Assembly: GCF_000373765.1 (NCBI RefSeq)
Contig: NZ_KB892392.1
Location: 1-62,493 of the forward strand
DNA: 62,493 bases
Source of the DNA: Legionella shakespearei DSM 23087
GTDB lineage: Bacteria; Pseudomonadota; Gammaproteobacteria; Legionellales; Legionellaceae
Reading direction: 5' to 3'
Part shown: positions 1 to 62,493 of the stretch, one piece after another
Layout: each line of letters begins with the position of its first letter
How positions within the stretch are numbered: the first letter of the stretch is position 1
Notes under the pieces: model-generated
Told to the model about the DNA's origin: nothing
Databases searched by the model: none
Seen by the model: only the letters and a program-made list of their open reading frames with translations
Translations under genes and position numbers: made by a program

Positions 1-25
1 AGACGCGCTCAGGACGACGTGGATC
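1..25. repeat. Family C palindrome, right arm only (cut by window edge)
   Basis: The first 25 bases match the right arm of the repeat seen complete at 8881-9033, 35268-35377 and 43203-43316 (core GCGCTCAGGACGACGT). The left arm lies outside the window. Confidence 0.8.
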
Positions 26-43
26 TGGGAATGGCACAGTTTT

Positions 44-131
44 GTAGCCCGTATTAGGCGAAGCCGTAATACGGGAATGAGTTGATTGCCACTTCTCTCC
101 CGTATTACGGCTGGCGCCTAATACGGGCTAC
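44..131. repeat. Family A palindrome (variant arms)
   Basis: The ends are GTAGCCCGTATTA and TAATACGGGCTAC, with a loop containing TTGCCACTT. The arms carry small insertions (ggcgaagcc, ggctggcgcc) relative to the other family A copies. It stops 2 bases before the icmF stop codon, so it forms the 3' untranslated end of that gene. Confidence 0.85.
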
Positions 132-133
132 TA

Positions 134-3055
134 CTACACCACCACTTCATTCAACGTAAAGCCATTCAATATGCCTGGCGTGAAGGGATTGACCTGATTG
201 TTTGTTTTTAACAAATAGCGTCCTGAATTGCTGTTTACTTCAAACAGGATTTGCAGGCTGGAACTGTCTTGTTCATCAACCAATACATTGACCTTTTCCA
301 AGAGCTTGAATATGGCCCAGATACCTTGCTCGGCCAGTTCATAGTGGTTTCCTTCAATAGAGTCTAAAGCCAGTTTTGCATTATTCTGTGGCCATGTGAA
401 GCGCGTAAATGATTCACTGCCTTGGTTATCGGTTAATTTGGTTGCTCCAATTTCCAGATTCAGATTGGCTACCACAGGGTCAAGACTGATTTTTTGTAAA
501 CTGAAATCTATCTTGCACTCATCACCATGATCGGGGAAAAACATGTTAGTGATAATGTTAGCCCTGATGATTTCATCCATAGTCTCAGAAGAAATAGGCA
601 GTACAAAATCGTTGACGGCTTTCGGTTTCCATTCAGCACTGGATGTATCAAGGAATGGTTTAATGTATTGCTCCGAAAAAGTATTTAGTACACCATGAGT
701 TGCAAAGAAACGGTTGAAATCGGCTATTTGTATTTCTTGCTCTTGTGCTGAATCAAAGGGATAGCGTTTTGCGATGGTATTCCTGAATTCATTGAATACG
801 GTTTGTTGCCATTGCTGATTTATATATTGACGACTGTCCCTGATCAGAATAACCCAGGTATCTCCAGCTATTTGCTTTGCCCATGAACTCAGTGGCTCAG
901 GCAATTGACGGGATTGGCTAAACAGGGAACTCACCGGATCAGATGAGTTTTCATTAATAAACCGCGCCCGAGTCAAATTGAAGGCAGTTTTACCACCATC
1001 ATTCACTACAGAAAGGGTTGAAATAAAGCGCTCTAATTCACCTATTTTCTGGCTTAATTCTCTGACACTGGATAGGCTCATTAAATTCAAATCAGTAAAT
1101 TTATGGGCCACAAATTGGTTGAAATTAGAGTTGTCATCGGTAATATCAGGTTTGGTTTCCTGTTGTACCAAAGTGACAAGCCGGTTAATGGCATTCGTTT
1201 GTTGCAAGTTAGCGACAATCTGCCGACCTTGTTGATAGTCCTGATAATGTCTTGGCTGTGACTTTTTCATGAACGTCTGCCACCAGGTAACATAATCGAA
1301 GCAATAGGACTGAATTAACAAATGCTGTAACTGCGCCATATCCTGACGAGCCAATACCCAATTTTCTGACTGCAGCTTGCGGCTGATTGCCGGAATATCT
1401 TTCATTACTTGTTTAAAACCTTCTTTGGTATAATAAACAGGTAATTCATCTGTTGCCAGATTAAAGCCTTCTACTGCGATTTTTTGCTTGTCTTTAGAGA
1501 ACGATTCTTTGGCAATAGAATAAAATAAATAACTTGTTGGCAAAGCATTGAGATAGTTTCTGGCATCGCTGATGATTTGTTGCTTCGTTTGCACATGATG
1601 CACAGGCTTGGCAAGCGTACTCTTTAACAACGCCAGCTGTTTCGCGGCGGTGCCTGGCTTTTGATCTCGCCATTTGTATTTGAACCAATCCTGGACTTCA
1701 TTTGCTGAAAAAAATTCTGGTTGTGCCAGCATCAAGTAAATCTTTAATGCTTTATAACGCACGATAGGTGTATTACCGGGATTAGTGATTTCTTCTTCCA
1801 GATCATTGGTCAAGGCGGGTAAAAACTCCCCTTCCAGCCGTTGCTGGGTATTATTATGCAGATTTAACTTAAGTTGATGTACCGTTGGCAAAGAGATGGA
1901 GTTAGTGGCTATATGATCCATGTCATTTGCTGCTTTAGACAGATGGTACAAGGCTTGTGCGCCATTATTACCTTGAGAGTTTAAGGTATCATAGGCAAGT
2001 AATTCTTTACTGGCATCATCAAGCAGATGCGCTGTTTTGTAATGATTGTAGCTCATGACCAGTAGGGTAATACCTGCAATGCTGGCAGCGGCTGCAATAA
2101 TGGGTTTTTGGGAAAATTTCCTGGTTTGAGGTGCCTGGCTGCATTGTTCTTGAATTGTTTTCAGAGCGCCTTCAACAAAGTACGCGCGGTAATTGGTGGC
2201 CTGAGGAAAGGTATCCTGAACAACAAGGGCGTATTCATGCTGAATCTTTTTATTCAAACGATCAATACTTACGCCACCTTGTTCGGCACTGGTAAAATAG
2301 AGGGAGTGAAGTTGAAATAATTTGGGTGAAATTCCCTGTATTAGTGCTTGTATTGGGGCGCGCAGGCTGGATAATTGCAAAGGTAGTTCACGAATCAGGC
2401 TGCGTTTGATAGTAGAACGTACGGGATGCATTTTGGTGATCACTTGCTGGGCAAGCAATTCAACCAGTTGATTAAATTGTTGGGAATACGTTTCAACTTT
2501 TTTGCGCACCTGGTTGAGGCAATCCAAAGAGAACCCTAAGGGTTTGGATAAATCAGAGGCATGTTCCATTTGATAAAATTCAGTGAACCCAGCCAGCGTA
2601 TCCATTTTTGTAAAGATCAGCGCCAGTTCAACCTGATACCCCAGATTCACTCCAAATTTTTCCAGCAATTGCAAATGGGATTTTTTACTTTCTGCAAACT
2701 GGGCAGGCTCTGCGATTAATAGATCATTGACGTCAACACATAAAATCAAGCCTGTAATTTTAAGGTAACGGTTGCAACGATTTAATTGTTTTAAGGTATT
2801 TTGTAATAAGGTTTTACTGTTGGTAAGCCAGCTTTCACCCAGCTCGACAATAATGCCTTGTTGGTTAAAATATATTTTTGCATGCTGCTCACTAAATACC
2901 GGCATTTCTTCCATAGTACTTTGTTTTAGCAGTGCCGATTTCCCCTGTTCGTTTTTACCAGTAATCACTATGAAGGATAATTGGTTAACCTGGGGTTTTA
3001 ATTGGGAAAGTATTTTTTTTATGGCATCAGATAATGCACGTAACGAGTTATCCAT
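134..3055 (-). CDS. icmF: IcmF, inner-membrane component of the Dot/Icm type IVB secretion system
   Basis: IcmF works with IcmH/DotU in the inner membrane to stabilise the Dot/Icm core complex, which delivers effectors into host cells. The product has 973 residues, as expected for L. pneumophila IcmF. A Walker A motif, GKNEQGKS, lies at residues 33-40, and a single strong hydrophobic segment begins near Pro318 (about 318-337). The long C-terminal part is largely hydrophilic. The start codon overlaps the icmH stop by one base (TAATG), so the two are translationally coupled. The stop codon directly abuts a palindromic repeat (44-131). IcmF/TssM homologues also occur in type VI secretion systems, but the partner is of the short IcmH type and no other T6SS gene is in view. 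Confidence 0.95.
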   Translation of the reverse strand: MDNSLRALSDAIKKILSQLKPQVNQLSFIVITGKNEQGKSALLKQSTMEEMPVFSEQHAKIYFNQQGIIVELGESWLTNSKTLLQNTLKQLNRCNRYLKITGLILCVDVNDLLIAEPAQFAESKKSHLQLLEKFGVNLGYQVELALIFTKMDTLAGFTEFYQMEHASDLSKPLGFSLDCLNQVRKKVETYSQQFNQLVELLAQQVITKMHPVRSTIKRSLIRELPLQLSSLRAPIQALIQGISPKLFQLHSLYFTSAEQGGVSIDRLNKKIQHEYALVVQDTFPQATNYRAYFVEGALKTIQEQCSQAPQTRKFSQKPIIAAAASIAGITLLVMSYNHYKTAHLLDDASKELLAYDTLNSQGNNGAQALYHLSKAANDMDHIATNSISLPTVHQLKLNLHNNTQQRLEGEFLPALTNDLEEEITNPGNTPIVRYKALKIYLMLAQPEFFSANEVQDWFKYKWRDQKPGTAAKQLALLKSTLAKPVHHVQTKQQIISDARNYLNALPTSYLFYSIAKESFSKDKQKIAVEGFNLATDELPVYYTKEGFKQVMKDIPAISRKLQSENWVLARQDMAQLQHLLIQSYCFDYVTWWQTFMKKSQPRHYQDYQQGRQIVANLQQTNAINRLVTLVQQETKPDITDDNSNFNQFVAHKFTDLNLMSLSSVRELSQKIGELERFISTLSVVNDGGKTAFNLTRARFINENSSDPVSSLFSQSRQLPEPLSSWAKQIAGDTWVILIRDSRQYINQQWQQTVFNEFRNTIAKRYPFDSAQEQEIQIADFNRFFATHGVLNTFSEQYIKPFLDTSSAEWKPKAVNDFVLPISSETMDEIIRANIITNMFFPDHGDECKIDFSLQKISLDPVVANLNLEIGATKLTDNQGSESFTRFTWPQNNAKLALDSIEGNHYELAEQGIWAIFKLLEKVNVLVDEQDSSSLQILFEVNSNSGRYLLKTNNQVNPFTPGILNGFTLNEVVV

Positions 3056-3840
3056 TAGTTATCCAGCATGGCAAGTTGGGTGTGTCCAAATAAAACCGTT
3101 TTTGCTTTATTTTCCAGTAAAATCTGGCTGGTCAAGAATGCCAGAGCGATCAGGCTTACTGCTGCTACTGCTGCAATTATGGAGGCCCGGTAATTTCTTT
3201 TAACGGTTTTGGGTATGGGGTTTTCATTAAATAAGCGTTGTGGTTTATTGAAACGGTATTGTTGAATAATCTGGTACAAATCTTCAATCGTATTATCCAA
3301 GACCTGACGTCCATCCGCCTTAAGATGGTATTCTCCTTCAAATCCGGCAATAAGGCAAAAGTAAACCAGTTCAATTAAATCAAGAAATTGATTAGGCCGT
3401 TCTTTAATGTAATTTAATATTTCAAAAAAACGTTGTTGCGGTTGCGCACCGTCATGGGTCAATGGGGTAAAGGATTTAAATTCAGCGGCTATATTATAGA
3501 CGCGCAAATAGCTTTTCCCGAGAATTTCATCAATGGTTGCTGACATCAGATAATGAGCAATGCTGATAAGATCCAGAGGATATTTCGAAGCATCCAGCTT
3601 ACTATGAAATGCCCGTAACTCATGTTCTATATTTTCTCTGATATGTTCAATAGGGGGCAGGGTAGGGCTTAGGCAAAGCCTTTCCAATAGTGATAATAAA
3701 GGGCCTGCTGCCGCAACCAGAGTGTTGGTAGAAAAAGGAGCAATAAAGAGTTTTGAGCGATAGTATCCTTGCGGAACCAGATTCGATTCCGATATGGCAA
3801 GGCGGCTGACAAGCGAAGCCGGATAATGCTCAGCTATCAT
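3055..3840 (-). CDS. icmH: IcmH/DotU, Dot/Icm type IVB secretion inner-membrane protein
   Basis: IcmH (DotU) is the partner of IcmF and assists assembly and stability of the Dot/Icm complex. I chose the ATG at 3840, which gives 261 residues (the known IcmH length) and has GGAG six bases upstream. A TTG 12 bases further up extends the frame but has no better ribosome site. The protein has the DotU/TssK-associated alpha-helical domain and one C-terminal hydrophobic segment at about residues 225-246, ending in a short tail. It is first in the icmH-icmF pair. The 115-base gap after purH holds possible promoter boxes. Confidence 0.95.
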   Translation of the reverse strand: MIAEHYPASLVSRLAISESNLVPQGYYRSKLFIAPFSTNTLVAAAGPLLSLLERLCLSPTLPPIEHIRENIEHELRAFHSKLDASKYPLDLISIAHYLMSATIDEILGKSYLRVYNIAAEFKSFTPLTHDGAQPQQRFFEILNYIKERPNQFLDLIELVYFCLIAGFEGEYHLKADGRQVLDNTIEDLYQIIQQYRFNKPQRLFNENPIPKTVKRNYRASIIAAVAAVSLIALAFLTSQILLENKAKTVLFGHTQLAMLDN

Positions 3841-3903
3841 GGGTAGCTCCAAATCAATTGTGCTTCATTTATTGCATCAGCACTGACTGTAATTTAATAA
3901 AAG

Positions 3904-3942
3904 ATGATACGTTATATACCGCTCTTTGTTCAAGGTAGTCAA
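3904..3942 (-). promoter_or_regulatory. Possible sigma-70 promoter(s) for icmH-icmF
   Basis: Two overlapping box pairs read leftwards: TTGACT (3942-3937) with TATATA (3918-3913), spacer 18; and TTGAAC (3933-3928) with TATCAT (3909-3904), spacer 18. Both lie in the purH-icmH gap. Neither is perfect. Confidence 0.3.
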
Positions 3943-3955
3943 GGCAGATTTAGCT

Positions 3956-5545
3956 TTAATGTTTAAAATGACGTATGCCGGTGAAGACCATGATTATGCC
4001 ATGCTCTTCGGCACAGGCTATGATTTGATCGTCTCTGATTGAGCCTCCGGGCTGGATTATAGCGCTAATTCCTGCTTCTGCTGCGATTTCTACAGTGTCA
4101 GGGAAGGGAATAAACGCATCCGATGCCATAACGCTGCCTTGCGGATTAAAACCCATTTGCTCCGCTTGCCAAAGCCCGATTCGTGCACTCATCACCCTGC
4201 TTGTCTGGCCGCCGCCTATACCAATAGTAGCTCCATCTTTAGCATATACTATAGCGTTTGATTTCACGTGCTTGGCTGCAAGCCAGGCAAACATTAAATC
4301 CTGCATTTGTTGTGCAGAGGCTTTATTTTTAGTGACGGTCTGCAGTTCGCAGTTTACTAAAGACAAGGAATCATGTTCCTGTACCAATAGACCACCATCA
4401 ACCTTTTTCATATTAAGCCGGAATGCATTTTCCTGGTTCCAAAAGCCAGTAGCAAGGACACGAACGTTTTCTTTGGCAGCCAGTACTTTTTTAGCTTCTT
4501 CGCTGACTTCCGGAGCTACTATGACCTCGACAAACTGCTTTTCAAGAATAGCTTTGGCCGTCTCTTTATCCAGGGTTTGATTAAAGGCAATAATACCTCC
4601 ATAGGCTGATTGCGGATCCGATTGGAAAGCCCGTAAATAAGCATTATGGATGTTATTACTGATGGCAATCCCGCAGGGATTGGCATGTTTGATAATAACG
4701 CAAATGGCTTGATCGGCCGGAAACGATTTAACACAATCAAGAGCCGCATCAGCATCCAGTATATTATTGTAAGATAACTGTTTGCCCTGAAGCAGTGTTG
4801 CTGCACCTAAAGAACCCGTTGCTGCATTCTTATCGGCATAAAATATGGCTTGCTGATGTGGATTTTCACCATAGCGTAAGTCACTGATTTTATTAAATTG
4901 ACAGGTAAGCACATCAGGAAAACCACTTGGAGTACAATCAGCATCCAAAGTCGTCAGATAATTGGCTATGGCTGCATCATAAGCTGCCGTATGGGCAAAT
5001 GCTTTTTTCGCCAGAGTAAAGCCCCAATGCGATGGCGCTTTTTTAGTCTGTAGACATTCAATCAGTTCAGCATAGTCGTCAGGTGTTACTACTACAAAGG
5101 TATGGGCATGGTTTTTAGCCGCTGCGCGTACCATGGTAGGGCCACCAATATCAATGTTTTCTATGGCCTTGTTAAAATCACAATCGGGTCGGCTGATGAC
5201 CTGTTCAAAGGGGTATAAATTGACGATCAGTAGCTCAATAGGCTTTATATTGTGCTCTTCCAGGCTCTGCCTGTCTTGTTCACCGCGTGCCAGCAGGCCT
5301 GCATGAATGGCTGGATGTAATGTTTTGACTCTGCCGTCCATCATTTCCGGAAAACCGGTGCATTCACTGACATCGGTGACAGGCAGGTTATGTTCTCTTA
5401 ACAAGGCCGCGGTATTTCCTGTGGCGATTAACTCTATCTCGTTGAGATGCAGAACCTGTGCAAGCTCAACTATGCCGCGTTTATCAGATACACTGAGTAA
5501 TGCTCTGCGTGGCTGGAATGAAGAATAAATCTGTTTTTTGGCCAT
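3956..5545 (-). CDS. purH: Bifunctional AICAR formyltransferase / IMP cyclohydrolase PurH
   Basis: PurH catalyses the last two steps of IMP synthesis: formyl transfer from 10-formyl-THF to AICAR, then ring closure. The start taken (ATG at 5545, MAKKQIY...) gives 529 residues, the usual length. An in-frame extension to 5611 would overlap prmA. The N-terminal MGS-like cyclohydrolase domain (about 1-150, with RALLSVSDKRG and the GGPTMVRAAAKN segment) is followed by the formyltransferase domain (ALDCVKSFP, KHANPCG, SDAFIPFPD). AGGA precedes the start. It lies 28 bases after prmA as the last gene of the aroQ-accB-accC-prmA-purH operon. Confidence 0.97.
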   Translation of the reverse strand: MAKKQIYSSFQPRRALLSVSDKRGIVELAQVLHLNEIELIATGNTAALLREHNLPVTDVSECTGFPEMMDGRVKTLHPAIHAGLLARGEQDRQSLEEHNIKPIELLIVNLYPFEQVISRPDCDFNKAIENIDIGGPTMVRAAAKNHAHTFVVVTPDDYAELIECLQTKKAPSHWGFTLAKKAFAHTAAYDAAIANYLTTLDADCTPSGFPDVLTCQFNKISDLRYGENPHQQAIFYADKNAATGSLGAATLLQGKQLSYNNILDADAALDCVKSFPADQAICVIIKHANPCGIAISNNIHNAYLRAFQSDPQSAYGGIIAFNQTLDKETAKAILEKQFVEVIVAPEVSEEAKKVLAAKENVRVLATGFWNQENAFRLNMKKVDGGLLVQEHDSLSLVNCELQTVTKNKASAQQMQDLMFAWLAAKHVKSNAIVYAKDGATIGIGGGQTSRVMSARIGLWQAEQMGFNPQGSVMASDAFIPFPDTVEIAAEAGISAIIQPGGSIRDDQIIACAEEHGIIMVFTGIRHFKH

Positions 5546-5573
5546 TTTAATCCTACCTGTAGTGGTGCATTTA

Positions 5574-6449
5574 TCAAGCGCTTTTGGCAAAAACCAATAA
5601 AGCCCAGCCATCCATGTGTTCTGTGCGAACTACTTCAAAGAAAGAGTCATAAGCCTCTATCAATTGGTTTGCCTGTTCGGATAACAAACCGGATACTATC
5701 AGATGACAGCCGGGATGAAGCAATTGATGAAAGCGATCTTTTAAACTGATTAAAGGAGCGAGCAAGATATTGGCAATAATTAAATCAACAGGATCCTGTA
5801 AGGCTTCAGGAAAACCTACAGACAATTGCTGCTCATTAATTGCATTGGATACCGCATTATTATGGGTTGCCTGTAGAGCCTGATTGTCTATGTCTACAGC
5901 ATGAACGTGCCTGGCACCCAGTTTTAAAGCCGCCAGAGACAGTATTCCTGAGCCACAGCCATAATCAATGACGGATTTGTTGTGTAAATCCGCTTGCTCC
6001 AACCATGTTAAACACAAGGCTGTAGTTGGGTGGGTACCCGTACCGAATGCCAGGCCAGGATCGAGAATCAGGTTGACTGCATCAGGGTCTGGAGGGCTTT
6101 GCCAGGTAGGGCAAATCCAGAGACGCTTGCCAAAACGTTGCGGTTTGAAATCGTCCATACAGGCTCTTTCCCAGTCTTTATCAGGCAGGGCATCCAGGCT
6201 GCAAAGCAGTTTAGGTCGGGTACTTGATAACAACTCTCTTGCCGCTTGCGCTTCTTCTGCCTGAGCATATAGGGCATGAATGATTATTTCAGGCCATAAA
6301 GGAGTAGTGCCCGGTTCTGGTTCAAGAACGGGATTATCATTTTTGTCAGTAAGCATAATGGATAATGCACCTGACTCTTCCAGTTCTTCACTGATTTCCT
6401 CTACATCGGCTGTTGGACAATGCTCTATTTTTAATTGAAACCACACCAT
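5574..6449 (-). CDS. prmA: Ribosomal protein L11 methyltransferase PrmA
   Basis: A SAM-dependent enzyme that trimethylates ribosomal protein L11. It has 291 residues, normal for PrmA. The N-terminal substrate-recognition part (about 1-100) precedes a Rossmann methyltransferase domain with the SAM motif VIDYGCGSGILSLAA and the motif IANILLAPL. LAFGTGTHPTTALCL is the characteristic PrmA segment. An AAGGA ribosome site lies within the end of accC, whose stop codon is one base from this start. The accBC-prmA linkage is common in gammaproteobacteria. Confidence 0.96.
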   Translation of the reverse strand: MVWFQLKIEHCPTADVEEISEELEESGALSIMLTDKNDNPVLEPEPGTTPLWPEIIIHALYAQAEEAQAARELLSSTRPKLLCSLDALPDKDWERACMDDFKPQRFGKRLWICPTWQSPPDPDAVNLILDPGLAFGTGTHPTTALCLTWLEQADLHNKSVIDYGCGSGILSLAALKLGARHVHAVDIDNQALQATHNNAVSNAINEQQLSVGFPEALQDPVDLIIANILLAPLISLKDRFHQLLHPGCHLIVSGLLSEQANQLIEAYDSFFEVVRTEHMDGWALLVFAKSA

Positions 6450-6450
6450 A

Positions 6451-7797
6451 TTATTCCTTCAGCATTTTTTCTAAATAATGAATGTTGGTGCCGCCTTCTA
6501 TGAAGGATTTGTCATGAAGGATGCGTTGATGCAATTCAATATTGGTTTTAATGCCATCAATGATTATTTCATCAAGGGCATTACGCATTCTGCCAATCGC
6601 TTCAGCACGAGTTGCGCCATAACTGATGAGTTTACCTATCATTGAGTCATAATTAGGTGGCACGGTATAACTGCTGTAAATATGGGAGTCAAAACGCACT
6701 CCTGGACCGCCAGGCTGGTGCAGCAATTTTATAGTTCCTGGAGACGGCATGAATGTTTTGGCATCTTCCGCGTTGATTCGGCATTCAATGGCATGTCCAC
6801 GAAGTTTAATATCATCCTGAGTTAAGGTCATAGGAATATCGCTGGCAATTTTGATTTGTTCTTTAATCAAATCAATACCGGTTATCATTTCTGTAACGGG
6901 ATGCTCAACCTGAATACGGGTATTCATCTCGATAAAATAAAAACAGCCATCCTGGTATAAAAACTCAAAAGTTCCTGCGCCGCGGTATTCCAGTTTTTTG
7001 CATGCATTAATTACTGAATCGCCAATTTCTTTTCTTAATTCCGGGGTAATCCCTGGGGCAGGTGCTTCTTCAACTACTTTTTGATGACGCCTTTGCATGG
7101 AGCAATCACGCTCACCCAAATGGATGGCGTTGCCTTTTCCATCACCTAGTACCTGAAACTCTACATGTCGTGGATTTTCAAGAAATTTTTCCATGTATAC
7201 AGTGGGGTTGTTAAAGGCTGCCTTGGCTTCACTGCGTGTGAGTGCTATGGCACTTAACAGATTGGATTCGCTGTGGACTACCCGCATGCCTCGTCCACCA
7301 CCGCCACCAGCCGCTTTAATGATGACTGGAAAACCAATTTTTCGACCCATCTCCAGATTCACCGCATCATCATCGCCTAAGGGGCCATCAGAACCCGGTA
7401 CACAAGGTACGCCAGCCAGTTTCATGGCTGCAATGGCTGATACTTTGTCACCCATGAGACGAATGGTATCGCCTCTGGGGCCGATAAAGCGAAAGCCACT
7501 TTGCTCGACGATGTCGGCAAAGTCAGCATTTTCAGATAAAAATCCGTAGCCAGGATGAATCGCTACAGCATCGGTAATTTCTGCGGCTGAAATAATCGCC
7601 GGAATATTCAGATAACTTTTTTGAGCTGGTGCAGGGCCTATACATACGGTTTCATCGGCAAGACGAACATGCAACAGGTCTTTATCTACATCAGAATGGA
7701 CTGCGACAGTCTGTATGCCTAGTTCTTTACAGGCGCGTAATATACGCAAGGCAATTTCGCCTCGATTCGCGATAACTATTTTACTGAGCATGGACAT
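6451..7797 (-). CDS. accC: Acetyl-CoA carboxylase biotin carboxylase subunit AccC
   Basis: ATP-dependent carboxylation of biotin on AccB, the first half-reaction of malonyl-CoA synthesis. It has 448 residues. The N-terminal domain starts [14 protein letters not shown], the ATP-grasp glycine-rich loop is [11 protein letters not shown], and the catalytic region contains [14 protein letters not shown]. Two start codons are possible: 7797 (MSMLSK) and 7791 ([11 protein letters not shown], closer to most AccC proteins). An AGAGAG run precedes both. It follows accB after 6 bases and nearly touches prmA. Because an OadA/PycB-type subunit is encoded nearby, a second biotin carboxylase role is conceivable, but ordinary AccC is the safe call. 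Confidence 0.96.
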
Positions 7798-7803
7798 GTC
7801 TCT

Positions 7804-8280
7804 CTATTCTATAATAAACAAGGCCTGGTCGTACTCAACAGGATCCCCGTTTTTCACTAATATTTCTACGATTTTACCCGCACGATCGGCTTCAATTTCA
7901 TTAAACATTTTCATTGCTTCAACAATACATAAGGTATCGCCAACTTTGACTGCCTGACCTATAGAGACAAAGGGGGGCGTTTCTGGCGATGGGGATGTGT
8001 ACATCGTTCCAACCATGGGTGAACGAACTTTGTGTCCGTTAGAAGCGGGTACAGGTTTGCTTTCACTGTGGGATGGATGTATTGGCGTTGGAGCAGGAGC
8101 CGCTACAGGTTGCTGTTGTTGCGGTTGTGGGGAAATATAGCGAATTTGCTGCGGTGCTTCTACGGGAGCACTGCTATGACGGCTTAATCTTAGTGACTCT
8201 TCGCCTTCTTTGATTTCAATTTCAGAAATGCCGGTTTCTTCCAGCAATTCAATGAGTTTTCTAATTTTTCGGATATCCAT
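7804..8280 (-). CDS. accB: Biotin carboxyl carrier protein of acetyl-CoA carboxylase, AccB
   Basis: Carries biotin between AccC and the carboxyltransferase of acetyl-CoA carboxylase. It has 158 residues. The N-terminal helical part ([15 protein letters not shown]...) is followed by a Pro/Gln/Ala-rich linker (about 45-80) and a C-terminal biotinyl domain with the EAMKM motif; the biotinylated lysine is about Lys124. GAGAG lies before the ATG. It sits between aroQ (12 bases upstream) and accC (6 bases downstream). Confidence 0.97.
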
Positions 8281-8292
8281 TGTTGATTCTCT

Positions 8293-8730
8293 CTACTTAA
8301 ATTCTTTAATAATTGAGGTTAACGCCAGGAGATAACCTTGAGCACCGAACCCGCTGATAACACCTTTGGCAATATCAGAAAAATAGGAATGGTGGCGAAA
8401 AGTTTCTCGGGAATAAATATTACTGAGATGTACTTCAATAAACGGTATTGCTACAGCGGTAAGCGCATCGCGCAGTGCAATGCTGGTATGGGTGTAAGCG
8501 GCGGGATTAAAGATAATATAATCCACTTTATCGTTCCTGGCCTGATGAATGGCTTGAATTAAATCGCCTTCAGAATTGCTTTGAAAACAGGTTAACGCAA
8601 AACCTGCTTTTTGGGCAGCATGGGTCAAATCAGCATTTATCTGATCTAAAGTAACAGAACCATAAACAGAAGGTTCACGAGTACCTAAAAGGTTTAAATT
8701 GGGCCCATTCAAGGCAAGAATTTTTTTCAT
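8293..8730 (-). CDS. aroQ: Type II 3-dehydroquinate dehydratase AroQ
   Basis: Dehydrates 3-dehydroquinate to 3-dehydroshikimate in the shikimate pathway. It has 145 residues, typical of the dodecameric type II enzyme. Signature elements are [14 protein letters not shown] near the N-terminus, [17 protein letters not shown] (catalytic region) and [13 protein letters not shown] followed by FRHHSY. It is the first gene of the five-gene operon, an arrangement known from many gammaproteobacteria. No strong promoter was found upstream; weak boxes TTGCCG and TAGACA with 17 bases between can be drawn. Confidence 0.97.
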
Positions 8731-8880
8731 TAGACTTCAGTGTAGTCTCATTTTTGCTGATTTTGCCTTATCTTTAAGAACATGTCTATATATCTTCGAG
8801 GATATCGGCAAGATCTCCGCACGTTAGCTTCAAGATTTGACGTGTAGGTCGGTCTCTTCTAAACCTCTTTACTATTCCCC

Positions 8881-9033
8881 GATCTACGTCGTCCTGAGCG
8901 CGTCTTTTTGCGCGAAGGATCTCCCCAAAGCGGCATGGTGCCACTTTGATCCCGGCTGCAAGCAGACCGGGCTACACGCCCTGCCAGCTTTCAGGAGATC
9001 CTTCGCGCAAAAAGACGCGCTCAGGACTACGTG
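8881..9033. repeat. Family C palindrome with a nested family B half-copy
   Basis: The left arm (GATCTACGTCGTCCTGAGCG...) and the right arm (...AAAGACGCGCTCAGGACTACGTG) are near-perfect complements. Between them, 8948-8975 is a family B right half (GATCCCGGCTGCAAGCAGAC then CGGGCTAC). It occupies most of the 393-base gap between the divergent aroQ and oadA, which is otherwise featureless. Confidence 0.85.
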
Positions 9034-9123
9034 AAAAGGGTTGAATGATATGTCGCATCAGATGGTGCTACGCAACATACTTTGTGCTATTGTTTTTTAG
9101 ATAAATGAAACAGGAATTGATTC

Positions 9124-10911
9124 ATGGCTAAGACGAATATAACGGATGTGACTTTGAGGGATGCGCACCAATGCCTGATTGCAACGCGTATGCGCACAGA
9201 AGACATGTTGCCTGCCTGCAAACAAATGGACGAAGTCGGGTTTTGGGCTATGGAAGTCTGGGGTGGGGCAACTTTTGATTCCTGTTTACGTTTTTTAAAA
9301 GAAGATCCCTGGTCAAGGCTGCGTTTACTGCGCCATGCCTTGCCTAATACGCAATTATCCATGCTGCTGCGAGGGCAAAACCTGTTAGGGTACAGGCATT
9401 ATGCTGATGATGTGGTCAAAGCCTTTGTGACATTAGCAGCCAATAATGGTGTTGATGTATTTCGTATTTTTGATGCTTTAAATGATCCACGTAATCTGAA
9501 AGTAGCAATAGAGGCAGTAAAAGCGCATAAAAAACATGCTCAGGGAACGATTTGCTACACCACCAGCCCCGTGCATACCTTACAGAATTTTCTCGACTTG
9601 GGTACCTCACTTGCCGAGATGGGCTGCGACAGCATAGCCATTAAAGACATGGCTGGCTTGCTCACGCCCACAGCTACGGTAGAATTGTTTCAGGGACTAT
9701 CAGACACCACTGGCCTGCCAATCCACCTGCACAGCCACGCCACCTCTGGTTTGGCCAGTGTTTGCCATTACGAGGCAGTGCTTGCGGGATGCAACCATAT
9801 TGATACGGCTATTTCTTCATTTTCTGGGGGGGCATCACATCCGCCAACGGAAGCTTTGGTCGCGGCTTTAGCGGGTACAGTTTATGATACGGGACTGGAT
9901 TTAAACCTGTTATTGGAAATAGACGACTATTTTAAAATGGTTCGTAAGAAATACGCCCAGTTTGAAAGTGAAGCGCGAGATACCGATCCCAGAGTACAGC
10001 TTTATCAGGTTCCTGGCGGCATGATATCGAACTTATATAACCAGTTAAAAGAACAAAATGCCTTGGACAAAATTGATGACGTTCATATGGAAATTCCCCG
10101 CGTGCGCAAAGATTTGGGCTACCCGCCTTTAGTGACGCCCACCTCACAAGTGGTTGGAACACAGGCTGTTATTAACGTGCTAACCGGGGAGCGTTACAAA
10201 ACAATAACCAATGAAGTGAAGCTCTATTGTCAGGGCAAGTACGGAGCAGCTCCAGGTAAAATAAGCCCAAGCCTGCGTAAAAAGGCTATTGGCCGCACTG
10301 ATGCAATCGATGTCAGGCCGGCTGATTTGTTGCCCCATGAGTTAAAACAATTGCGCAAGGAAATTGATGGTTTGGCTTTAAATGATGAAGACGTTCTAAT
10401 TTATGCCATGTTTCCTGAAATAGGGCGCCAGTTCCTCGAACAACGTAACAACGACAGCCTGGTTCCTGAACCCTTACTCACCCCATCAGCCGTGGCGGAT
10501 AATTCGGCTTTATCAGAGTTTGATATTACTCTTCACGGCGAAAATTATAATATCAAAGTAGCAGGATTTGGAACAGCAGAGCATGGCCAACAATCCTGTT
10601 TTCTATGGGTTGATGGTGTGCCCGAAGAAGTAGTGGTCTATCGTTCTGAAGGCGAGGAGCATCAGTCACTAACCTCAGTAAAGCATCGTTCAGAACCCGG
10701 AGATGTCACCGTAGCTATTCCAGGCACGATTATAGCAATTCATGTTCAAGTCGGTGACAAGGTAAAAAAAGGACAGGCGATATTGGTCCTCGAAGCCATG
10801 AAAATGGAAACGGAGATTCAGGCCCCTGTTGATGGCGTGGTATCAGAGATACTGTGCCAGAAAGGAGATAAGGTAACACCCGATCAGGTTTTGATTAAGA
10901 TGGGGTTATAA
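9124..10911 (+). CDS. oadA: Biotin-dependent carboxyltransferase: pyruvate carboxylase subunit B / oxaloacetate decarboxylase alpha
   Basis: Transfers carboxyl groups between biotin and pyruvate/oxaloacetate. It has 595 residues. The N-terminal DRE-TIM-like carboxyltransferase domain begins DVTLRDAHQC and contains ATRMRTEDML, AIKDMAGLL and HLHSHATSGLA. The middle is a PYC/OadA conserved domain, and the C-terminal biotinyl domain has EAMKMETEI with the biotinylated lysine about Lys560. AGGA lies upstream of the ATG. No beta or gamma subunit of a Na+-pumping decarboxylase is adjacent, so a soluble two-subunit pyruvate carboxylase (PycB) role is more likely than a sodium pump. The symbol reflects the family name; pycB may be functionally better. 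Confidence 0.88.
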   Translation: MAKTNITDVTLRDAHQCLIATRMRTEDMLPACKQMDEVGFWAMEVWGGATFDSCLRFLKEDPWSRLRLLRHALPNTQLSMLLRGQNLLGYRHYADDVVKAFVTLAANNGVDVFRIFDALNDPRNLKVAIEAVKAHKKHAQGTICYTTSPVHTLQNFLDLGTSLAEMGCDSIAIKDMAGLLTPTATVELFQGLSDTTGLPIHLHSHATSGLASVCHYEAVLAGCNHIDTAISSFSGGASHPPTEALVAALAGTVYDTGLDLNLLLEIDDYFKMVRKKYAQFESEARDTDPRVQLYQVPGGMISNLYNQLKEQNALDKIDDVHMEIPRVRKDLGYPPLVTPTSQVVGTQAVINVLTGERYKTITNEVKLYCQGKYGAAPGKISPSLRKKAIGRTDAIDVRPADLLPHELKQLRKEIDGLALNDEDVLIYAMFPEIGRQFLEQRNNDSLVPEPLLTPSAVADNSALSEFDITLHGENYNIKVAGFGTAEHGQQSCFLWVDGVPEEVVVYRSEGEEHQSLTSVKHRSEPGDVTVAIPGTIIAIHVQVGDKVKKGQAILVLEAMKMETEIQAPVDGVVSEILCQKGDKVTPDQVLIKMGL

Positions 10912-10917
10912 TCTGTT

Positions 10918-10953
10918 GTAGCCTTGATTTCGCTATCGCTGCATCAAGGCTAC
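10918..10953. repeat. Family E palindrome, short form
   Basis: GTAGCCTTGAT and ATCAAGGCTAC arms enclose a short loop, 6 bases after the oadA stop. It could act as a 3' stem-loop for the mRNA, but no strong U-run follows. Confidence 0.8.
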
Positions 10954-10975
10954 ACCTATTTTAAATAAACCCCTC

Positions 10976-11189
10976 TTAACTTAACGTTTCGTATAAGAAA
11001 GTTGTTTGAGCCAGTCGTTACTTCGATGCCGTTCGGGCTGAGGAGAGGCGGTAGCCTCATCTCGAAGCCTTAGCACCATGCCAAGGCTTCGAGACAGCGC
11101 TATCGCGCTTCCTCAGCCCGAACGGCATCGAAGTAACGACTGGATAAAACAAGCTTCTTATCCATAACTCACGTTAACTTAATGACAGT
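10976..11189. repeat. Long imperfect palindrome between oadA and the giant gene
   Basis: The left arm at 11011-11042 (CCAGTCGTTACTTCGATGCC...) pairs with 11111-11143. An inner pair, CTCGAAGCCTTAG and CCAAGGCTTCGAG, folds inside it. The symmetry continues imperfectly outwards (ATAAGAAAGTTGTT with AACAAGCTTCTTAT; TTAACTTAACG with CGTTAACTTAA). The right end carries GTTAACTTAATGACAGT, a variant of an edge sequence found beside other palindromes. It separates two convergent genes. Confidence 0.75.
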
Positions 11190-11201
11190 ACCACCCTCCG
11201 G

Positions 11202-14200
11202 CTACAAGCTCAGGGAGAGGTTATCAGGTTCTGTTTCAGGTAATCGTTCCTTTCTGGGAGCTGGAGCTTCAGAAAAGAATCCAGGGTCATAAGCCGGTGG
11301 AACTTCTCTTCTTAAAGTCTGATTTCTAAAGAGATCCAGTGATAAATCAGAACTTTTATCCGGATGGTTTTGATACAATTGCCTGATTTCATCAAGTAAG
11401 GCTTGTTTTACGCCCGGTTTGGTCATCCCCAATAGTAACTGCTGCTGTTTCTCATAAAAAGTACGATTATGGGTTTGTTCATTGGGGCGTTCTTTTTGGG
11501 CATGAACCAATTCATGGCTTACCACATCTAATAACTTATCCAGCACATGAGGAGTCAGATTGCCGTTGCCAGATTCCAGACTGGTTAAAATGGTTTTTCC
11601 TAATTCTTTGGCCGCTTCATAAACATTCCAATAAATGATGCGACTTGATTGATAAGTATACATCAGACTGCCATTTGCCTGGGTGGAAAATCCAATGTTG
11701 ACTTCGGGATAGCCTAAGCGAGCAACCGCTTTTTGAGTAATCGCCGCAAGCAATCCCCAATTGGATTGCAGATCATATTGTCCTTGTCTCCATTCCCTGT
11801 CTGGAATTACCTGATTTTCATTAGCCAGTCGTTCCTGTTTTTTCCTGTTTTGCATTTCCGTTTTATAATGACTGGTAAAGCGTTCCAGATATTGGGGAAC
11901 ATGTTTCAGAGATGGCAATGTGTCATTTTTATTATAGTATTGCGCCAGCTCGACTAAAGAGTATTTTTTTTCTGAATGTGCATCTTTGAACAAAGGTAAA
12001 AACGCAATCAATGCATGCAAACGGGCAGCTGATTCATATTGTGTATAATCAGATAAGGGCTCGTTATTCATCAAACGCTTTGCATCTTCTTCAACCTGAT
12101 TATTGCTTAAATTGGATGAGTAAATAAATCGGTCAAAATAAACAAAAAAATCATAAGGTAATTCATTTACATGTAGCTGTTGGCTGAGGATGAGCCGTGC
12201 ATAAGATTCAATGTATGCGCGCATTATAAATGGTTTAATGAATTCATAGACTTCAGCAGCATTAGTGAAATCAGTTCGCTCCCGATTTAATGGCATTGCT
12301 TTGGGAAAATCAATAATAATTCCCTTTTGACGTACTGTTGCACGTATTTCTTCGGGAACAAAATGATCCATAGTGCCAATAGATTTCATGGCAAGCCCTG
12401 CGACAGTCATTTTATCTTCAATGGAACTAAAGACTTTTATTTCCCCCAGAGGTGGCATGTCGATTCTGGCCAAAGGGGTTAATGGTTTATTGATCTGTTG
12501 CCCATTGAGTGAGATTACCGCCTGATTGGCATCAACAGTGGCACCATGCCCATGAAAAGTTCTTTGATGGCGTGCGGCAGCAAGCCCTGGGTTTTCTCCC
12601 TGTTCTACCCGTTCAATTGCTACTCCTTTGAACATGCCTTCTTTTTGTTGCCATTTGATTTGAATGTCGATGATTTTCTGTTGGGCATCGTATACCGGGG
12701 TAAATTCAAAAAGGGTATAAGTGCCATCCCCTTTCCCGGTTTTCAGGCGCACACAATGTGCATTATGGTAGATGGTAAAGAGTCCCACACCATGCCCGCC
12801 AATAAAATGCTGGTGATTATCCGCCCTTTTGGTCGAAGCACCTGGCAAGCAAAAATACTGGAACACCTGCTGTAAATTCATGCCTGTGCCAAAATCCTCC
12901 AGCCTGAATACGCTATGGTTTCCTTCTCGAAAAAGAGTGGCAAGAATCTGGGACGAACTATCTTGCCCGGGTTCAGCAGAGTAAGCATCAAGAGCATTTT
13001 GCAGTAATTCGCGCTCATATAAATGCTGATTTGGATCTGCCTGGTGATAAATGGCATGTTGTAGCAAACGTTGAAAATGGGCTTTTTTGCCATAAGCGCC
13101 AAAGGATTGGGTTTTTTGCAGGAATTCCTGAGGGGATTGGGCTAACAAGTGCAAAATCGTACTGTCAAATTGATAAGCCATCATAAAGTCTGTCAATGAG
13201 ACGCTTTGTGCCTGAGACTCTTCAAGTGCAGGAAGTGGATTATTTTCAGCCAATAATTGATCCGCTGGGAACAGCAAATAATAAGCCATTTGGCCTGCTG
13301 TATTGGGCATGGCATCGAGATAGGGCTTGGATTGGGCAAAATCCCCATAACATGCGGCCAGTTTTGTTTGTTGCTTGCTTAAGGACTGGTGCAATTGTTC
13401 CAGTTCATTGAGGCCGTAGTGGTTGATCACATCAATTAACTTTTGCGCTATTCCTGACTGATCTGTTTCATGCAATACATAGCAGAGCAGATCAAAGGTT
13501 TTGAAGATTAACTCCTGGTCCCGAGGACTTAGCCCATCTGCAAAATGAATGATGCTGCGATATTCGGGTAGTAAATGAGCTGAGGGAGTGTAATGAAAGT
13601 AGTTAATATAAGGAAGCATTAAGCTCAGGTGCTCAAGAGGTAAGTCAATGAGGCGCAAGCATTGGGAATAGTGGTCAAAATCGAGATTCTGCTGGTTTAA
13701 CCAAGCCAGTTTTCTCATTACTTCTGGCGAGTTCAGTTGCTCTTCAGTTAGTGCTGATAACACCGCCCCTTTGGGGAACCCTTCATGCGGTCTTGCTTTT
13801 AAAACAGTATGACGCAAAAAATCGTGGTATTCAGGAATGAATTTTTTATAAAAAGGGTAGCCGCGATCGGTCAATAAAAGATTTGATTTTTCTTTAGACA
13901 TGGCCACTAAATCATCAACCGCAGAATGAGCATTGTTGGAGGGCTTTACTTTTCCATGTGGTATATGAGCATAGGGGGTAATTAATTTATTTCCTTCAGA
14001 GGAGAATAAGTATACGTAGGATGGTTTTTGCTCCGCTATCGATAACCACTCCTCCTTTTTTATTACCAGTCCATCACCATTAATTAATTCATTGTCACCA
14101 TTATCATAGTCAATAACAAAGAACACCTGATCATCTTCCTCGTAAAATGAAATAAATTTTGCTTTCTTTCTGATAAGTTGCTTGTTGTTTCTATCAAATA

Positions 14201-17200
14201 AAATACCATCTACAGCGAAAAAATCGCCCTGACAGGTTGATGAATATATTGAAAAATCATAACCTTCATACAGCATACGGCCTTGCGTGTCGACCAGAGT
14301 TTTATAAGTAACTGGGGACCAACCTTCATTTTTTTTCGGCAGCTTTGAATTTTCAATGAGATAATAAGCCCCTTTTTTGTAAATGGAGCCAATATCATCA
14401 TAAGGCCATGCCAGATTTAATGAAACAAATTGCTGTACCTCGGGATCAAAAAGAACGAGGCCATCAGTCGTTTCCAGAAGAACGGGCATGTCTTTATTGC
14501 GTTCTGTAATTTCAACATTATCCGATTCCCGCCTTGCAGGATGGGCGCCTCTATGTCTAAGATATCCCTGAGACGTTTGTAGAACGTCTGTCGTGGTCAA
14601 GTCAGCAGGAATTAATTGTACGTATTGAGCCGCTTCATTATTCACGCCTTGTATCGTAATGCCACGTACAGGATAGGCAAAAGTATGTTGGGGGCTATAG
14701 TACATTATTTCATCCTGGTCTTTGTGGGCCACCACCAAATGTACTTTTCCTTTTTTATCAAGAATGGAAATGTAGTACATGCTGTCGATAACGCGACAAT
14801 CTATCTTTTGTATAGAATCTATCGGTATTTGCCCCAACGCTTTTTCTATTATTTGAGAGCCAGAATGTTCAGGATCAATAATCTGGATATTTTTATATGA
14901 TGAATAGTAATTGGATTTATTAAGCAGGATGATTAATCCGTTCTGCTTATGTATGAACGTGTCTTGAGCTGTATATTGTCTCTTTTCGACATCATAAATT
15001 TTTGTACCTGAATCACGTTTTTTACAAAGCAAGAGGCAAGGGCTTTTACTGAGTAATGTGCACTCTTCTGCATAAATCGTGTCAAAAGATTGGGTATTGG
15101 AATTATATATCTGGATGTTGTTTCGGCTTTTAAGTAAACAGAGTGACGCGTTGATTTTTTCAACTTCCCAATATCCCTCTTTAATCAGCTCTCCCAAGCC
15201 ATTAACAAGGTTATATTTTTGGGTTTTTGAATCGCGAACACACAATACGTCTGACTTTGTCAACTCGATTTCTACTTCGGGTAACCTCGTTACTGCTTCA
15301 TCACGATTATAAATATTAGCAGAATAAACGTGTTTGATTTTAGCCACTAACAAATCCCATTGGGGATGATGTAATTTCTGAAATTTATCGTCAAATAAGC
15401 CTCTGTTGTTTGTGGCGAATGAGTAGTAAAAATGTTTCCCCTGAAATCTGAACTGAAGCAGGAGATCACCAACACTATGGTCGCTGTAGCCATCTGAATA
15501 CTCTAAAGCAGGGGAGGTTGCTACAAGGGTTTGGGCTTTCATCAGGATGCTCATAGCCTGAGGGTGGCTATCTAAAATGTTTTGCGTGGCTTCATCACCG
15601 TAAAGCTGCAATACCCCATGTTGTTGATACAATGGATGCAAGGGATTGGCTAAAACCTGAGGTTTGTAGTGTACCGAAGACAGGTGCTCTTCAATCATTT
15701 GGTCATCATGGACGAGTTCCTCGCTCTCATTCCTTAAGGTGATTGAGAGTTCGCCGGGAGGGTATTGAAACAGCAATTCCAGCATGGCCAGATTATTTTC
15801 TGCTTTTAAGCGCTCGTAAAACTCGGCATCGACAAAAACACAGTCTTTTTCAGGATCAACCAGATAAGGTTTTTCCTGGCTGTTAAGAAGATGAGCCACA
15901 TAGAGTTTTGATTTCCCTGAAAATTCTGGGGCTACCTGTGCCACCGTTTTTAGCCAGTTATTTGGAGTTATCAGGGGATGCAAGCGTAAGACCTGATTGG
16001 CTGCCAATTGGCGATAAGGCTCAACGTCAGGAACGTATTGGCAGTCATAAAGACGCTGGTTCACCGTATTGATTAATGTTTCAAATACGTTGTCTTCTGC
16101 TTTTAACGAAGCATTACTGGCCTGTAACTCTTTGACCAGTGGGGCAATACTGTTGGCATAAGCCACCCATTGAGGATGGGGCATGCTGTCAATTTTCCGG
16201 ATTAGCGCAACAATTTTATCCCTTATTTCCTGATTGTCTAATATTACTCTGTTCCTGGCTTCAGAAATGTTGGTTGTTCGAGGGAATTCCCAAGAGACAT
16301 TTTGGCTAAAACTCTCTGCTGGATGAATGATTTTGGCTATTGCGATACCGCCTATGTAAATAACGGTTTTGTTTTCTTTATGCTGCGGTTGAATTTTTTG
16401 GCCATTGATGTGGACGGGCACATCAAGATCTTCTGCCAAATGTTCGGTTAACATCTGTTCAAATTCATGTTTTTTCACATCACTGGAACTCACCCTGGTG
16501 ACTGTGCCCAGAGGAATGTTATTGTCTTCTTCCATGGTCACGCTGATTTCACCCTTAATACGGCGAAATTCAATACGGCAGCCTTTATGTCCCTGTTTTC
16601 TCGTTTCGATAACAATTTTATCGTGCTCATCTTTTAAATGAGCGAGTTTTAAAAAGCTGCCAATGCCAAAGCGACCAATTTGTTTGGCGGAATCGGTTTT
16701 GGTTGTTTCTTTGGGGAGCAGGTATTTGGTGAATAAAATTTCAGGCGACATACCTTGCCCATCGGTTTCACGGATTTCATAAAAACCATCTTCTATGGTG
16801 CAATCAATCTGGCTTGGGTGTGCATCAAGGGAGTTACTCATTTCTTCAACAATAGAGCGCGCCCTGAACGCGTTCTGATTGTATATATCGCCTTCAATAC
16901 TTTCATCAACTGGTGGGTGAAAGCGGTGGGTGAGCATAGAACGCATATGATCATTAAATGCGAAGTGTTGCATGTATGTATCGAAATCTTCAGCGTTTAA
17001 TTGTTCTGCGTCAGGAAGAGTTATATTAAGTTTTAAAAAGGTGATCAGAGGAATCAGTGGAATGAATTTTTTCAGGCCATATTCTTTTCTTAGCTGAATG
17101 ATTTGTGCAACGGTTAATTGTGTTAGATTAACGTCTGCTAACCAGGGTTGCTGAGAAGCATCTTTAACAAATTGTTCCTGCTCAGTAAGAAGATTAAATT

Positions 17201-17213
17201 GAGGCATAGTCAT
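11202..17213 (-). CDS. Giant protein with two GHKL (Hsp90/gyrase-like) ATPase modules and a C-terminal HExxH metallopeptidase motif
   Basis: I do not recognise this as a named gene. It has 2003 residues with no signal peptide or clear membrane segment. Module 1 (about 110-370) has the Bergerat-fold motifs: N-box EEMSNSLDA (123-131), G1 DGQGM (151-155) and G2 GRFGIGS (180-186). Residues about 600-1100 are rich in short beta-type units with recurring Gly/Trp/Tyr, perhaps a propeller or WG-like repeats. Module 2 (about 1395-1660) has ERELLQNALDAY (1400-1411), EDFGTGM (1439-1445) and GGHGVG (1472-1477). Both modules are followed by a similar Arg-rich stretch (SEARNRV; LNRERTDF). Residues 1900-1904 are HELVH, a zinc-metallopeptidase motif, with another His at 1915. 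The C-terminus is acidic (ERLPETEPD) and ends in Leu-Ser-Leu. The start is ATG at 17213 or at 17207. Organisation recalls sacsin-like Hsp90 repeats; a chaperone, defence protein or secreted effector are all possible. Confidence 0.85.
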   Translation of the reverse strand: MTMPQFNLLTEQEQFVKDASQQPWLADVNLTQLTVAQIIQLRKEYGLKKFIPLIPLITFLKLNITLPDAEQLNAEDFDTYMQHFAFNDHMRSMLTHRFHPPVDESIEGDIYNQNAFRARSIVEEMSNSLDAHPSQIDCTIEDGFYEIRETDGQGMSPEILFTKYLLPKETTKTDSAKQIGRFGIGSFLKLAHLKDEHDKIVIETRKQGHKGCRIEFRRIKGEISVTMEEDNNIPLGTVTRVSSSDVKKHEFEQMLTEHLAEDLDVPVHINGQKIQPQHKENKTVIYIGGIAIAKIIHPAESFSQNVSWEFPRTTNISEARNRVILDNQEIRDKIVALIRKIDSMPHPQWVAYANSIAPLVKELQASNASLKAEDNVFETLINTVNQRLYDCQYVPDVEPYRQLAANQVLRLHPLITPNNWLKTVAQVAPEFSGKSKLYVAHLLNSQEKPYLVDPEKDCVFVDAEFYERLKAENNLAMLELLFQYPPGELSITLRNESEELVHDDQMIEEHLSSVHYKPQVLANPLHPLYQQHGVLQLYGDEATQNILDSHPQAMSILMKAQTLVATSPALEYSDGYSDHSVGDLLLQFRFQGKHFYYSFATNNRGLFDDKFQKLHHPQWDLLVAKIKHVYSANIYNRDEAVTRLPEVEIELTKSDVLCVRDSKTQKYNLVNGLGELIKEGYWEVEKINASLCLLKSRNNIQIYNSNTQSFDTIYAEECTLLSKSPCLLLCKKRDSGTKIYDVEKRQYTAQDTFIHKQNGLIILLNKSNYYSSYKNIQIIDPEHSGSQIIEKALGQIPIDSIQKIDCRVIDSMYYISILDKKGKVHLVVAHKDQDEIMYYSPQHTFAYPVRGITIQGVNNEAAQYVQLIPADLTTTDVLQTSQGYLRHRGAHPARRESDNVEITERNKDMPVLLETTDGLVLFDPEVQQFVSLNLAWPYDDIGSIYKKGAYYLIENSKLPKKNEGWSPVTYKTLVDTQGRMLYEGYDFSIYSSTCQGDFFAVDGILFDRNNKQLIRKKAKFISFYEEDDQVFFVIDYDNGDNELINGDGLVIKKEEWLSIAEQKPSYVYLFSSEGNKLITPYAHIPHGKVKPSNNAHSAVDDLVAMSKEKSNLLLTDRGYPFYKKFIPEYHDFLRHTVLKARPHEGFPKGAVLSALTEEQLNSPEVMRKLAWLNQQNLDFDHYSQCLRLIDLPLEHLSLMLPYINYFHYTPSAHLLPEYRSIIHFADGLSPRDQELIFKTFDLLCYVLHETDQSGIAQKLIDVINHYGLNELEQLHQSLSKQQTKLAACYGDFAQSKPYLDAMPNTAGQMAYYLLFPADQLLAENNPLPALEESQAQSVSLTDFMMAYQFDSTILHLLAQSPQEFLQKTQSFGAYGKKAHFQRLLQHAIYHQADPNQHLYERELLQNALDAYSAEPGQDSSSQILATLFREGNHSVFRLEDFGTGMNLQQVFQYFCLPGASTKRADNHQHFIGGHGVGLFTIYHNAHCVRLKTGKGDGTYTLFEFTPVYDAQQKIIDIQIKWQQKEGMFKGVAIERVEQGENPGLAAARHQRTFHGHGATVDANQAVISLNGQQINKPLTPLARIDMPPLGEIKVFSSIEDKMTVAGLAMKSIGTMDHFVPEEIRATVRQKGIIIDFPKAMPLNRERTDFTNAAEVYEFIKPFIMRAYIESYARLILSQQLHVNELPYDFFVYFDRFIYSSNLSNNQVEEDAKRLMNNEPLSDYTQYESAARLHALIAFLPLFKDAHSEKKYSLVELAQYYNKNDTLPSLKHVPQYLERFTSHYKTEMQNRKKQERLANENQVIPDREWRQGQYDLQSNWGLLAAITQKAVARLGYPEVNIGFSTQANGSLMYTYQSSRIIYWNVYEAAKELGKTILTSLESGNGNLTPHVLDKLLDVVSHELVHAQKERPNEQTHNRTFYEKQQQLLLGMTKPGVKQALLDEIRQLYQNHPDKSSDLSLDLFRNQTLRREVPPAYDPGFFSEAPAPRKERLPETEPDNLSLSL

Positions 17214-17235
17214 CCCAGGGCAATTAAAGCGTTCT

Positions 17236-17264
17236 ATTGTACATTAATTTTACTAATTAGTAAA
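17236..17264 (-). promoter_or_regulatory. Promoter with overlapping palindromic operator for the giant gene
   Basis: Reading leftwards: TTTACT (17264-17259), 17-base spacer, TACAAT (17241-17236), with the predicted start about 15-17 bases before the ATG. The perfect 16-base palindrome TTTACTAATTAGTAAA (17249-17264) covers the -35 box and half the spacer, as expected for a repressor site. Confidence 0.55.
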
Positions 17265-17309
17265 TATTTGTTCCAATCTGTTCGTGGCCAGCAGTACGCT
17301 GACGCTAAT

Positions 17310-17594
17310 CCGAGCCGCGACCGTGAGAGAAAGTTGTATAATACAGTTTGCCCATATTTTCTACGTACCGCGGCTTGTCCGCGGTATCCAGTTCGATCTA
17401 CTAATGAGCACAAAGACTTGATATCTTTCATATTTACGCTGAATTTTCTGGATCCTGCGGACAAGCCGCAGGACGTAGGTGATTATTACTACATTCTCGT
17501 GAGGGAGCGGAACAGTTCGATGCACTACGATGCTCCGTGTTACTGTTCGTATTCGTTCGTATGCACCAGGGTTCCGCTCCCTCACGGTCGCGGC
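17310..17594. repeat. Family D palindrome with nested family F palindrome
   Basis: The left arm CCGAGCCGCGACCGTGAG and the right arm CTCACGGTCGCGGC flank a composite. Inside, 17361-17478 is a family F palindrome (CTACGTACCGCGGCTTGTCC and its counterpart ending GGACGTAG), and 17497-17520 repeats the family D arm GTGAGGGAGCGGAAC. The several open frames across this segment are by-products of repeat symmetry. The rest of the gap, 17595-17972, is the proA upstream region. Confidence 0.8.
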
Positions 17595-17853
17595 AGAAGC
17601 ATTGATCCTGAAATAATAATTTCCAAAAAGATAAAACTATGCTAGCTTTGAAACGTTTGGCAAGATGCACTTGCATTTTGAAAAATAGTAGTTGGTTATG
17701 TACCTGATTATGATTAAGTATTTTAGATCTTTATCCGGATTATTTGATTAGCAACAGGTATATGCTGATGAGGCGCGTTATCCTCAGAGCATAGACCAAG
17801 TTTGGATCATCCTTGATTTTGACGTTTAGTTGTGGCCGGAGCGCCTGCCACTG

Positions 17854-17876
17854 AAGTACTAAATCCTTCAGTACTT
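17854..17876 (+). promoter_or_regulatory. Inverted repeat upstream of proA
   Basis: AAGTACT, nine bases, AGTACTT. It lies just ahead of a weak TTTCAT-N17-TATAGG box pair (17875-17903), about 100 bases before the proA start. The position suits an operator, but no known regulator motif is recognised. Confidence 0.35.
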
Positions 17877-17972
17877 TCATAAAAAAAACTGATAAATTAT
17901 AGGGTTATATAACAACATGGACTCTCCAGGAAGAGTTGTCTCATGCGAATTTAGTTTAAGGAGTTAGAACCA

Positions 17973-19601
17973 ATGCACCCAAATTATTATTTGTCACCTT
18001 TAGCTGTTGCCGTTGCTTTAGGTTTAGCCTCGCCAGTAAAAGCTGCTGAACCTATGCCTTTACAGAAGGCAAGTTTTGCTCAATTACAGCAAAAATTTCA
18101 ATTGTCCTTACCAGGTGTTATGAAAGGTGCCACTGTTAGTCCTGATAGCCTGCAATTTATCAGACAACATACAGATGCCAACAAAGTGACTCACGTTCGC
18201 ATGCAGCAACAATATGCAGGATTCCCTGTCTTTGGCGGTTATGCCATTATGCACAGTAAAAATACTGCCAAATCTTTAGCTTCAGCAAAATCTGATGTTG
18301 AAATGAATGGCGTGGTGTATCAAGGTCTGCAATCTGAATTGGGTCAGCCCAGTGATTCTTTTGTTAAGAACGCTTCTGTGGCTTTGCAACAGTTCAAAAA
18401 AACCTATGCGGATAACCGTGTTAGCGAAGAACAAGTAACACCAATGATTTATATAGATGACAAGCAACAAGCTCATTGGGCTTATAAAGTCAGCGTGTTT
18501 GTCAGCTATGACGATAAAATTCCTGCGCGTCCCACCGCTATTATTGATGCGCAAACCAATAAGCCTTTTGTTCAGTGGGATGACGTGAAAACAGCAACGG
18601 TTCCTGCAAAAGGAACAGGCTTTGGCGGAAACAATAAAATGGGTGAGTACCAGTTTGGTAAAGAATTACCTTTTCTGGAACTGAGCCGTGATGTGACTGC
18701 TGAAATGTGTTACATGGAAAATACTGATGTTAAAGTAGTGGATATGTTGCATAAGTATTATTCTAATAACAAACCCATGCAGTTTTCCTGTAAAGCCGCT
18801 GTTGACAATCAATCCAATATCTTCTTCACTGGTTACCAGGCGGATGGATATGACAGAGATAATGGCGCATCGTCACCAACTAATGATGCATTATATGCAG
18901 GTTATGTAATCAAACATATGTACCATGACTGGTATGGTATAGAGGCGTTGACCAAATCTGATGGTACGCCCATGCAATTAGTAATGCGCGTTCATTACGG
19001 TTCTGGTTATGAAAATGCATACTGGGATGGCAGACAAATGACCTTTGGTGATGGCGATACCATGATGTATCCATTGGTTTCATTAGGTGTTGGCGGTCAT
19101 GAAGTAAGCCATGGTTTCACGGAACAGCATTCAGGTCTTGAGTATTTTGGCCAGTCTGGTGGTATGAACGAAGCATTCTCTGATATGGCAGCTCAAGCCG
19201 CTGAATATTATTCAGTAGGCAAGAACAGCTGGCAAATTGGCCCTGAAATCATGAAAGAAGACAGTGGTTATGAAGCCTTACGTTATATGGACAAACCAAG
19301 TAAAGACGGTCGTTCTATTGACGTAGCTGATGACTATTATGGTGGACTGGATGTGCATTATTCCAGTGGGGTATTCAACCATCTGTTCTACATCCTGGCG
19401 AATCAACCTGACTGGAATACCCGTATGGCATTCGATGTTATGGTGAAAGCAAACATGGATTACTGGACACCTTATTCAACTTTTGATGAAGGCGGTTGCG
19501 GTGCTTTAAAAGCAGCTAAAGATTTAGGTTATTCTTTAGATGATGTTAAAAAATCACTGAGTGATGTGACTATTAACTACCAATCTTGCTTTACTGAATA
19601 A
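17973..19601 (+). CDS. proA: Secreted zinc metalloprotease ProA (Msp, major secretory protein)
   Basis: Thermolysin-like M4 protease exported by type II secretion; in L. pneumophila it is the main secreted protease, a tissue-destructive factor and an activator of other exoenzymes. It has 542 residues: a signal peptide (about 1-24, ending VKA), an FTP/PepSY-type propeptide (about 30-205), then the mature enzyme. Zinc ligands are His376 and His380 in HEVSH, with Glu400 in GGMNEAFSD; catalytic Glu377; His462 in DVHYSSG is the expected transition-state histidine. AAGGAG lies 9 bases before the ATG. It stands alone, with repeats on both sides. The symbol here means the protease, not glutamyl-phosphate reductase. 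Confidence 0.97.
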   Translation: MHPNYYLSPLAVAVALGLASPVKAAEPMPLQKASFAQLQQKFQLSLPGVMKGATVSPDSLQFIRQHTDANKVTHVRMQQQYAGFPVFGGYAIMHSKNTAKSLASAKSDVEMNGVVYQGLQSELGQPSDSFVKNASVALQQFKKTYADNRVSEEQVTPMIYIDDKQQAHWAYKVSVFVSYDDKIPARPTAIIDAQTNKPFVQWDDVKTATVPAKGTGFGGNNKMGEYQFGKELPFLELSRDVTAEMCYMENTDVKVVDMLHKYYSNNKPMQFSCKAAVDNQSNIFFTGYQADGYDRDNGASSPTNDALYAGYVIKHMYHDWYGIEALTKSDGTPMQLVMRVHYGSGYENAYWDGRQMTFGDGDTMMYPLVSLGVGGHEVSHGFTEQHSGLEYFGQSGGMNEAFSDMAAQAAEYYSVGKNSWQIGPEIMKEDSGYEALRYMDKPSKDGRSIDVADDYYGGLDVHYSSGVFNHLFYILANQPDWNTRMAFDVMVKANMDYWTPYSTFDEGGCGALKAAKDLGYSLDDVKKSLSDVTINYQSCFTE

Positions 19602-19630
19602 TCAAATCAAAAACTGGCCTGAACTTAGGT

Positions 19631-19706
19631 GTAGCCCGGTTGCTTGCAACCGGGAACTGACGTTCTAACCAAGTCTCCATTCCCGGCTGCAAGCAGACCG
19701 GGCTAC
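19631..19706. repeat. Family B palindrome
   Basis: The arms are GTAGCCCGGTTGCTTGCAAC... and ...CTGCAAGCAGACCGGGCTAC. It lies between the convergent proA and hydrolase genes. Confidence 0.85.
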
Positions 19707-19737
19707 GGCAGTTTCTACCAGTGGCTGACCTTTTATT

Positions 19738-20580
19738 TCAGGCCTTGTAGAGCGCAGCCAGCAGTTTCGCTACATGTTCTGGCTGCTCCATATGAATGTG
19801 ATGCCCACCTTCCAAATGGACAATGCTTAAATCCTTTATCGATTTTATTCGTCCTTGTGTCAGTTCAGAATCAAAGGAAAATCCTTTATCGGCTAAAATT
19901 AAACAGGTTTTTACGGCAATACGCTCCAGGCAAGAGATAACCTGAGCCTCGGTCATTCTAAGCGGAGAAGGTTGTATCAGTCTTCTGTCATGTCGCCAGT
20001 AGTAAAGACCGTCCTCTTCCCTCACCCCTCTCTCACAAAGTGTTTTGGCAATATCAAGAGAGACATATCCTTTCAATGATCGGGCAAGAGCCATATTTTC
20101 AAATGTGTTATATCCTTTCGCCTTTTTTTCTTCTTTTTGCGTCAGATGACTTAAATATTTGGACAATTGAGCCGATGCTGTTTCTCCAGGAGCAGAAAAT
20201 GGCCCTAGCCCTTCAATCAGGCTAAGGGATAAAAGGCGTTCCGGAGCAACTCCACCCACGAGGCTTGCCAGGCAGGCGCCCATGGAATGGCCTAACAAGT
20301 GAATCTTGTCATACTCTAACTCATCGATGATTTGTACTACTGTAAATATGCCATCGGTAAAATGGTAATTGCTGCTTAAGGGCAAATGGGATGAATGGCC
20401 GTGTCCTGGCAGATCAATTGCAATAAAATAATAGTGCTCTTGCAGATAAGGCGCCAGATAGTCAAAACTGTTGGCATTATCGAGCCAGCCATGTAAGGCA
20501 ACAATAGGCGGATTTTTAGGACTGCCCCATGTTTTGTATGCTATGGTTAAGCCTTGAATAGTTAATTCCCGTGAGTTCAT
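19738..20580 (-). CDS. Alpha/beta-fold hydrolase
   Basis: A cytoplasmic-looking serine hydrolase of unknown substrate. The start was set at ATG 20580 (MNSRELTIQG, 280 residues); the frame runs 17 codons further up, but GGGAT and the promoter fit the shorter form. The oxyanion region is ALHGWLDNANSF, and the nucleophile elbow GHSMG has Ser99. A C-terminal EGGHHIHMEQP supplies the catalytic His (about 260-261). The alternating GHGHSSHLP and DLPGHG segments are typical of the esterase/epoxide-hydrolase-like group. It is divergent from the EEP gene at 20753. Confidence 0.9.
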   Translation of the reverse strand: MNSRELTIQGLTIAYKTWGSPKNPPIVALHGWLDNANSFDYLAPYLQEHYYFIAIDLPGHGHSSHLPLSSNYHFTDGIFTVVQIIDELEYDKIHLLGHSMGACLASLVGGVAPERLLSLSLIEGLGPFSAPGETASAQLSKYLSHLTQKEEKKAKGYNTFENMALARSLKGYVSLDIAKTLCERGVREEDGLYYWRHDRRLIQPSPLRMTEAQVISCLERIAVKTCLILADKGFSFDSELTQGRIKSIKDLSIVHLEGGHHIHMEQPEHVAKLLAALYKA

Positions 20581-20611
20581 TGGTATCCCATACAAGCGTC
20601 TGATAAAACAT

Positions 20612-20639
20612 AGTATATACGTGCATCTCATTTTGTAAA
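20612..20639 (-). promoter_or_regulatory. Sigma-70 promoter for the hydrolase gene
   Basis: Reading leftwards: TTTACA (20639-20634), 16-base spacer, TATACT (20617-20612). Each box matches 5 of 6 consensus positions. The predicted start is near 20605, giving a leader of about 25 bases. Confidence 0.6.
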
Positions 20640-20752
20640 AATTACCGGAGCATTTTTATAACAAGACAATTGCGATTTTTAGCTCTAAAGGGTTATTTTT
20701 TATAGCCGCTTAGTCTATTCTTAGTATAGAACCTGGAAAAGGTATAATAGAT

Positions 20753-21511
20753 ATGCAGCAAGGGGCGGGTGGCAGCATTTCGCTGATAACATATAACATT
20801 CATAAAGGTTTTGGTGTGGGGGCGGTTCGTTTCCTGCTGCCTGAAATGAGAGAGGCCATAACCGGCTTAAACCCCGATTTCGTGTTTTTGCAGGAAGTGC
20901 AAGGCAAGCACCGAAAACGCGAGAAGCGTATTAACTCCTGGCCAGATTCGCCGCAATTTGAATACATTGCCGAAAACATATGGCCACACTATATTTATGC
21001 CAAAAATGCAGTATATCAATCCGGGCATCATGGTAATGCCATTTTAAGCAAATATCCTTTTGATCGTTTTGAGAGCATTAATCTGTCGACTATTAACAGG
21101 GCGTCACGAGGAATTCTGCACACGCAGTTAAAAATTGATAACGTAACCGTTCATTTGCTTTGTGTTCATTTGGGATTGTTTAAGGCAGAGCGGACAGAAC
21201 AGTGCAGGGCTTTGATGCAGCGCATAAAAGATATGGTTCCTCCTGATGAGCCCTTGCTAATGGCTGGTGACTTTAATGATTGGCGAACGGTGATTTCTAA
21301 AGTTCTGGCAAATGATTTGGGTATAGAAGAAGCGTTTGTGGCTGTAGAAGGGCAGCACGCCCGTTCTTTTCCTGCGATAAGGCCTTCTTTATGTGTGGAT
21401 CGGGTGTATTTTCGTGGTATGAATGTCAAAGAGGTTGCCTGTTTGCAGGGCAAACCCTGGCGGATGCTGTCAGATCATTTACCTTTGTTTGCGCGCTTTG
21501 AATTGCTTTGA
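20753..21511 (+). CDS. Endonuclease/exonuclease/phosphatase (EEP) family protein
   Basis: Metal-dependent phosphodiesterase fold shared by AP endonucleases, DNase I and sphingomyelinases; the substrate is unknown. It has 252 residues. Family motifs in order: LITYNIHKG (Asn), FLQEVQG (metal Glu), HHGNAILSKYP, LLCVHLGL, MAGDFNDW (Asp/Asn pair) and SDHLPLFARF (catalytic Asp-His). No signal peptide is evident. The ATG follows TATAAT by only four bases, with AAAAGG about ten bases upstream, so either a leaderless message or a conventional upstream promoter is possible. The next gene, fbaB, is convergent. Confidence 0.92.
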   Translation: MQQGAGGSISLITYNIHKGFGVGAVRFLLPEMREAITGLNPDFVFLQEVQGKHRKREKRINSWPDSPQFEYIAENIWPHYIYAKNAVYQSGHHGNAILSKYPFDRFESINLSTINRASRGILHTQLKIDNVTVHLLCVHLGLFKAERTEQCRALMQRIKDMVPPDEPLLMAGDFNDWRTVISKVLANDLGIEEAFVAVEGQHARSFPAIRPSLCVDRVYFRGMNVKEVACLQGKPWRMLSDHLPLFARFELL

Positions 21512-21520
21512 GAATTATTT

Positions 21521-21566
21521 GTAAAAAGATATAAATAAACATGATGATCAGCGCAAGTAGCCCCTC
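21521..21566 (+). repeat. Family H edge sequence, copy 1
   Basis: GTAAAAAGATATAAATAAAC followed by ATGATGATCAGCGCAAGTAG and CCCCTC closely matches 55183-55227 and the last 26 bases of the window. It introduces the long palindrome that follows. Confidence 0.75.
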
Positions 21567-21584
21567 TACTTTAGATACATAGGC

Positions 21585-21819
21585 GTCAAGCTAAGGCTCA
21601 GAAGGTGCAAACGGCACGGTTCAGTCCCCTCGCCCGCGCCAGGAATTCGTGTATAGAACTGCAGTTGAGCGCGGGAGAGGGTTAGGGAGAGGGCAAATGT
21701 CGATCTTGACCCTCTCCCCAGCCCTCTCCCGCGATAAAGATATGATTATTAATAGAATTCCTTTCGCGGGCGAGGGAGCCAGACTCTGCCACCGTTTAAG
21801 TGTCGAGCCTTAGCTTGAC
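21585..21819. repeat. Three-tier nested palindrome
   Basis: Outer arms GTCAAGCTAAGGCTC / GAGCCTTAGCTTGAC; middle arms around 21627-21649 / 21753-21778 (CCTCGCCCGCG with CGCGGGCGAGG, plus GAATTC on both sides); inner arms 21670-21695 / 21708-21733 (CGCGGGAGAGGG with CCCTCTCCCGCG). It fills most of the gene-free gap 21512-21861 between two convergent genes. Confidence 0.75.
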
Positions 21820-21861
21820 AGCTGACGACAGATTGTTAGGCCAAGGGTCCAACCTGCTTTA

Positions 21862-22872
21862 TTATTCCATCTCGCTATTATACTCACCAAAACAGGCCAT
21901 GCTGTTCAGACGAGCGCGTTTGATCAGGGCTTCCTGAGCTTTGGCAATATTTTCTTTCTTTCCACCCCAGGCACTTAAACAATCTTCCTGCAGTGCTCTA
22001 CCATAAGAAAAACTTAATAACCAGGGTTGATGGCCAAGAGTATTCATGGCGTTTAAATTAGCTGTTGCCTGTTGTGGTGTTTGTCCGCCAGACAGGAAGT
22101 TAATGGTGGGCACTGCTGCTGGTACGTTATTGCGGAATACGCTAATGGTGTATTCAGACACTTCGTCAGGTTCGCTAAATGGTTTTACCTCTTTACCACT
22201 GGTAACCATGCTTGGCTTCAAGATAATATGTTCCAGTTCAACCTGGTGAATGAACAGAGCATGGAATACTTCATGTAATACCATCTCACAGACTTCAGCA
22301 CATTGATCAATATCATGAGTACCATCCATCAGGACTTCAGGCTCAACTATTGGAACGATTCCAACAGATTGGCAGGCAGCAGCATAGCGCGCCAGGTTTT
22401 CTGCGCCGGTTTTAATAGCAGATAAACTGGGTGTGTATTGGGAAATGGAATAAACGTTACGCCACTTGGCAAATTTTGCTCCCATTTTTTTGAACTCAAG
22501 CAAGCGCTCAGTCAAGCCATCCAGACCTTGAGTTACTTTTTCATTTTCTGTATGAGGTAAGTCAACAAGGCCTTTATCTACTTTAATTCCGGGAACTATG
22601 CCCTTATTGGCAAACAATTCAGCGATAGGGGTACCGTTGTCATCTTTTTGGTAGAAGGTTTCTTCAAATAAAATAACTCCGTTGATGTATTGTTCCAAAT
22701 CCGGAGTTGTAGCGAGTAACAGGCGGTAATCTCTGCGATTTTGCTCTGTGTTTTCGGTGTTTATGGTAGCAAAACGTTTGCCAATGGTGCTATTGCTTTC
22801 ATCGGCAGCCAAAATACCTTTACCATCTTGCAGCATTTGCTCCATAGTGGCTGATAATTCTTCGTAATTCAT
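21862..22872 (-). CDS. fbaB: Class I fructose-bisphosphate aldolase
   Basis: Schiff-base aldolase that interconverts fructose 1,6-bisphosphate with dihydroxyacetone phosphate and glyceraldehyde 3-phosphate. It has 336 residues and the animal-type class I signature: GKGILAADESNSTIGKRF at the N-terminus, KWRNVYSI in the middle, VEPEVLMDG, and LKPSMVTSGKE containing the Schiff-base Lys region, then FLSGGQTPQQAT. The symbol follows common usage although the sequence is of the eukaryote-like type. An AAGGAG lies 11 bases before the ATG. It follows the reductase gene by 29 bases on the same strand, so the two are probably cotranscribed. Confidence 0.93.
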   Translation of the reverse strand: MNYEELSATMEQMLQDGKGILAADESNSTIGKRFATINTENTEQNRRDYRLLLATTPDLEQYINGVILFEETFYQKDDNGTPIAELFANKGIVPGIKVDKGLVDLPHTENEKVTQGLDGLTERLLEFKKMGAKFAKWRNVYSISQYTPSLSAIKTGAENLARYAAACQSVGIVPIVEPEVLMDGTHDIDQCAEVCEMVLHEVFHALFIHQVELEHIILKPSMVTSGKEVKPFSEPDEVSEYTISVFRNNVPAAVPTINFLSGGQTPQQATANLNAMNTLGHQPWLLSFSYGRALQEDCLSAWGGKKENIAKAQEALIKRARLNSMACFGEYNSEME

Positions 22873-22901
22873 AATGTGTTGTTCTCCTTGGAACCTGGGG
22901 T

Positions 22902-23636
22902 TTAACGTGAAATATATTTTTCGCGAATTATTTGCTGCATGGCAAAGCCGCGCTCTTTTAAGTAATTAAATGCGTCATCGATCATACCTGGATTTCCGCA
23001 TAAATAAACTACATCCTTTGCGGGATCCAGATTGAGCTCAGGAAATGCGTGTTGTACATAACCGCTGAACTCGTTTTCAAGTAAATGCTGTCCGTCTTCA
23101 CGGCTTAAATAAGACCTGAAGCTTGCCTGGGGGTATTTTTTTATGAATGCTCGAAAATCTTCTCCGTACAGAATTTCTTCTCTGCGTTGCACGCCCTGCA
23201 GAATGACCACTTGCAAATCGGGATTTTGCTCCATGCGCTGCCCCAGTTCGTTAAGCATTGCCCTGTAAGGGGTGGTGCCCGTACTGGTTGCTACTAAAAT
23301 ATAACGGCCAGGATTCTCGTCTTTTAGCGTCAAACGCCCAAAAGGACCATTAATATTAATGGTGTCGCCTGGTTTCAAATTAAATAGTAATTGAGTTCCG
23401 GGGCCACCTTCAAAATAACCCGCTGCGAATTCAATACGATTATCTTGCTTGGGTTCATTTGCCAGGCTGTAACTTCTTTTTAAACTTTTACCTTCATGGT
23501 CAAAATGAATGGTAATAAAATGACCTGGTGAATAATCAAACGCAGGGGTCATATCACATTTAAAAATAAAGTGTTTTACTTTGGGAGAAATCATAAATGA
23601 TTCTTCTAAAGTGATTGGAAAGGTATTTACTTGCAT
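22902..23636 (-). CDS. Ferredoxin/flavodoxin-NADP reductase-like FAD oxidoreductase
   Basis: A two-domain FAD/NAD(P) reductase of about 244 residues. The FAD-binding barrel contains RSYSLANEP and GPFGRLTL. The nucleotide domain has ATSTGTTPYRAML and the C-terminal VYLCGNPGMIDDAF. The electron partner is unknown; no ferredoxin is adjacent. The chosen ATG (23636, MQVNTF) is preferred over an in-frame TTG at 23648. A TATAAT (minus strand, 23659-23654) lies about 18 bases before the start, but its -35 is poor. It is first in a two-gene unit with fbaB and divergent from the IcmC-like gene. Confidence 0.88.
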   Translation of the reverse strand: MQVNTFPITLEESFMISPKVKHFIFKCDMTPAFDYSPGHFITIHFDHEGKSLKRSYSLANEPKQDNRIEFAAGYFEGGPGTQLLFNLKPGDTININGPFGRLTLKDENPGRYILVATSTGTTPYRAMLNELGQRMEQNPDLQVVILQGVQRREEILYGEDFRAFIKKYPQASFRSYLSREDGQHLLENEFSGYVQHAFPELNLDPAKDVVYLCGNPGMIDDAFNYLKERGFAMQQIIREKYISR

Positions 23637-23719
23637 GACGGATTTCAACTTTTATTATAAAGTGCTTAATATAGGGGAAAAATTATGCATTGCAAGTGTT
23701 AAACGCATATAATTAACAT

Positions 23720-24262
23720 ATGAATAGTATAGATTTCATCACAATACTTGGCAATATCAGCCAATCCCTTGCTCCGATGCAAAAATTAATCACCGGGGGG
23801 GCTTATTTATTGGGTGTGTTATTTTTTTTGAGCGCGATAGGGAAATTAAGAAAAATAGCGGATCACAGAGCTCAGTCTTCTTCCCAGGAAAAAATGTTTA
23901 CCCCTATGATTCACATTCTTTTTGGTGCCATGCTGATTTATCTTCCTACGGCTTTGGATACTATGGCAAATACTGCTTTTGGAGCGGGTAATGTATTGAC
24001 CTATGCGCCACCCTCACCGACTAACATATACAGTGTAATAGGCGTATTTATCAGGACGGCGGGAGTGATCTGGTTTGTTCGAGGGAGTGTTTTGGTTGTT
24101 CATGCCAGCCAACCAGGGACTCAAGAGGGTCCCAAAGGTCTGTTGTTTATTATTGCAGGTATTCTGGCGATGAACTTTGATAATACTATTGCTATGGTTA
24201 ATTACATTTTAAACGCGTTAATTCATTGGACTTTGGCTGTGAAGGCCAGTCAGGGCTTTTAA
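23720..24262 (+). CDS. IcmC/DotE-like inner-membrane protein
   Basis: It has 180 residues with about four hydrophobic segments (about 22-42, 60-78, 103-126, 142-165). The layout and sequence style (TGGAYLLGVLFFLSAIGKL, HILFGAMLIYLP, FIRTAGVIWFVRGS, IIAGILAMNFDNT) resemble IcmC/DotE of the Dot/Icm apparatus, whose true gene lies in the icm cluster elsewhere. I therefore call it a paralogue, not icmC itself. The ATG is exactly six bases after TATAAT (23708-23713), and no ribosome site is visible, so the message may be leaderless. It is monocistronic and convergent with the DUF3579 gene. Confidence 0.8.
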   Translation: MNSIDFITILGNISQSLAPMQKLITGGAYLLGVLFFLSAIGKLRKIADHRAQSSSQEKMFTPMIHILFGAMLIYLPTALDTMANTAFGAGNVLTYAPPSPTNIYSVIGVFIRTAGVIWFVRGSVLVVHASQPGTQEGPKGLLFIIAGILAMNFDNTIAMVNYILNALIHWTLAVKASQGF

Positions 24263-24293
24263 GTAAATTACGCCTTACTGTGTAATAATGGAT

Positions 24294-24587
24294 TTACTCT
24301 TCTTCACCACAAATTCTGAGATTATTGGCTTTGGCAAAATCAAGGATGGATTGGTAAACCTGCGGGCTTGATTCCTTCAGTTTTGGGTCAAGCAGGACAC
24401 AATGATATCCTTCACTGTTTACGCTGGGCTGTAACAATGGGGAGTAATGGATGCGGCTGTTTTTGAAACTCGCTAATGTGCCGCTCATGCGTTCGGCCCA
24501 GTCACTGGGACGAAAGGTTTTACCTTGGGACGTTACCCCTTCAATGATAATGGTTTTATTTTCCGAATCAGTCATATCTCTATGCAT
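24294..24587 (-). CDS. DUF3579 family small protein
   Basis: It has 97 residues (93 if the second ATG at 24575 is used) and an unknown function. The conserved core IIIEGVTSQGKTFRPSDWAE, then RMSGTLASF and RIHYSPLLQP, matches the DUF3579 family of beta- and gammaproteobacteria as I remember it. It is cytoplasmic, acidic at the C-terminus (CGEEE) and has no membrane segment. A TATACT on the minus strand (24611-24606) may be its -10. It stands alone, convergent with the IcmC-like gene. Confidence 0.85.
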   Translation of the reverse strand: MHRDMTDSENKTIIIEGVTSQGKTFRPSDWAERMSGTLASFKNSRIHYSPLLQPSVNSEGYHCVLLDPKLKESSPQVYQSILDFAKANNLRICGEEE

Positions 24588-24737
24588 TTTAAATACAGTA
24601 TGCTAAGTATAACATCATCATGCCTTGCAGGGTGGAAATTTATCACTTTTGATGCAATTTATTTGCATTAATCCATTAAATCTCTTTTCAATAGTGCAAG
24701 ACTTGCGATAAAGCGCCTCCGGGCGGGGTGCGCTGCG

Positions 24738-24867
24738 ATTAAGTTAGGCGGTACTCCGCCGTCCCGCGGCTTGTCCGCGGGATCCAGAGATCTAAGTTCG
24801 GAGTGAGATTCCTGGATACCGCGGACAAGCCGCGGTACGGTGGAGTACCGCTTAACTTAATGGCAGT
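24738..24867. repeat. Family F palindrome with the CTTAACTTAATGGCAGT edge
   Basis: The arms are ATTAAGTTAGGCGGTACTCC... and ...GGAGTACCGCTTAACTTAAT, with the core CCGCGGCTTGTCCGCGG mirrored by CCGCGGACAAGCCGCGG. The exact 17-base edge sequence occupies 24851-24867. It lies in the 24588-24966 gap upstream of pssA. Confidence 0.8.
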
Positions 24868-24966
24868 GTATCTTCCTGGAGGAGTTTTTCGTATGTCCTG
24901 TAGTAGTTTTTGGCGCAATTATGATAGCATGTGGTTGATTTCGATATTATTGAGGCTTGCTTGCGA

Positions 24967-25716
24967 ATGGAAAAAGAAAATCATTCTGGAATTTATTTGT
25001 TGCCAAATTTATTAACTACTGCGAGTTTATTTGCTGCATTTTATTCCATAGTTTCCTCTATGAAGGGACAATATGAAGCCGCCGTCGTTGCTATGTTTAT
25101 TGGAATGATAGCTGATGGGCTGGATGGGCGGATTGCTCGGCTGACCAATACCCAGACAGAATTTGGTGCCCAGTATGACAGTTTATCGGACATGGTTACT
25201 TTTGGCGTAGCTCCTTCATTGCTTTTATTTAATTTTACTTTGAGCCAGCTGGGCAAGTTTGGCTGGTTAGTTGCCTTTGTGTACACAGCAGCAGTCGCAT
25301 TGAGGCTAGCCCGGTTCAATACACAACTGGAAACAGCGGATAAACGATATTTTCAGGGATTGCCTTGCCCTCCGGCCGCTGCCGTCATGGCGTCTTTTGT
25401 CTGGTTGTGTTATCAGCATGAATGGCAGAATATTTTAATTTCAATACTCACTTCAATTTTGGCATTATCTGCGTCCATCCTGATGGTGAGCAACTTGCGC
25501 TATTACAGTTTTAAAGAGGTGGATTTTAAGGGAAAAGTCCCATTTTTGTATGTATTGGTTTTTATTATTTTGATTGTTGTTATTTTCCTGAACCCTCCAA
25601 TAGTTTTATTTGTCGGATTTAGCCTTTTCGCTTTATCAGGCCCGGTCTGTACTTTGCTCTCTTTGCGGAAAATGAGAAAACAACGCAATAAGTCAGATAA
25701 AGAAAAAAAGCAGTAA
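24967..25716 (+). CDS. pssA: CDP-diacylglycerol-serine O-phosphatidyltransferase
   Basis: Makes phosphatidylserine, the precursor of phosphatidylethanolamine, in the inner membrane. The CDP-alcohol phosphatidyltransferase motif is DGLDGRIARLTNTQTEFG then AQYDSLSD, with all catalytic Asp residues present. Several hydrophobic segments follow. The length and the position of the motif match type II (multi-spanning) enzymes. The C-terminus is highly basic (RKMRKQRNK...). The start is uncertain: ATG 24967 (249 residues) or an in-frame GTG at 24931; neither has a convincing ribosome site. A phosphatidylcholine synthase is less likely because of the LLPNLLTTASLF N-terminus. Confidence 0.9.
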   Translation: MEKENHSGIYLLPNLLTTASLFAAFYSIVSSMKGQYEAAVVAMFIGMIADGLDGRIARLTNTQTEFGAQYDSLSDMVTFGVAPSLLLFNFTLSQLGKFGWLVAFVYTAAVALRLARFNTQLETADKRYFQGLPCPPAAAVMASFVWLCYQHEWQNILISILTSILALSASILMVSNLRYYSFKEVDFKGKVPFLYVLVFIILIVVIFLNPPIVLFVGFSLFALSGPVCTLLSLRKMRKQRNKSDKEKKQ

Positions 25717-25765
25717 GCCAGGAGGGATCTTGCATCTTGCTCGAAAGGCCGTAACCCGGTTTGCC

Positions 25766-25831
25766 GTAGCCCGGTTTGCTTGCAACCGGGATGGTGCCAC
25801 TTCGATCCCGGCTGCAAGCAGACCGGGCTAC
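25766..25831. repeat. Family B palindrome
   Basis: GTAGCCCGGTTTGCTTGCAAC... mirrored by ...GCAAGCAGACCGGGCTAC. The loop holds GGTGCCACTTCGATCC, a motif shared with families A and C. A partial direct copy (GTAACCCGGTTTGCC) lies immediately before it. Confidence 0.85.
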
Positions 25832-25863
25832 ACACTAAATCATGCTCTGTGCCGCAACAAAAA

Positions 25864-25956
25864 TTCCGCTTCCTGACGGTCGCGGCTCGGTTTCCGGTGC
25901 ACGATGAAGTCAAGACGAACGCACGAAAACCGAGCCGCGACCGTCAGGAAGCGGAA
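25864..25956. repeat. Family D palindrome
   Basis: A near-perfect 30-base arm (TTCCGCTTCCTGACGGTCGC...) is mirrored at 25927-25956. It lies between pssA and ptsH, convergent genes. Confidence 0.85.
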
Positions 25957-26060
25957 CAGTTATACTGGCAGGAACAGTGTTTCTGCCCTGAACTCATCGG
26001 ACAAGCAGGGGGATGACAGAGTCAATGCCAATTGTGTTCTCAGAGAGGTGTAGAAGACAA

Positions 26061-26080
26061 CTGCAAGCAGACCGGGCTAC
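26061..26080. repeat. Family B right half-copy
   Basis: CTGCAAGCAGACCGGGCTAC without its left partner. With the two palindromes before it, it accounts for most of the gap 25717-26103. Confidence 0.7.
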
Positions 26081-26103
26081 GGTGGGGCTGACCTTTTACG
26101 TAA

Positions 26104-26373
26104 CTATTCGCCTTCACCAAAGTAATTATTAATCAACTGAACCAAAGCGTCATTCATTGCTTCTTCATCTGGTCCATCTATTTCAAGCGTGAGTTCGCTG
26201 CCCTTATTGGCGGCCAGCATCATGATTCCCATAATGCTTTTACCATTAACGGTTTGCGTGTCTTTGGTTACATCGATATGGCTTTGAAATCGTGCCGCTG
26301 TTGAAACAAATTTCGCTGATGCCCGGGCATGTAAACCTAATTTATTTATAATTTTGATTTTAGTCTTTATCAT
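26104..26373 (-). CDS. ptsH: HPr phosphocarrier protein
   Basis: Small phosphotransfer protein of 89 residues. The active-site loop is KLGLHARASAKFV with His15, and the second site NGKSIMGIMML has Ser46, so both the EI phosphorylation site and the HPr-kinase regulatory site are present. It is downstream of hpf and rpoN on the same strand, a location typical of the nitrogen PTS (NPr/ptsO-type) in proteobacteria; it may therefore act in regulation, not sugar uptake. No EI, EII or HPr kinase gene is in this window. It is separated from hpf by a family A palindrome. Confidence 0.92.
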   Translation of the reverse strand: MIKTKIKIINKLGLHARASAKFVSTAARFQSHIDVTKDTQTVNGKSIMGIMMLAANKGSELTLEIDGPDEEAMNDALVQLINNYFGEGE

Positions 26374-26447
26374 AGCGCTTACAATGTATCATGACTCTGG
26401 CGGTAGGTATATACCCGCAGTATAGGGAATACAGTTTTTTTAAGGAT

Positions 26448-26533
26448 GTAGCCCGTATTAGCGAAGCGTAATACGGGTCGAAGTACGCATGAACCTGATA
26501 TTTCCCGTATTACGCTTCGCTAATACGGGCTAC
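26448..26533. repeat. Family A palindrome
   Basis: GTAGCCCGTATTAGCGAAGC... mirrored by ...GCTTCGCTAATACGGGCTAC. It sits between hpf and ptsH, inside what would otherwise be an operon. Confidence 0.9.
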
Positions 26534-26559
26534 AATTCTGTGGCGCAGGTACTTAAAGA

Positions 26560-26862
26560 TTATTCCCGGTGATCGCGCAGGCCAAGAATTTTTTCTTTAT
26601 GATCGGTAAGTTGACGATTCAGTTTATCTACTAATGTATCTATCGCAGCATACATATCCTCTGATTCTGAACTTGCATGTACTGTACCTTTACTGACAGA
26701 AATGGTTGCTTCCGCAATTTGCCTCAGTTTTTCAACATCAAAAACTACATTAATAGCAGTAATATGATCAAAATGACGCTCAAGCTTTTCGAATTTTTCT
26801 TCAGTAAAGGCTCTGAGTGCAGGAGTAACATCCAAGCGATGTCCAGTGATGTTGATGTGCAT
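26560..26862 (-). CDS. hpf: Ribosome hibernation promoting factor (short HPF / YhbH)
   Basis: Binds the 30S decoding region and drives 100S dimer formation in stationary phase. It has 100 residues, a short-form HPF without the C-terminal dimerisation domain of long HPF. It begins MHINITGHRLDVTPAL and ends with the basic LVDKLNRQLTDHKEK segment typical of the family. AAGGAG lies 6 bases before the ATG. It follows rpoN by 28 bases, the classical rpoN-hpf order. Confidence 0.95.
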   Translation of the reverse strand: MHINITGHRLDVTPALRAFTEEKFEKLERHFDHITAINVVFDVEKLRQIAEATISVSKGTVHASSESEDMYAAIDTLVDKLNRQLTDHKEKILGLRDHRE

Positions 26863-26890
26863 AAGACTCTCCTTCGGTTGACTTCATTAA

Positions 26891-28288
26891 TTAACTACGA
26901 ATAATTTTTCTTTCATTAGAGGGGGCAATTCCCATAGCTTCTCTATATTTTGCTACAGTACGTCTTGCTACCTTAATACCTTGCTCTGCGATTAAATCAG
27001 CAATTTTACTGTCACTTAAAGGTTTTTTCCTGTTTTCCGCCTGAATCAGCTTTTTGATTACCGCCCGAATTGCTGTTGAGGAGCATTCACCGCCCGCATC
27101 GGTATTCACATGGCTGGAAAAGAAATATTTCAATTCAAAGACGCCGCGTGGGGTGTGCATAAATTTCTGAGTAGTAACCCGTGAGATGGTTGATTCGTGC
27201 ATGTCCAGAGCTGATGCAACATCGTTAAGAATCAACGGCTTCATTGCTTCTTCACCCAGTTCCAGGAATCCTTTTTGATATTCAACGATGCAGGTAGCTA
27301 CTTTAAGCAGTGTTTCCTGACGGCTTTGAATACTTTTCAGAAACCAGCGTGCTTCCTGAAGATTATTTTTCAGGAATTGATTATCAATACTGTTATCCGC
27401 TCGTTGAATCAGCGATGCATATTGACTATTAATGCTTAAATTGGGAAGGACATTTTGATTCAAATAGACTTTCCATTGATTGTCCACTTTTTTAACTGTT
27501 AAATCAGGGATAATGTATTCAGCAATATCCTGATGAATCAAATTACCGGGTTTGGGGTTCAGGCGTTGAATAATTTGCAGAATTTCATCAATAGTTTTTT
27601 CACTGATCTGATGATTTTTCATTAATTGTCTGTAATTATGCTGACCTAATAAATCAATGTCTTCAATAATAATTTTTTTAGCAATTTCCAGATGTCCTGT
27701 ATCTAAAGGCAATTGTTCCAATTGAATCAGCAGAGTTTCCGCCAATGTTGCAGAGGCACAACCCACGGGGTCAAATAGTTGTAATCGGTGTCTGACCGCT
27801 TCAATTTCATCCAGATCCAGTGGAAAATCTTCGCTATTCAAACTGTTGTATAGGTCATCAATGGACATGGTAAGAAAACCATCATCATTGATTGCATCAA
27901 TCAGAGTGGTAGCAATAACTCTGTCCACATCGCTCATGGGTGACAAATCGAGTTGCCATTGCAGATGGTCTTGTAAATTGGTTGTTGTGCAATGCAGATT
28001 ATCAAAATTGTAATCGTTTTCATCGAAATTGGTGCGTTTGTTGGCATTGTTATAGAGTTGCGACCATTGAAAATCAGCAAATTCATCATTGTTTTCCTGA
28101 TTTCCATTTAAAGCGGGCTCTTCTTTTTCTTCATTAGGTGTTGCTTCGAGCATAGGGTTAGACTCAACAATGAGTTGAATCTCTTGCTGTAAATCAATTG
28201 TTGATAGTTGCAAAAGTCTTATTGCTTGCTGTAGCTGTGGAGTAAGCGTGAGATGTTGACCAATACTAAGCTGCAATGTCGGTTTCAT
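26891..28288 (-). CDS. rpoN: RNA polymerase sigma-54 factor RpoN
   Basis: Alternative sigma factor needing AAA+ activators; in Legionella it is linked to flagellar genes. It has 465 residues. The N-terminal Gln/Leu-rich activator region (1-50: LTLTPQLQQAIRLLQLS) is followed by an acidic linker (about 55-90), the core-binding domain, the helix-turn-helix region (DVASALDMHESTISRVTTQKF) and the RpoN box ARRTVAKYRE at 441-450. AGAGG lies before the start. It heads rpoN-hpf-(repeat)-ptsH. No promoter is obvious in 28289-28440. Confidence 0.97.
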   Translation of the reverse strand: MKPTLQLSIGQHLTLTPQLQQAIRLLQLSTIDLQQEIQLIVESNPMLEATPNEEKEEPALNGNQENNDEFADFQWSQLYNNANKRTNFDENDYNFDNLHCTTTNLQDHLQWQLDLSPMSDVDRVIATTLIDAINDDGFLTMSIDDLYNSLNSEDFPLDLDEIEAVRHRLQLFDPVGCASATLAETLLIQLEQLPLDTGHLEIAKKIIIEDIDLLGQHNYRQLMKNHQISEKTIDEILQIIQRLNPKPGNLIHQDIAEYIIPDLTVKKVDNQWKVYLNQNVLPNLSINSQYASLIQRADNSIDNQFLKNNLQEARWFLKSIQSRQETLLKVATCIVEYQKGFLELGEEAMKPLILNDVASALDMHESTISRVTTQKFMHTPRGVFELKYFFSSHVNTDAGGECSSTAIRAVIKKLIQAENRKKPLSDSKIADLIAEQGIKVARRTVAKYREAMGIAPSNERKIIRS

Positions 28289-28451
28289 GCAAATCCTCTT
28301 TGTTTACACTGCTATTATTTATCAGTTTAAACGATCCGTAAGGATTATCCAGTATTTAACCGGCATAATTTGAATTAAAAGACGGTTATTTGACGTATTT
28401 TGTTAAATAAATGAAATGCTTAGTACATTTGATACTTAAATTGGATTTATT

Positions 28452-28479
28452 TTGACAGACAGGGCTGGGCAGATATTAT
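28452..28479 (+). promoter_or_regulatory. Orphan promoter-like sequence reading toward rpmG antisense
   Basis: TTGACA (28452-28457), 16-base spacer, TATTAT (28474-28479): a perfect -35 and 5 of 6 at -10. No plus-strand gene follows; it would produce RNA starting near 28486, running through the stem-loop at 28525 and antisense to rpmG-rpmB. Confidence 0.35.
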
Positions 28480-28524
28480 TTCAGGTTTCTATTTGAAAAT
28501 ATTATTGTTTTGATTTTTAAGATA

Positions 28525-28568
28525 TTTTTGCTAACTTGAATCATAAATTAGCTTCAAGTTAGCAAAAA
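28525..28568. other. Perfect 16-base inverted repeat downstream of rpmG
   Basis: TTTTTGCTAACTTGAA, 12-base loop, TTCAAGTTAGCAAAAA. On both strands the T-run is on the 5' arm and the A-run on the 3' arm, the reverse of an intrinsic terminator. It may instead be a 3'-end protecting stem for the rpmBG transcript or a protein site. Confidence 0.7.
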
Positions 28569-28586
28569 ATGATTAGAACAGAAGAA

Positions 28587-28751
28587 TTACTTAACTTTTT
28601 TCTCTTTAAACAGCACGTGCTTGCGTACTTTAGGATCGTACATCATCAGTTCCATCTTTTCAGGATGGTTACGTGGGTTTTTAGTAGTGGTTTTATAGTA
28701 TCCAGTTCCTGCTGTGGATTCCATTTTCACTTTTACGGTAACAGCTGCCAT
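28587..28751 (-). CDS. rpmG: 50S ribosomal protein L33
   Basis: It has 54 residues and was found by translating the strand directly because of its small size: [20 protein letters not shown] is followed by [12 protein letters not shown] and a C-terminus [11 protein letters not shown]. It lacks the Cys pairs of zinc-binding L33, so it is the zinc-independent form. AAGGGG precedes the ATG. It follows rpmB by 15 bases, the universal rpmB-rpmG pair. Confidence 0.96.
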
Positions 28752-28766
28752 GGTTTATCCCCTTAA

Positions 28767-29003
28767 TTATACTTTTTCACCGTTAGCTCTGATTTTATCC
28801 AGAACTGCTTTGATACCTAATTTGTCGATAATACGCATACCTTTGGTACTCAGTTTTAAAGAGACAAATCGATTTTCTTCTTCAACCCAGAACTTGTGAT
28901 TCTGAATGTTAGGCAGAAAGCGTCTTTTGGTTTTATTGTTAGCGTGCGACACTTTATTACCAGTCATGGGCCGCTTGCCAGTTACCTGACATACTCTAGA
29001 CAT
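28767..29003 (-). CDS. rpmB: 50S ribosomal protein L28
   Basis: It has 78 residues: [20 protein letters not shown], then [11 protein letters not shown] and [17 protein letters not shown], the L28 signature. GGAG lies 8 bases before the ATG. It is first in rpmB-rpmG and divergent from trmB. The gap 29004-29298 is AT-rich and should hold both promoters. Confidence 0.97.
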
Positions 29004-29264
29004 TGTGCTACTCCAAATAAGTTCTATATATTATGGTCGTCTTTGTAAAATTCGGGGCTTTCGTTAAACAAAATAGCCGGATGTGAAATACAAGAGCGGT
29101 TTTATATCAAAAAAACTCAAATATTGCAATATTTTTACGTTGCATTCTCAATAAACATGCCATCATGAAGAAACAGCATATTATTTCTGAATCATTTACC
29201 GCCGTATAATTTATCAAAAATTTACTCGATGGGGAAGCTTGGTAGAACTTTTAAACAAAATCAG

Positions 29265-29270
29265 TATAAT
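29265..29270 (+). promoter_or_regulatory. -10 element for trmB
   Basis: A perfect TATAAT, with a predicted start about 20 bases before the trmB ATG. The only -35 candidate, TTGGTA at 29239-29244, is 20 bases away, so assignment is tentative. Confidence 0.4.
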
Positions 29271-29298
29271 CCCGGACTTTTAAATCGAGTTAATTAGA

Positions 29299-29970
29299 AT
29301 GCATCGTAAGATAAAAAGCTATGTGTTGCGGGCTGGCCGTATCAGCAATCGGCAACAACAAGGGTTAGAGCTTTGGCTGAAAGACTATGAGCTTCCCATG
29401 AAAGATTGTCCCTGGAATCTGGCGGATGAATTCCAGCGTAGTGCCGATACTGTTGTTGAAATTGGCTTTGGTATGGGGACTTCCTTGTTCACCATGGCTC
29501 AGAATAATCCTGATTTGAATTATCTGGGGATAGAAGTTCACCGGGCAGGAGTAGGAAGCCTGGTTGCCGATTTGCACGATCATCAGCTAGAGAATGTTCG
29601 CGTTGTTGCCCATGATGCAGTTGAAGTATTTCAAAACCATTTAGAAGATAACTCTTTGGCGGGAGTACAGATTTTTTTTCCGGATCCCTGGCACAAGAAG
29701 CGCCATCACAAGCGCCGGTTGATTCAGCCGGAGTTCATTCAATTATTAGTCAGCAAAATCAGGCAAGGCGGTTTTATTCATTGTGCAACGGATTGGCAGG
29801 AATATGCTGAGCATATCCTGGAAGTGTTGTCTGGCGAACCGGCTTTGGTTAATTCCCAGCCAGACGGTGGTTATTCTCCTAAACCTGATTCTCGGCCATT
29901 AACCAAGTTTGAGCAACGTGGTGAGCGTTTAGGGCACGGAGTATGGGATTTACTATTTGTTAAAAAATAA
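29299..29970 (+). CDS. trmB: tRNA (guanine-N7-)-methyltransferase TrmB
   Basis: Methylates G46 of tRNA using SAM. It has 223 residues. It has the SAM-binding motif VVEIGFGMGTSLF, a conserved YLGIEVHRAGVG segment, the catalytic FPDPWHKKRHHKRRLIQPEF element and a C-terminal TKFEQRGERLGHGVWDL. No good ribosome site precedes the ATG (GAG ten bases up). Confidence 0.97.
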   Translation: MHRKIKSYVLRAGRISNRQQQGLELWLKDYELPMKDCPWNLADEFQRSADTVVEIGFGMGTSLFTMAQNNPDLNYLGIEVHRAGVGSLVADLHDHQLENVRVVAHDAVEVFQNHLEDNSLAGVQIFFPDPWHKKRHHKRRLIQPEFIQLLVSKIRQGGFIHCATDWQEYAEHILEVLSGEPALVNSQPDGGYSPKPDSRPLTKFEQRGERLGHGVWDLLFVKK

Positions 29971-30107
29971 CGTTTTCTACCCGCGATGAGCTGACGCCGT
30001 TTTAGTATGAAAACAGGCCAAAGATTCTTTTGATCTTCAATTGTTCATTGTGTAATATCGGTATGCGGTAAAATGACTATCGCAGTAACCAGAAGAAGGA
30101 TTAAATC

Positions 30108-31601
30108 ATGGATTTTGTAACTGAGATGACTGCAGCCATAGGCATGGGTCTGGAAGAATTTAAAGCCTTTGTTAATAACAAGGTGAAGATCAATAAAGAT
30201 TATCTGGAACAACTCTTCTGGTTACCCGATGGGTCGCAAATGACCGTTTTGAATTTTCTGATTAGTGTCTGCCCGGAAAAGAAAGAAGGGACTGAAGAAG
30301 TGGATTCTTCTGATGATCTGACAGACAAGATTGATTATGTTGTCAGTTTAGCCAAAGATGCTAATGTTGGGGAACCCTTGCATCAGGCCGTTGCCTCAGG
30401 AAAAACTCGATTGGCTCTTCATCTTTTGGGTGAAGATAGAAGTAATGAATTGCACATTGAACATAGTGTTCTTAAAACTCTGGGTGAATTACGTAAGAAA
30501 AAGCAGGAATTCTCGCTTACTGCACATAGCGCTTCCTTTGATGTAAATCGGCGCGACAGTGAAGGGCGTTCTTTAATTTCGCTGATTTTAAATACAAAAA
30601 ATATATGGTTGCTTTTAAATTTCCTGCTAAAAGGCCTCGGTGTCCATATGGCAACAAGTATGGCGGATAGCAAAGCGGTCAAGGTTGCATTTCAGCCGCT
30701 TCATCAGGCCGTGGCATTGGATTTGGCGGATGGGGTGCGCTTATTAGCCAGCGAGGGTGCGGTGTTGTCTAATCCTTTTGGCGTGCTGGGTGATACACCT
30801 GTGTCATTGGCTGCGCGTTTGGGAAAAATAAATGCTTTGGAAGCATTGTTAGAGTTTCCAGTAGAGCAATTAGTGCTTGAAGCAGAAAATAAGCATTTAT
30901 TTGAAGACAGGCAAACGGGCTACACGGCTATGGACGAGCTTTGTGAGCGTATCGCAAATGGTGAGGAAAAAGAAAACGCCCTTCGCGGCGTTGCCATGTT
31001 GTTGTGCCGTGGTGCGGAACCACCACGCAGTGACGCGATGCGACAACTGTTGAGTAGTAATCGCGTTGACTTATTGAAGGCAGTTCATGAGTATCTATTG
31101 GATAAACCGGAGTTGGTCGATGCCTTTGTGAACCGCTGCCATCTGACAGAAAGCCCTTTGCATTACATTATTTATGCTGATCATTCCTGGGGCAGTTCCA
31201 TTCGGCACCTGTTTGGAATGCCAAGTGATGCGGCATTCATGCTGGAAGATCTGGTGATTAAAAAATACAGTAATCCTGCGCTGGCTCAAAGTCATGGCAA
31301 TTATTTATCAACTTCAGCAGTTGAAGATTTTTCCAAAGAAACCGATCCTTTGAAATTATATGCCGAGTTCGTTCGCCGCTATAAAATGGCTTATGATAGC
31401 CAATTGATTCCAAACCGCTGGAGCACTATGCGCTGGATGATTGCTGAAGGGCGTTGCGACTGGGAAACGGTGAAACGTTATTCGAGTACTAATCCAACCA
31501 GTAGAACCCGGATTATTCTTCATGAAATGTTTAATCCTATTCCTAAAATTCACGATGACCTGGATAGCCAGCCTGAAAGCCATGCGGCAAGAGCAATATA
31601 A
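30108..31601 (+). CDS. ankC: Ankyrin-repeat protein, AnkC/LegA12-like Dot/Icm effector
   Basis: It has 497 residues. Ankyrin-type repeats can be read at about 84-110 (GEPLHQAVASGKTRLALHLL), 155-185 (DSEGRSLISLILNTKNIWLL), 195-225 (FQPLHQAVALDLADGVRLLA) and 228-258 (GDTPVSLAARLGKINALEALL). The C-terminal half has no domain I recognise, and there is no signal peptide. I recall an L. pneumophila Dot/Icm substrate of this size, AnkC/LegA12, at this location next to hflK/hflC; the symbol rests on that recollection. AAGGA lies 7 bases before the ATG. The host target is unknown to me. It is monocistronic, inserted between trmB and hflKC. Confidence 0.82.
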   Translation: MDFVTEMTAAIGMGLEEFKAFVNNKVKINKDYLEQLFWLPDGSQMTVLNFLISVCPEKKEGTEEVDSSDDLTDKIDYVVSLAKDANVGEPLHQAVASGKTRLALHLLGEDRSNELHIEHSVLKTLGELRKKKQEFSLTAHSASFDVNRRDSEGRSLISLILNTKNIWLLLNFLLKGLGVHMATSMADSKAVKVAFQPLHQAVALDLADGVRLLASEGAVLSNPFGVLGDTPVSLAARLGKINALEALLEFPVEQLVLEAENKHLFEDRQTGYTAMDELCERIANGEEKENALRGVAMLLCRGAEPPRSDAMRQLLSSNRVDLLKAVHEYLLDKPELVDAFVNRCHLTESPLHYIIYADHSWGSSIRHLFGMPSDAAFMLEDLVIKKYSNPALAQSHGNYLSTSAVEDFSKETDPLKLYAEFVRRYKMAYDSQLIPNRWSTMRWMIAEGRCDWETVKRYSSTNPTSRTRIILHEMFNPIPKIHDDLDSQPESHAARAI

Positions 31602-31621
31602 TCCCTATATACCTGTGTCTG

Positions 31622-31650
31622 ACCCGTATTAGCGAAGCATAATACGGGGT
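31622..31650. repeat. Family A left half-copy
   Basis: CCCGTATTAGCGAAGCATAA then TACGGGG with no mirrored partner. It lies just after the ankyrin gene. Confidence 0.75.
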
Positions 31651-31755
31651 CTCATGTCATTGTCATTATTATACAAAGAGTAAAGTATCTACTTGCTTAA
31701 ACTTGCTATACCCCATAGAATTCTAGCCTTCTTTGAAAATTATCAGGAGTCATCG

Positions 31756-32898
31756 ATGGGGTGGAATGAGCCAGAAAAGGGCAAGGATCCATGGAAAGGT
31801 CAGAATCAGCCTCCAGATTTGGATGAGGCTTTAAAACGTATTCATGAAAAATTAAAGAAGACTTTTTTTGGTGGTTCAGACAAGTCTGACAATAATTCAT
31901 CGAATAGTTCCGGCGGTGGTTTGCTTGCTGTAATGATAGCTTTAATCATTTTCATTCTTTGGGTTCTTTCAGGTATTTTTATTGTAGATCCTGCTGAGCA
32001 GGCGGCAATTTTGCGCTTTGGAAAATATGTTGAGACGGTTGGTCCCGGCCCACACTGGATTCCCCGTATTATTTCATCCAAAATCGTCATGAACGTGGAC
32101 AGGGTTCTGGATTATTCCTATTCGGCACAAATGCTAACCAGTGATGAAAATCTGGTAGAAGTAGCATTGGCAGTGCAATACCGTATCAGCGATTTACAAC
32201 AGTATTTATTTAATGTTGCAAATCCAGAGGAAAGTCTGCAACAGGCAACTTCCAGCGCATTACGGCAGGTTGTTGGTATGACCACCTTGGATCAGATTAT
32301 TACCGAAGGGCGAGAAGTCTGGGGTAATAGCGTGCAGGACACTTTGATCAAAACTCTTGCCCTTTATAAAACAGGGATTTCAATAGTTAACGTCTCACCA
32401 CAGCCTGCAAGAGCGCCTGAAAGTGTTCAGGATGCTTTCGATGATGCAATTAAAGCGCAGGAAGACGAAAAACGATTTAAAGAGCAGGCTTTTGCCTATG
32501 CTGCCAGAGTAGTGCCTATTGCAGAAGGTAATGCAAGCCGTATTAATCAGGAAGCTCAGGCATTTTCAAAACAGGTCGTTTTACGCGCCCAGGGAGAAGT
32601 GGCCGAGTTTTTGGCTTTATTACCCCAATTTGTAGCTTCGCCTCAGGTGATGTCTGAACGTATGTATCTTGAAACCATGCAAAAAGTGCTGAGCAAAAGC
32701 AGTAAGATTATTGTGGACAGCAAATCAGGGAATCTATTGTACCTTCCTCTCGATAAGCTCATCGGCAAACAATTAAATTCTCAGACAACTGCTTTAAAAA
32801 GTGATAATAATGCTGCAAACGGTACTAATGATGAAGACAGTCTGATACTTTCCGGACGTGATCTCACCAGACCTACTTACAGCCAAGGGAGAGAGTAA
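31756..32898 (+). CDS. hflK: HflK, SPFH-domain regulator of FtsH protease
   Basis: Inner-membrane partner of HflC; the HflKC cage surrounds the FtsH protease. The start at ATG 31756 (MGWNEPEKGKD, 380 residues) has AGGAG six bases upstream; the frame extends 21 codons further but without support. An N-terminal Asn/Ser/Gly-rich cytoplasmic segment, a transmembrane helix (about 52-75, LLAVMIALIIFILWVLSGIF), then the SPFH/band-7 domain starting FIVDPAEQAAILRFGKYVET. Its stop is two bases from hflC. Confidence 0.96.
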   Translation: MGWNEPEKGKDPWKGQNQPPDLDEALKRIHEKLKKTFFGGSDKSDNNSSNSSGGGLLAVMIALIIFILWVLSGIFIVDPAEQAAILRFGKYVETVGPGPHWIPRIISSKIVMNVDRVLDYSYSAQMLTSDENLVEVALAVQYRISDLQQYLFNVANPEESLQQATSSALRQVVGMTTLDQIITEGREVWGNSVQDTLIKTLALYKTGISIVNVSPQPARAPESVQDAFDDAIKAQEDEKRFKEQAFAYAARVVPIAEGNASRINQEAQAFSKQVVLRAQGEVAEFLALLPQFVASPQVMSERMYLETMQKVLSKSSKIIVDSKSGNLLYLPLDKLIGKQLNSQTTALKSDNNAANGTNDEDSLILSGRDLTRPTYSQGRE

Positions 32899-32900
32899 TA

Positions 32901-33815
32901 ATGAATGCGACTAAAACAACCTTGAGCATCTTGTTATTTTTAATATTGGTATTGTTATTTACCAGCGTTTTTACTGTAACTCAAGGTCAGCAAGGCATCA
33001 TCCTGCGTTTGGGGCGGCTGGTAAATGACTCGGAAACCAATACTGTAAAAGTATTGAATCCGGGACTCCATTTTAAAACGCCGTTCATTGAGAATGTGCG
33101 CATTTTTGATACCCGTATGCAAACGATGGATATCAAGTCATCGCGTATTGTTACCAAAGAGAAAAAGGACGTAATGGTTGATTATTACGTGAAGTGGCGT
33201 ATTGCTGATTTGGCACAGTACTTTAAGTCAACCGGTGGCAATGTGTTTAAAGCAGAAACATTGTTAGAGCAGCAGTTAAATACTTTATTACGCGCCCAAT
33301 TCGGTAAGCGTACTATTTCTGATGCTGTTTCTGACGGCCGTAATGATATGATGATCCTGCTACGTAATGCTGCTGAAAAACAGGCAGGAGAGCTGGGTAT
33401 AAAAGTAATTGATGTACGTATTAAAGGAATAGAACTTCCAGCTAATACCAGTAATGCTATTTACCAGAGAATGCGTGCGGATATGCAAAAAATTGCCAAT
33501 CGACACAGAGCTGATGGACAGGCTGCTGCAGAACAAATACAAGCTAAAGCGGATGCTGATGTCATGGTATTATTAGCTAAAGCCAGAAGTAATGCGCAAC
33601 AGGTAAAAGCGGTTGGGCAGACAGAGGCTGCATCTATTTATACTAAAGCCTTTAGTCAGAATAAGGACTTTTTTGCCTTATACAGAAGCTTGATAGCATA
33701 TGAGGGCAGTTTTAACAGCAAAAAAGATATTTTGGTTTTGGATCAAAGTAATTCCTTTTTTGATTATTTCAAACAAGCCATGCCAAAAAATGATGGTATA
33801 GCCGTTAAAAAGTAA
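32901..33815 (+). CDS. hflC: HflC, SPFH-domain regulator of FtsH protease
   Basis: Partner of HflK. It has 304 residues: an N-terminal transmembrane helix (about 7-27), then the band-7 domain (VTQGQQGIILRLGRL..., NPGLHFKTPF) and an Ala/Gln-rich coiled-coil region (about 195-235). GAGAG precedes the ATG. A GC-containing stem-loop (33825-33843) follows its stop before purA. Confidence 0.96.
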   Translation: MNATKTTLSILLFLILVLLFTSVFTVTQGQQGIILRLGRLVNDSETNTVKVLNPGLHFKTPFIENVRIFDTRMQTMDIKSSRIVTKEKKDVMVDYYVKWRIADLAQYFKSTGGNVFKAETLLEQQLNTLLRAQFGKRTISDAVSDGRNDMMILLRNAAEKQAGELGIKVIDVRIKGIELPANTSNAIYQRMRADMQKIANRHRADGQAAAEQIQAKADADVMVLLAKARSNAQQVKAVGQTEAASIYTKAFSQNKDFFALYRSLIAYEGSFNSKKDILVLDQSNSFFDYFKQAMPKNDGIAVKK

Positions 33816-33824
33816 TTATAATGG

Positions 33825-33843
33825 CCGATTTTGCTGAAATCGG
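33825..33843 (+). other. Short stem-loop between hflC and purA
   Basis: CCGATTT, five-base loop, AAATCGG. No U-run follows, so it is more likely a processing or attenuating hairpin than a full terminator. Confidence 0.35.
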
Positions 33844-33879
33844 TTCAATATCAATCAGCACTTTGCTAACAAAGAGTAG

Positions 33880-35181
<1,302 letters not shown>

Positions 35182-35188
35182 ACGAACC

Positions 35189-35240
35189 GTAGCCCGTATT
35201 AGCGAAGCGTAATACGGGGGATTGAAGCGTATAATACGGA
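35189..35240. repeat. Degraded family A palindrome
   Basis: The left arm GTAGCCCGTATTAGCGAAGC is intact; the right side (TTGAAGCGTATAATACGG) is scrambled. It abuts a family C copy. Confidence 0.65.
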
Positions 35241-35267
35241 GGATTTGGATTCCTCCGATCCTCCCCA

Positions 35268-35377
35268 GATCTACGTCGTCCTGAGCGCGTCTTTTTGCGC
35301 GAAGGATCTCCTGATAGTGGCATGGTGCCAATGTTTGGAGATCCTTCGCGCAAAAAGATGCGCTCAGGACGACGTAG
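35268..35377. repeat. Family C palindrome
   Basis: GATCTACGTCGTCCTGAGCG... mirrored by ...CGCTCAGGACGACGTAG, with a loop holding GGCATGGTGCCAATG. It ends a few bases before the stop codon of the adenosine deaminase gene. Confidence 0.85.
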
Positions 35378-35379
35378 TA

Positions 35380-36858
35380 TTACTTAAATCCACTCTCAAA
35401 AGCATTTAACTTGTGTTCCAAATCCCACTGTAATTGCCCTTTTTCATTTTGATTCAGAAATTCCTGGCAGGTTTTGCTCTTTAAATCCGTACATTCTTCA
35501 ACCAATCTGGCTTCAGCGGCATTTGCCCAAATGCTTTTACCGGGTAAGAATGCATAAGTTAAGGCATTGCGATTAATTTGTTTTATAGTCTGATAATCCA
35601 GATTATGGCCAATAACAGCTTCAACGTATTGCTGGGTTAAATCTGTTCTCAGTACTCCTTCATCATCAGTAGATAAAACTACAGGAACTTTGTGTTTTAA
35701 ATAATAATTCAAGGGGTGGTTTCGACCGGAAACGTCTAATATCTTCGCATTACTTATCAAATTAATTTCCACGGGTATATCATGTTGCGCCATGTACTTT
35801 AAGGTGGCGTCTGAATTATTCTCATAAGCTATGTCAACACCATGCCCAATTCTTTGCGCATGGCCCTCCAGAAGCGCATCGTGAATATGGAAGCCCAGTT
35901 CTTCTGGCACCACAGATCCAGGAGCGAGCTCTCCCGCATGTAAGGCTATATGCACTTGCGGATAGAGCTTGTGAAAATAATCAAAAATCTGCATTTGTTT
36001 GCGGTAATCACGCAGAGAGATTATTCCATCTTCAGGTTGAACCAGATTCACTCCCACCAGACTGCCTTTGGATTGTGCAACAGCTTCAAATGCATTAAGT
36101 GTCTGGGCAAAGACATTATCTAATGGCTGTTCGCGGAGTACGTAATAAAGAAGTTTGACTTTAACCTGGCATTCTTCGGCCTGGGGCTTGGTATCACAGC
36201 CTAAATCCTGATACGCATCTGCAAGCATTTTATCGCTTTCAAAAACAGTGTGTTTGATATTGTTTTGAAACTTTTTATTATTTAATAAAATGTTTTTCTT
36301 TTCATCGTAAGATTGGGTGTTTTTTATCAATTCACCAAAACTAAGGGAATGAGCATTATCGGGTATATCCATTAATTCAAGATAGTGTTCCTGTTGTTGC
36401 GCTGCTCTGCGAATGACATCGGCAATCAGTTGTGGTCTGAAATTAAAGACTATAGGCATGTATTTGGAAAAGCTTTTAAAAAAGTGATCATGTCCCGACT
36501 CCTGGCCTGGAATAAAATCTTTCATAGACCAGTCTCTTATGATATCTGCATAGAGTTTAGGCTGATTAAAAACCTCATTAACTTTGATGCCATCACAATG
36601 ATTTGATACTTTACTTACGGAGAACGTTTTTGAATCCATGCAATAACTGCTTTGAGCTGCCAGGGCGAGCATGGTTTCCGGATAAGGGCCGCCAGCCAGA
36701 TGATAATGAAGTTCTCCGCCTTTGGGCATTTTTTTGAAAAAGGCATAAAGGGCATTCGGATCAGTTTTAATCTGATTCAAATGATCATCAATATTGGCGT
36801 GGGCAGATGAAAATAAAAGTGTAGTACAAAGAAATGAAATTGATTTAACAGGGCTCAT
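35380..36858 (-). CDS. Exported adenosine deaminase (ADGF-like)
   Basis: Metal-dependent deaminase predicted to convert adenosine to inosine outside the cytoplasm. It has 492 residues, longer than cytoplasmic Add (about 330). An N-terminal signal peptide (about 1-21, ...SSAHA) is followed by the first metal ligands His51 and His53 (GGELHYHLAGG), then ALHAGEL, RIGHGVDIAYE and VVLSTDDEGVLRT, the catalytic set of the AMP/adenosine deaminase superfamily. About 150 extra residues lie between the first and second motifs, as in secreted ADGF-type enzymes. It is convergent with purA. A different nucleoside as substrate cannot be excluded. Confidence 0.88.
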   Translation of the reverse strand: MSPVKSISFLCTTLLFSSAHANIDDHLNQIKTDPNALYAFFKKMPKGGELHYHLAGGPYPETMLALAAQSSYCMDSKTFSVSKVSNHCDGIKVNEVFNQPKLYADIIRDWSMKDFIPGQESGHDHFFKSFSKYMPIVFNFRPQLIADVIRRAAQQQEHYLELMDIPDNAHSLSFGELIKNTQSYDEKKNILLNNKKFQNNIKHTVFESDKMLADAYQDLGCDTKPQAEECQVKVKLLYYVLREQPLDNVFAQTLNAFEAVAQSKGSLVGVNLVQPEDGIISLRDYRKQMQIFDYFHKLYPQVHIALHAGELAPGSVVPEELGFHIHDALLEGHAQRIGHGVDIAYENNSDATLKYMAQHDIPVEINLISNAKILDVSGRNHPLNYYLKHKVPVVLSTDDEGVLRTDLTQQYVEAVIGHNLDYQTIKQINRNALTYAFLPGKSIWANAAEARLVEECTDLKSKTCQEFLNQNEKGQLQWDLEHKLNAFESGFK

Positions 36859-36938
36859 AATGATTCACAGACAGTCAATTAATCAGTAATTATCTCATAA
36901 TCACAAAGTGAACCCAATATATAATTAGCCTATCCAGC

Positions 36939-37023
36939 GTAGCCTTGATGCAGCGACAGCGAAATCACGGTTTTAAGAGGCCATAGGAAAACCTTGATTA
37001 CGCTGTCGCTGCATCAAGGCTAC
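36939..37023. repeat. Family E palindrome, long form
   Basis: GTAGCCTTGATGCAGCGACA... mirrored by ...TGTCGCTGCATCAAGGCTAC. It lies between two divergent genes, within the gap 36859-37127. Confidence 0.85.
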
Positions 37024-37127
37024 AGTTTTTGAGTGGAGACGACAAACCTTAAGTATCGAATAATCATTGTATTTAGTAACTATTCATAGCAGAATATTTT
37101 CACGGTTTTCAACCATTGACGATAATT

Positions 37128-38240
37128 ATGTTACCTTCTCTACTAAAGGCTGTTTGTGTATCAGCCTCTCTTGGCCTGTCATTGATGAGTGATGCTTCTT
37201 TCGCTTCAACACCTGTCAGTTCAATAAAAAACACGACCAAAACTACTGTTAACGTCGGTATTTATGCTCCTTTTTCTGATAAATCAGCTTTTATTGGCAG
37301 AAATATACTGGCTGCAATGGAAATGGCGCGGGATCAATTAAATTCAGCTGATATTGAATATTCTTTTTATACTTTGGATGAGCTTCCCGAGAATAAAACG
37401 GCATCCCGGACCTTGCAAAAATTTATTGATGCGCATCATATCAATGTTCTTTTGACTGAAGGATCCTTCAGTGGCCTGATAGCAGCCCCTTTGGCGAAAC
37501 AGAATAACATTCTGCATTTTAGTATGGCCACTGATCCAGCTATTGCTGATGGAACAAATAATTTTCTGGCGTGGAATCCTGTTTCTGAGCAGGCTTCTGT
37601 TTTAGTTGAAGAATTAAAGCGTAATAAAGTGCAGCAACTTGCTATTATCAGTAGTGATAATCCTTCCTCTGCATTGTTTACTCAAAATGTAATACAGCAA
37701 GTTCAGGGTAATTCACCAATAAAAATAGCGGTACACGAGCAATTTAAATCAGGAAGCAAAGATTTTTCGACATTGGTCCATAAAATCAAAAAAAAGAATT
37801 CCGATTTTTATTTCATCATGGCAACTCCTGAAGAAATTGGCCTGATTAAGTCACAAATGGCTAATGCCCATATCGATAAACCGATTACTACTATTATTGA
37901 AAGGGTTACTCCTAAAGTAATGGAGGTGTTTGATGGGCAATGGTATGTTGATAATCATGAGATGAATCCGCAGTTTGTAAAACAGTTCCAGGAAGCATAT
38001 ATGAATTATCCAGTAACAGAGGCAGGTTATGCTTATGATGTTTTTCATATTCTGCATAAAAGTGTAGTCCTTTCTATGAAAAGTAATTCCGCTTTTTCAC
38101 GTCAGGACATTGCCAATCAAATTCATATTCTTGCTGCAGGGACTGGAGTGATGGGGACAATTAATTTCGACAAGCATGGTGTGCTTTATACCAAGTCTGA
38201 AATTAAACAGGTAAAAAATGGGCAGGTTCTTACTGGCTAG
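37128..38240 (+). CDS. Periplasmic ligand-binding protein, Leu/Ile/Val-binding (type 1) family
   Basis: About 370 residues. It has a signal peptide (about 1-27, ...DASFAS), then a type 1 periplasmic fold (TTVNVGIYAPFSDKSAFIG, AAMEMARDQLNS, GSFSGLIAAPLAKQNNILHF, GYAYDVFHILHKSV). No permease or ATPase is adjacent, so it may be an orphan binding protein or serve a remote transporter; amino acids are the usual ligands. The start is ATG 37128, although an in-frame TTG at 37116 exists; neither has a clear ribosome site. Confidence 0.85.
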   Translation: MLPSLLKAVCVSASLGLSLMSDASFASTPVSSIKNTTKTTVNVGIYAPFSDKSAFIGRNILAAMEMARDQLNSADIEYSFYTLDELPENKTASRTLQKFIDAHHINVLLTEGSFSGLIAAPLAKQNNILHFSMATDPAIADGTNNFLAWNPVSEQASVLVEELKRNKVQQLAIISSDNPSSALFTQNVIQQVQGNSPIKIAVHEQFKSGSKDFSTLVHKIKKKNSDFYFIMATPEEIGLIKSQMANAHIDKPITTIIERVTPKVMEVFDGQWYVDNHEMNPQFVKQFQEAYMNYPVTEAGYAYDVFHILHKSVVLSMKSNSAFSRQDIANQIHILAAGTGVMGTINFDKHGVLYTKSEIKQVKNGQVLTG

Positions 38241-38244
38241 ATCT

Positions 38245-38320
38245 GTAGCCCGTATTAGCGAAGCGTAATACGGGATCGTACTAGGATATTCCCGTATTAC
38301 GCTTCGCTAATACGGGCTAC
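38245..38320. repeat. Family A palindrome
   Basis: GTAGCCCGTATTAGCGAAGC... mirrored by ...GCTTCGCTAATACGGGCTAC, four bases after the binding-protein stop. Confidence 0.9.
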
Positions 38321-38339
38321 GAGTTCCCAAATCATAAAT

Positions 38340-38369
38340 AAAAATGGAGCAACTGATTGCTCCATTTTT
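38340..38369. terminator. Bidirectional intrinsic terminator
   Basis: AAAAATGGAGCAA, CTGA loop, TTGCTCCATTTTT followed by ATTTTT. With A-run before and T-run after the stem on either strand, it should stop both the binding-protein and the ctpA transcripts, which converge here. Confidence 0.85.
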
Positions 38370-38385
38370 ATTTTTAGAGAACCCA

Positions 38386-39723
38386 TTATCTGTTTGCTAA
38401 AGCCATACCTTCAAGAACAGTTAATGCTGCATAAAGCTGGTAGTCTTCATGAATCAGATCACTTGATTGGGCATTGTTTTTAGCAGGAGTAGCTTCAGAG
38501 TTATTCCCGTTAATCAAGTGGCCATTCAGATCTGCTTCACTGTAACCCATGGCATCTGTTTTTTTAGCAGCATTTTTAGGCACTTCCATTTCTTCCACCA
38601 CAATATCAGGCACAATTCCTTTAGCCTGAATAGAAGTTCCTGATGGAGTGTAATAAAGTGCTGTAGTTAATTTAATGCCTGTTTTATTGTCCAGCGGTAA
38701 AACGGTTTGCACAGACCCTTTACCAAAGCTTTTAGTTCCCAGAATAATCGCCCTTTTATTGTCTTTTAATGCGCCAGCCACAATTTCTGATGCAGAAGCT
38801 GAACCATTATTGATTAAGACGACAATTGGAGCATTATTTAACACATCACCTGGGTTAGCCAAGGCAGTGAATTTTGAACCAGGCAAACGTCCTTCGGTGT
38901 AAACAATTAACTCTTGTTTTCCTGATTTATCATTGCCAAGGAAGGCATCAGACACCTGAATTGCTGAATCAAGCAATCCACCTGGATTATTCCTGAGATC
39001 GAGGACTAATCCCTTTAATTTACCGTTAGATTGTTGTTTTAATTGTTCTATGGCTTGCAGCATGTCTTTACCTGTCAAGGCCTGGAATTGGGTTAAACGA
39101 ATGTAACCGTATCCATCACTTAACATTTTACTTTTCACACTCTTGATCAATATTACTTCACGGATCAGGTCAAACGTTAAAGGTTTGCTGACGCCTTTTC
39201 TTAAAACGGTTAATTCAATGGTGGTGCCTGCTTTTCCGCGCATTAAATTAACGGCATCTTTAAGAGTGAGGCCTTGAACTGACTCTTTACCTAATTTGAT
39301 AATGTAGTCTCCGGATTTTATTCCTGCTTTAAAGGCAGGAGTATCAACCAGTGGAGTAATGACTTTAACCACACCATCTTCCATAGTCACTTCTATGCCT
39401 AAGCCGCCGAATTCACCGCTGGTAGAGGTTTGTAGTTCTTTAAATTCCTCTTCATTAAGATAGCTTGAGTGAGGATCGAGACCGCCCAACATGCCACGAA
39501 TAGCATTATCAAACAGTTCCTTATCATCAACTGGTTTCACGTAATATTTTTTTATTTCACCTATTGCATTAGAAAATCGTTGGACATCTTCCAATGGAAT
39601 CCTTTTCGTATTAGTATTATTATCTGTAGCCGTTTCACTGGCTGCAAAAGCGGTTAATGGAAGCATTAACGTTAAGGCATACACTAATGCTAATGTACGT
39701 GGAAGTATTTTTCTGGTAACCAT
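38386..39723 (-). CDS. ctpA: C-terminal processing peptidase (S41 family)
   Basis: Periplasmic serine protease that trims envelope proteins, often murein hydrolases. It has 445 residues: a signal peptide (about 1-28), a PDZ domain (about 85-175, GGLGIEVTMEDGVVKVITPL), then the S41 protease core. The catalytic dyad by alignment with Prc is Ser310 (in NGSASASEIV) and Lys335 (KSFGKGSVQT). AGGAG lies before the ATG. It is last in gpmI-envC-ctpA, the arrangement in which an M23 activator and CtpA act on peptidoglycan. Confidence 0.94.
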   Translation of the reverse strand: MVTRKILPRTLALVYALTLMLPLTAFAASETATDNNTNTKRIPLEDVQRFSNAIGEIKKYYVKPVDDKELFDNAIRGMLGGLDPHSSYLNEEEFKELQTSTSGEFGGLGIEVTMEDGVVKVITPLVDTPAFKAGIKSGDYIIKLGKESVQGLTLKDAVNLMRGKAGTTIELTVLRKGVSKPLTFDLIREVILIKSVKSKMLSDGYGYIRLTQFQALTGKDMLQAIEQLKQQSNGKLKGLVLDLRNNPGGLLDSAIQVSDAFLGNDKSGKQELIVYTEGRLPGSKFTALANPGDVLNNAPIVVLINNGSASASEIVAGALKDNKRAIILGTKSFGKGSVQTVLPLDNKTGIKLTTALYYTPSGTSIQAKGIVPDIVVEEMEVPKNAAKKTDAMGYSEADLNGHLINGNNSEATPAKNNAQSSDLIHEDYQLYAALTVLEGMALANR

Positions 39724-39814
39724 AGCGATCTCCTGGGATGCAAGGCTATTAATTAAGCCGCCTTCTTTTGTTTTTATTAAATATTGAAATGCAATTTAAA
39801 TGCCAGAGGCAACT

Positions 39815-40900
39815 TTAAGACAACCAGTTCAGCGGAGAAACCGCTTTTCCTCTTTGTCTTATTTCAAAGTATAGACCGTTTTGTTTAATACCGCCGCTGT
39901 GGCCTACACTAGCTATTTGCTCGTTTTGACGGACTGTTTGTCCTTTATGTTTGAAGAGAGATTGATTGTGTGCATACAGAGTCATAAAGCCTTGTCCATG
40001 GTCAATGATCACCAGGAGGCCATAGCCCTTTAACCAGTCGCTAAATACTACTTTTCCGGGGTAAACGGCAGTAACTACTGCCCCTTCATCGGCAAAAAAT
40101 GTCACCCCTTGATTCATTCTACGTATGGATCGGTGCTCAGTTTGTACAGGAAGCGGCAATTTTTTGCGCATTTGCAGGAAGGGTTTGCTGCTTTGAACGA
40201 CACTTTGTTGAGATAATGACTTTAAAAGGCGTGATAAATTGTCTTTATCTTTTTGGAATTCAGTTAAAGTATGTTGTTTGTTTTGAATTTCCTTATTAAG
40301 CGATTGAATTAAGGTTGTATGATAACTTTTATTATGTTGCAACAACTCCTGATGTTGGGTCAGTTGATGTTTCAACTTTTGGGTTTCTGTCAGCTCACTA
40401 TGCAGCCTTTCTTTATTTTCACTCAGGCTTTGGCGAGTTTCACCAATTTCATTAATTAAATCTTGCCGCGATTTAACAATGTATTGGTAATAAGTTAAAA
40501 TTCGGCTGATTTTATAGGGATCGTCCTGATTCAGTATCCATTTAACAGGTTGGTATTCACCCATTTGATAGCGTGCTCGTACATGGCTCGCTAATAATTG
40601 TTGCTGCATCAGTAACTGCTTATTTAATTGCGCTGACTTGTTATGCAATTCGGCAATTTTATGTTCTTTCGCATTAATGTCTTGCTGGATTCCATAAAGT
40701 TTACGTATTCCTTCACCAATTTGCTTTTCTGTACCTGAGAGTTCTTTATGCAGTATTCCCCGCTTATCATTTGCAGTAGTCAGTGTTTGCTGCAGGTTTT
40801 TAATTTGGGCATCCAATTGTTTTAATTTGGTCTGGGTTTGTACCACGGGGGAAGTGGCCTGGCAGGGCTGGGCCATTACCAGGCTTAATCCCACTGCCAT
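39815..40900 (-). CDS. envC: EnvC-like murein hydrolase activator (M23 domain)
   Basis: Periplasmic coiled-coil protein expected to activate cell-division amidases. From ATG 40900 it has 361 residues: signal peptide (MAVGLSLVMAQPCQA), two coiled-coil stretches (about 20-110 and 130-240) and a degenerate LytM/M23 domain (ADEGAVVTAVYPGKVVFSDW, GLLVIIDHGQGFMTLYAHN, SVGHSGG). The frame stays open to 41089, overlapping gpmI, but the added 63 residues are a translation of a family D palindrome and would bury the signal peptide. The chosen ATG itself lies in the repeat-edge sequence CTTAACTTAATGGCAGT. Upstream is gpmI, downstream ctpA. The start is the uncertain part. Confidence 0.88.
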   Translation of the reverse strand: MAVGLSLVMAQPCQATSPVVQTQTKLKQLDAQIKNLQQTLTTANDKRGILHKELSGTEKQIGEGIRKLYGIQQDINAKEHKIAELHNKSAQLNKQLLMQQQLLASHVRARYQMGEYQPVKWILNQDDPYKISRILTYYQYIVKSRQDLINEIGETRQSLSENKERLHSELTETQKLKHQLTQHQELLQHNKSYHTTLIQSLNKEIQNKQHTLTEFQKDKDNLSRLLKSLSQQSVVQSSKPFLQMRKKLPLPVQTEHRSIRRMNQGVTFFADEGAVVTAVYPGKVVFSDWLKGYGLLVIIDHGQGFMTLYAHNQSLFKHKGQTVRQNEQIASVGHSGGIKQNGLYFEIRQRGKAVSPLNWLS

Positions 40901-40922
40901 TAAGTTAAGAATTGCCTGATCT

Positions 40923-41047
40923 AATCCGAGCCGCGACCGTGAGGGAGCGGAATAGTTTGATGTGGCAAGATGTTTTGTTTTCGTGTTAATTCGCTTGTTC
41001 ATTAGCCGGCCCAAGGGTTCCGCTCCCTCATGGTCGCGGCTCGGATT
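40923..41047. repeat. Family D palindrome at the 5' end of envC
   Basis: AATCCGAGCCGCGACCGTGA... mirrored by ...TCATGGTCGCGGCTCGGATT. It lies between gpmI and the likely envC start, within the operon leader. Confidence 0.85.
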
Positions 41048-41072
41048 TCTTTTTACTGCGACAGGGGACCGT

Positions 41073-42620
41073 TTAATGAACCGGGGCATAGTCTCTTTCC
41101 AATAGGGGCTGTCCAGTCATTTCCGGCGGGGGAGTGATTCCTAATAAGGTGAGCACTGTTGGCGCCACGTCAATCAAACTGCCGGATGATTGGGTAAAAT
41201 GCCAACCGCCGCCGACATAAACCAGAGGAACGGGCTCACTGGTATGGGCGGTATGTGCCTGATGTGTTGTATCATCAAACATTTCTTCTGCATTGCCATG
41301 ATCGGCGGTAATTAACAATTTGCCCCCTTGTATGGCAAGAGCTTGCCAAACCTTGTTCATACATCTATCCAGGCATTCTATGGCCTGTACTGTTGCATTA
41401 AAATTACCGCTATGGCCAACCATATCTGCATTGGCGTAATTACATATAATTACATCATAAGTTGTACTGTTAATGGCTGCAACCAGTTTTTCTGTCAATT
41501 CTTCAGCACTCATTTCGGGTTGTAAATCATAAGTAGCCACTTTGGGGGAGGGAATCAGGATGCGTTCTTCATGAGCAAAAACCAGTTCGCTCCCGCCATT
41601 GAAGAAAAAGGTGACATGCGCATATTTTTCGGTTTCTGCAATACGTAGTTGACTTAAGCCATGTGAGGCTAACAGTTCACCCAACGTATTGTTTAATTGC
41701 ATTGGGGGAAAGGCCATGGATGTGGGTATATTTTTATCGTATTGGGTCATGGTGGCAAAACAGGATAATTTCGGCAGGAACTGTCGCTTAAATCCGTTAA
41801 AGGCAGGATCAATAAAGGCCGCAGTTAATTGCCGGGCGCGATCCGCGCGGAAATTAAAGAATAAAACAGCATCCCCATCTTCTATGGGTTGATGCGTCCC
41901 TATTAAGGTCGGAGGGATAAATTCATCAGAAAGTTTCTGTTCATAAAACGATTTGATGGCCGTTTGCGCATCAGGAAAATGATGTTCACTCTGATTCTGG
42001 GTCAATAAATTATAAACGGGCTCCATTCGCTCCCAACGTTTGTCCCTGTCCATGGCGTAATAACGGCCAGTAATTGAGCTTATGGAGGCCACAGGATATT
42101 TTTTAAGCTCTGCATTTAAACGTTCCAGACTGTCCAGAGCACTTTGGGGTGGGGTATCCCGGCCATCGAGAAATAAGTGCAAACATACTGCAGTGAACTT
42201 CCGGGCATGGCACAGGGCAAGTAAGGCAAACAGGTGCTGTTCATGGCTGTGCACGCCACCAGGAGAGAGCAAGCCCATAATGTGCAGGGATTTATTGTTA
42301 TCCTGCAGTTCGGTAATGATTTGGTTAAATACCTGATTTTCAGCAAATTCCCCAGTTTTAATGCTTTGATTAATGCGGGTAAAGTCCTGTTGAATGACGC
42401 GGCCGGCACCTATGTGCATGTGCCCTACTTCAGAATTACCCATTTGCTCATCAGGCAACCCTACGGGTAATCCGGAAGCGTGTAAAAGCATGTGAGGGCA
42501 TGTTTGCCACCATTCATCCCATTGGGGAGTATGCGCTTTTGCAATAGCATTATGCGTGTCACTGGGATTATATCCCCATCCATCAAGGATCATGAGGACC
42601 AGTGGAGCATTTTTAGACAT
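41073..42620 (-). CDS. gpmI: 2,3-bisphosphoglycerate-independent phosphoglycerate mutase
   Basis: Interconverts 3- and 2-phosphoglycerate using two Mn ions. It has 515 residues, normal for the family. The first metal motif is LMILDGWGY, the phosphoserine nucleophile is Ser63 in GNSEVGH, substrate binding is at DGRDTPP, and C-terminal metal sites are NYANADMVGHSG and TADHGNAEEM. It is first in gpmI-envC-ctpA. Confidence 0.97.
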   Translation of the reverse strand: MSKNAPLVLMILDGWGYNPSDTHNAIAKAHTPQWDEWWQTCPHMLLHASGLPVGLPDEQMGNSEVGHMHIGAGRVIQQDFTRINQSIKTGEFAENQVFNQIITELQDNNKSLHIMGLLSPGGVHSHEQHLFALLALCHARKFTAVCLHLFLDGRDTPPQSALDSLERLNAELKKYPVASISSITGRYYAMDRDKRWERMEPVYNLLTQNQSEHHFPDAQTAIKSFYEQKLSDEFIPPTLIGTHQPIEDGDAVLFFNFRADRARQLTAAFIDPAFNGFKRQFLPKLSCFATMTQYDKNIPTSMAFPPMQLNNTLGELLASHGLSQLRIAETEKYAHVTFFFNGGSELVFAHEERILIPSPKVATYDLQPEMSAEELTEKLVAAINSTTYDVIICNYANADMVGHSGNFNATVQAIECLDRCMNKVWQALAIQGGKLLITADHGNAEEMFDDTTHQAHTAHTSEPVPLVYVGGGWHFTQSSGSLIDVAPTVLTLLGITPPPEMTGQPLLERDYAPVH

Positions 42621-42704
42621 GAGTTAAACCCGATTATTAAAGGATGCAGAAAAAGAATTATACCTTTGTCAATTAAAGAGGTATATAGCAATAGCTCAGG
42701 ATTC

Positions 42705-42791
42705 GTAGCCGTATTAGCGAAGCGTAATACGGGGAATGGCATGGTTCATAAGTCATGTGATCCCGTATTACGCTTCGCTAATACGGGCTAC
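42705..42791. repeat. Family A palindrome
   Basis: GTAGCCGTATTAGCGAAGCG... mirrored by ...CGCTTCGCTAATACGGGCTAC; the left end has lost one C. It lies between the glycine-rich gene and gpmI. Confidence 0.88.
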
Positions 42792-42801
42792 AGGGGGTGT
42801 T

Positions 42802-43167
42802 TCAATTACAGTCTTGAGTCTGGATGCAGTTGCCGTTGGAATCGCATTGTTGCACGCTTTGGCAATCATCATAATCACCGCCACCGTTGATAATGTAGGT
42901 GGGGGCAACCCAACCGTTTCCTGGATAATAATTACCAACATTAGAATTATGGTAGCCGTTATTCCAGCCATTGTCGTAAGGATGAACACCACCAATTCCG
43001 CCGACACCCTCCACACCTCCGACATGGCCGACGCCTCCCACGCCACCTACATGGCCGAAACCGCCTGCACCACCAAAATGCTCTGCCAGACAAAGTGTAG
43101 AAGTAAATAAAAACACCAACAGAATAAACGCACGAGAAATTTGATAATTCAATCCCAATCCACGCAT
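42802..43167 (-). CDS. Small exported glycine-rich protein
   Basis: It has 121 residues of unknown function. A hydrophobic signal segment (about 12-28, ending CLA) is followed by a Gly/His/Val-rich repeat stretch (residues 30-60: GGAGGFGHVGGVGGVGHVGG), an Asn/Tyr/Gly-rich middle and a C-terminus with three Cys (CQSVQQCDSNGNC) plus a final Cys. GGGAG lies six bases before the ATG. It is probably periplasmic or surface associated. The opposite strand is also open here, but only because of the repetitive composition. Confidence 0.8.
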   Translation of the reverse strand: MRGLGLNYQISRAFILLVFLFTSTLCLAEHFGGAGGFGHVGGVGGVGHVGGVEGVGGIGGVHPYDNGWNNGYHNSNVGNYYPGNGWVAPTYIINGGGDYDDCQSVQQCDSNGNCIQTQDCN

Positions 43168-43202
43168 GACTTTCTCCCTTGTTATGCATAGGTTTACACT
43201 AA

Positions 43203-43316
43203 GATCTACGTCGTTTCTTCGCGCGTCTTTTTGCGCGAAGGATCTCCAAATACTGGCACCATGCCGCTTTCAGGAGATCCTTCGCGCAAAAAGACGCGCT
43301 CAGGACGACGTGGATC
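43203..43316. repeat. Family C palindrome
   Basis: GATCTACGTCGTTTCTTCGC... mirrored by ...GCGCTCAGGACGACGTGGATC, with a loop holding GGCACCATGCCGCTTTC. Confidence 0.85.
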
Positions 43317-43385
43317 ATGTCCCTGTTACAATAACAGGTACGTGATTAGAGTATAGCTCTTTTATAGATCAATGTGGTCTTGTAT

Positions 43386-44654
43386 TCACCCAAAAGAGTT
43401 AGTGTCCAATTCCTTGGGCTTATACTGTGAAAGATGCTTGGTCAGGCTAAGTTGTATGGTCGAACTTACGCCATATTGAGTTTTTAAAATGACCCAAGTG
43501 CTCCATCCCCACCAGCTATTAGTCCAATGCCTGTCATAAGGATTGGACAAATCAGTCCTTCTGTATAATTGTTTGCTTTGCTCATCCCAGTAAAACATAG
43601 GGGCTATATCCAGGTCATTTTCGCCATTCAATGGTTCAGGATGCGGGATCATATGTAATACAACACTTTTATCAGGAATTACCCCAGTAAAATAAGTTTC
43701 AAAAATTTCATCTGCGGAAGTTTGCAGGGTTCTTAATAGCATCTGCTGATTGGGTTGGTTAAAGGGATTAAAATAGGAAAAATCACCATACACTACCCAG
43801 CGCTCGCCAAGATCATTGTGGACATGGATGCCGTATTTATTCTCTTCACTATGCATATAGCTGGATAACAGGCTGCCAAGAACGGCAGGTGTGACCTTAT
43901 CTGCCAGATTTTCTCTGGGGGTGCGTAAATGGCCTGCTGCAAAGCGATCTGAAAGATAGTGAGATGCGAAGGCATCCATGGCATAAGCCAGTTCCAAATC
44001 CGCTTTATTTCCCGTTTGTCTTGCCTTCAGGGCTTGTTGCAAGGCCGCCTTGTGCCCGTTTTTGTAAGCGATGATATTATTAGGAGAAAAATGATCGAAA
44101 TTTTCCATGGCCAGAAGCAAATAACGCCCAGGATAGAGCCACCAACCCATGCTGGTGCAACCCCCTCCGGTAATACAGTTTATCTGACGGCCAATTTCAT
44201 TGCCTATGCGCTCATATATGGCTTCCGCCTTTTCCCCATGATCTATTCCGAATTCAACGGCCTCAATTTCCTTTTTTACCACGGCATTCAGCTCTTTAAC
44301 TTCCTCAATGGCCATGAAGTTTTTGGCGAAGGATTTAAACGCATCTTTAAAGCGCGACTGTCTTTCTTCTTTAGTTAGGCCGTGGCTGATTGGACGACCA
44401 ATGATTCCATAAAGGTCGCCAAGACTCATGATGTCGCCATAAGAAAGTACCAGGCCATTTTTCAGGTGTAAGGGAACGGCAGCTTCTGGCTGCTGATTCA
44501 CATCAAAGCGCAGTTTTACCTGTTGCCCCATGGCCCAATGCTCGGATAAGGCAAATCCGCTGGAAGAGTCGGCATAAAGGGGGGAAGGGGAAACGGCAAG
44601 GCTGGAAAAAATCAGGAGTGATTTTGCTAAAGTTGTAAATGGATGTTTTTTCAT
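43386..44654 (-). CDS. plcA: Zinc metallophospholipase C, PlcA/PlcB type
   Basis: Phospholipase C of the Legionella PlcA/PlcB/PlcC family, described as zinc metalloenzymes that act on phosphatidylcholine or phosphatidylglycerol. It has 422 residues. An N-terminal signal segment (about 1-28, ...PSPLYA; no twin-Arg pair) is followed by a mostly helical domain. DAFASHYLSDRFAAGHLRTP contains the His/Asp cluster expected to bind zinc, and further His residues lie in MIHPEVxxx-like positions later (MIPHPEPLNGE). Which of the three paralogues this is cannot be fixed by eye; I recall plcA at this site. It is divergent from uppS. Confidence 0.8.
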   Translation of the reverse strand: MKKHPFTTLAKSLLIFSSLAVSPSPLYADSSSGFALSEHWAMGQQVKLRFDVNQQPEAAVPLHLKNGLVLSYGDIMSLGDLYGIIGRPISHGLTKEERQSRFKDAFKSFAKNFMAIEEVKELNAVVKKEIEAVEFGIDHGEKAEAIYERIGNEIGRQINCITGGGCTSMGWWLYPGRYLLLAMENFDHFSPNNIIAYKNGHKAALQQALKARQTGNKADLELAYAMDAFASHYLSDRFAAGHLRTPRENLADKVTPAVLGSLLSSYMHSEENKYGIHVHNDLGERWVVYGDFSYFNPFNQPNQQMLLRTLQTSADEIFETYFTGVIPDKSVVLHMIPHPEPLNGENDLDIAPMFYWDEQSKQLYRRTDLSNPYDRHWTNSWWGWSTWVILKTQYGVSSTIQLSLTKHLSQYKPKELDTNSFG

Positions 44655-44747
44655 CTATCCCTCATTCAAAAATAAAATCCCTGGAACTGATTTTCCGGTA
44701 CCACTTAAATTTTTACCTTAAAGAGGTTAGACTATCAACCATTTTAA

Positions 44748-45482
44748 ATGGCAGGAAGAGTTGTTTTGGATTATAAACTACCTCAACACATTGCGATAGT
44801 GATGGATGGTAATGGGCGTTGGGCAGAGCTGCGTGGTTTGCCGCGCATTGAAGGGCATAAAGCGGGTGTTGCTGCGGTTAAGGAAATGATTCGTTGTTGT
44901 ATGGAAAAAAAAATTTCCTGTTTGAGTCTTTTTGCCTTTAGTTCCGAAAATTGGGCCAGGCCAATTGATGAAGTTAATTTCCTTATGGAATTGTTTGTGC
45001 AGGCTTTACAGAAAGAATTGGCTGAATTAAACGCACACGGCGTGAAGATGCGATTTACCGGTGATAGAGAGGTACTGGCTCCTGCGTTGCAACAACAAAT
45101 GAATGAAGCAGAAGAACTGACTTGTGCTAATCAACAATTAATTTTAAATGTGGTGATGAATTATGGTGGCAAGTGGGATATCACCAACGCCACAAAAAAA
45201 ATATGCCAGGCAGTAGCGAGCGGTGAGATGCTGCTTAGTGATATTACCGAACAGGTTTTTGAGCACTATCTTGATACTTATGGTTTGCCTGAACCGGATT
45301 TATTCATTCGTACCAGTGGGGAACTGCGCATCAGCAACTTCTTTCTTTGGCAGTTAGCTTATACCGAACTTTATTTTACTGAAGTTCATTGGCCAGATTT
45401 TAACGCTCAGGAGCTGGAACTGGCATTGGCTTCCTTTGGTAAACGTAAAAGACGCTTTGGACAGATTTCGAATTTGAAATAA
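44748..45482 (+). CDS. uppS: Undecaprenyl pyrophosphate synthase
   Basis: Makes the C55 lipid carrier for peptidoglycan and O-antigen. Up to 244 residues. The substrate-binding motif is [12 protein letters not shown] with catalytic Asp20; further motifs are [10 protein letters not shown] and [21 protein letters not shown] then TEVHWPDF. The start is open: ATG 44748, or TTG 44766 (MDYKLPQH), which has AGGAAGAG five bases upstream and is closer to usual UppS length. First gene of the envelope cluster. Confidence 0.96.
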
Positions 45483-45492
45483 GGGTACACTC

Positions 45493-46278
45493 ATGTTTAT
45501 GCAACGTTTGATCACTTCTGTAATTCTGGTACCCCTGGTTTTACTTATCCTTTTTTATGCACCAGCCTGGCTTTTGGCGGGAATTGTCGGGATTATTTTT
45601 TTTGGAGCAGGGTATGAGAGTCTGCAATTAATCCCTCTAAAAAATCGCATCATGCAGGCAGGGTTTATTCTCCTGTTATTCTTTGCCTTATGGGCCTGTG
45701 GTTATTTATTCAGCTATTGGCTCGCTTTGGGCCTGGTGTTATGGGGACTCAATTGTATTGCCATAATAACCTTCCCTGAATCACAAAAATATTGGGGATA
45801 TCCCGTCCTTGTTGCGGGCGTTTGTTGCGTATTGTTGCCTTTATTTGCACAAAGCCTGATTCACTTATATGATTTGCCCCAGGGTAAAGGCTTGCTGGTT
45901 TATTTGTTGTTTTTAATATGGGCTTCTGATATTGGTGCTTATCTTACGGGAAAACGTTGGGGTAAAACCAAATTGATCCCTCAGGTGAGCCCTGGAAAAT
46001 CATGGGAAGGTGTATTAGGTGGTGTTGTTCTGGCAATGACAGTCATGGGTGTCGGTTATTTCTATTTTATGCCCCAATCGGTTGTTCACTGGATTGTTCT
46101 GGCCTTGATTACAGTAATTATTTCTATTTTTGGCGATTTGTTTATCAGTATTTTAAAACGGCGTTGTCATTTGAAAGACACTGGAGCTATTATTCCAGGC
46201 CATGGTGGCATTCTGGATCGCCTGGACAGTCTGATAGCCGCATTGCCCGTATTTTATTTTGGATTAACTTTGGGATAG
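45493..46278 (+). CDS. cdsA: Phosphatidate cytidylyltransferase
   Basis: Forms CDP-diacylglycerol, the precursor that pssA in this window uses. It has 261 residues and about eight membrane segments. The family signature near the C-terminus is SILKRRCHLKDTGAIIPGHG then GILDRLDS. The start ATG at 45493 has AAGGG upstream; a second ATG is two codons on. It is ten bases after uppS and four before rseP. Confidence 0.96.
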   Translation: MFMQRLITSVILVPLVLLILFYAPAWLLAGIVGIIFFGAGYESLQLIPLKNRIMQAGFILLLFFALWACGYLFSYWLALGLVLWGLNCIAIITFPESQKYWGYPVLVAGVCCVLLPLFAQSLIHLYDLPQGKGLLVYLLFLIWASDIGAYLTGKRWGKTKLIPQVSPGKSWEGVLGGVVLAMTVMGVGYFYFMPQSVVHWIVLALITVIISIFGDLFISILKRRCHLKDTGAIIPGHGGILDRLDSLIAALPVFYFGLTLG

Positions 46279-46282
46279 CGAT

Positions 46283-47635
46283 ATGCTCCTTACTTTGCTC
46301 TATTTTCTATTGGCCTTACTGTTGCTGGTTACCGTGCATGAATACGGCCATTTCCAGGTGGCGCGCTGGTGCGGGGTAAAGGTATTGCGCTTTTCCTTTG
46401 GTTTTGGAACCGTGCTTGCCAGGTGGCACGATAAAAAGGGAACTGAATACGCCTGGTCGCTGTTTCCCTTGGGCGGTTACATTAAAATGCTTGACGAGTC
46501 TGAAGGGGATGTGCCTGAAAATGAAAAGCATCTGGCCTTTAACAATCAACCGGTTTTATCTCGCATTGCCATAGTTTTGGCAGGCCCACTGTTTAATTTC
46601 CTTTTTGCTTTTGTGGCGTTGTGGTTGGTTCTGGTCATAGGGATGTATTCACTGGCTCCGATGATTGCATCAGTCAAACCGGATAGCATTGCTGCTAAAG
46701 CTGGCCTGGGCTCAAAACAGGAAATCATTTCATTAAATTCCACCCCGGTGAATTCCTGGAGAGATTTTCAATACGTCATGATGCCTCTTATCGGTTCGGA
46801 AGAGACCGTAGATGTTACGGTTAAATCTTTAGTAGACGGAAAACAAAGCCAACATTTTTTACCTCTGGCCAATTGGACTCTTGACGATAAAAAACCTGAT
46901 CCGATTAACAGTCTCGGAATTGAGCCATTCATACCCACTATTCCACCGGTGATTGGCGAAGTTGTTTCTGATTCTCCGGCAGCAAAAGCAGGGTTACACG
47001 TTGGCGATTATGTTTTGAGTGTTAACGGACAATCTTTTGATGACTGGATGTTTTTAGTTGACTACGTGCGCGAGCGTCCAGATACTCAACTCAATCTTGA
47101 AATCAAACGCAAAGGAACAGAGCAAAAAATAGTAATCCTCACTGGCAAGCAAATGAATCAAGGCAAACCAGAAGGATTTATTGGTGTTCGTTCACAAAAG
47201 GTTGATTGGCCCGCCCATTGGTTGCGTATGGAGCGGCAGGGGCCTTTTACCGCTTTGGGAACCGCCTTTAAACAGACCTTGCAGCTGACTGGAACAACAT
47301 TTACCCTGATGGGCAGATTGGTCACTGGGCGACTAAGCATCAATAGCATCAGCGGGCCTGTGGGCATAGCGCAGGGTGCGGGAGACTCAGGCCGTAGCGG
47401 TTTGGTATCTTATTTATTTTTCCTGGCTTTAGTCAGCATCAGTTTAGGCGCGTTAAATTTATTGCCAATTCCTATGCTGGATGGTGGACATTTGTTGTAT
47501 TATGCGTTGGAAATAATCAGACGCAAACCTTTGTCTGATGGAGTGAAAACAGTAGGTGTTTATTTTGGTTTACTTTTATTAGTCGCTCTCATGTTTGTAG
47601 CGCTTACTAATGATATATCGAGATTAACGGGTTAG
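46283..47635 (+). CDS. rseP: Site-2 protease RseP
   Basis: Intramembrane zinc protease that completes cleavage of anti-sigma-E RseA. It has 450 residues. The zinc motif HEYGH (19-23) is in the first helix, the second-ligand motif NLLPIPMLDGGHL near 400, and there are two periplasmic PDZ domains (about 115-200 and 205-290; the second shows SPAAKAGLHVGDYVLSVNG). dxr, often between cdsA and rseP, is absent here. Confidence 0.96.
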   Translation: MLLTLLYFLLALLLLVTVHEYGHFQVARWCGVKVLRFSFGFGTVLARWHDKKGTEYAWSLFPLGGYIKMLDESEGDVPENEKHLAFNNQPVLSRIAIVLAGPLFNFLFAFVALWLVLVIGMYSLAPMIASVKPDSIAAKAGLGSKQEIISLNSTPVNSWRDFQYVMMPLIGSEETVDVTVKSLVDGKQSQHFLPLANWTLDDKKPDPINSLGIEPFIPTIPPVIGEVVSDSPAAKAGLHVGDYVLSVNGQSFDDWMFLVDYVRERPDTQLNLEIKRKGTEQKIVILTGKQMNQGKPEGFIGVRSQKVDWPAHWLRMERQGPFTALGTAFKQTLQLTGTTFTLMGRLVTGRLSINSISGPVGIAQGAGDSGRSGLVSYLFFLALVSISLGALNLLPIPMLDGGHLLYYALEIIRRKPLSDGVKTVGVYFGLLLLVALMFVALTNDISRLTG

Positions 47636-47642
47636 GGGAAAC

Positions 47643-47669
47643 TTGACAGAAGGCTTTACTTTCTATAAA
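47643..47669 (+). promoter_or_regulatory. Promoter candidate for bamA
   Basis: Perfect TTGACA (47643-47648) with TATAAA (47664-47669), spacer 15. The same stretch also reads GGAAACTT...TCTATA, loosely like a sigma-E promoter, which would suit bamA. The two readings cannot be separated by eye. Confidence 0.45.
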
Positions 47670-47742
47670 AGGGTTTCAAATTTTTGGCGTAACTGGATTT
47701 TAAAAATTCAGAAGTGCCCGCAGTACTGGACGTAAAATAATA

Positions 47743-50055
47743 ATGAAAAAAGTCAGTAATAAATTAATCTTGGGTGTTTGTTGCTCTACATTGTTGACGT
47801 GGTCTGCACAAACTATGGCGGCAGATGGTTTCATAGTGCGTGGTATCAAAGTCACCGGTTTACAAAGAGTTTCAACCGGAACGGTATTAAACTATATCCC
47901 CGTACAGGTCGGCGAAGAAATAACCCCCGGTTCTACAGGTCAGATTATCCGTACCTTGTATGATACTGGCTTTTTCCAGTCCGTTTCTCTGGAGCGACAA
48001 GGCAATATATTGATCGTTAATGTGGTAGAAAGAGCCACTATCGGTACCATCAGTATAGTAGGGAACAAAGACATACCCAGTGATAAAATGAAGTCTTTCC
48101 TGAAGGAAATGGGGCTAGTCAAAGGACGAGTGTTTCAAAAGTCTTCCCTGGAACGTCTGGAAAAGGAATTAAAGCAGGCATACACCGCCAGAGGAAAATA
48201 TAACTCACGTATTGAAGCCCATGTGGCCAACCTGACGGACAACCGAGTGGGTATTACCATTACGGTTTCAGAGGGCCGTGTGTCACGTATTAAAGAAATA
48301 AAAATTATAGGGAATCACGATTTCACTACTAACGAATTGCTCCCTGAATTGCAGTTGACAACCAGTAACCTGTTTACCTATTTTACTAAAAAAGACCAGT
48401 ACTCCAAAGCATCCATGGATGCTTCTTTGGAAGCCTTGCGTTCCTTTTATCTGGACAGAGGCTATTTGAAATTTAATATAGTTTCATCGCAAGTCTTGTT
48501 ATCACCAGACAGGAAAGATGTATACATCAATATTCATATTGATGAAGGTCCTCAATATCATTTTTCGGGATATTCTGTAGTTGGTAAAACAATATTGCCA
48601 AAAGAAAAAATTACCCCATTGATTCAGGTTAAAAAGGGTGATGTGTTCTCACGTAAAAAAGTAACCGAAACGATTTCAGCGATTGGCCTTGCTTTAGGCG
48701 ACGTGGGTTATGGTTTCCCTGCAATTAATGCAGAACCCCGTGTTGATGAAAATGATAAAACCGTATTTATTACTTTTGTTGTTGAGCCGGGACGGCATGT
48801 CTATGTCCGCCGCATTAACTTCCATGGCAACACTAAAACCGCAGATTTCGTATTGCGAAATGTGATTCGTCAGGATGAAGGCGGACTTTTGTCCTTGCAT
48901 AATATTAAAGAATCAGAACGGCAATTACGTTTGCTGGGTTACCTGAAAAATATTGATGTAAAAACAAATCCGGTACCAGGAACCAATAACCAGGTTGATT
49001 TGGACGTGCAAGTGGAAGAAGCACCTTCAGCTGAAGCCAGTGCTTCTATTGGATACGGCACCAACGGTTATCAGTTTAATACTTCGGTAAATCAACATAA
49101 CTTTATGGGAACAGGGCGCTCCATGGGGGCTGCATTTAATGCAAGCCAATGGGGACAAGATTATCAATTAAATTATTACAATCCTTTTTACACGGATACG
49201 GGCATTGGCCGCGGTGCCACCCTTTATTATTCCCGTGTTGATCCTAAAAACCTTAATGTAAGTACTTACAGTTCGAATCGTTATGGTGGTGATGTCAGTT
49301 ATAATTTCCCCTTGGGTGAAGCAAGTGGCTTCCAGGCGGGTTTTGGATATCAGGACATTGACATTAATAATGTAGGTTATGTCATTCCTATTCAGAATTT
49401 CGTCAATGCAAACGGACGTCATTTCCAGGAAATTCGTCTGAGTACTGGATGGAGCAGAAACACCTATGATCAAATGCCCTATCCTAACAGTGGTTTCAAC
49501 CAGCAGGCTGTTGCCTTTGTTGCCTTACCCGCAACATCCCAATCGCTGACTTATTACAAGAGTTCCTATCAGGCTCATCTTTATTATCCACTGACACGTG
49601 GCTGGATATTTTCAGTTTTGGGTAACGTAGGGTATGGAAACACCTTTGGTAATAAAGGGTTACCATTCTTTGAAAACTACTACGCTGGGGGTATTGCCCA
49701 ACCTGGTCAGGTACGTGGTTATGACAGTTACTCTCTAGGCCCACAAGATAATCTGGGTAATGCTATGGGTGCTAATTTCCTGCTCAATGGAACTGTTGGG
49801 CTGATTTTACCTTATCCGCTCAGCAGAGATAATATTCGTACTACGATCTTTGCCGATGCCGGTAACGTATTTTCACAGGGGACACCAATTGCTTTCCGTG
49901 GTACTCCTGCAGGTCCAATGCGTTATTCAGCGGGTGTTTCACTGGAATGGAGATCACCCTTTGGCCCGTTGGCATTCAGCGTGGCAAAAGCCCTGAATCC
50001 ACAACCGCTGGATCAAACCCAATTCTTCCAGTTCGCACTTTCCTCCGGGTTTTAA
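47743..50055 (+). CDS. bamA: Outer-membrane protein assembly factor BamA
   Basis: Central Bam complex subunit that folds beta-barrel proteins into the outer membrane. It has 770 residues: signal peptide (about 1-26, ...QTMA), five POTRA domains (about 27-425, first FIVRGIKVTGLQRVSTGTV), then a 16-strand barrel with the conserved VRGYDSYSLGP loop and a C-terminal Phe. It has its own promoter region after rseP (107 bases). No strong ribosome site is visible. Confidence 0.97.
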   Translation: MKKVSNKLILGVCCSTLLTWSAQTMAADGFIVRGIKVTGLQRVSTGTVLNYIPVQVGEEITPGSTGQIIRTLYDTGFFQSVSLERQGNILIVNVVERATIGTISIVGNKDIPSDKMKSFLKEMGLVKGRVFQKSSLERLEKELKQAYTARGKYNSRIEAHVANLTDNRVGITITVSEGRVSRIKEIKIIGNHDFTTNELLPELQLTTSNLFTYFTKKDQYSKASMDASLEALRSFYLDRGYLKFNIVSSQVLLSPDRKDVYINIHIDEGPQYHFSGYSVVGKTILPKEKITPLIQVKKGDVFSRKKVTETISAIGLALGDVGYGFPAINAEPRVDENDKTVFITFVVEPGRHVYVRRINFHGNTKTADFVLRNVIRQDEGGLLSLHNIKESERQLRLLGYLKNIDVKTNPVPGTNNQVDLDVQVEEAPSAEASASIGYGTNGYQFNTSVNQHNFMGTGRSMGAAFNASQWGQDYQLNYYNPFYTDTGIGRGATLYYSRVDPKNLNVSTYSSNRYGGDVSYNFPLGEASGFQAGFGYQDIDINNVGYVIPIQNFVNANGRHFQEIRLSTGWSRNTYDQMPYPNSGFNQQAVAFVALPATSQSLTYYKSSYQAHLYYPLTRGWIFSVLGNVGYGNTFGNKGLPFFENYYAGGIAQPGQVRGYDSYSLGPQDNLGNAMGANFLLNGTVGLILPYPLSRDNIRTTIFADAGNVFSQGTPIAFRGTPAGPMRYSAGVSLEWRSPFGPLAFSVAKALNPQPLDQTQFFQFALSSGF

Positions 50056-50056
50056 G

Positions 50057-50082
50057 GAACGAAGACGCACTCAGGACGACGT
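50057..50082. repeat. Family C right-arm fragment
   Basis: GAAGACGCACTCAGGACGACGT begins directly after the bamA stop, without a partner arm. Confidence 0.65.
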
Positions 50083-50097
50083 AAAATCAACAGTTTT

Positions 50098-50173
50098 GTA
50101 GCCCGTATTAGCGGAGCGTAATACGGGTCGTTGCCGCTTCGATCCTGTATTACGCTCCGCTAATACAGGCTAC
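50098..50173. repeat. Family A palindrome
   Basis: GTAGCCCGTATTAGCGGAGC... mirrored by ...GCTCCGCTAATACAGGCTAC. Both arms changed together (gaagc to ggagc), a compensatory pattern that preserves the stem. The loop holds TTGCCGCTTCGATCC. Confidence 0.9.
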
Positions 50174-50318
50174 AAACTTGTGTTTGGTCATAAGATTGTT
50201 GATATTTAGTCAAAGGCGTTTAAATATTGGCGTGTCATCTGATGAAAAGTATGGTTGTACATATCGCAACCTTTTTGGAATTGTGCTAGCATCTCAATCT
50301 TTCAATTAGGAGATAATT

Positions 50319-50819
50319 ATGAAGCGTTTTGGTGCGGTATTAGTCGCATTGGTTTTTAGTTTATTTGGCACTGCTGTATTTGCTGATTGGGCAAAGATTG
50401 GCGTTGTTGATTTGCAAAAAATCATGCAAACGTCAACACAAATGAAAGACATCCAACAAAAATTGGAAAGCCAGTTTAAACCACGTCGTGACAAATTAGT
50501 TGCTATGGAAACTACTTTAAAAAGCGATATGGAAAAATTCAAGCGTGATGCAGCAATATTGAGCGCTACTCAAAAGAAAGAAATGGAAAAGAAAATTGTT
50601 ACAGCACAACAACAATTTGAAAGAGATGGACAACAATACCAACAAGAATTAAGTGCTGCTCACAATGAAGCAATGGAAGGTTTATATACTAAAGTCCGTG
50701 CTGCAATTACTAAAATTGCCAAAGAAGAAAAGTATGACATTATTGTGCAAAAAGATGCGGCTCCTTTCAGCTCTGAAACTCTTGATGTGACTGCAAAAGT
50801 AATTAAAGCAATCAGTTAA
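50319..50819 (+). CDS. skp: Periplasmic chaperone Skp (OmpH)
   Basis: Holds unfolded outer-membrane proteins on the way to BamA. It has 166 residues: signal peptide (about 1-22, ...AVFA), a short beta core (WAKIGVVDLQKIM) and two long charged helices forming the tentacles (about 45-130). AGGAG lies six bases before the ATG. It lies between bamA and lpxD, the standard order, but separated from bamA by repeats. Confidence 0.96.
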   Translation: MKRFGAVLVALVFSLFGTAVFADWAKIGVVDLQKIMQTSTQMKDIQQKLESQFKPRRDKLVAMETTLKSDMEKFKRDAAILSATQKKEMEKKIVTAQQQFERDGQQYQQELSAAHNEAMEGLYTKVRAAITKIAKEEKYDIIVQKDAAPFSSETLDVTAKVIKAIS

Positions 50820-50820
50820 T

Positions 50821-51855
50821 TTGGCTATTAAATTGCTGACCTTAACGCAGCTGGCTGAAACTTTAGATGGCGTCTGGCATGGAAATGCCAATCACGCCAT
50901 CTTTGGTTTATCTTCCCTGGCTCGTGCTACAAACAAAGACCTGACTTATTTTGATAATCCTTCGCTAAAACATATCCTGGCGGCAACATCAGCAGGAGCA
51001 GTTTTAATTAAGACAGAGCATTTACCTCTTTGTCCGACCAACTCTATAGTGGTCGATGATCCTTTTGCTGCCATGAACAAGGCAATCGGTCTTTTCTCTC
51101 TCAATCCCTCTGAACGTTGTGGTATACACCCAACAGCCCAAATTCATCCCACTGCCCAATTGGGTAAGCATGTATCTATAGGAGCATATGCAGTTGTGGA
51201 TAAAGATGTTTTGTTAGAGGATGGGGCTATTATTGGGGCTCATACTGTAATTGAATCATCAGTCCGGATTGGAGCTAACTCCCGAATAGATTCCGGCGTA
51301 TTATTGCATTCCGGCAGCCAATTAGGCACCAAGGTAGTAATCAATTCAGGATGTATTATAGGTGCCTCTCCATTTAATTATGTGAAACATCAGGGCGTAT
51401 GGCTACAAGGTCCTCATCTCGGTGGAGTAATCATTTCATCAGGTGTGCATGTAGGTGCCAATACTGTAGTGGATAGAGGTGCATTAGGCGATACGTTCAT
51501 TGGAGAAAATGTCTGTATCGATAATTTGGTACAAATTGCCCATGATGTATTTATAGGGAGTAATACAGCAATTGTGGGCTGTGCCGCCATTGGTGCTTTT
51601 GCGAATATTGGTGCGGACTGTATCATTGGAGGAGCCAGCAGTATCGCTGCCTATGTTCAGTTAAGCAGCGATGTAGTGATCACCGGTATGTCTACCGTAA
51701 ATAAGTCTATTGCCAAAGCAGGAATTTATTCTTCAGGTACCCTGGTTCATGAACACAACCGCTGGCGTCGTAATGCAGCACGGTTCAGGCGCCTGGATGA
51801 TTATATAGTCAAACTCGGGGCCTTGGAGAAAAAAATCAGCAGTGAAGAAACGTAG
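50821..51855 (+). CDS. lpxD: UDP-3-O-(3-hydroxyacyl)glucosamine N-acyltransferase LpxD
   Basis: Adds the second acyl chain in lipid A synthesis. It has 344 residues from a TTG start one base after the skp stop. An N-terminal UDP-binding domain (about 1-100) is followed by a left-handed beta-helix of hexapeptide repeats (about 105-310; GAHTVIESSVRIGANSRIDS). The catalytic His lies in NLVQIAHDVFIGSN. A C-terminal helix carries VHEHNRWRRNAARFRRLDDY. Only a weak ribosome site is seen, so translation may be coupled to skp. Confidence 0.96.
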   Translation: MAIKLLTLTQLAETLDGVWHGNANHAIFGLSSLARATNKDLTYFDNPSLKHILAATSAGAVLIKTEHLPLCPTNSIVVDDPFAAMNKAIGLFSLNPSERCGIHPTAQIHPTAQLGKHVSIGAYAVVDKDVLLEDGAIIGAHTVIESSVRIGANSRIDSGVLLHSGSQLGTKVVINSGCIIGASPFNYVKHQGVWLQGPHLGGVIISSGVHVGANTVVDRGALGDTFIGENVCIDNLVQIAHDVFIGSNTAIVGCAAIGAFANIGADCIIGGASSIAAYVQLSSDVVITGMSTVNKSIAKAGIYSSGTLVHEHNRWRRNAARFRRLDDYIVKLGALEKKISSEET

Positions 51856-52086
51856 CCCGGTTTCGGATCTACGTCGTCCTGAGCGCGTCTTTTTGCGCGG
51901 AGAATCTCCTGAAATTGGCACTGAATCCTGACAGGATGTGTAGCCCGGTCTGCTTGCAGCCGGGATCTCAGTGGCACCATGCCGCTTTCGGGAGGTCCTT
52001 CGCGCAAAAAGACGCGCTCAGGACGACGTGGATATCGGGTAATGGAAAAGATGTGTAGAGAGTCAGCTGCAGGCAGACCGGGCGAC
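51852..52086. repeat. Family B palindrome interrupted by a nested family C element
   Basis: The outer left end is GTAGCCCGGTTTC, the outer right end CAGCTGCAGGCAGACCGGGCGAC. Inside, 51866-52034 is a full family C palindrome, and inside that 51939-51966 is a further family B half-copy. It fills most of the gap 51856-52206. Confidence 0.75.
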
Positions 52087-52130
52087 GCTTATAAAAATGT
52101 GTATTGTGAGAGATATTTTTAAATTTACGA

Positions 52131-52159
52131 TTGATTAGAATCAATTAAAACAAGATAAT
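52131..52159 (+). promoter_or_regulatory. Promoter candidate for fabZ-lpxA
   Basis: TTGATT (52131-52136), 17-base spacer, GATAAT (52154-52159), in the AT-rich stretch between the repeat and fabZ. It implies a separate transcript after the repeat cluster. Confidence 0.45.
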
Positions 52160-52206
52160 GATCCTTCTTTTAAAGAATTCAATGATTATTACATGAGAAA
52201 CAGTGT

Positions 52207-52665
52207 ATGGATGAGTTCATAGATATAAACAAGATAGTCAGTTTGATACCGCACCGTTATCCGTTTCTATTGGTTGATCGGGTGCTGGACTATAAAACAC
52301 TTGATTATTTAACCGCAATCAAGAATGTCACTATTAATGAGAATTTCTTTACAGGCCATTTCCCGGGCAATCCCATCATGCCGGGAGTGTTAATGTTGGA
52401 AGCATTGGCGCAAGCCTCTGCAATTTTATCCAATTTATCCCGTAAACCCAAAGAAGGTTACGATTTTCTGCATTTTTTTGCGGGAATTGATAATGCTCGA
52501 TTTAAGCAGGTGGTTACTCCGGGCGATCAATTACGTCTTGAAGTTAAATTAATAGGACAAAAAAGAGATTTTTGGCGCATACATGGCGAGGCTTATGTTG
52601 GTGATAAGCTGGCCTGTTCCGCAGACTTATTAAGCGCAGCAAAGGAAATTAAAAGTGATAGATGA
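52207..52665 (+). CDS. fabZ: 3-hydroxyacyl-ACP dehydratase FabZ
   Basis: Dehydrates 3-hydroxyacyl-ACP in fatty acid synthesis. It has 152 residues with a hot-dog fold; [12 protein letters not shown] at the N-terminus and the catalytic pair His51 and Glu65 in [17 protein letters not shown]. Its end overlaps lpxA by 11 bases. Confidence 0.97.
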
Positions 52666-53425
52666 AAGAGCAATGATTCACCCGTCTGCTAAATTGGCAA
52701 AGGGTGTATCAGTAGGTCCTGGAACGGTTATTGGCGCCGATGTAGAAATTGGTGAGAACACCTGGATAGGCCCTCATGTAGTTATTGAGGGACCTACAAC
52801 CATTGGTAAAAACAATAAAATTTTCCAATTTGCTTCTGTTGGCGATGAGCCCCAGGATATTACCTATAAAGGGGAACCAACGCGACTTGAAATTGGCGAT
52901 AACAACGTCATTCGCGAATATTGCATGATTAGCCGAGGTACTGTGAAAGGCGGCGGAATTACTCGTGTTGGGAATGGCAATTTTTTAATGGCTTATTCTC
53001 ATATAGGGCATGACTGCATGGTAGGTGACCAAATCATCATGGTTAATTATGCTGCCTTGTCAGGCCATGTTATTGTAAATGATTATGCCATTATTGGCCC
53101 TTATGCTGCAGTTCACCAGTTTTGTCATGTTGGTGCTTATGCCTTTATTGCCAGAGCAACTTATGTGACCAAAGACGTTTTACCTTATGTCATGATTGCC
53201 GGGCATGCTACTTCAGCCTGTGGTATTAATACAGTAGGATTGCGCCGCCGTGGATTTTCATCTTCTGCGATTGACTGTCTGCGCCGTGCTTATAAAATAA
53301 TTTTCCGCAAGGGACTTACTGTACAGCAAGCAGTTGCCGAGCTTGAGTTAATGCAAGGTGAATGTCCTGAAGTCGTTCCCATGATTGATGCCTTGAATCA
53401 ATCAACACGTGGTATTGTGAGGTAA
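52655..53425 (+). CDS. lpxA: UDP-N-acetylglucosamine O-acyltransferase LpxA
   Basis: First step of lipid A synthesis. It has 256 residues starting at GTG 52655 ([14 protein letters not shown] matches the family start), with AAGGA eight bases upstream inside fabZ. It has hexapeptide-repeat beta-helix with HIGHDCMVGDQIIM, containing the catalytic His, then SGHVIVNDYAIIGPYAAVHQ and a C-terminal helical domain (GLRRRGFSSSAIDCLRRAYK). lpxB, usually next, is absent; crcB follows three bases later. Confidence 0.97.
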   Translation: MIDERAMIHPSAKLAKGVSVGPGTVIGADVEIGENTWIGPHVVIEGPTTIGKNNKIFQFASVGDEPQDITYKGEPTRLEIGDNNVIREYCMISRGTVKGGGITRVGNGNFLMAYSHIGHDCMVGDQIIMVNYAALSGHVIVNDYAIIGPYAAVHQFCHVGAYAFIARATYVTKDVLPYVMIAGHATSACGINTVGLRRRGFSSSAIDCLRRAYKIIFRKGLTVQQAVAELELMQGECPEVVPMIDALNQSTRGIVR

Positions 53426-53428
53426 AAA

Positions 53429-53830
53429 ATGATTGCTCCTTATGCGATTGTAGCTTTTGGCGGATCATTGGGGGCAATTTCTCGCTATGCAACAGTGATG
53501 TTCGCACAAAATGTCTGGGGATTACGTTTTCCCTATGGCACCTTAATTGTTAATACCTTGGGCTCTTTTCTGGCAGGATTTTTTCTTACTTTGCTGGTAG
53601 GGCGGTTTAGTGCCGAAGAGTATTGGCGTTTGTTCTTTTTTACCGGATTTTTAGGTGCTTATACTACTTTTTCCAGTTTTGCTGCTGAATCTTTGTTTTT
53701 GTTTGAACAGGAGCAATGGCTGAAATTATTCACCAATATCATGGCTAATAATATTGGTTCATTAACTATGGTATTGTTAGGTACTATGGCAGCGCGCTTT
53801 TTACTTGCAGGCTATCTCGATCCAACTTAA
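53429..53830 (+). CDS. crcB: Fluoride channel CrcB/Fluc
   Basis: Small inner-membrane fluoride exporter acting as a dual-topology dimer. It has 133 residues and four membrane helices. Signature segments: [13 protein letters not shown], the conserved [18 protein letters not shown] (pore Asn) and [16 protein letters not shown] (the Phe-box/TFSSF motif). GAGG precedes the ATG. It is three bases after lpxA and 16 before serS. Confidence 0.95.
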
Positions 53831-53837
53831 TTCTTAG

Positions 53838-55127
<1,290 letters not shown>

Positions 55128-55182
55128 CGAGAGACGTCATTCAGAGCAATCTGAGTTGAGGCTCAGTAGAGGGTTTATTTAA

Positions 55183-55385
55183 AAAAAGATGTAAATAAAC
55201 AGGATGATCATCGCAAGTAGCCCCTCCACCTCCGGGGGAGGGTGCCCGATAGGGTGGGTGGGGGGATCAAAAAGAGAACTCATTTAAGGTAGAACGCTCT
55301 AAAACAAGATGGTCTATTTGATAAAAACTCCTTTTTTGATCCCCCCATCCGCCCTGTCGGGCACCTTCCCCCGGAGAGGGGAAGG
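55183..55385. repeat. Family H edge sequence (copy 2) and G/C-rich palindrome
   Basis: AAAAAGATGTAAATAAACAG then GATGATCATCGCAAGTAGCC and CCTCC (55183-55227) matches 21521-21566. It runs into a palindrome whose left arm (CTCCGGGGGAGGGTGCCCGA, TGGGGGGATCAAAAA) pairs with TTTTTGATCCCCCCA and GTCGGGCACCTTCCCCCGGA ending about 55377. It fills the gap between the convergent serS and lhr genes. Confidence 0.75.
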
Positions 55386-55411
55386 CGATTCTGCATAGAT
55401 CTGAGTGTTAC

Positions 55412-58400
55412 TCAATATGAGACCGCCACACCATTCTGTAGCATTACTTTGCCTCCCGATATGGCTGTGATCCTGTTGCCTGGTAGAATGAAACCCACCA
55501 CATTGAGAGGATCCACTGCAGAAAGGGTAATAATTTCTTCGTCAGGTTCTTTCTTTCGAATAGCCCTTAAAGAATCTACAGCGTGCGGGAGAGCAAATTG
55601 CTCTCCTAAAAAGCCATCAACAAAGCGCCCACCCCGGATTTCTCCCCTGTCTTCCATACGGCGCAATACGATGAGTAAATCCCTCCAGCGAGGTATGATT
55701 TTCTCTCTGGCTAATAAATCACGAAAAACCACCCCATATCTTTTTAATAATACCCAACATATAGACTCAAGGTGTTTATTTTTATCTACGGGATTACCTG
55801 CTTTTAACAAGGACCAGCGGCCTGTGCCGTACTGATGATGCAAAGGGCGTCTTCTTTTTCTGACAAGGCGGCGTTTCGGATCAATCAGTGAGCGTAAATT
55901 ATCAAAAAGATCCCCTGTCGCTATTCCGGCAGTAACTAATTCCCACAAACCCATTTCAATTTCTGATTTTAAGTGCCCAACAGCACTATGAATTTCAGTA
56001 AAGAATGACGCGCCATTTTTTTGCAAATAATCATAAACATCCTGGGCAATATAACTTAACATGGCGGTGTTATTTTCTGGCTGGCTGGCCGGTAGCCATT
56101 GGGAGTCAGCTCTCAGGAAAAAGGTAATAGGGGCAACGCTGGTTGGTATGACCCGTTTTATTTCGATTACGCCATTGTCGTTTGCTGTAGCCGAGTCAGG
56201 AGCAGACAACCGTCCCCAACCAAGGACACCCATAAGACATAACCTGTCCAGTAATTGGGGATCATAATGAGTCATCCGTCTGGGCAAAATATCCGTTTCC
56301 CAGGCTTTGGCCGGAATTTCAAAACCTTGCAATTGTTCCACTATGGCCAGCAAGCCCTGTTCGCCACTTAATTGTGTTCCTGGAGCCAGATGTTGCCAGA
56401 TTAATAGCCAACGAACGAATTGGGCTGCACTGACGGGTTTGATCTCCTGGCGCAGTTTTCCCAAAGTCAGTTGGTGAATGCGGGCTAACAAACGGCGTTC
56501 ACACCATTCCATTTGTTCCTGATTGGTGAAATTTCCTCTTAAAATCAATCCTGTAGCTTCGAGGTGGAGCAATGCTTGTTCTATTTCCGAGTTTTTTAAC
56601 TGCACCAGGTTGTGCAGTGCCTTAACAGTGACTGGCCCCAGATGAAATAACCAGCCACGAAGCATATTTAAAATTCCTTGTTCACGATCTGGAGGATTCT
56701 TTTCGATTTCCTTCAAAGTATTATTTATAATCGCATCAGGATAAATAAGCGAAAAAGTTTTTGCCTTTTCTACAGCAAACCAATAAAGCTGATTATTGAT
56801 GGTTGCAGTTCCTGCTCTTCCCGAAGCAAGCAATTCATTGAAAAACTCTTCCCACAAATTCATTGTTCCCTGAAAAAGTGAATATTGGGCAGGAAAGGCA
56901 ACAAGAGTTTGCAATACGTCATGAAGTTCGTCAGCATCCCTTACATCTGGCCATGCCTGCTGTTGAACTGACTCAATGATTTCAGGATCCAGTCTACCCA
57001 GATTTTTTAACAATTCCTGCGGTAATATCCGTCGCATTTCAACAGCCCTGGCTCGTCGCTCCTCAAGTGGAGCATCGTCCAGGAAGGCATAAGGGTTAGC
57101 ATTTAATATTTCATGGGAAAAAGCCGAAGGAGAAGGGGTATCTACTGCTACACACTGGATTTCCCTGCTTTTTATTTTGGTTAAAACCTGGATAAGGCCA
57201 TCAATATCCAGAGCTTCTGTCAGTGCGTCTTTCATTGTTTCATTTATCAAGGGATGATCGGGAAGCTCAATATCTTCACCAGCAAGATTATCCTGACAGG
57301 CTGCTGCATCGGGAAAGACTGCTGCGAGCAAATCCTCTGAACGCATGCGTAAAATATTGGGTGGAACCTTTTTGCCATTACGAAAGCGCACCAAGGCCAG
57401 AGCCCGACAGGCATCCCAACGCCAACGGGTAGCAAATAAAGGAGATTGTAAAACAGCCTGGATTAAAACCTCAGTAATGGTATTGATATGCAGAAAATTA
57501 AATACATCACCCAGAGGAAAACTATGCTGTTCTGCCAGGGCAATATTAATGCCGTCATCTGTTGCGGCAGCCTGCAATTCAAAATTAAAAGAGCGGCAAA
57601 AACATTTGCGCAATGCTAAACCCCAGGCTTTATTAATACGCGCTCCGAAAGGGGCATGAATGATTAATTGCATGCCGCCAGACTCATCAAAAAAGCGCTC
57701 GGCAATGACGGTCTTTTGGGTGGGTATATGCCCTAACAATGCCCTGCCTTGCAGCATGTATTCAATAATTTGTTCTGCTCCGGCACTATCCACTTTACAC
57801 TGTTCCATCAACCACTGTTGTGCTGCAAAAGTTAGAGGCTGATCTCTGACGGGTTCATTAGGGCTGCATTCCAATGGCAATTTGTCATGAATGATTTGCC
57901 GTAAATCAGAAAGCCGTAAGGACAGTTCATCCGTTCTTCCCGGAGCTTCTCCACGCCAAAAGGGTACGGTTGGCGGTGCGCCGTGGGCATCTTCTACAAG
58001 CACCCGGTTGTTAGCGCTTATAATACGGTTGATTTTCCATGAAGTGCTGCCCAGTAATATAATGTCGCCCCGGTTACTTTCAACGGCAAAATCTTCATCA
58101 AGAGTACCTACCATTGCGTTAGTCGGTTCTGCTACTACGGTAAAAAGCCCATTCTCTGGAATAGCTCCACCACTGGTAATGGCAGTTAATCTGCTGCCTC
58201 TACGTGCTTTAACCATGCCATTCACCTGATCACGGAACAAGTAGGCACTGTATCGTCCTCGTGAGCTGGCTATGCCATCAGAAAGCATTTCAATAATGCG
58301 GTTGAAGGTTTCCCGGGATAAATCCCGGTAAGGAAAACTCTTTTTGACCAGGGCAAATAAATCAGTTTCTAACCAGTCTCCAGTCGCGCAAGTGGCAATA

Positions 58401-59659
58401 ATTTGTTGCGCGAGTATGTCCAGAGGTTCCTTGGGAATGGTTAACTGATCCAGATCACCATTTTGGATGGCATAAACTAAAGCCGCACATTCTACCAGTT
58501 CGTCCCGAGTGGTTGCGAAAATGCGTCCTTTTGAAATAGCCCCTTGCCAGTGTCCTGCTCGTCCTACACGTTGCAACATGACGGCGATGGAGCGTGGTGA
58601 GCCTAATTGACAGACTAAATCGACGCTGCCTATATCAATACCTAATTCCAGGGAAGCCGTGGCCACCAAAGCTTTTAATTCGCCTTTCTTTAATTTGGCT
58701 TCGGCAGTCAAGCGTAATTTTTGCGCTAAACTGCCATGATGGGCGGTGACTTGATCTGCTCCTAAGCGTTCAGCAAGATGATGGGCTGCCCGTTCTGCTA
58801 CCCGGCGCGTGTTGGCAAAAATGATAGTGGAACGGTTTTGCCGTGCAAGCTCGGCAATACGATCATAAATTTCCTCCCACATTTTATTGGATGCCACTGG
58901 GCATAATTCACTGGAGGGAACTTCTATAGCCAGATCCAGTTGTTTTGCATGGCCAATATTAATGATTTCGGGCAAAGGCCGGTTATTGCCAGTTAAAAAA
59001 TGGGCTACCAGTTCAATGGGCTTTTGAGTGGCTGACAAACCGATTCGCACAGGTGGTTGAGTTGTCATGGCTTCCAGCCGTTCCAGTGATAAGGAAAGAT
59101 GGGTTCCACGCTTGTCATGAGCAAGGGCATGAATTTCATCGACTATCACTGTTTTAATATTTTTAAGGATTTCACGGCTTTTTTCTGCGGTGAGCAAGAT
59201 ATACAGGGATTCAGGGGTGGTCACCAGAATATGCGGCGGCTTTTTTAGCATGGCCTGTCTGTCTTTAGATGCAGTATCTCCTGTCCTTATGGCCACATTG
59301 ATTTCCGCCATGGTCATATGCTGTGCATGGGCAGAGTGAATTATGGCATTTAAAGGTTGCATCAGGTTTTTTTGTACATCATTGACTACTGCTTTTAAGG
59401 GCGAAATATAAAGAACCTCAGTTTCATTCTTCAGTGTTCCTGCAATAGATTGTTTGACCAGATGATCAATACAGGCAAGAAAGGCAGCAAAAGTCTTTCC
59501 AGAACCTGTAGGTGCTGAAATTAGAGTGCTTTTTCCTGCTAATATATGCGGCCAGCCTAATCTTTGCGGTTCTGAAGGAGAACCCAGGGTATTAAGGAAC
59601 CATTCACGTACCAGAGGATGAGCCCAGCAAAGGCTGTTATCAATGGTTGTAGATATCAT
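55412..59659 (-). CDS. lhr: Lhr-family large ATP-dependent helicase
   Basis: DNA helicase of the Lhr group, associated with DNA repair. It has 1415 residues. The first RecA domain has Walker A SAPTGSGKT (Lys55) and DEIH at 174-177; the second has ATASLELGID and QRVGRAGH (motif VI). Winged-helix and Lhr-core domains follow (about 430-860), then a C-terminal extension of about 500 residues including KKRYG-like segments (VLLKRYGVVFRDLLAREKI) and ILPGNRITAISGGKVML. The length matches long bacterial Lhr proteins. It is monocistronic with repeats after its stop. Confidence 0.94.
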   Translation of the reverse strand: MISTTIDNSLCWAHPLVREWFLNTLGSPSEPQRLGWPHILAGKSTLISAPTGSGKTFAAFLACIDHLVKQSIAGTLKNETEVLYISPLKAVVNDVQKNLMQPLNAIIHSAHAQHMTMAEINVAIRTGDTASKDRQAMLKKPPHILVTTPESLYILLTAEKSREILKNIKTVIVDEIHALAHDKRGTHLSLSLERLEAMTTQPPVRIGLSATQKPIELVAHFLTGNNRPLPEIINIGHAKQLDLAIEVPSSELCPVASNKMWEEIYDRIAELARQNRSTIIFANTRRVAERAAHHLAERLGADQVTAHHGSLAQKLRLTAEAKLKKGELKALVATASLELGIDIGSVDLVCQLGSPRSIAVMLQRVGRAGHWQGAISKGRIFATTRDELVECAALVYAIQNGDLDQLTIPKEPLDILAQQIIATCATGDWLETDLFALVKKSFPYRDLSRETFNRIIEMLSDGIASSRGRYSAYLFRDQVNGMVKARRGSRLTAITSGGAIPENGLFTVVAEPTNAMVGTLDEDFAVESNRGDIILLGSTSWKINRIISANNRVLVEDAHGAPPTVPFWRGEAPGRTDELSLRLSDLRQIIHDKLPLECSPNEPVRDQPLTFAAQQWLMEQCKVDSAGAEQIIEYMLQGRALLGHIPTQKTVIAERFFDESGGMQLIIHAPFGARINKAWGLALRKCFCRSFNFELQAAATDDGINIALAEQHSFPLGDVFNFLHINTITEVLIQAVLQSPLFATRWRWDACRALALVRFRNGKKVPPNILRMRSEDLLAAVFPDAAACQDNLAGEDIELPDHPLINETMKDALTEALDIDGLIQVLTKIKSREIQCVAVDTPSPSAFSHEILNANPYAFLDDAPLEERRARAVEMRRILPQELLKNLGRLDPEIIESVQQQAWPDVRDADELHDVLQTLVAFPAQYSLFQGTMNLWEEFFNELLASGRAGTATINNQLYWFAVEKAKTFSLIYPDAIINNTLKEIEKNPPDREQGILNMLRGWLFHLGPVTVKALHNLVQLKNSEIEQALLHLEATGLILRGNFTNQEQMEWCERRLLARIHQLTLGKLRQEIKPVSAAQFVRWLLIWQHLAPGTQLSGEQGLLAIVEQLQGFEIPAKAWETDILPRRMTHYDPQLLDRLCLMGVLGWGRLSAPDSATANDNGVIEIKRVIPTSVAPITFFLRADSQWLPASQPENNTAMLSYIAQDVYDYLQKNGASFFTEIHSAVGHLKSEIEMGLWELVTAGIATGDLFDNLRSLIDPKRRLVRKRRRPLHHQYGTGRWSLLKAGNPVDKNKHLESICWVLLKRYGVVFRDLLAREKIIPRWRDLLIVLRRMEDRGEIRGGRFVDGFLGEQFALPHAVDSLRAIRKKEPDEEIITLSAVDPLNVVGFILPGNRITAISGGKVMLQNGVAVSY

Positions 59660-59846
59660 TTCAATTAAAAAGCCAGGATGTTTTCAGAGTTAACTGGATC
59701 TGTTTAATTATATACCAAACACACGCAGATATTTTACCATCGGGATAATAAAAAGACTTTAATTACCTCAACATTGTTATTTTGTTCTAAAATTAAACAT
59801 ATTATGGAGTGTATAACGGCATTATTAAGAAAAGGATAGTCTTATT

Positions 59847-60380
59847 ATGAACAGTGTACCTACAGAAAAAATAAGTGCCATTATCCGCAATGAAGAGGAG
59901 CTTGAGCTTGTTATCACACAGCTCATTGCCGAATCCGTTGCCCGCGCTGACATTAGCATTCAGGGATCTGCAGAACAGATAAAGGATAAATACGGTGTGT
60001 GTTTTATTGATCCGAAAGTCATTCAGGATAGTGAATATCCTGTTGTTAATGAACCCTTCTTAAACGATGATTTTGGCTGGGTGGTGGGGCTTTCCTTTGC
60101 TATACCCCTGTTTATCTGCCTCATCATAGGAATTTTCATTATTGGCGATATTCGCTCCACTTCAGATATTTGGTTGTATGGAATACTGAGTGCAATAATA
60201 GGAAGTGTCTTAGGTTTCTTTATAGCAAAAACAGTAAAAAGCTCACATGACGAACAAATAAAGAAACAAGAGAAAAAAGGCGGTTATGTGATTTGGGTAC
60301 TTACCCATTCAAAAAAACAACAGGAACAGGTGATGGAAATTTTAAACAGGCACTATGCTCATAGTATTAAAGAACACTAA
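59847..60380 (+). CDS. Hypothetical two-helix membrane protein
   Basis: It has 177 residues. A soluble N-terminal half (1-72) with an NEEELELVITQLIAESVARA segment and DISIQG, then two membrane helices (about 74-98 and 108-130) with small-residue spacing (IIGSVLGFF), then a charged C-terminal part with a second short alpha/beta unit (GGYVIWVLTHSKKQQEQVMEIL). The pattern of two small domains around a glycine-zipper-like hairpin resembles DUF1269-type stress proteins, but that is inference. AAAGGA lies ten bases before the ATG. The neighbours give no functional hint. Confidence 0.75.
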   Translation: MNSVPTEKISAIIRNEEELELVITQLIAESVARADISIQGSAEQIKDKYGVCFIDPKVIQDSEYPVVNEPFLNDDFGWVVGLSFAIPLFICLIIGIFIIGDIRSTSDIWLYGILSAIIGSVLGFFIAKTVKSSHDEQIKKQEKKGGYVIWVLTHSKKQQEQVMEILNRHYAHSIKEH

Positions 60381-60628
60381 ATACTTTTGGAGAGGCAGTA
60401 CGGGTGCCCCATTACCTAACGATGAAACGAATTCAGCATTCGCCTTTTACTTGCTTTCAAATAATTAAAAATGATCGGAGTGACAGGAGCGAGCCCTGCC
60501 TCCCGAAGGCGATTCCAATTGTTTCTTAACATATCAACAATTGTTCCTTTAATTGGCCTCTTTCATGATATTTGGAATTTATTTTAAAGAATGATGGAAA
60601 AGCTATCAGCGGATGATATAATTAAAAT

Positions 60629-60997
60629 ATGAAAAATACAGATCATACTCTTGAAAATTTATTAATACTTGATGGTGACAGAATTATTATTGATGAGTTA
60701 TTAGGGTTATGGGTTAAATTTGACGTAAAACGGGTACCTACGAGGATACAAGGTATTCGTTATTCACTTAGTTTGCATGATAAGCATAATACAAGGATTA
60801 TGGGATTCGATAACTCTCATGAAATTGAATATGGTGGCAAGAAGGGAGTGGCTCCCAGTAGAACGTATGATCACTGGCACTTTGATGCAAAGGATGAAGG
60901 TAGGCCTTATGAATATACAAATGCTGGTAACTTATTAGAAGATTTTTGGAAGGAAGTTGATAAGCGTGTTCTAGCCCTTCAAGGGGAGGAAAAATGA
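60629..60997 (+). CDS. TumE-like (DUF6516) putative toxin
   Basis: It has 122 residues. Features: N-terminal hydrophobic-acidic stretch, KFDVKRVPTRIQGIRYSLSL, then DNSHEIEYGGKKG and YDHWHFDAKDEGRPYEYTNA, which match my recollection of the DUF6516/TumE family of toxins paired with a COG4190-type regulator. The mode of action is not known to me. The ATG lies exactly six bases after TATAAT (60617-60622). The stop overlaps the next gene by four bases (ATGA), so the two are translationally coupled. The call depends on the pair as much as on this sequence. Confidence 0.7.
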   Translation: MKNTDHTLENLLILDGDRIIIDELLGLWVKFDVKRVPTRIQGIRYSLSLHDKHNTRIMGFDNSHEIEYGGKKGVAPSRTYDHWHFDAKDEGRPYEYTNAGNLLEDFWKEVDKRVLALQGEEK

Positions 60998-61386
60998 GTA
61001 AAGTACATAAAATAGCCCGTATTGGGATAATGCCTTTGAATTTGTATAAAGAGAGAACTATTTCGATAGCTAAGGGAATGTATCAGCCTAAAAGTAATGA
61101 ACCCAAAATTTGGTTTACTTCAATGAAATCATTAGCGAGTGTTCTTTCAGAAGAAAATCAGCAATTACTTAAGTTAATTATTGAACAGAAACCTCAGTCT
61201 GTGTCGGAGCTTGAGGAGTTAACAGGCCATAAGCGTAAAGCAAATAATATATTAAGAACACTCCGAAAAATGGAGCAATATGGCTTAGTCCAGCTAGTTG
61301 AAGATAGTAAACCACATAGAGGGCGCTCTCCGTTAATTCCTAAAGCGCTTTTTGATGGGTTCAGTATTCAATTGTCAATTGCATAA
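60994..61386 (+). CDS. TumA-like winged-helix antitoxin/regulator (HVO_A0114/COG4190-like)
   Basis: It has 130 residues. The central region is a MarR-like winged helix: QQLLKLIIEQKPQSVSELEE, then LTGHKRKANNILRTLRKMEQ and YGLVQLVED as the wing approach. The N-terminal part carries conserved-looking IARIGIMPLNLYKERTISIA. It overlaps the upstream toxin-like gene by four bases. The toxin-first order with a DNA-binding antitoxin fits tumE-tumA-type modules, which usually regulate themselves. Confidence 0.72.
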   Translation: MSKVHKIARIGIMPLNLYKERTISIAKGMYQPKSNEPKIWFTSMKSLASVLSEENQQLLKLIIEQKPQSVSELEELTGHKRKANNILRTLRKMEQYGLVQLVEDSKPHRGRSPLIPKALFDGFSIQLSIA

Positions 61387-61461
61387 TACTAAATTTTAGG
61401 TCTGGTTATTAATAATCAGAGCTTGTTCTTTTTCTGAGTGATTGTGTGCACTTCAGATTTC

Positions 61462-61524
61462 GTAGCCGTAATACGGGATTAGCTCATTGCCACTTCGATC
61501 CCGGCTGCGAGCAGACCGGGGTAC
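61462..61524. repeat. Hybrid palindrome: family A left part, family B right part
   Basis: It begins GTAGCCGTAATACGGGATT (family A), passes the shared loop ATTGCCACTTCGATCC, and ends CGGCTGCGAGCAGACCGGG then GTAC (family B). It is the clearest case of arm exchange in the window. Confidence 0.7.
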
Positions 61525-61560
61525 GCATGTGCTATTCCGGAGCAACTTCACCCCAATCCG

Positions 61561-61598
61561 CGTCGTCCTGAGCGCGTCTTTTTGCGCGAAGGATCTCT
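61561..61598. repeat. Family C single arm
   Basis: CGTCGTCCTGAGCGCGTCTT then TTTGCGCGAAGGATCTCT, without the mirrored arm. Confidence 0.75.
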
Positions 61599-61621
61599 CG
61601 AGGTTGAGGAGACGTACTTTT

Positions 61622-61638
61622 CTTAACTTAATGGCAGT
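61622..61638 (+). repeat. CTTAACTTAATGGCAGT edge sequence
   Basis: An exact 17-base copy of the sequence at 24851-24867 and, inverted, at 40893-40909. Confidence 0.75.
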
Positions 61639-61916
61639 GACCATTTTGTCAATTAAGCAAAAAATAAGATTGGTTGACTTTTTAAGAAAAAGAGACATAA
61701 ACTTACTATTGAAGCGTGCCGCGCAGGTGCTACCAACACCGGCGCTGCACTAACCTTGAGCTAGCCAAAACTAGACCAAGGCTAAGTACAGTTTATCATA
61801 TTTATCACCTGTGACAATTGCAGGTGACATGTGTGGGCTGTGCTGGGAATTTATTGTATTTCTTCGAAATTCTCGTGTAGCGTGTGCGGTATGCTTCCTT
61901 TATCAAGGAGCCACCA
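61639..61916. other. Remainder of the 61387-61916 gap: no convincing gene
   Basis: After the repeat fragments there is no credible coding frame. An inverted repeat TCACCTG-N9-CAGGTGA lies at 61805-61827, about 90 bases before the receiver gene, and could be a regulatory site. The frames that are open here run through repeat arms. Confidence 0.4.
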
Positions 61917-62282
61917 ATGGAAACGCATATCCAAAGACCGAAAGCGCGTATTTTATTAATTGATGACAACCCCATCAGTATAGAACTTATACTTGATTTA
62001 TCCCCACACATAAGCTTTCAAATAACACTTATAGATAATCTGGAGAAGTTAGGTCAATTAAGATTGACTAAACCATACGATTTAATACTTATAAATCAAG
62101 CCACCTTGCTTCAAAATAAATACAATAAAATTTTTGAACAAGATAAGAATGTAATTTGTTATACAACTGTTGCCCTGCTTAATGACTATATGAGGGCATC
62201 ATCTAAAACCGGTAAGGATACCTTGGACAAAAGCTGGGTACTAAGATCTGACTTGTATAAATTGATGAAACAATTTATTTGA
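61917..62282 (+). CDS. Small degenerate response-regulator receiver protein
   Basis: It has 121 residues from ATG 61917, with GGAG six bases upstream (the frame continues 11 codons further to a TTG). It is a single receiver-like domain: RILLIDDNPI supplies the acidic pair Asp16-Asp17, but the strand that should end in the phosphoacceptor Asp reads YDLILINQA, with Asn60 in its place. No clear conserved Lys-Pro follows near the end. No output domain and no neighbouring kinase gene is present, so it may be a phosphorylation-independent adaptor or a decaying gene. Confidence 0.72.
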   Translation: METHIQRPKARILLIDDNPISIELILDLSPHISFQITLIDNLEKLGQLRLTKPYDLILINQATLLQNKYNKIFEQDKNVICYTTVALLNDYMRASSKTGKDTLDKSWVLRSDLYKLMKQFI

Positions 62283-62415
62283 GGTATTGCTCTTAATACT
62301 CTGATCGTTAAACCGAAACTTATTTAGAACAGTACCTAACGACTTCTTAAATCTTTTCTATGACGGAGAGGTAGGGGCAGAAAGTTGTGGAATTTTTAAA
62401 GTATAAAAAAATGAC

Positions 62416-62441
62416 GTAGCCTTGATTCCGCTATCGCTCTG
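62416..62441. repeat. Family E left half-copy
   Basis: GTAGCCTTGATTCCGCTATC then GCTCTG matches the start of family E; the mirrored half is missing. Confidence 0.65.
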
Positions 62442-62467
62442 AGTGATCCTCTCATAATTTTAATCTC

Positions 62468-62493
62468 GTAAAAAGATGTAAATAAACAGGATG
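62468..62493 (+). repeat. Family H edge sequence, copy 3 (cut by window end)
   Basis: GTAAAAAGATGTAAATAAAC then AGGATG is identical to the copy at 55183 over the visible length apart from its first bases. The window ends inside it. Confidence 0.75.

What the first reader, a model, noticed from the sequence alone, without database searches (positions are those of the whole stretch)
11202..17213. 2003-residue protein with two GHKL ATPase modules and a terminal HELVH metallopeptidase motif
Seen: two complete sets of Bergerat-fold motifs (residues 123-186 and 1400-1477), each followed by a similar Arg-rich segment, and HELVH at 1900-1904. Known: GHKL ATPases include Hsp90, MutL, MORC and sacsin repeats; HExxH marks zinc peptidases. 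Inference: an ATP-driven clamp coupled to a protease in one chain, perhaps a chaperone-protease, a defence protein or a host-directed protein. I do not know a characterised family with this order.
Basis: partly seen in the sequence, partly recalled or inferred. Interest (0 to 1): 0.85.

Follow-up and report, generated by a model that had tools for sequence, protein, structure and literature searches.

The report
Twin Hsp90-like motors joined to protease
A rare giant bacterial protein appears to carry two Hsp90-type ATP-driven clamps and a zinc-protease-like domain in one chain, which would be an unusual way to power or gate protein cutting, although no activity has yet been shown.

Summary
The gene is on the minus strand (17213 to 11202, 2003 aa) with both GHKL motif sets and HELVH at 1900-1904. 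HExxH alone means little: 789 of 5000 shuffles contain one. Conservation decides it: in 20 aligned sequences (the window's included) the N-module Glu/Asn/Asp/Arg set is kept in 20 of 20, the C-module Glu/Asn/Arg in 18 of 18 that reach it, and HExxH in 17 of 18. Predicted structures of both halves match Hsp90/TRAP1 best in the PDB, and the two modules are homologous. The C-terminal domain resembles SprT/YgjP-type minimal zincins only weakly. The own-genome paralogue and several relatives add an N-terminal C39/ACTMAP-like peptidase domain. The family is rare: complete copies in 4 of 143 Legionellaceae genomes, one in a Melainabacteria genome. Most likely mechanism: an intramolecular Hsp90-like clamp that captures a client protein and presents it to a built-in peptidase. 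The architecture is supported by computation; ATPase and protease activity, client and biological role are inferred.

The parts
11202..17213 (-). whole gene, 2003-aa protein (P0001); no signal sequence seen by eye
16404..16931 (-). N-module GHKL (Bergerat) domain, residues 95-270: Glu123, Asn127, Asp130; Glu149 with one extra residue where the paralogue clade has Asp; G152/G154; G180-G185
16164..16388 (-). N-module S5-like part, residues 276-350, with invariant Arg320 (ISEARNRVILD)
15294..16163 (-). mixed alpha/beta linker region, residues 351-640, no Pfam match
13884..15281 (-). beta-rich middle, residues 645-1110, faster evolving, lower model confidence, no Pfam match
13119..13748 (-). helical region, residues 1156-1365
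12534..13082 (-). C-module GHKL (Bergerat) domain, residues 1378-1560: Glu1402, Asn1406, Asp1409, Asp1440, G1472-G1477
12264..12524 (-). C-module S5-like part, residues 1564-1650, PLNRERTDF; Arg1646 proposed to stand where Hsp90 has Arg380 (by motif, inferred)
11874..12260 (-). helical linker to the peptidase-like domain, residues 1652-1780
11319..11771 (-). predicted zincin, residues 1815-1965
11502..11516 (-). HELVH, residues 1900-1904, inside a predicted helix
11469..11471 (-). candidate third ligand His1915 (THNRTF)
11205..11306 (-). C-terminal tail, residues 1970-2003, modelled with pLDDT under 50

Best explanation
A single-chain, Hsp90/sacsin-like ATP-driven clamp joined to a peptidase. 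The two GHKL-S5 modules act as the two protomers of an Hsp90-type clamp fused in cis. ATP binding closes them on a client polypeptide held by the long middle region, and this presents the client to, or opens, the C-terminal zinc peptidase, which cuts it. Sister proteins add a C39-like cysteine-peptidase domain at the other end, so two different cutters may sit on one clamp. Supported by computation: two homologous Hsp90-type modules with conserved ATPase residues, a conserved HExxH domain, the same order in a relative from another phylum (L028), and purifying selection in the sister clade. Inferred: ATP hydrolysis, cis-dimerisation, client capture, zinc binding and proteolysis.
Against: No activity data exist. 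The zincin assignment is weak: SprT-like is the Pfam family matched by most members (5 of 11, best E 0.0025, below cut-off), but one member scores better with DUF6065 (E 0.0014), and the window's own domain matches neither, only DUF2278 at E 0.023. Of six PDB matches (E up to 10) one is a zincin, E 0.35, behind unrelated proteins. Shuffles that keep HExxH reach the observed score in 1 of 100 (SprT) and 2 of 100 (YgjP). The S5-like parts show no sequence similarity to HtpG. N-half pTM is 0.44, and the halves were never modelled together. The adenine-site Asp is replaced by Glu plus one residue in 11 of 18 comparable N-modules, the window's among them; in the C-module Asp is in that column in 13 of 18, Asn in 3, and L028 and P0014 have it one column over. 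So one or both sites may be weak. P0020 has DEIAH in place of HExxH. dN/dS for the window protein itself against P0003 is mostly saturated.
Confidence: 0.5

Rival explanations
1. A single-gene defence or stress sensor: the Hsp90-like modules recognise a foreign or misfolded protein and switch on the peptidase as an effector inside the bacterium.
For: Patchy distribution (complete copies in 4 of 143 Legionellaceae genomes; 2 of 369 sampled in the class), pieces in other genomes. GHKL proteins occur in defence systems (general knowledge). Weak PADLOC TmtA hits, E 0.002 and 0.014. The partial copy in G016 lies near a YhcG-like nuclease, and G007's copy near a DUF488 gene; both neighbours match PADLOC candidate models.
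Against: The TmtA hits cover 20 and 76 residues only. The four window neighbours given to PADLOC match nothing at E 1e-4, and the ten given to Pfam are mostly metabolic. No homologue by tblastn of P0001 in plasmids or of P0010 in phages, although chromosomal defence genes need not be there.
Confidence: 0.2
2. An injected host-directed protein: it is delivered into the protozoan host, where the clamp and peptidases act on host proteins.
For: Most named relatives are Legionella or other gammaproteobacterial records. An IcmF-family gene lies at 134-3055 of the window. The C-terminal tail is modelled with low confidence. Relatives carry an ACTMAP-like domain. G016's partial copy is next to an ankyrin-repeat gene. 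The top BFVD hits include Orpheovirus and Homavirus GHKL proteins, giant viruses of amoebae (recalled).
Against: The same order occurs in a Melainabacteria genome, where no delivery machine was looked for. No translocation signal was tested. Tails of the members are not conserved. The BFVD list is mostly phage RIIA and topoisomerase proteins, so it reflects the GHKL fold, and sequence scans of viral contigs found no relative.
Confidence: 0.25
3. A scaffold or chaperone whose HExxH domain binds metal or peptide but does not cut (pseudo-peptidase).
For: Weak zincin similarity; P0020 has lost the first His.
Against: HExxH in 17 of 18 and the third His in 16 of 18; zincin dN/dS 0.255; a 296-aa ORF in L029 still holds HEVTHH and THGLSF.
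Confidence: 0.12

Closest known systems
Hsp90 / HtpG / TRAP1
   Same: GHKL plus S5-like middle domain by structure; catalytic Glu and Asn; PLNxxR-like loop in the C-module; best PDB match for both halves
   Different: Two units in one chain instead of a homodimer; no Hsp90 family model reaches its cut-off; extra middle regions; peptidase-like domain attached
Sacsin (SACS)
   Same: Repeated Hsp90-like GHKL units in one giant chain with extra C-terminal domains (PMC3710099 and PMC9880540, passages seen); C-module hits the NCBIfam sacsin N-terminal domain, 33.9 bits
   Different: Below the sacsin cut-off of 50; two units, not three; HExxH domain instead of DnaJ and HEPN domains
SprT-like / YgjP / minigluzincin (proabylysin) zinc peptidases
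   Same: HExxH followed by a His and an aromatic residue; weak profile matches
   Different: No match above a curated cut-off; attached to GHKL modules
AAA+ proteases (Lon, FtsH, ClpXP; recalled)
   Same: Would couple ATP to proteolysis in one machine
   Different: A Bergerat-fold ATPase, not a AAA+ ring
TmtA (PADLOC; taken to be the Tiamat protein, recalled)
   Same: Short GHKL motif stretches, E 0.002 and 0.014
   Different: No match outside those stretches

Membership tests
GHKL ATPases | Bergerat fold with N, G1 and G2 motifs | tested here: met
   Pfam HATPase_c_3 39.6 bits, cut-off 25, two stretches; structures; motif table
Hsp90 family | Hsp90 family model above its cut-off | tested here: not met
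   NCBIfam PRK14083 (HSP90 family protein) 52.1 bits, cut-off 455, best stretch 1383-1488; no Hsp90 family among Pfam matches at E 1
Hsp90 family | GHKL domain followed by an S5-like middle domain | tested here: met
Hsp90 family | Catalytic-loop Arg equivalent to Arg380 | tested here: inconclusive
   Arg320 in 20 of 20 and Arg1646 in 18 of 18; equivalence is by motif only, geometry not measured. Role of Arg380 from PMC9880540 (passages), which also cites the view that it is not catalytic
Sacsin | Sacsin domain model above cut-off | tested here: not met
   P_loop_sacsin 33.9 bits, cut-off 50; PF25794 20.1 bits, cut-off 32.8, in paralogue P0010
Sacsin | DnaJ and HEPN domains at the C-terminus | tested here: not met
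   No such Pfam match in P0001 at E 1 or in four of its pieces at E 10
SprT-like peptidases (PF10263) | Pfam match above cut-off | tested here: not met
   Matched at E 1 in 5 of 11 members, best E 0.0025; the window's own domain not matched
Zincin metallopeptidases | HExxH on a helix plus a third ligand | tested here: inconclusive
   HExxH 17 of 18, His1915 16 of 18; HELVH inside a predicted helix, His1915 two residues before the next; distances not measurable here
C39/ACTMAP-like peptidases | N-terminal domain in the window protein | tested here: not met
   Not in P0001; no trace upstream by tblastn of three relatives' N-termini. Present in P0007, P0009, P0013 and P0020
TmtA | Match over most of the model | tested here: not met
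   20 and 76 residues only, of models of 1486 and 1782 positions

The most novel reading that the evidence does not exclude
A new class of ATP-dependent protease in which an intramolecular Hsp90-type clamp, not a AAA+ ring, captures the substrate and gates cutting, with one or two unrelated peptidases built onto the same chain.
Probability: 0.3. Interest if true: 0.9.

Novelty: new variant of a known kind. Interest (0 to 1): 0.68.

Why it matters
Known ATP-dependent proteases are generally built on AAA+ rings (recalled). A conserved protein that puts two Hsp90-type units and a peptidase on one chain would show a different way to couple ATP to proteolysis, and would make it testable whether an Hsp90-like clamp can deliver a client to a fixed protease. 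Sister forms with a second, unrelated peptidase domain suggest that the clamp could be a general delivery platform. It also gives a bacterial comparison for sacsin, whose ATPase mechanism is still debated (PMC9880540, passages).

Tried and rejected
Defence island: the four window neighbours given to PADLOC gave no match at E 1e-4, and ten given to Pfam are mostly metabolic. Neighbours were sampled, not exhausted: 10 in the window and 10 in five other loci (L019-L023, two each); no Pfam family recurred between loci, and two of the 20 had no Pfam match. Neighbours in L027 and L028 were not scanned.

Virus, phage or plasmid origin: viral-contig scans with A3, the L028 protein and P0015 gave no relative; tblastn of P0001 in plasmids and of P0010 in phages gave none. 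The BFVD structure hits were not followed further.

Transfer by composition: gene GC 0.410 against 0.423 for the window, uninformative.

C39 domain lost just upstream of the window gene: no trace; the one weak hit there (17361-17480, E 0.026) is to the part of P0010 that matches a dispersed repeat.

PDB by sequence: no match for the whole protein at E 1. Middle region: no Pfam match at E 10. The structure hit lists are filled by Hsp90, so the middle and the zincin folds are barely tested. The VIA range of the C-half runs into the zincin (to 817) but with rmsd near 7, so I draw nothing from that part.

First genome-contig scan with the single protein found nothing; the scan with alignment A3 found six loci.

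Choices behind the counts. A6 holds 11 sequences and leaves out P0020 (DEIAH), P0014 and P0015, so its invariant residues are not invariant in the family. The SprT profile used 5 sequences (6 chosen of 30 loci listed; L051 gave no HExxH ORF); the YgjP profile used 13 (15 chosen of 30; L078 and L100 gave none). The HtpG profile used centre ORFs of eight loci; the L040 ORF looks like a wrong frame, and L038 and L039 carry upstream reading, so those probabilities are approximate. profiles leave out P0014, P0015, P0013 and P0021; profiles leave out P0014, P0015 and L028.
Full report
What is there. The ORF runs on the minus strand from 17213 to 11202 and encodes 2003 residues. HExxH by itself is not rare in a protein this long (789 of 5000 shuffles), so the case rests on conservation.

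Relatives. Three searches of 5.8 billion proteins returned 19 different entries. Two are from the window's own genome: P0002 is the window protein and P0016 its paralogue. Of the other 17, 15 are close family members (P0013 and P0021 are shorter and lack the C-terminal part) and two are distant (P0014, P0015). The own-genome paralogue, P0010, has 2298 aa and 30-31% identity in the matched parts. In Legionellaceae, 6 of 143 genomes have a match at E 1e-13: complete copies in 4 (own genome twice, G080, G007, G036) and pieces in G016 and G119; a seventh, G125, has a decayed fragment. In the class, 131 of 369 sampled genomes have some match at E 0.001, but complete copies are in 2 (own and G498); most of the other listed matches fall on frames of about 600-700 aa that hit only one module, as HtpG and MutL would (those names are my reading). 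GTDB contigs gave six loci: four titled Proteobacteria, Legionella (two) and Gammaproteobacteria, one Candidatus Caenarcanales and one Deltaproteobacteria. Caenarcanales belongs to phylum Melainabacteria in the NCBI taxonomy.

Catalytic residues (20 rows, the window's included). N-module Glu123, Asn127, Asp130 and Arg320 are kept in 20 of 20. C-module Glu1402, Asn1406 and Arg1646 are kept in 18 of 18 that reach it, Asp1409 in 17 of 18. The C-module loop PLNRERTDF resembles the Hsp90 loop that carries Arg380 (motif recalled; role of Arg380 in PMC9880540, passages seen). The adenine-site Asp is less constant. In 11 of 18 rows with an unpermuted N-module it is Glu with one extra residue, in 7 the usual Asp. 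In the C-module, Asp stands in that column in 13 of 18, Asn in 3 (P0004, P0005, P0006), and L028 and P0014 have an Asp one column over.

Peptidase-like domain. In A6 (11 chosen sequences, P0020, P0014 and P0015 not among them) the invariant residues are HExxH, a Glu four residues on, and T-H-x3-F. HELVH lies in a predicted helix, His1915 just before the next. SprT-like is the Pfam family that most members match (5 of 11, best E 0.0025, below cut-off); one member scores slightly better with DUF6065 (E 0.0014), and the window's own domain matches neither. One of six PDB matches is a zincin, proabylysin, at E 0.35, behind unrelated proteins at 0.29 and 0.34. Against SprT and YgjP profiles hhalign gives 36 and 44%; shuffles that keep HExxH reach the score in 1 and 2 of 100. 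This favours a minimal zincin of that kind but does not prove it.

Second peptidase domain. P0007, P0009, P0013 and P0020 carry a precomputed ACTMAP-like domain, confirmed just above cut-off in P0007; P0010 has it below cut-off. The alignment shows Q-x4-C, EH and a Trp-containing motif in these N-termini, which fits a C39-type active site (recalled). The window protein lacks the domain, and no trace lies upstream.

Selection. P0010 against P0018: dN/dS 0.175 (C39-like), 0.149 (N-module), 0.316 (beta middle), 0.102 (helical), 0.110 (C-module), 0.195 (linker), 0.255 (zincin), 0.265 (tail), 0.194 overall. All regions are constrained, the zincin less than the ATPase modules. P0001 against P0003 is saturated for most regions.

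Mechanism. The best-supported reading is an Hsp90-like clamp in cis that brings a client to a built-in peptidase. The fold, the pairing and the conserved residues are supported by calls; ATP hydrolysis, clamp closure, metal binding, cutting, client and place of action are inferred. Confidence 0.5.

Role. The patchy distribution and the decayed or partial copies (G125 fragment in L042; G016 and G119; L029) suggest a dispensable accessory function. Defence and host-directed action are both open. An IcmF-family gene lies at 134-3055, which fits a Dot/Icm-bearing organism (recalled); the Melainabacteria copy argues against a family that is only host-directed.

Known or new. No paper found describes this order (searches; listings and abstract starts, with passages of PMC8195603, PMC9880540, PMC12733681 and PMC3710099 seen). 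That library is open-access only, so absence there is not proof. By curated models it is not a member of the Hsp90 family, sacsin, SprT-like or TmtA, though its architecture is like the first two. I rate it a new variant of a known kind (multi-unit Hsp90-like GHKL proteins with an added effector domain); the more novel reading, a non-AAA+ ATP-gated protease, is kept at probability 0.3.

Limits.

Noticed in passing
P0014 residues 31-200 and P0015 residues 190-362 (relatives found): In these two distant relatives the N-module motif order looks changed: the N-box is followed directly by IGxxGxG, and the DxGxGM block lies about 130-140 residues after it. Profiles of the N-box and of the DxGxGM block find them there above the best of 100 shuffles (8.2 and 10.6 bits against 3.2 for the block); a profile of the GxGxG block does not, so that part rests on the motif by eye and the alignment. 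It would be a rearranged Bergerat fold.
   Followed up: partly
L019, paralogue P0010 around residues 299-348; window 24733-24901: A dispersed inverted repeat of about 115 bases has 84 matches in the own genome, many on both strands of the same places (40 of 182 candidates scored). A translated copy appears as an in-frame insert in P0010 that P0018 lacks.
   Followed up: partly
L029:9689-10579: A 296-aa ORF in a Deltaproteobacteria record joins a GHKL N-part directly to an HEVTHH...THGLSF end, a miniature or deleted version of the family.
   Followed up: partly
L042 near 4800-5100 (G125): Decayed C-terminal fragment of a P0010-like gene among housekeeping genes; no HExxH in the open frame as it stands.
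   Followed up: yes
P0020 (L021): HExxH is DEIAH in an otherwise complete member that keeps the N-terminal C39-like domain, so the two peptidase domains may be able to decay separately.
   Followed up: no
window 17973-19601: Thermolysin-type M4 peptidase gene next to the giant gene, on the opposite strand.
   Followed up: no
window 134-3055: IcmF-related gene at the left end of the window.
   Followed up: no
L023 (G016): A partial copy of the giant gene (161-aa open frame) lies next to an ankyrin-repeat gene and near a YhcG-like nuclease gene.
   Followed up: no
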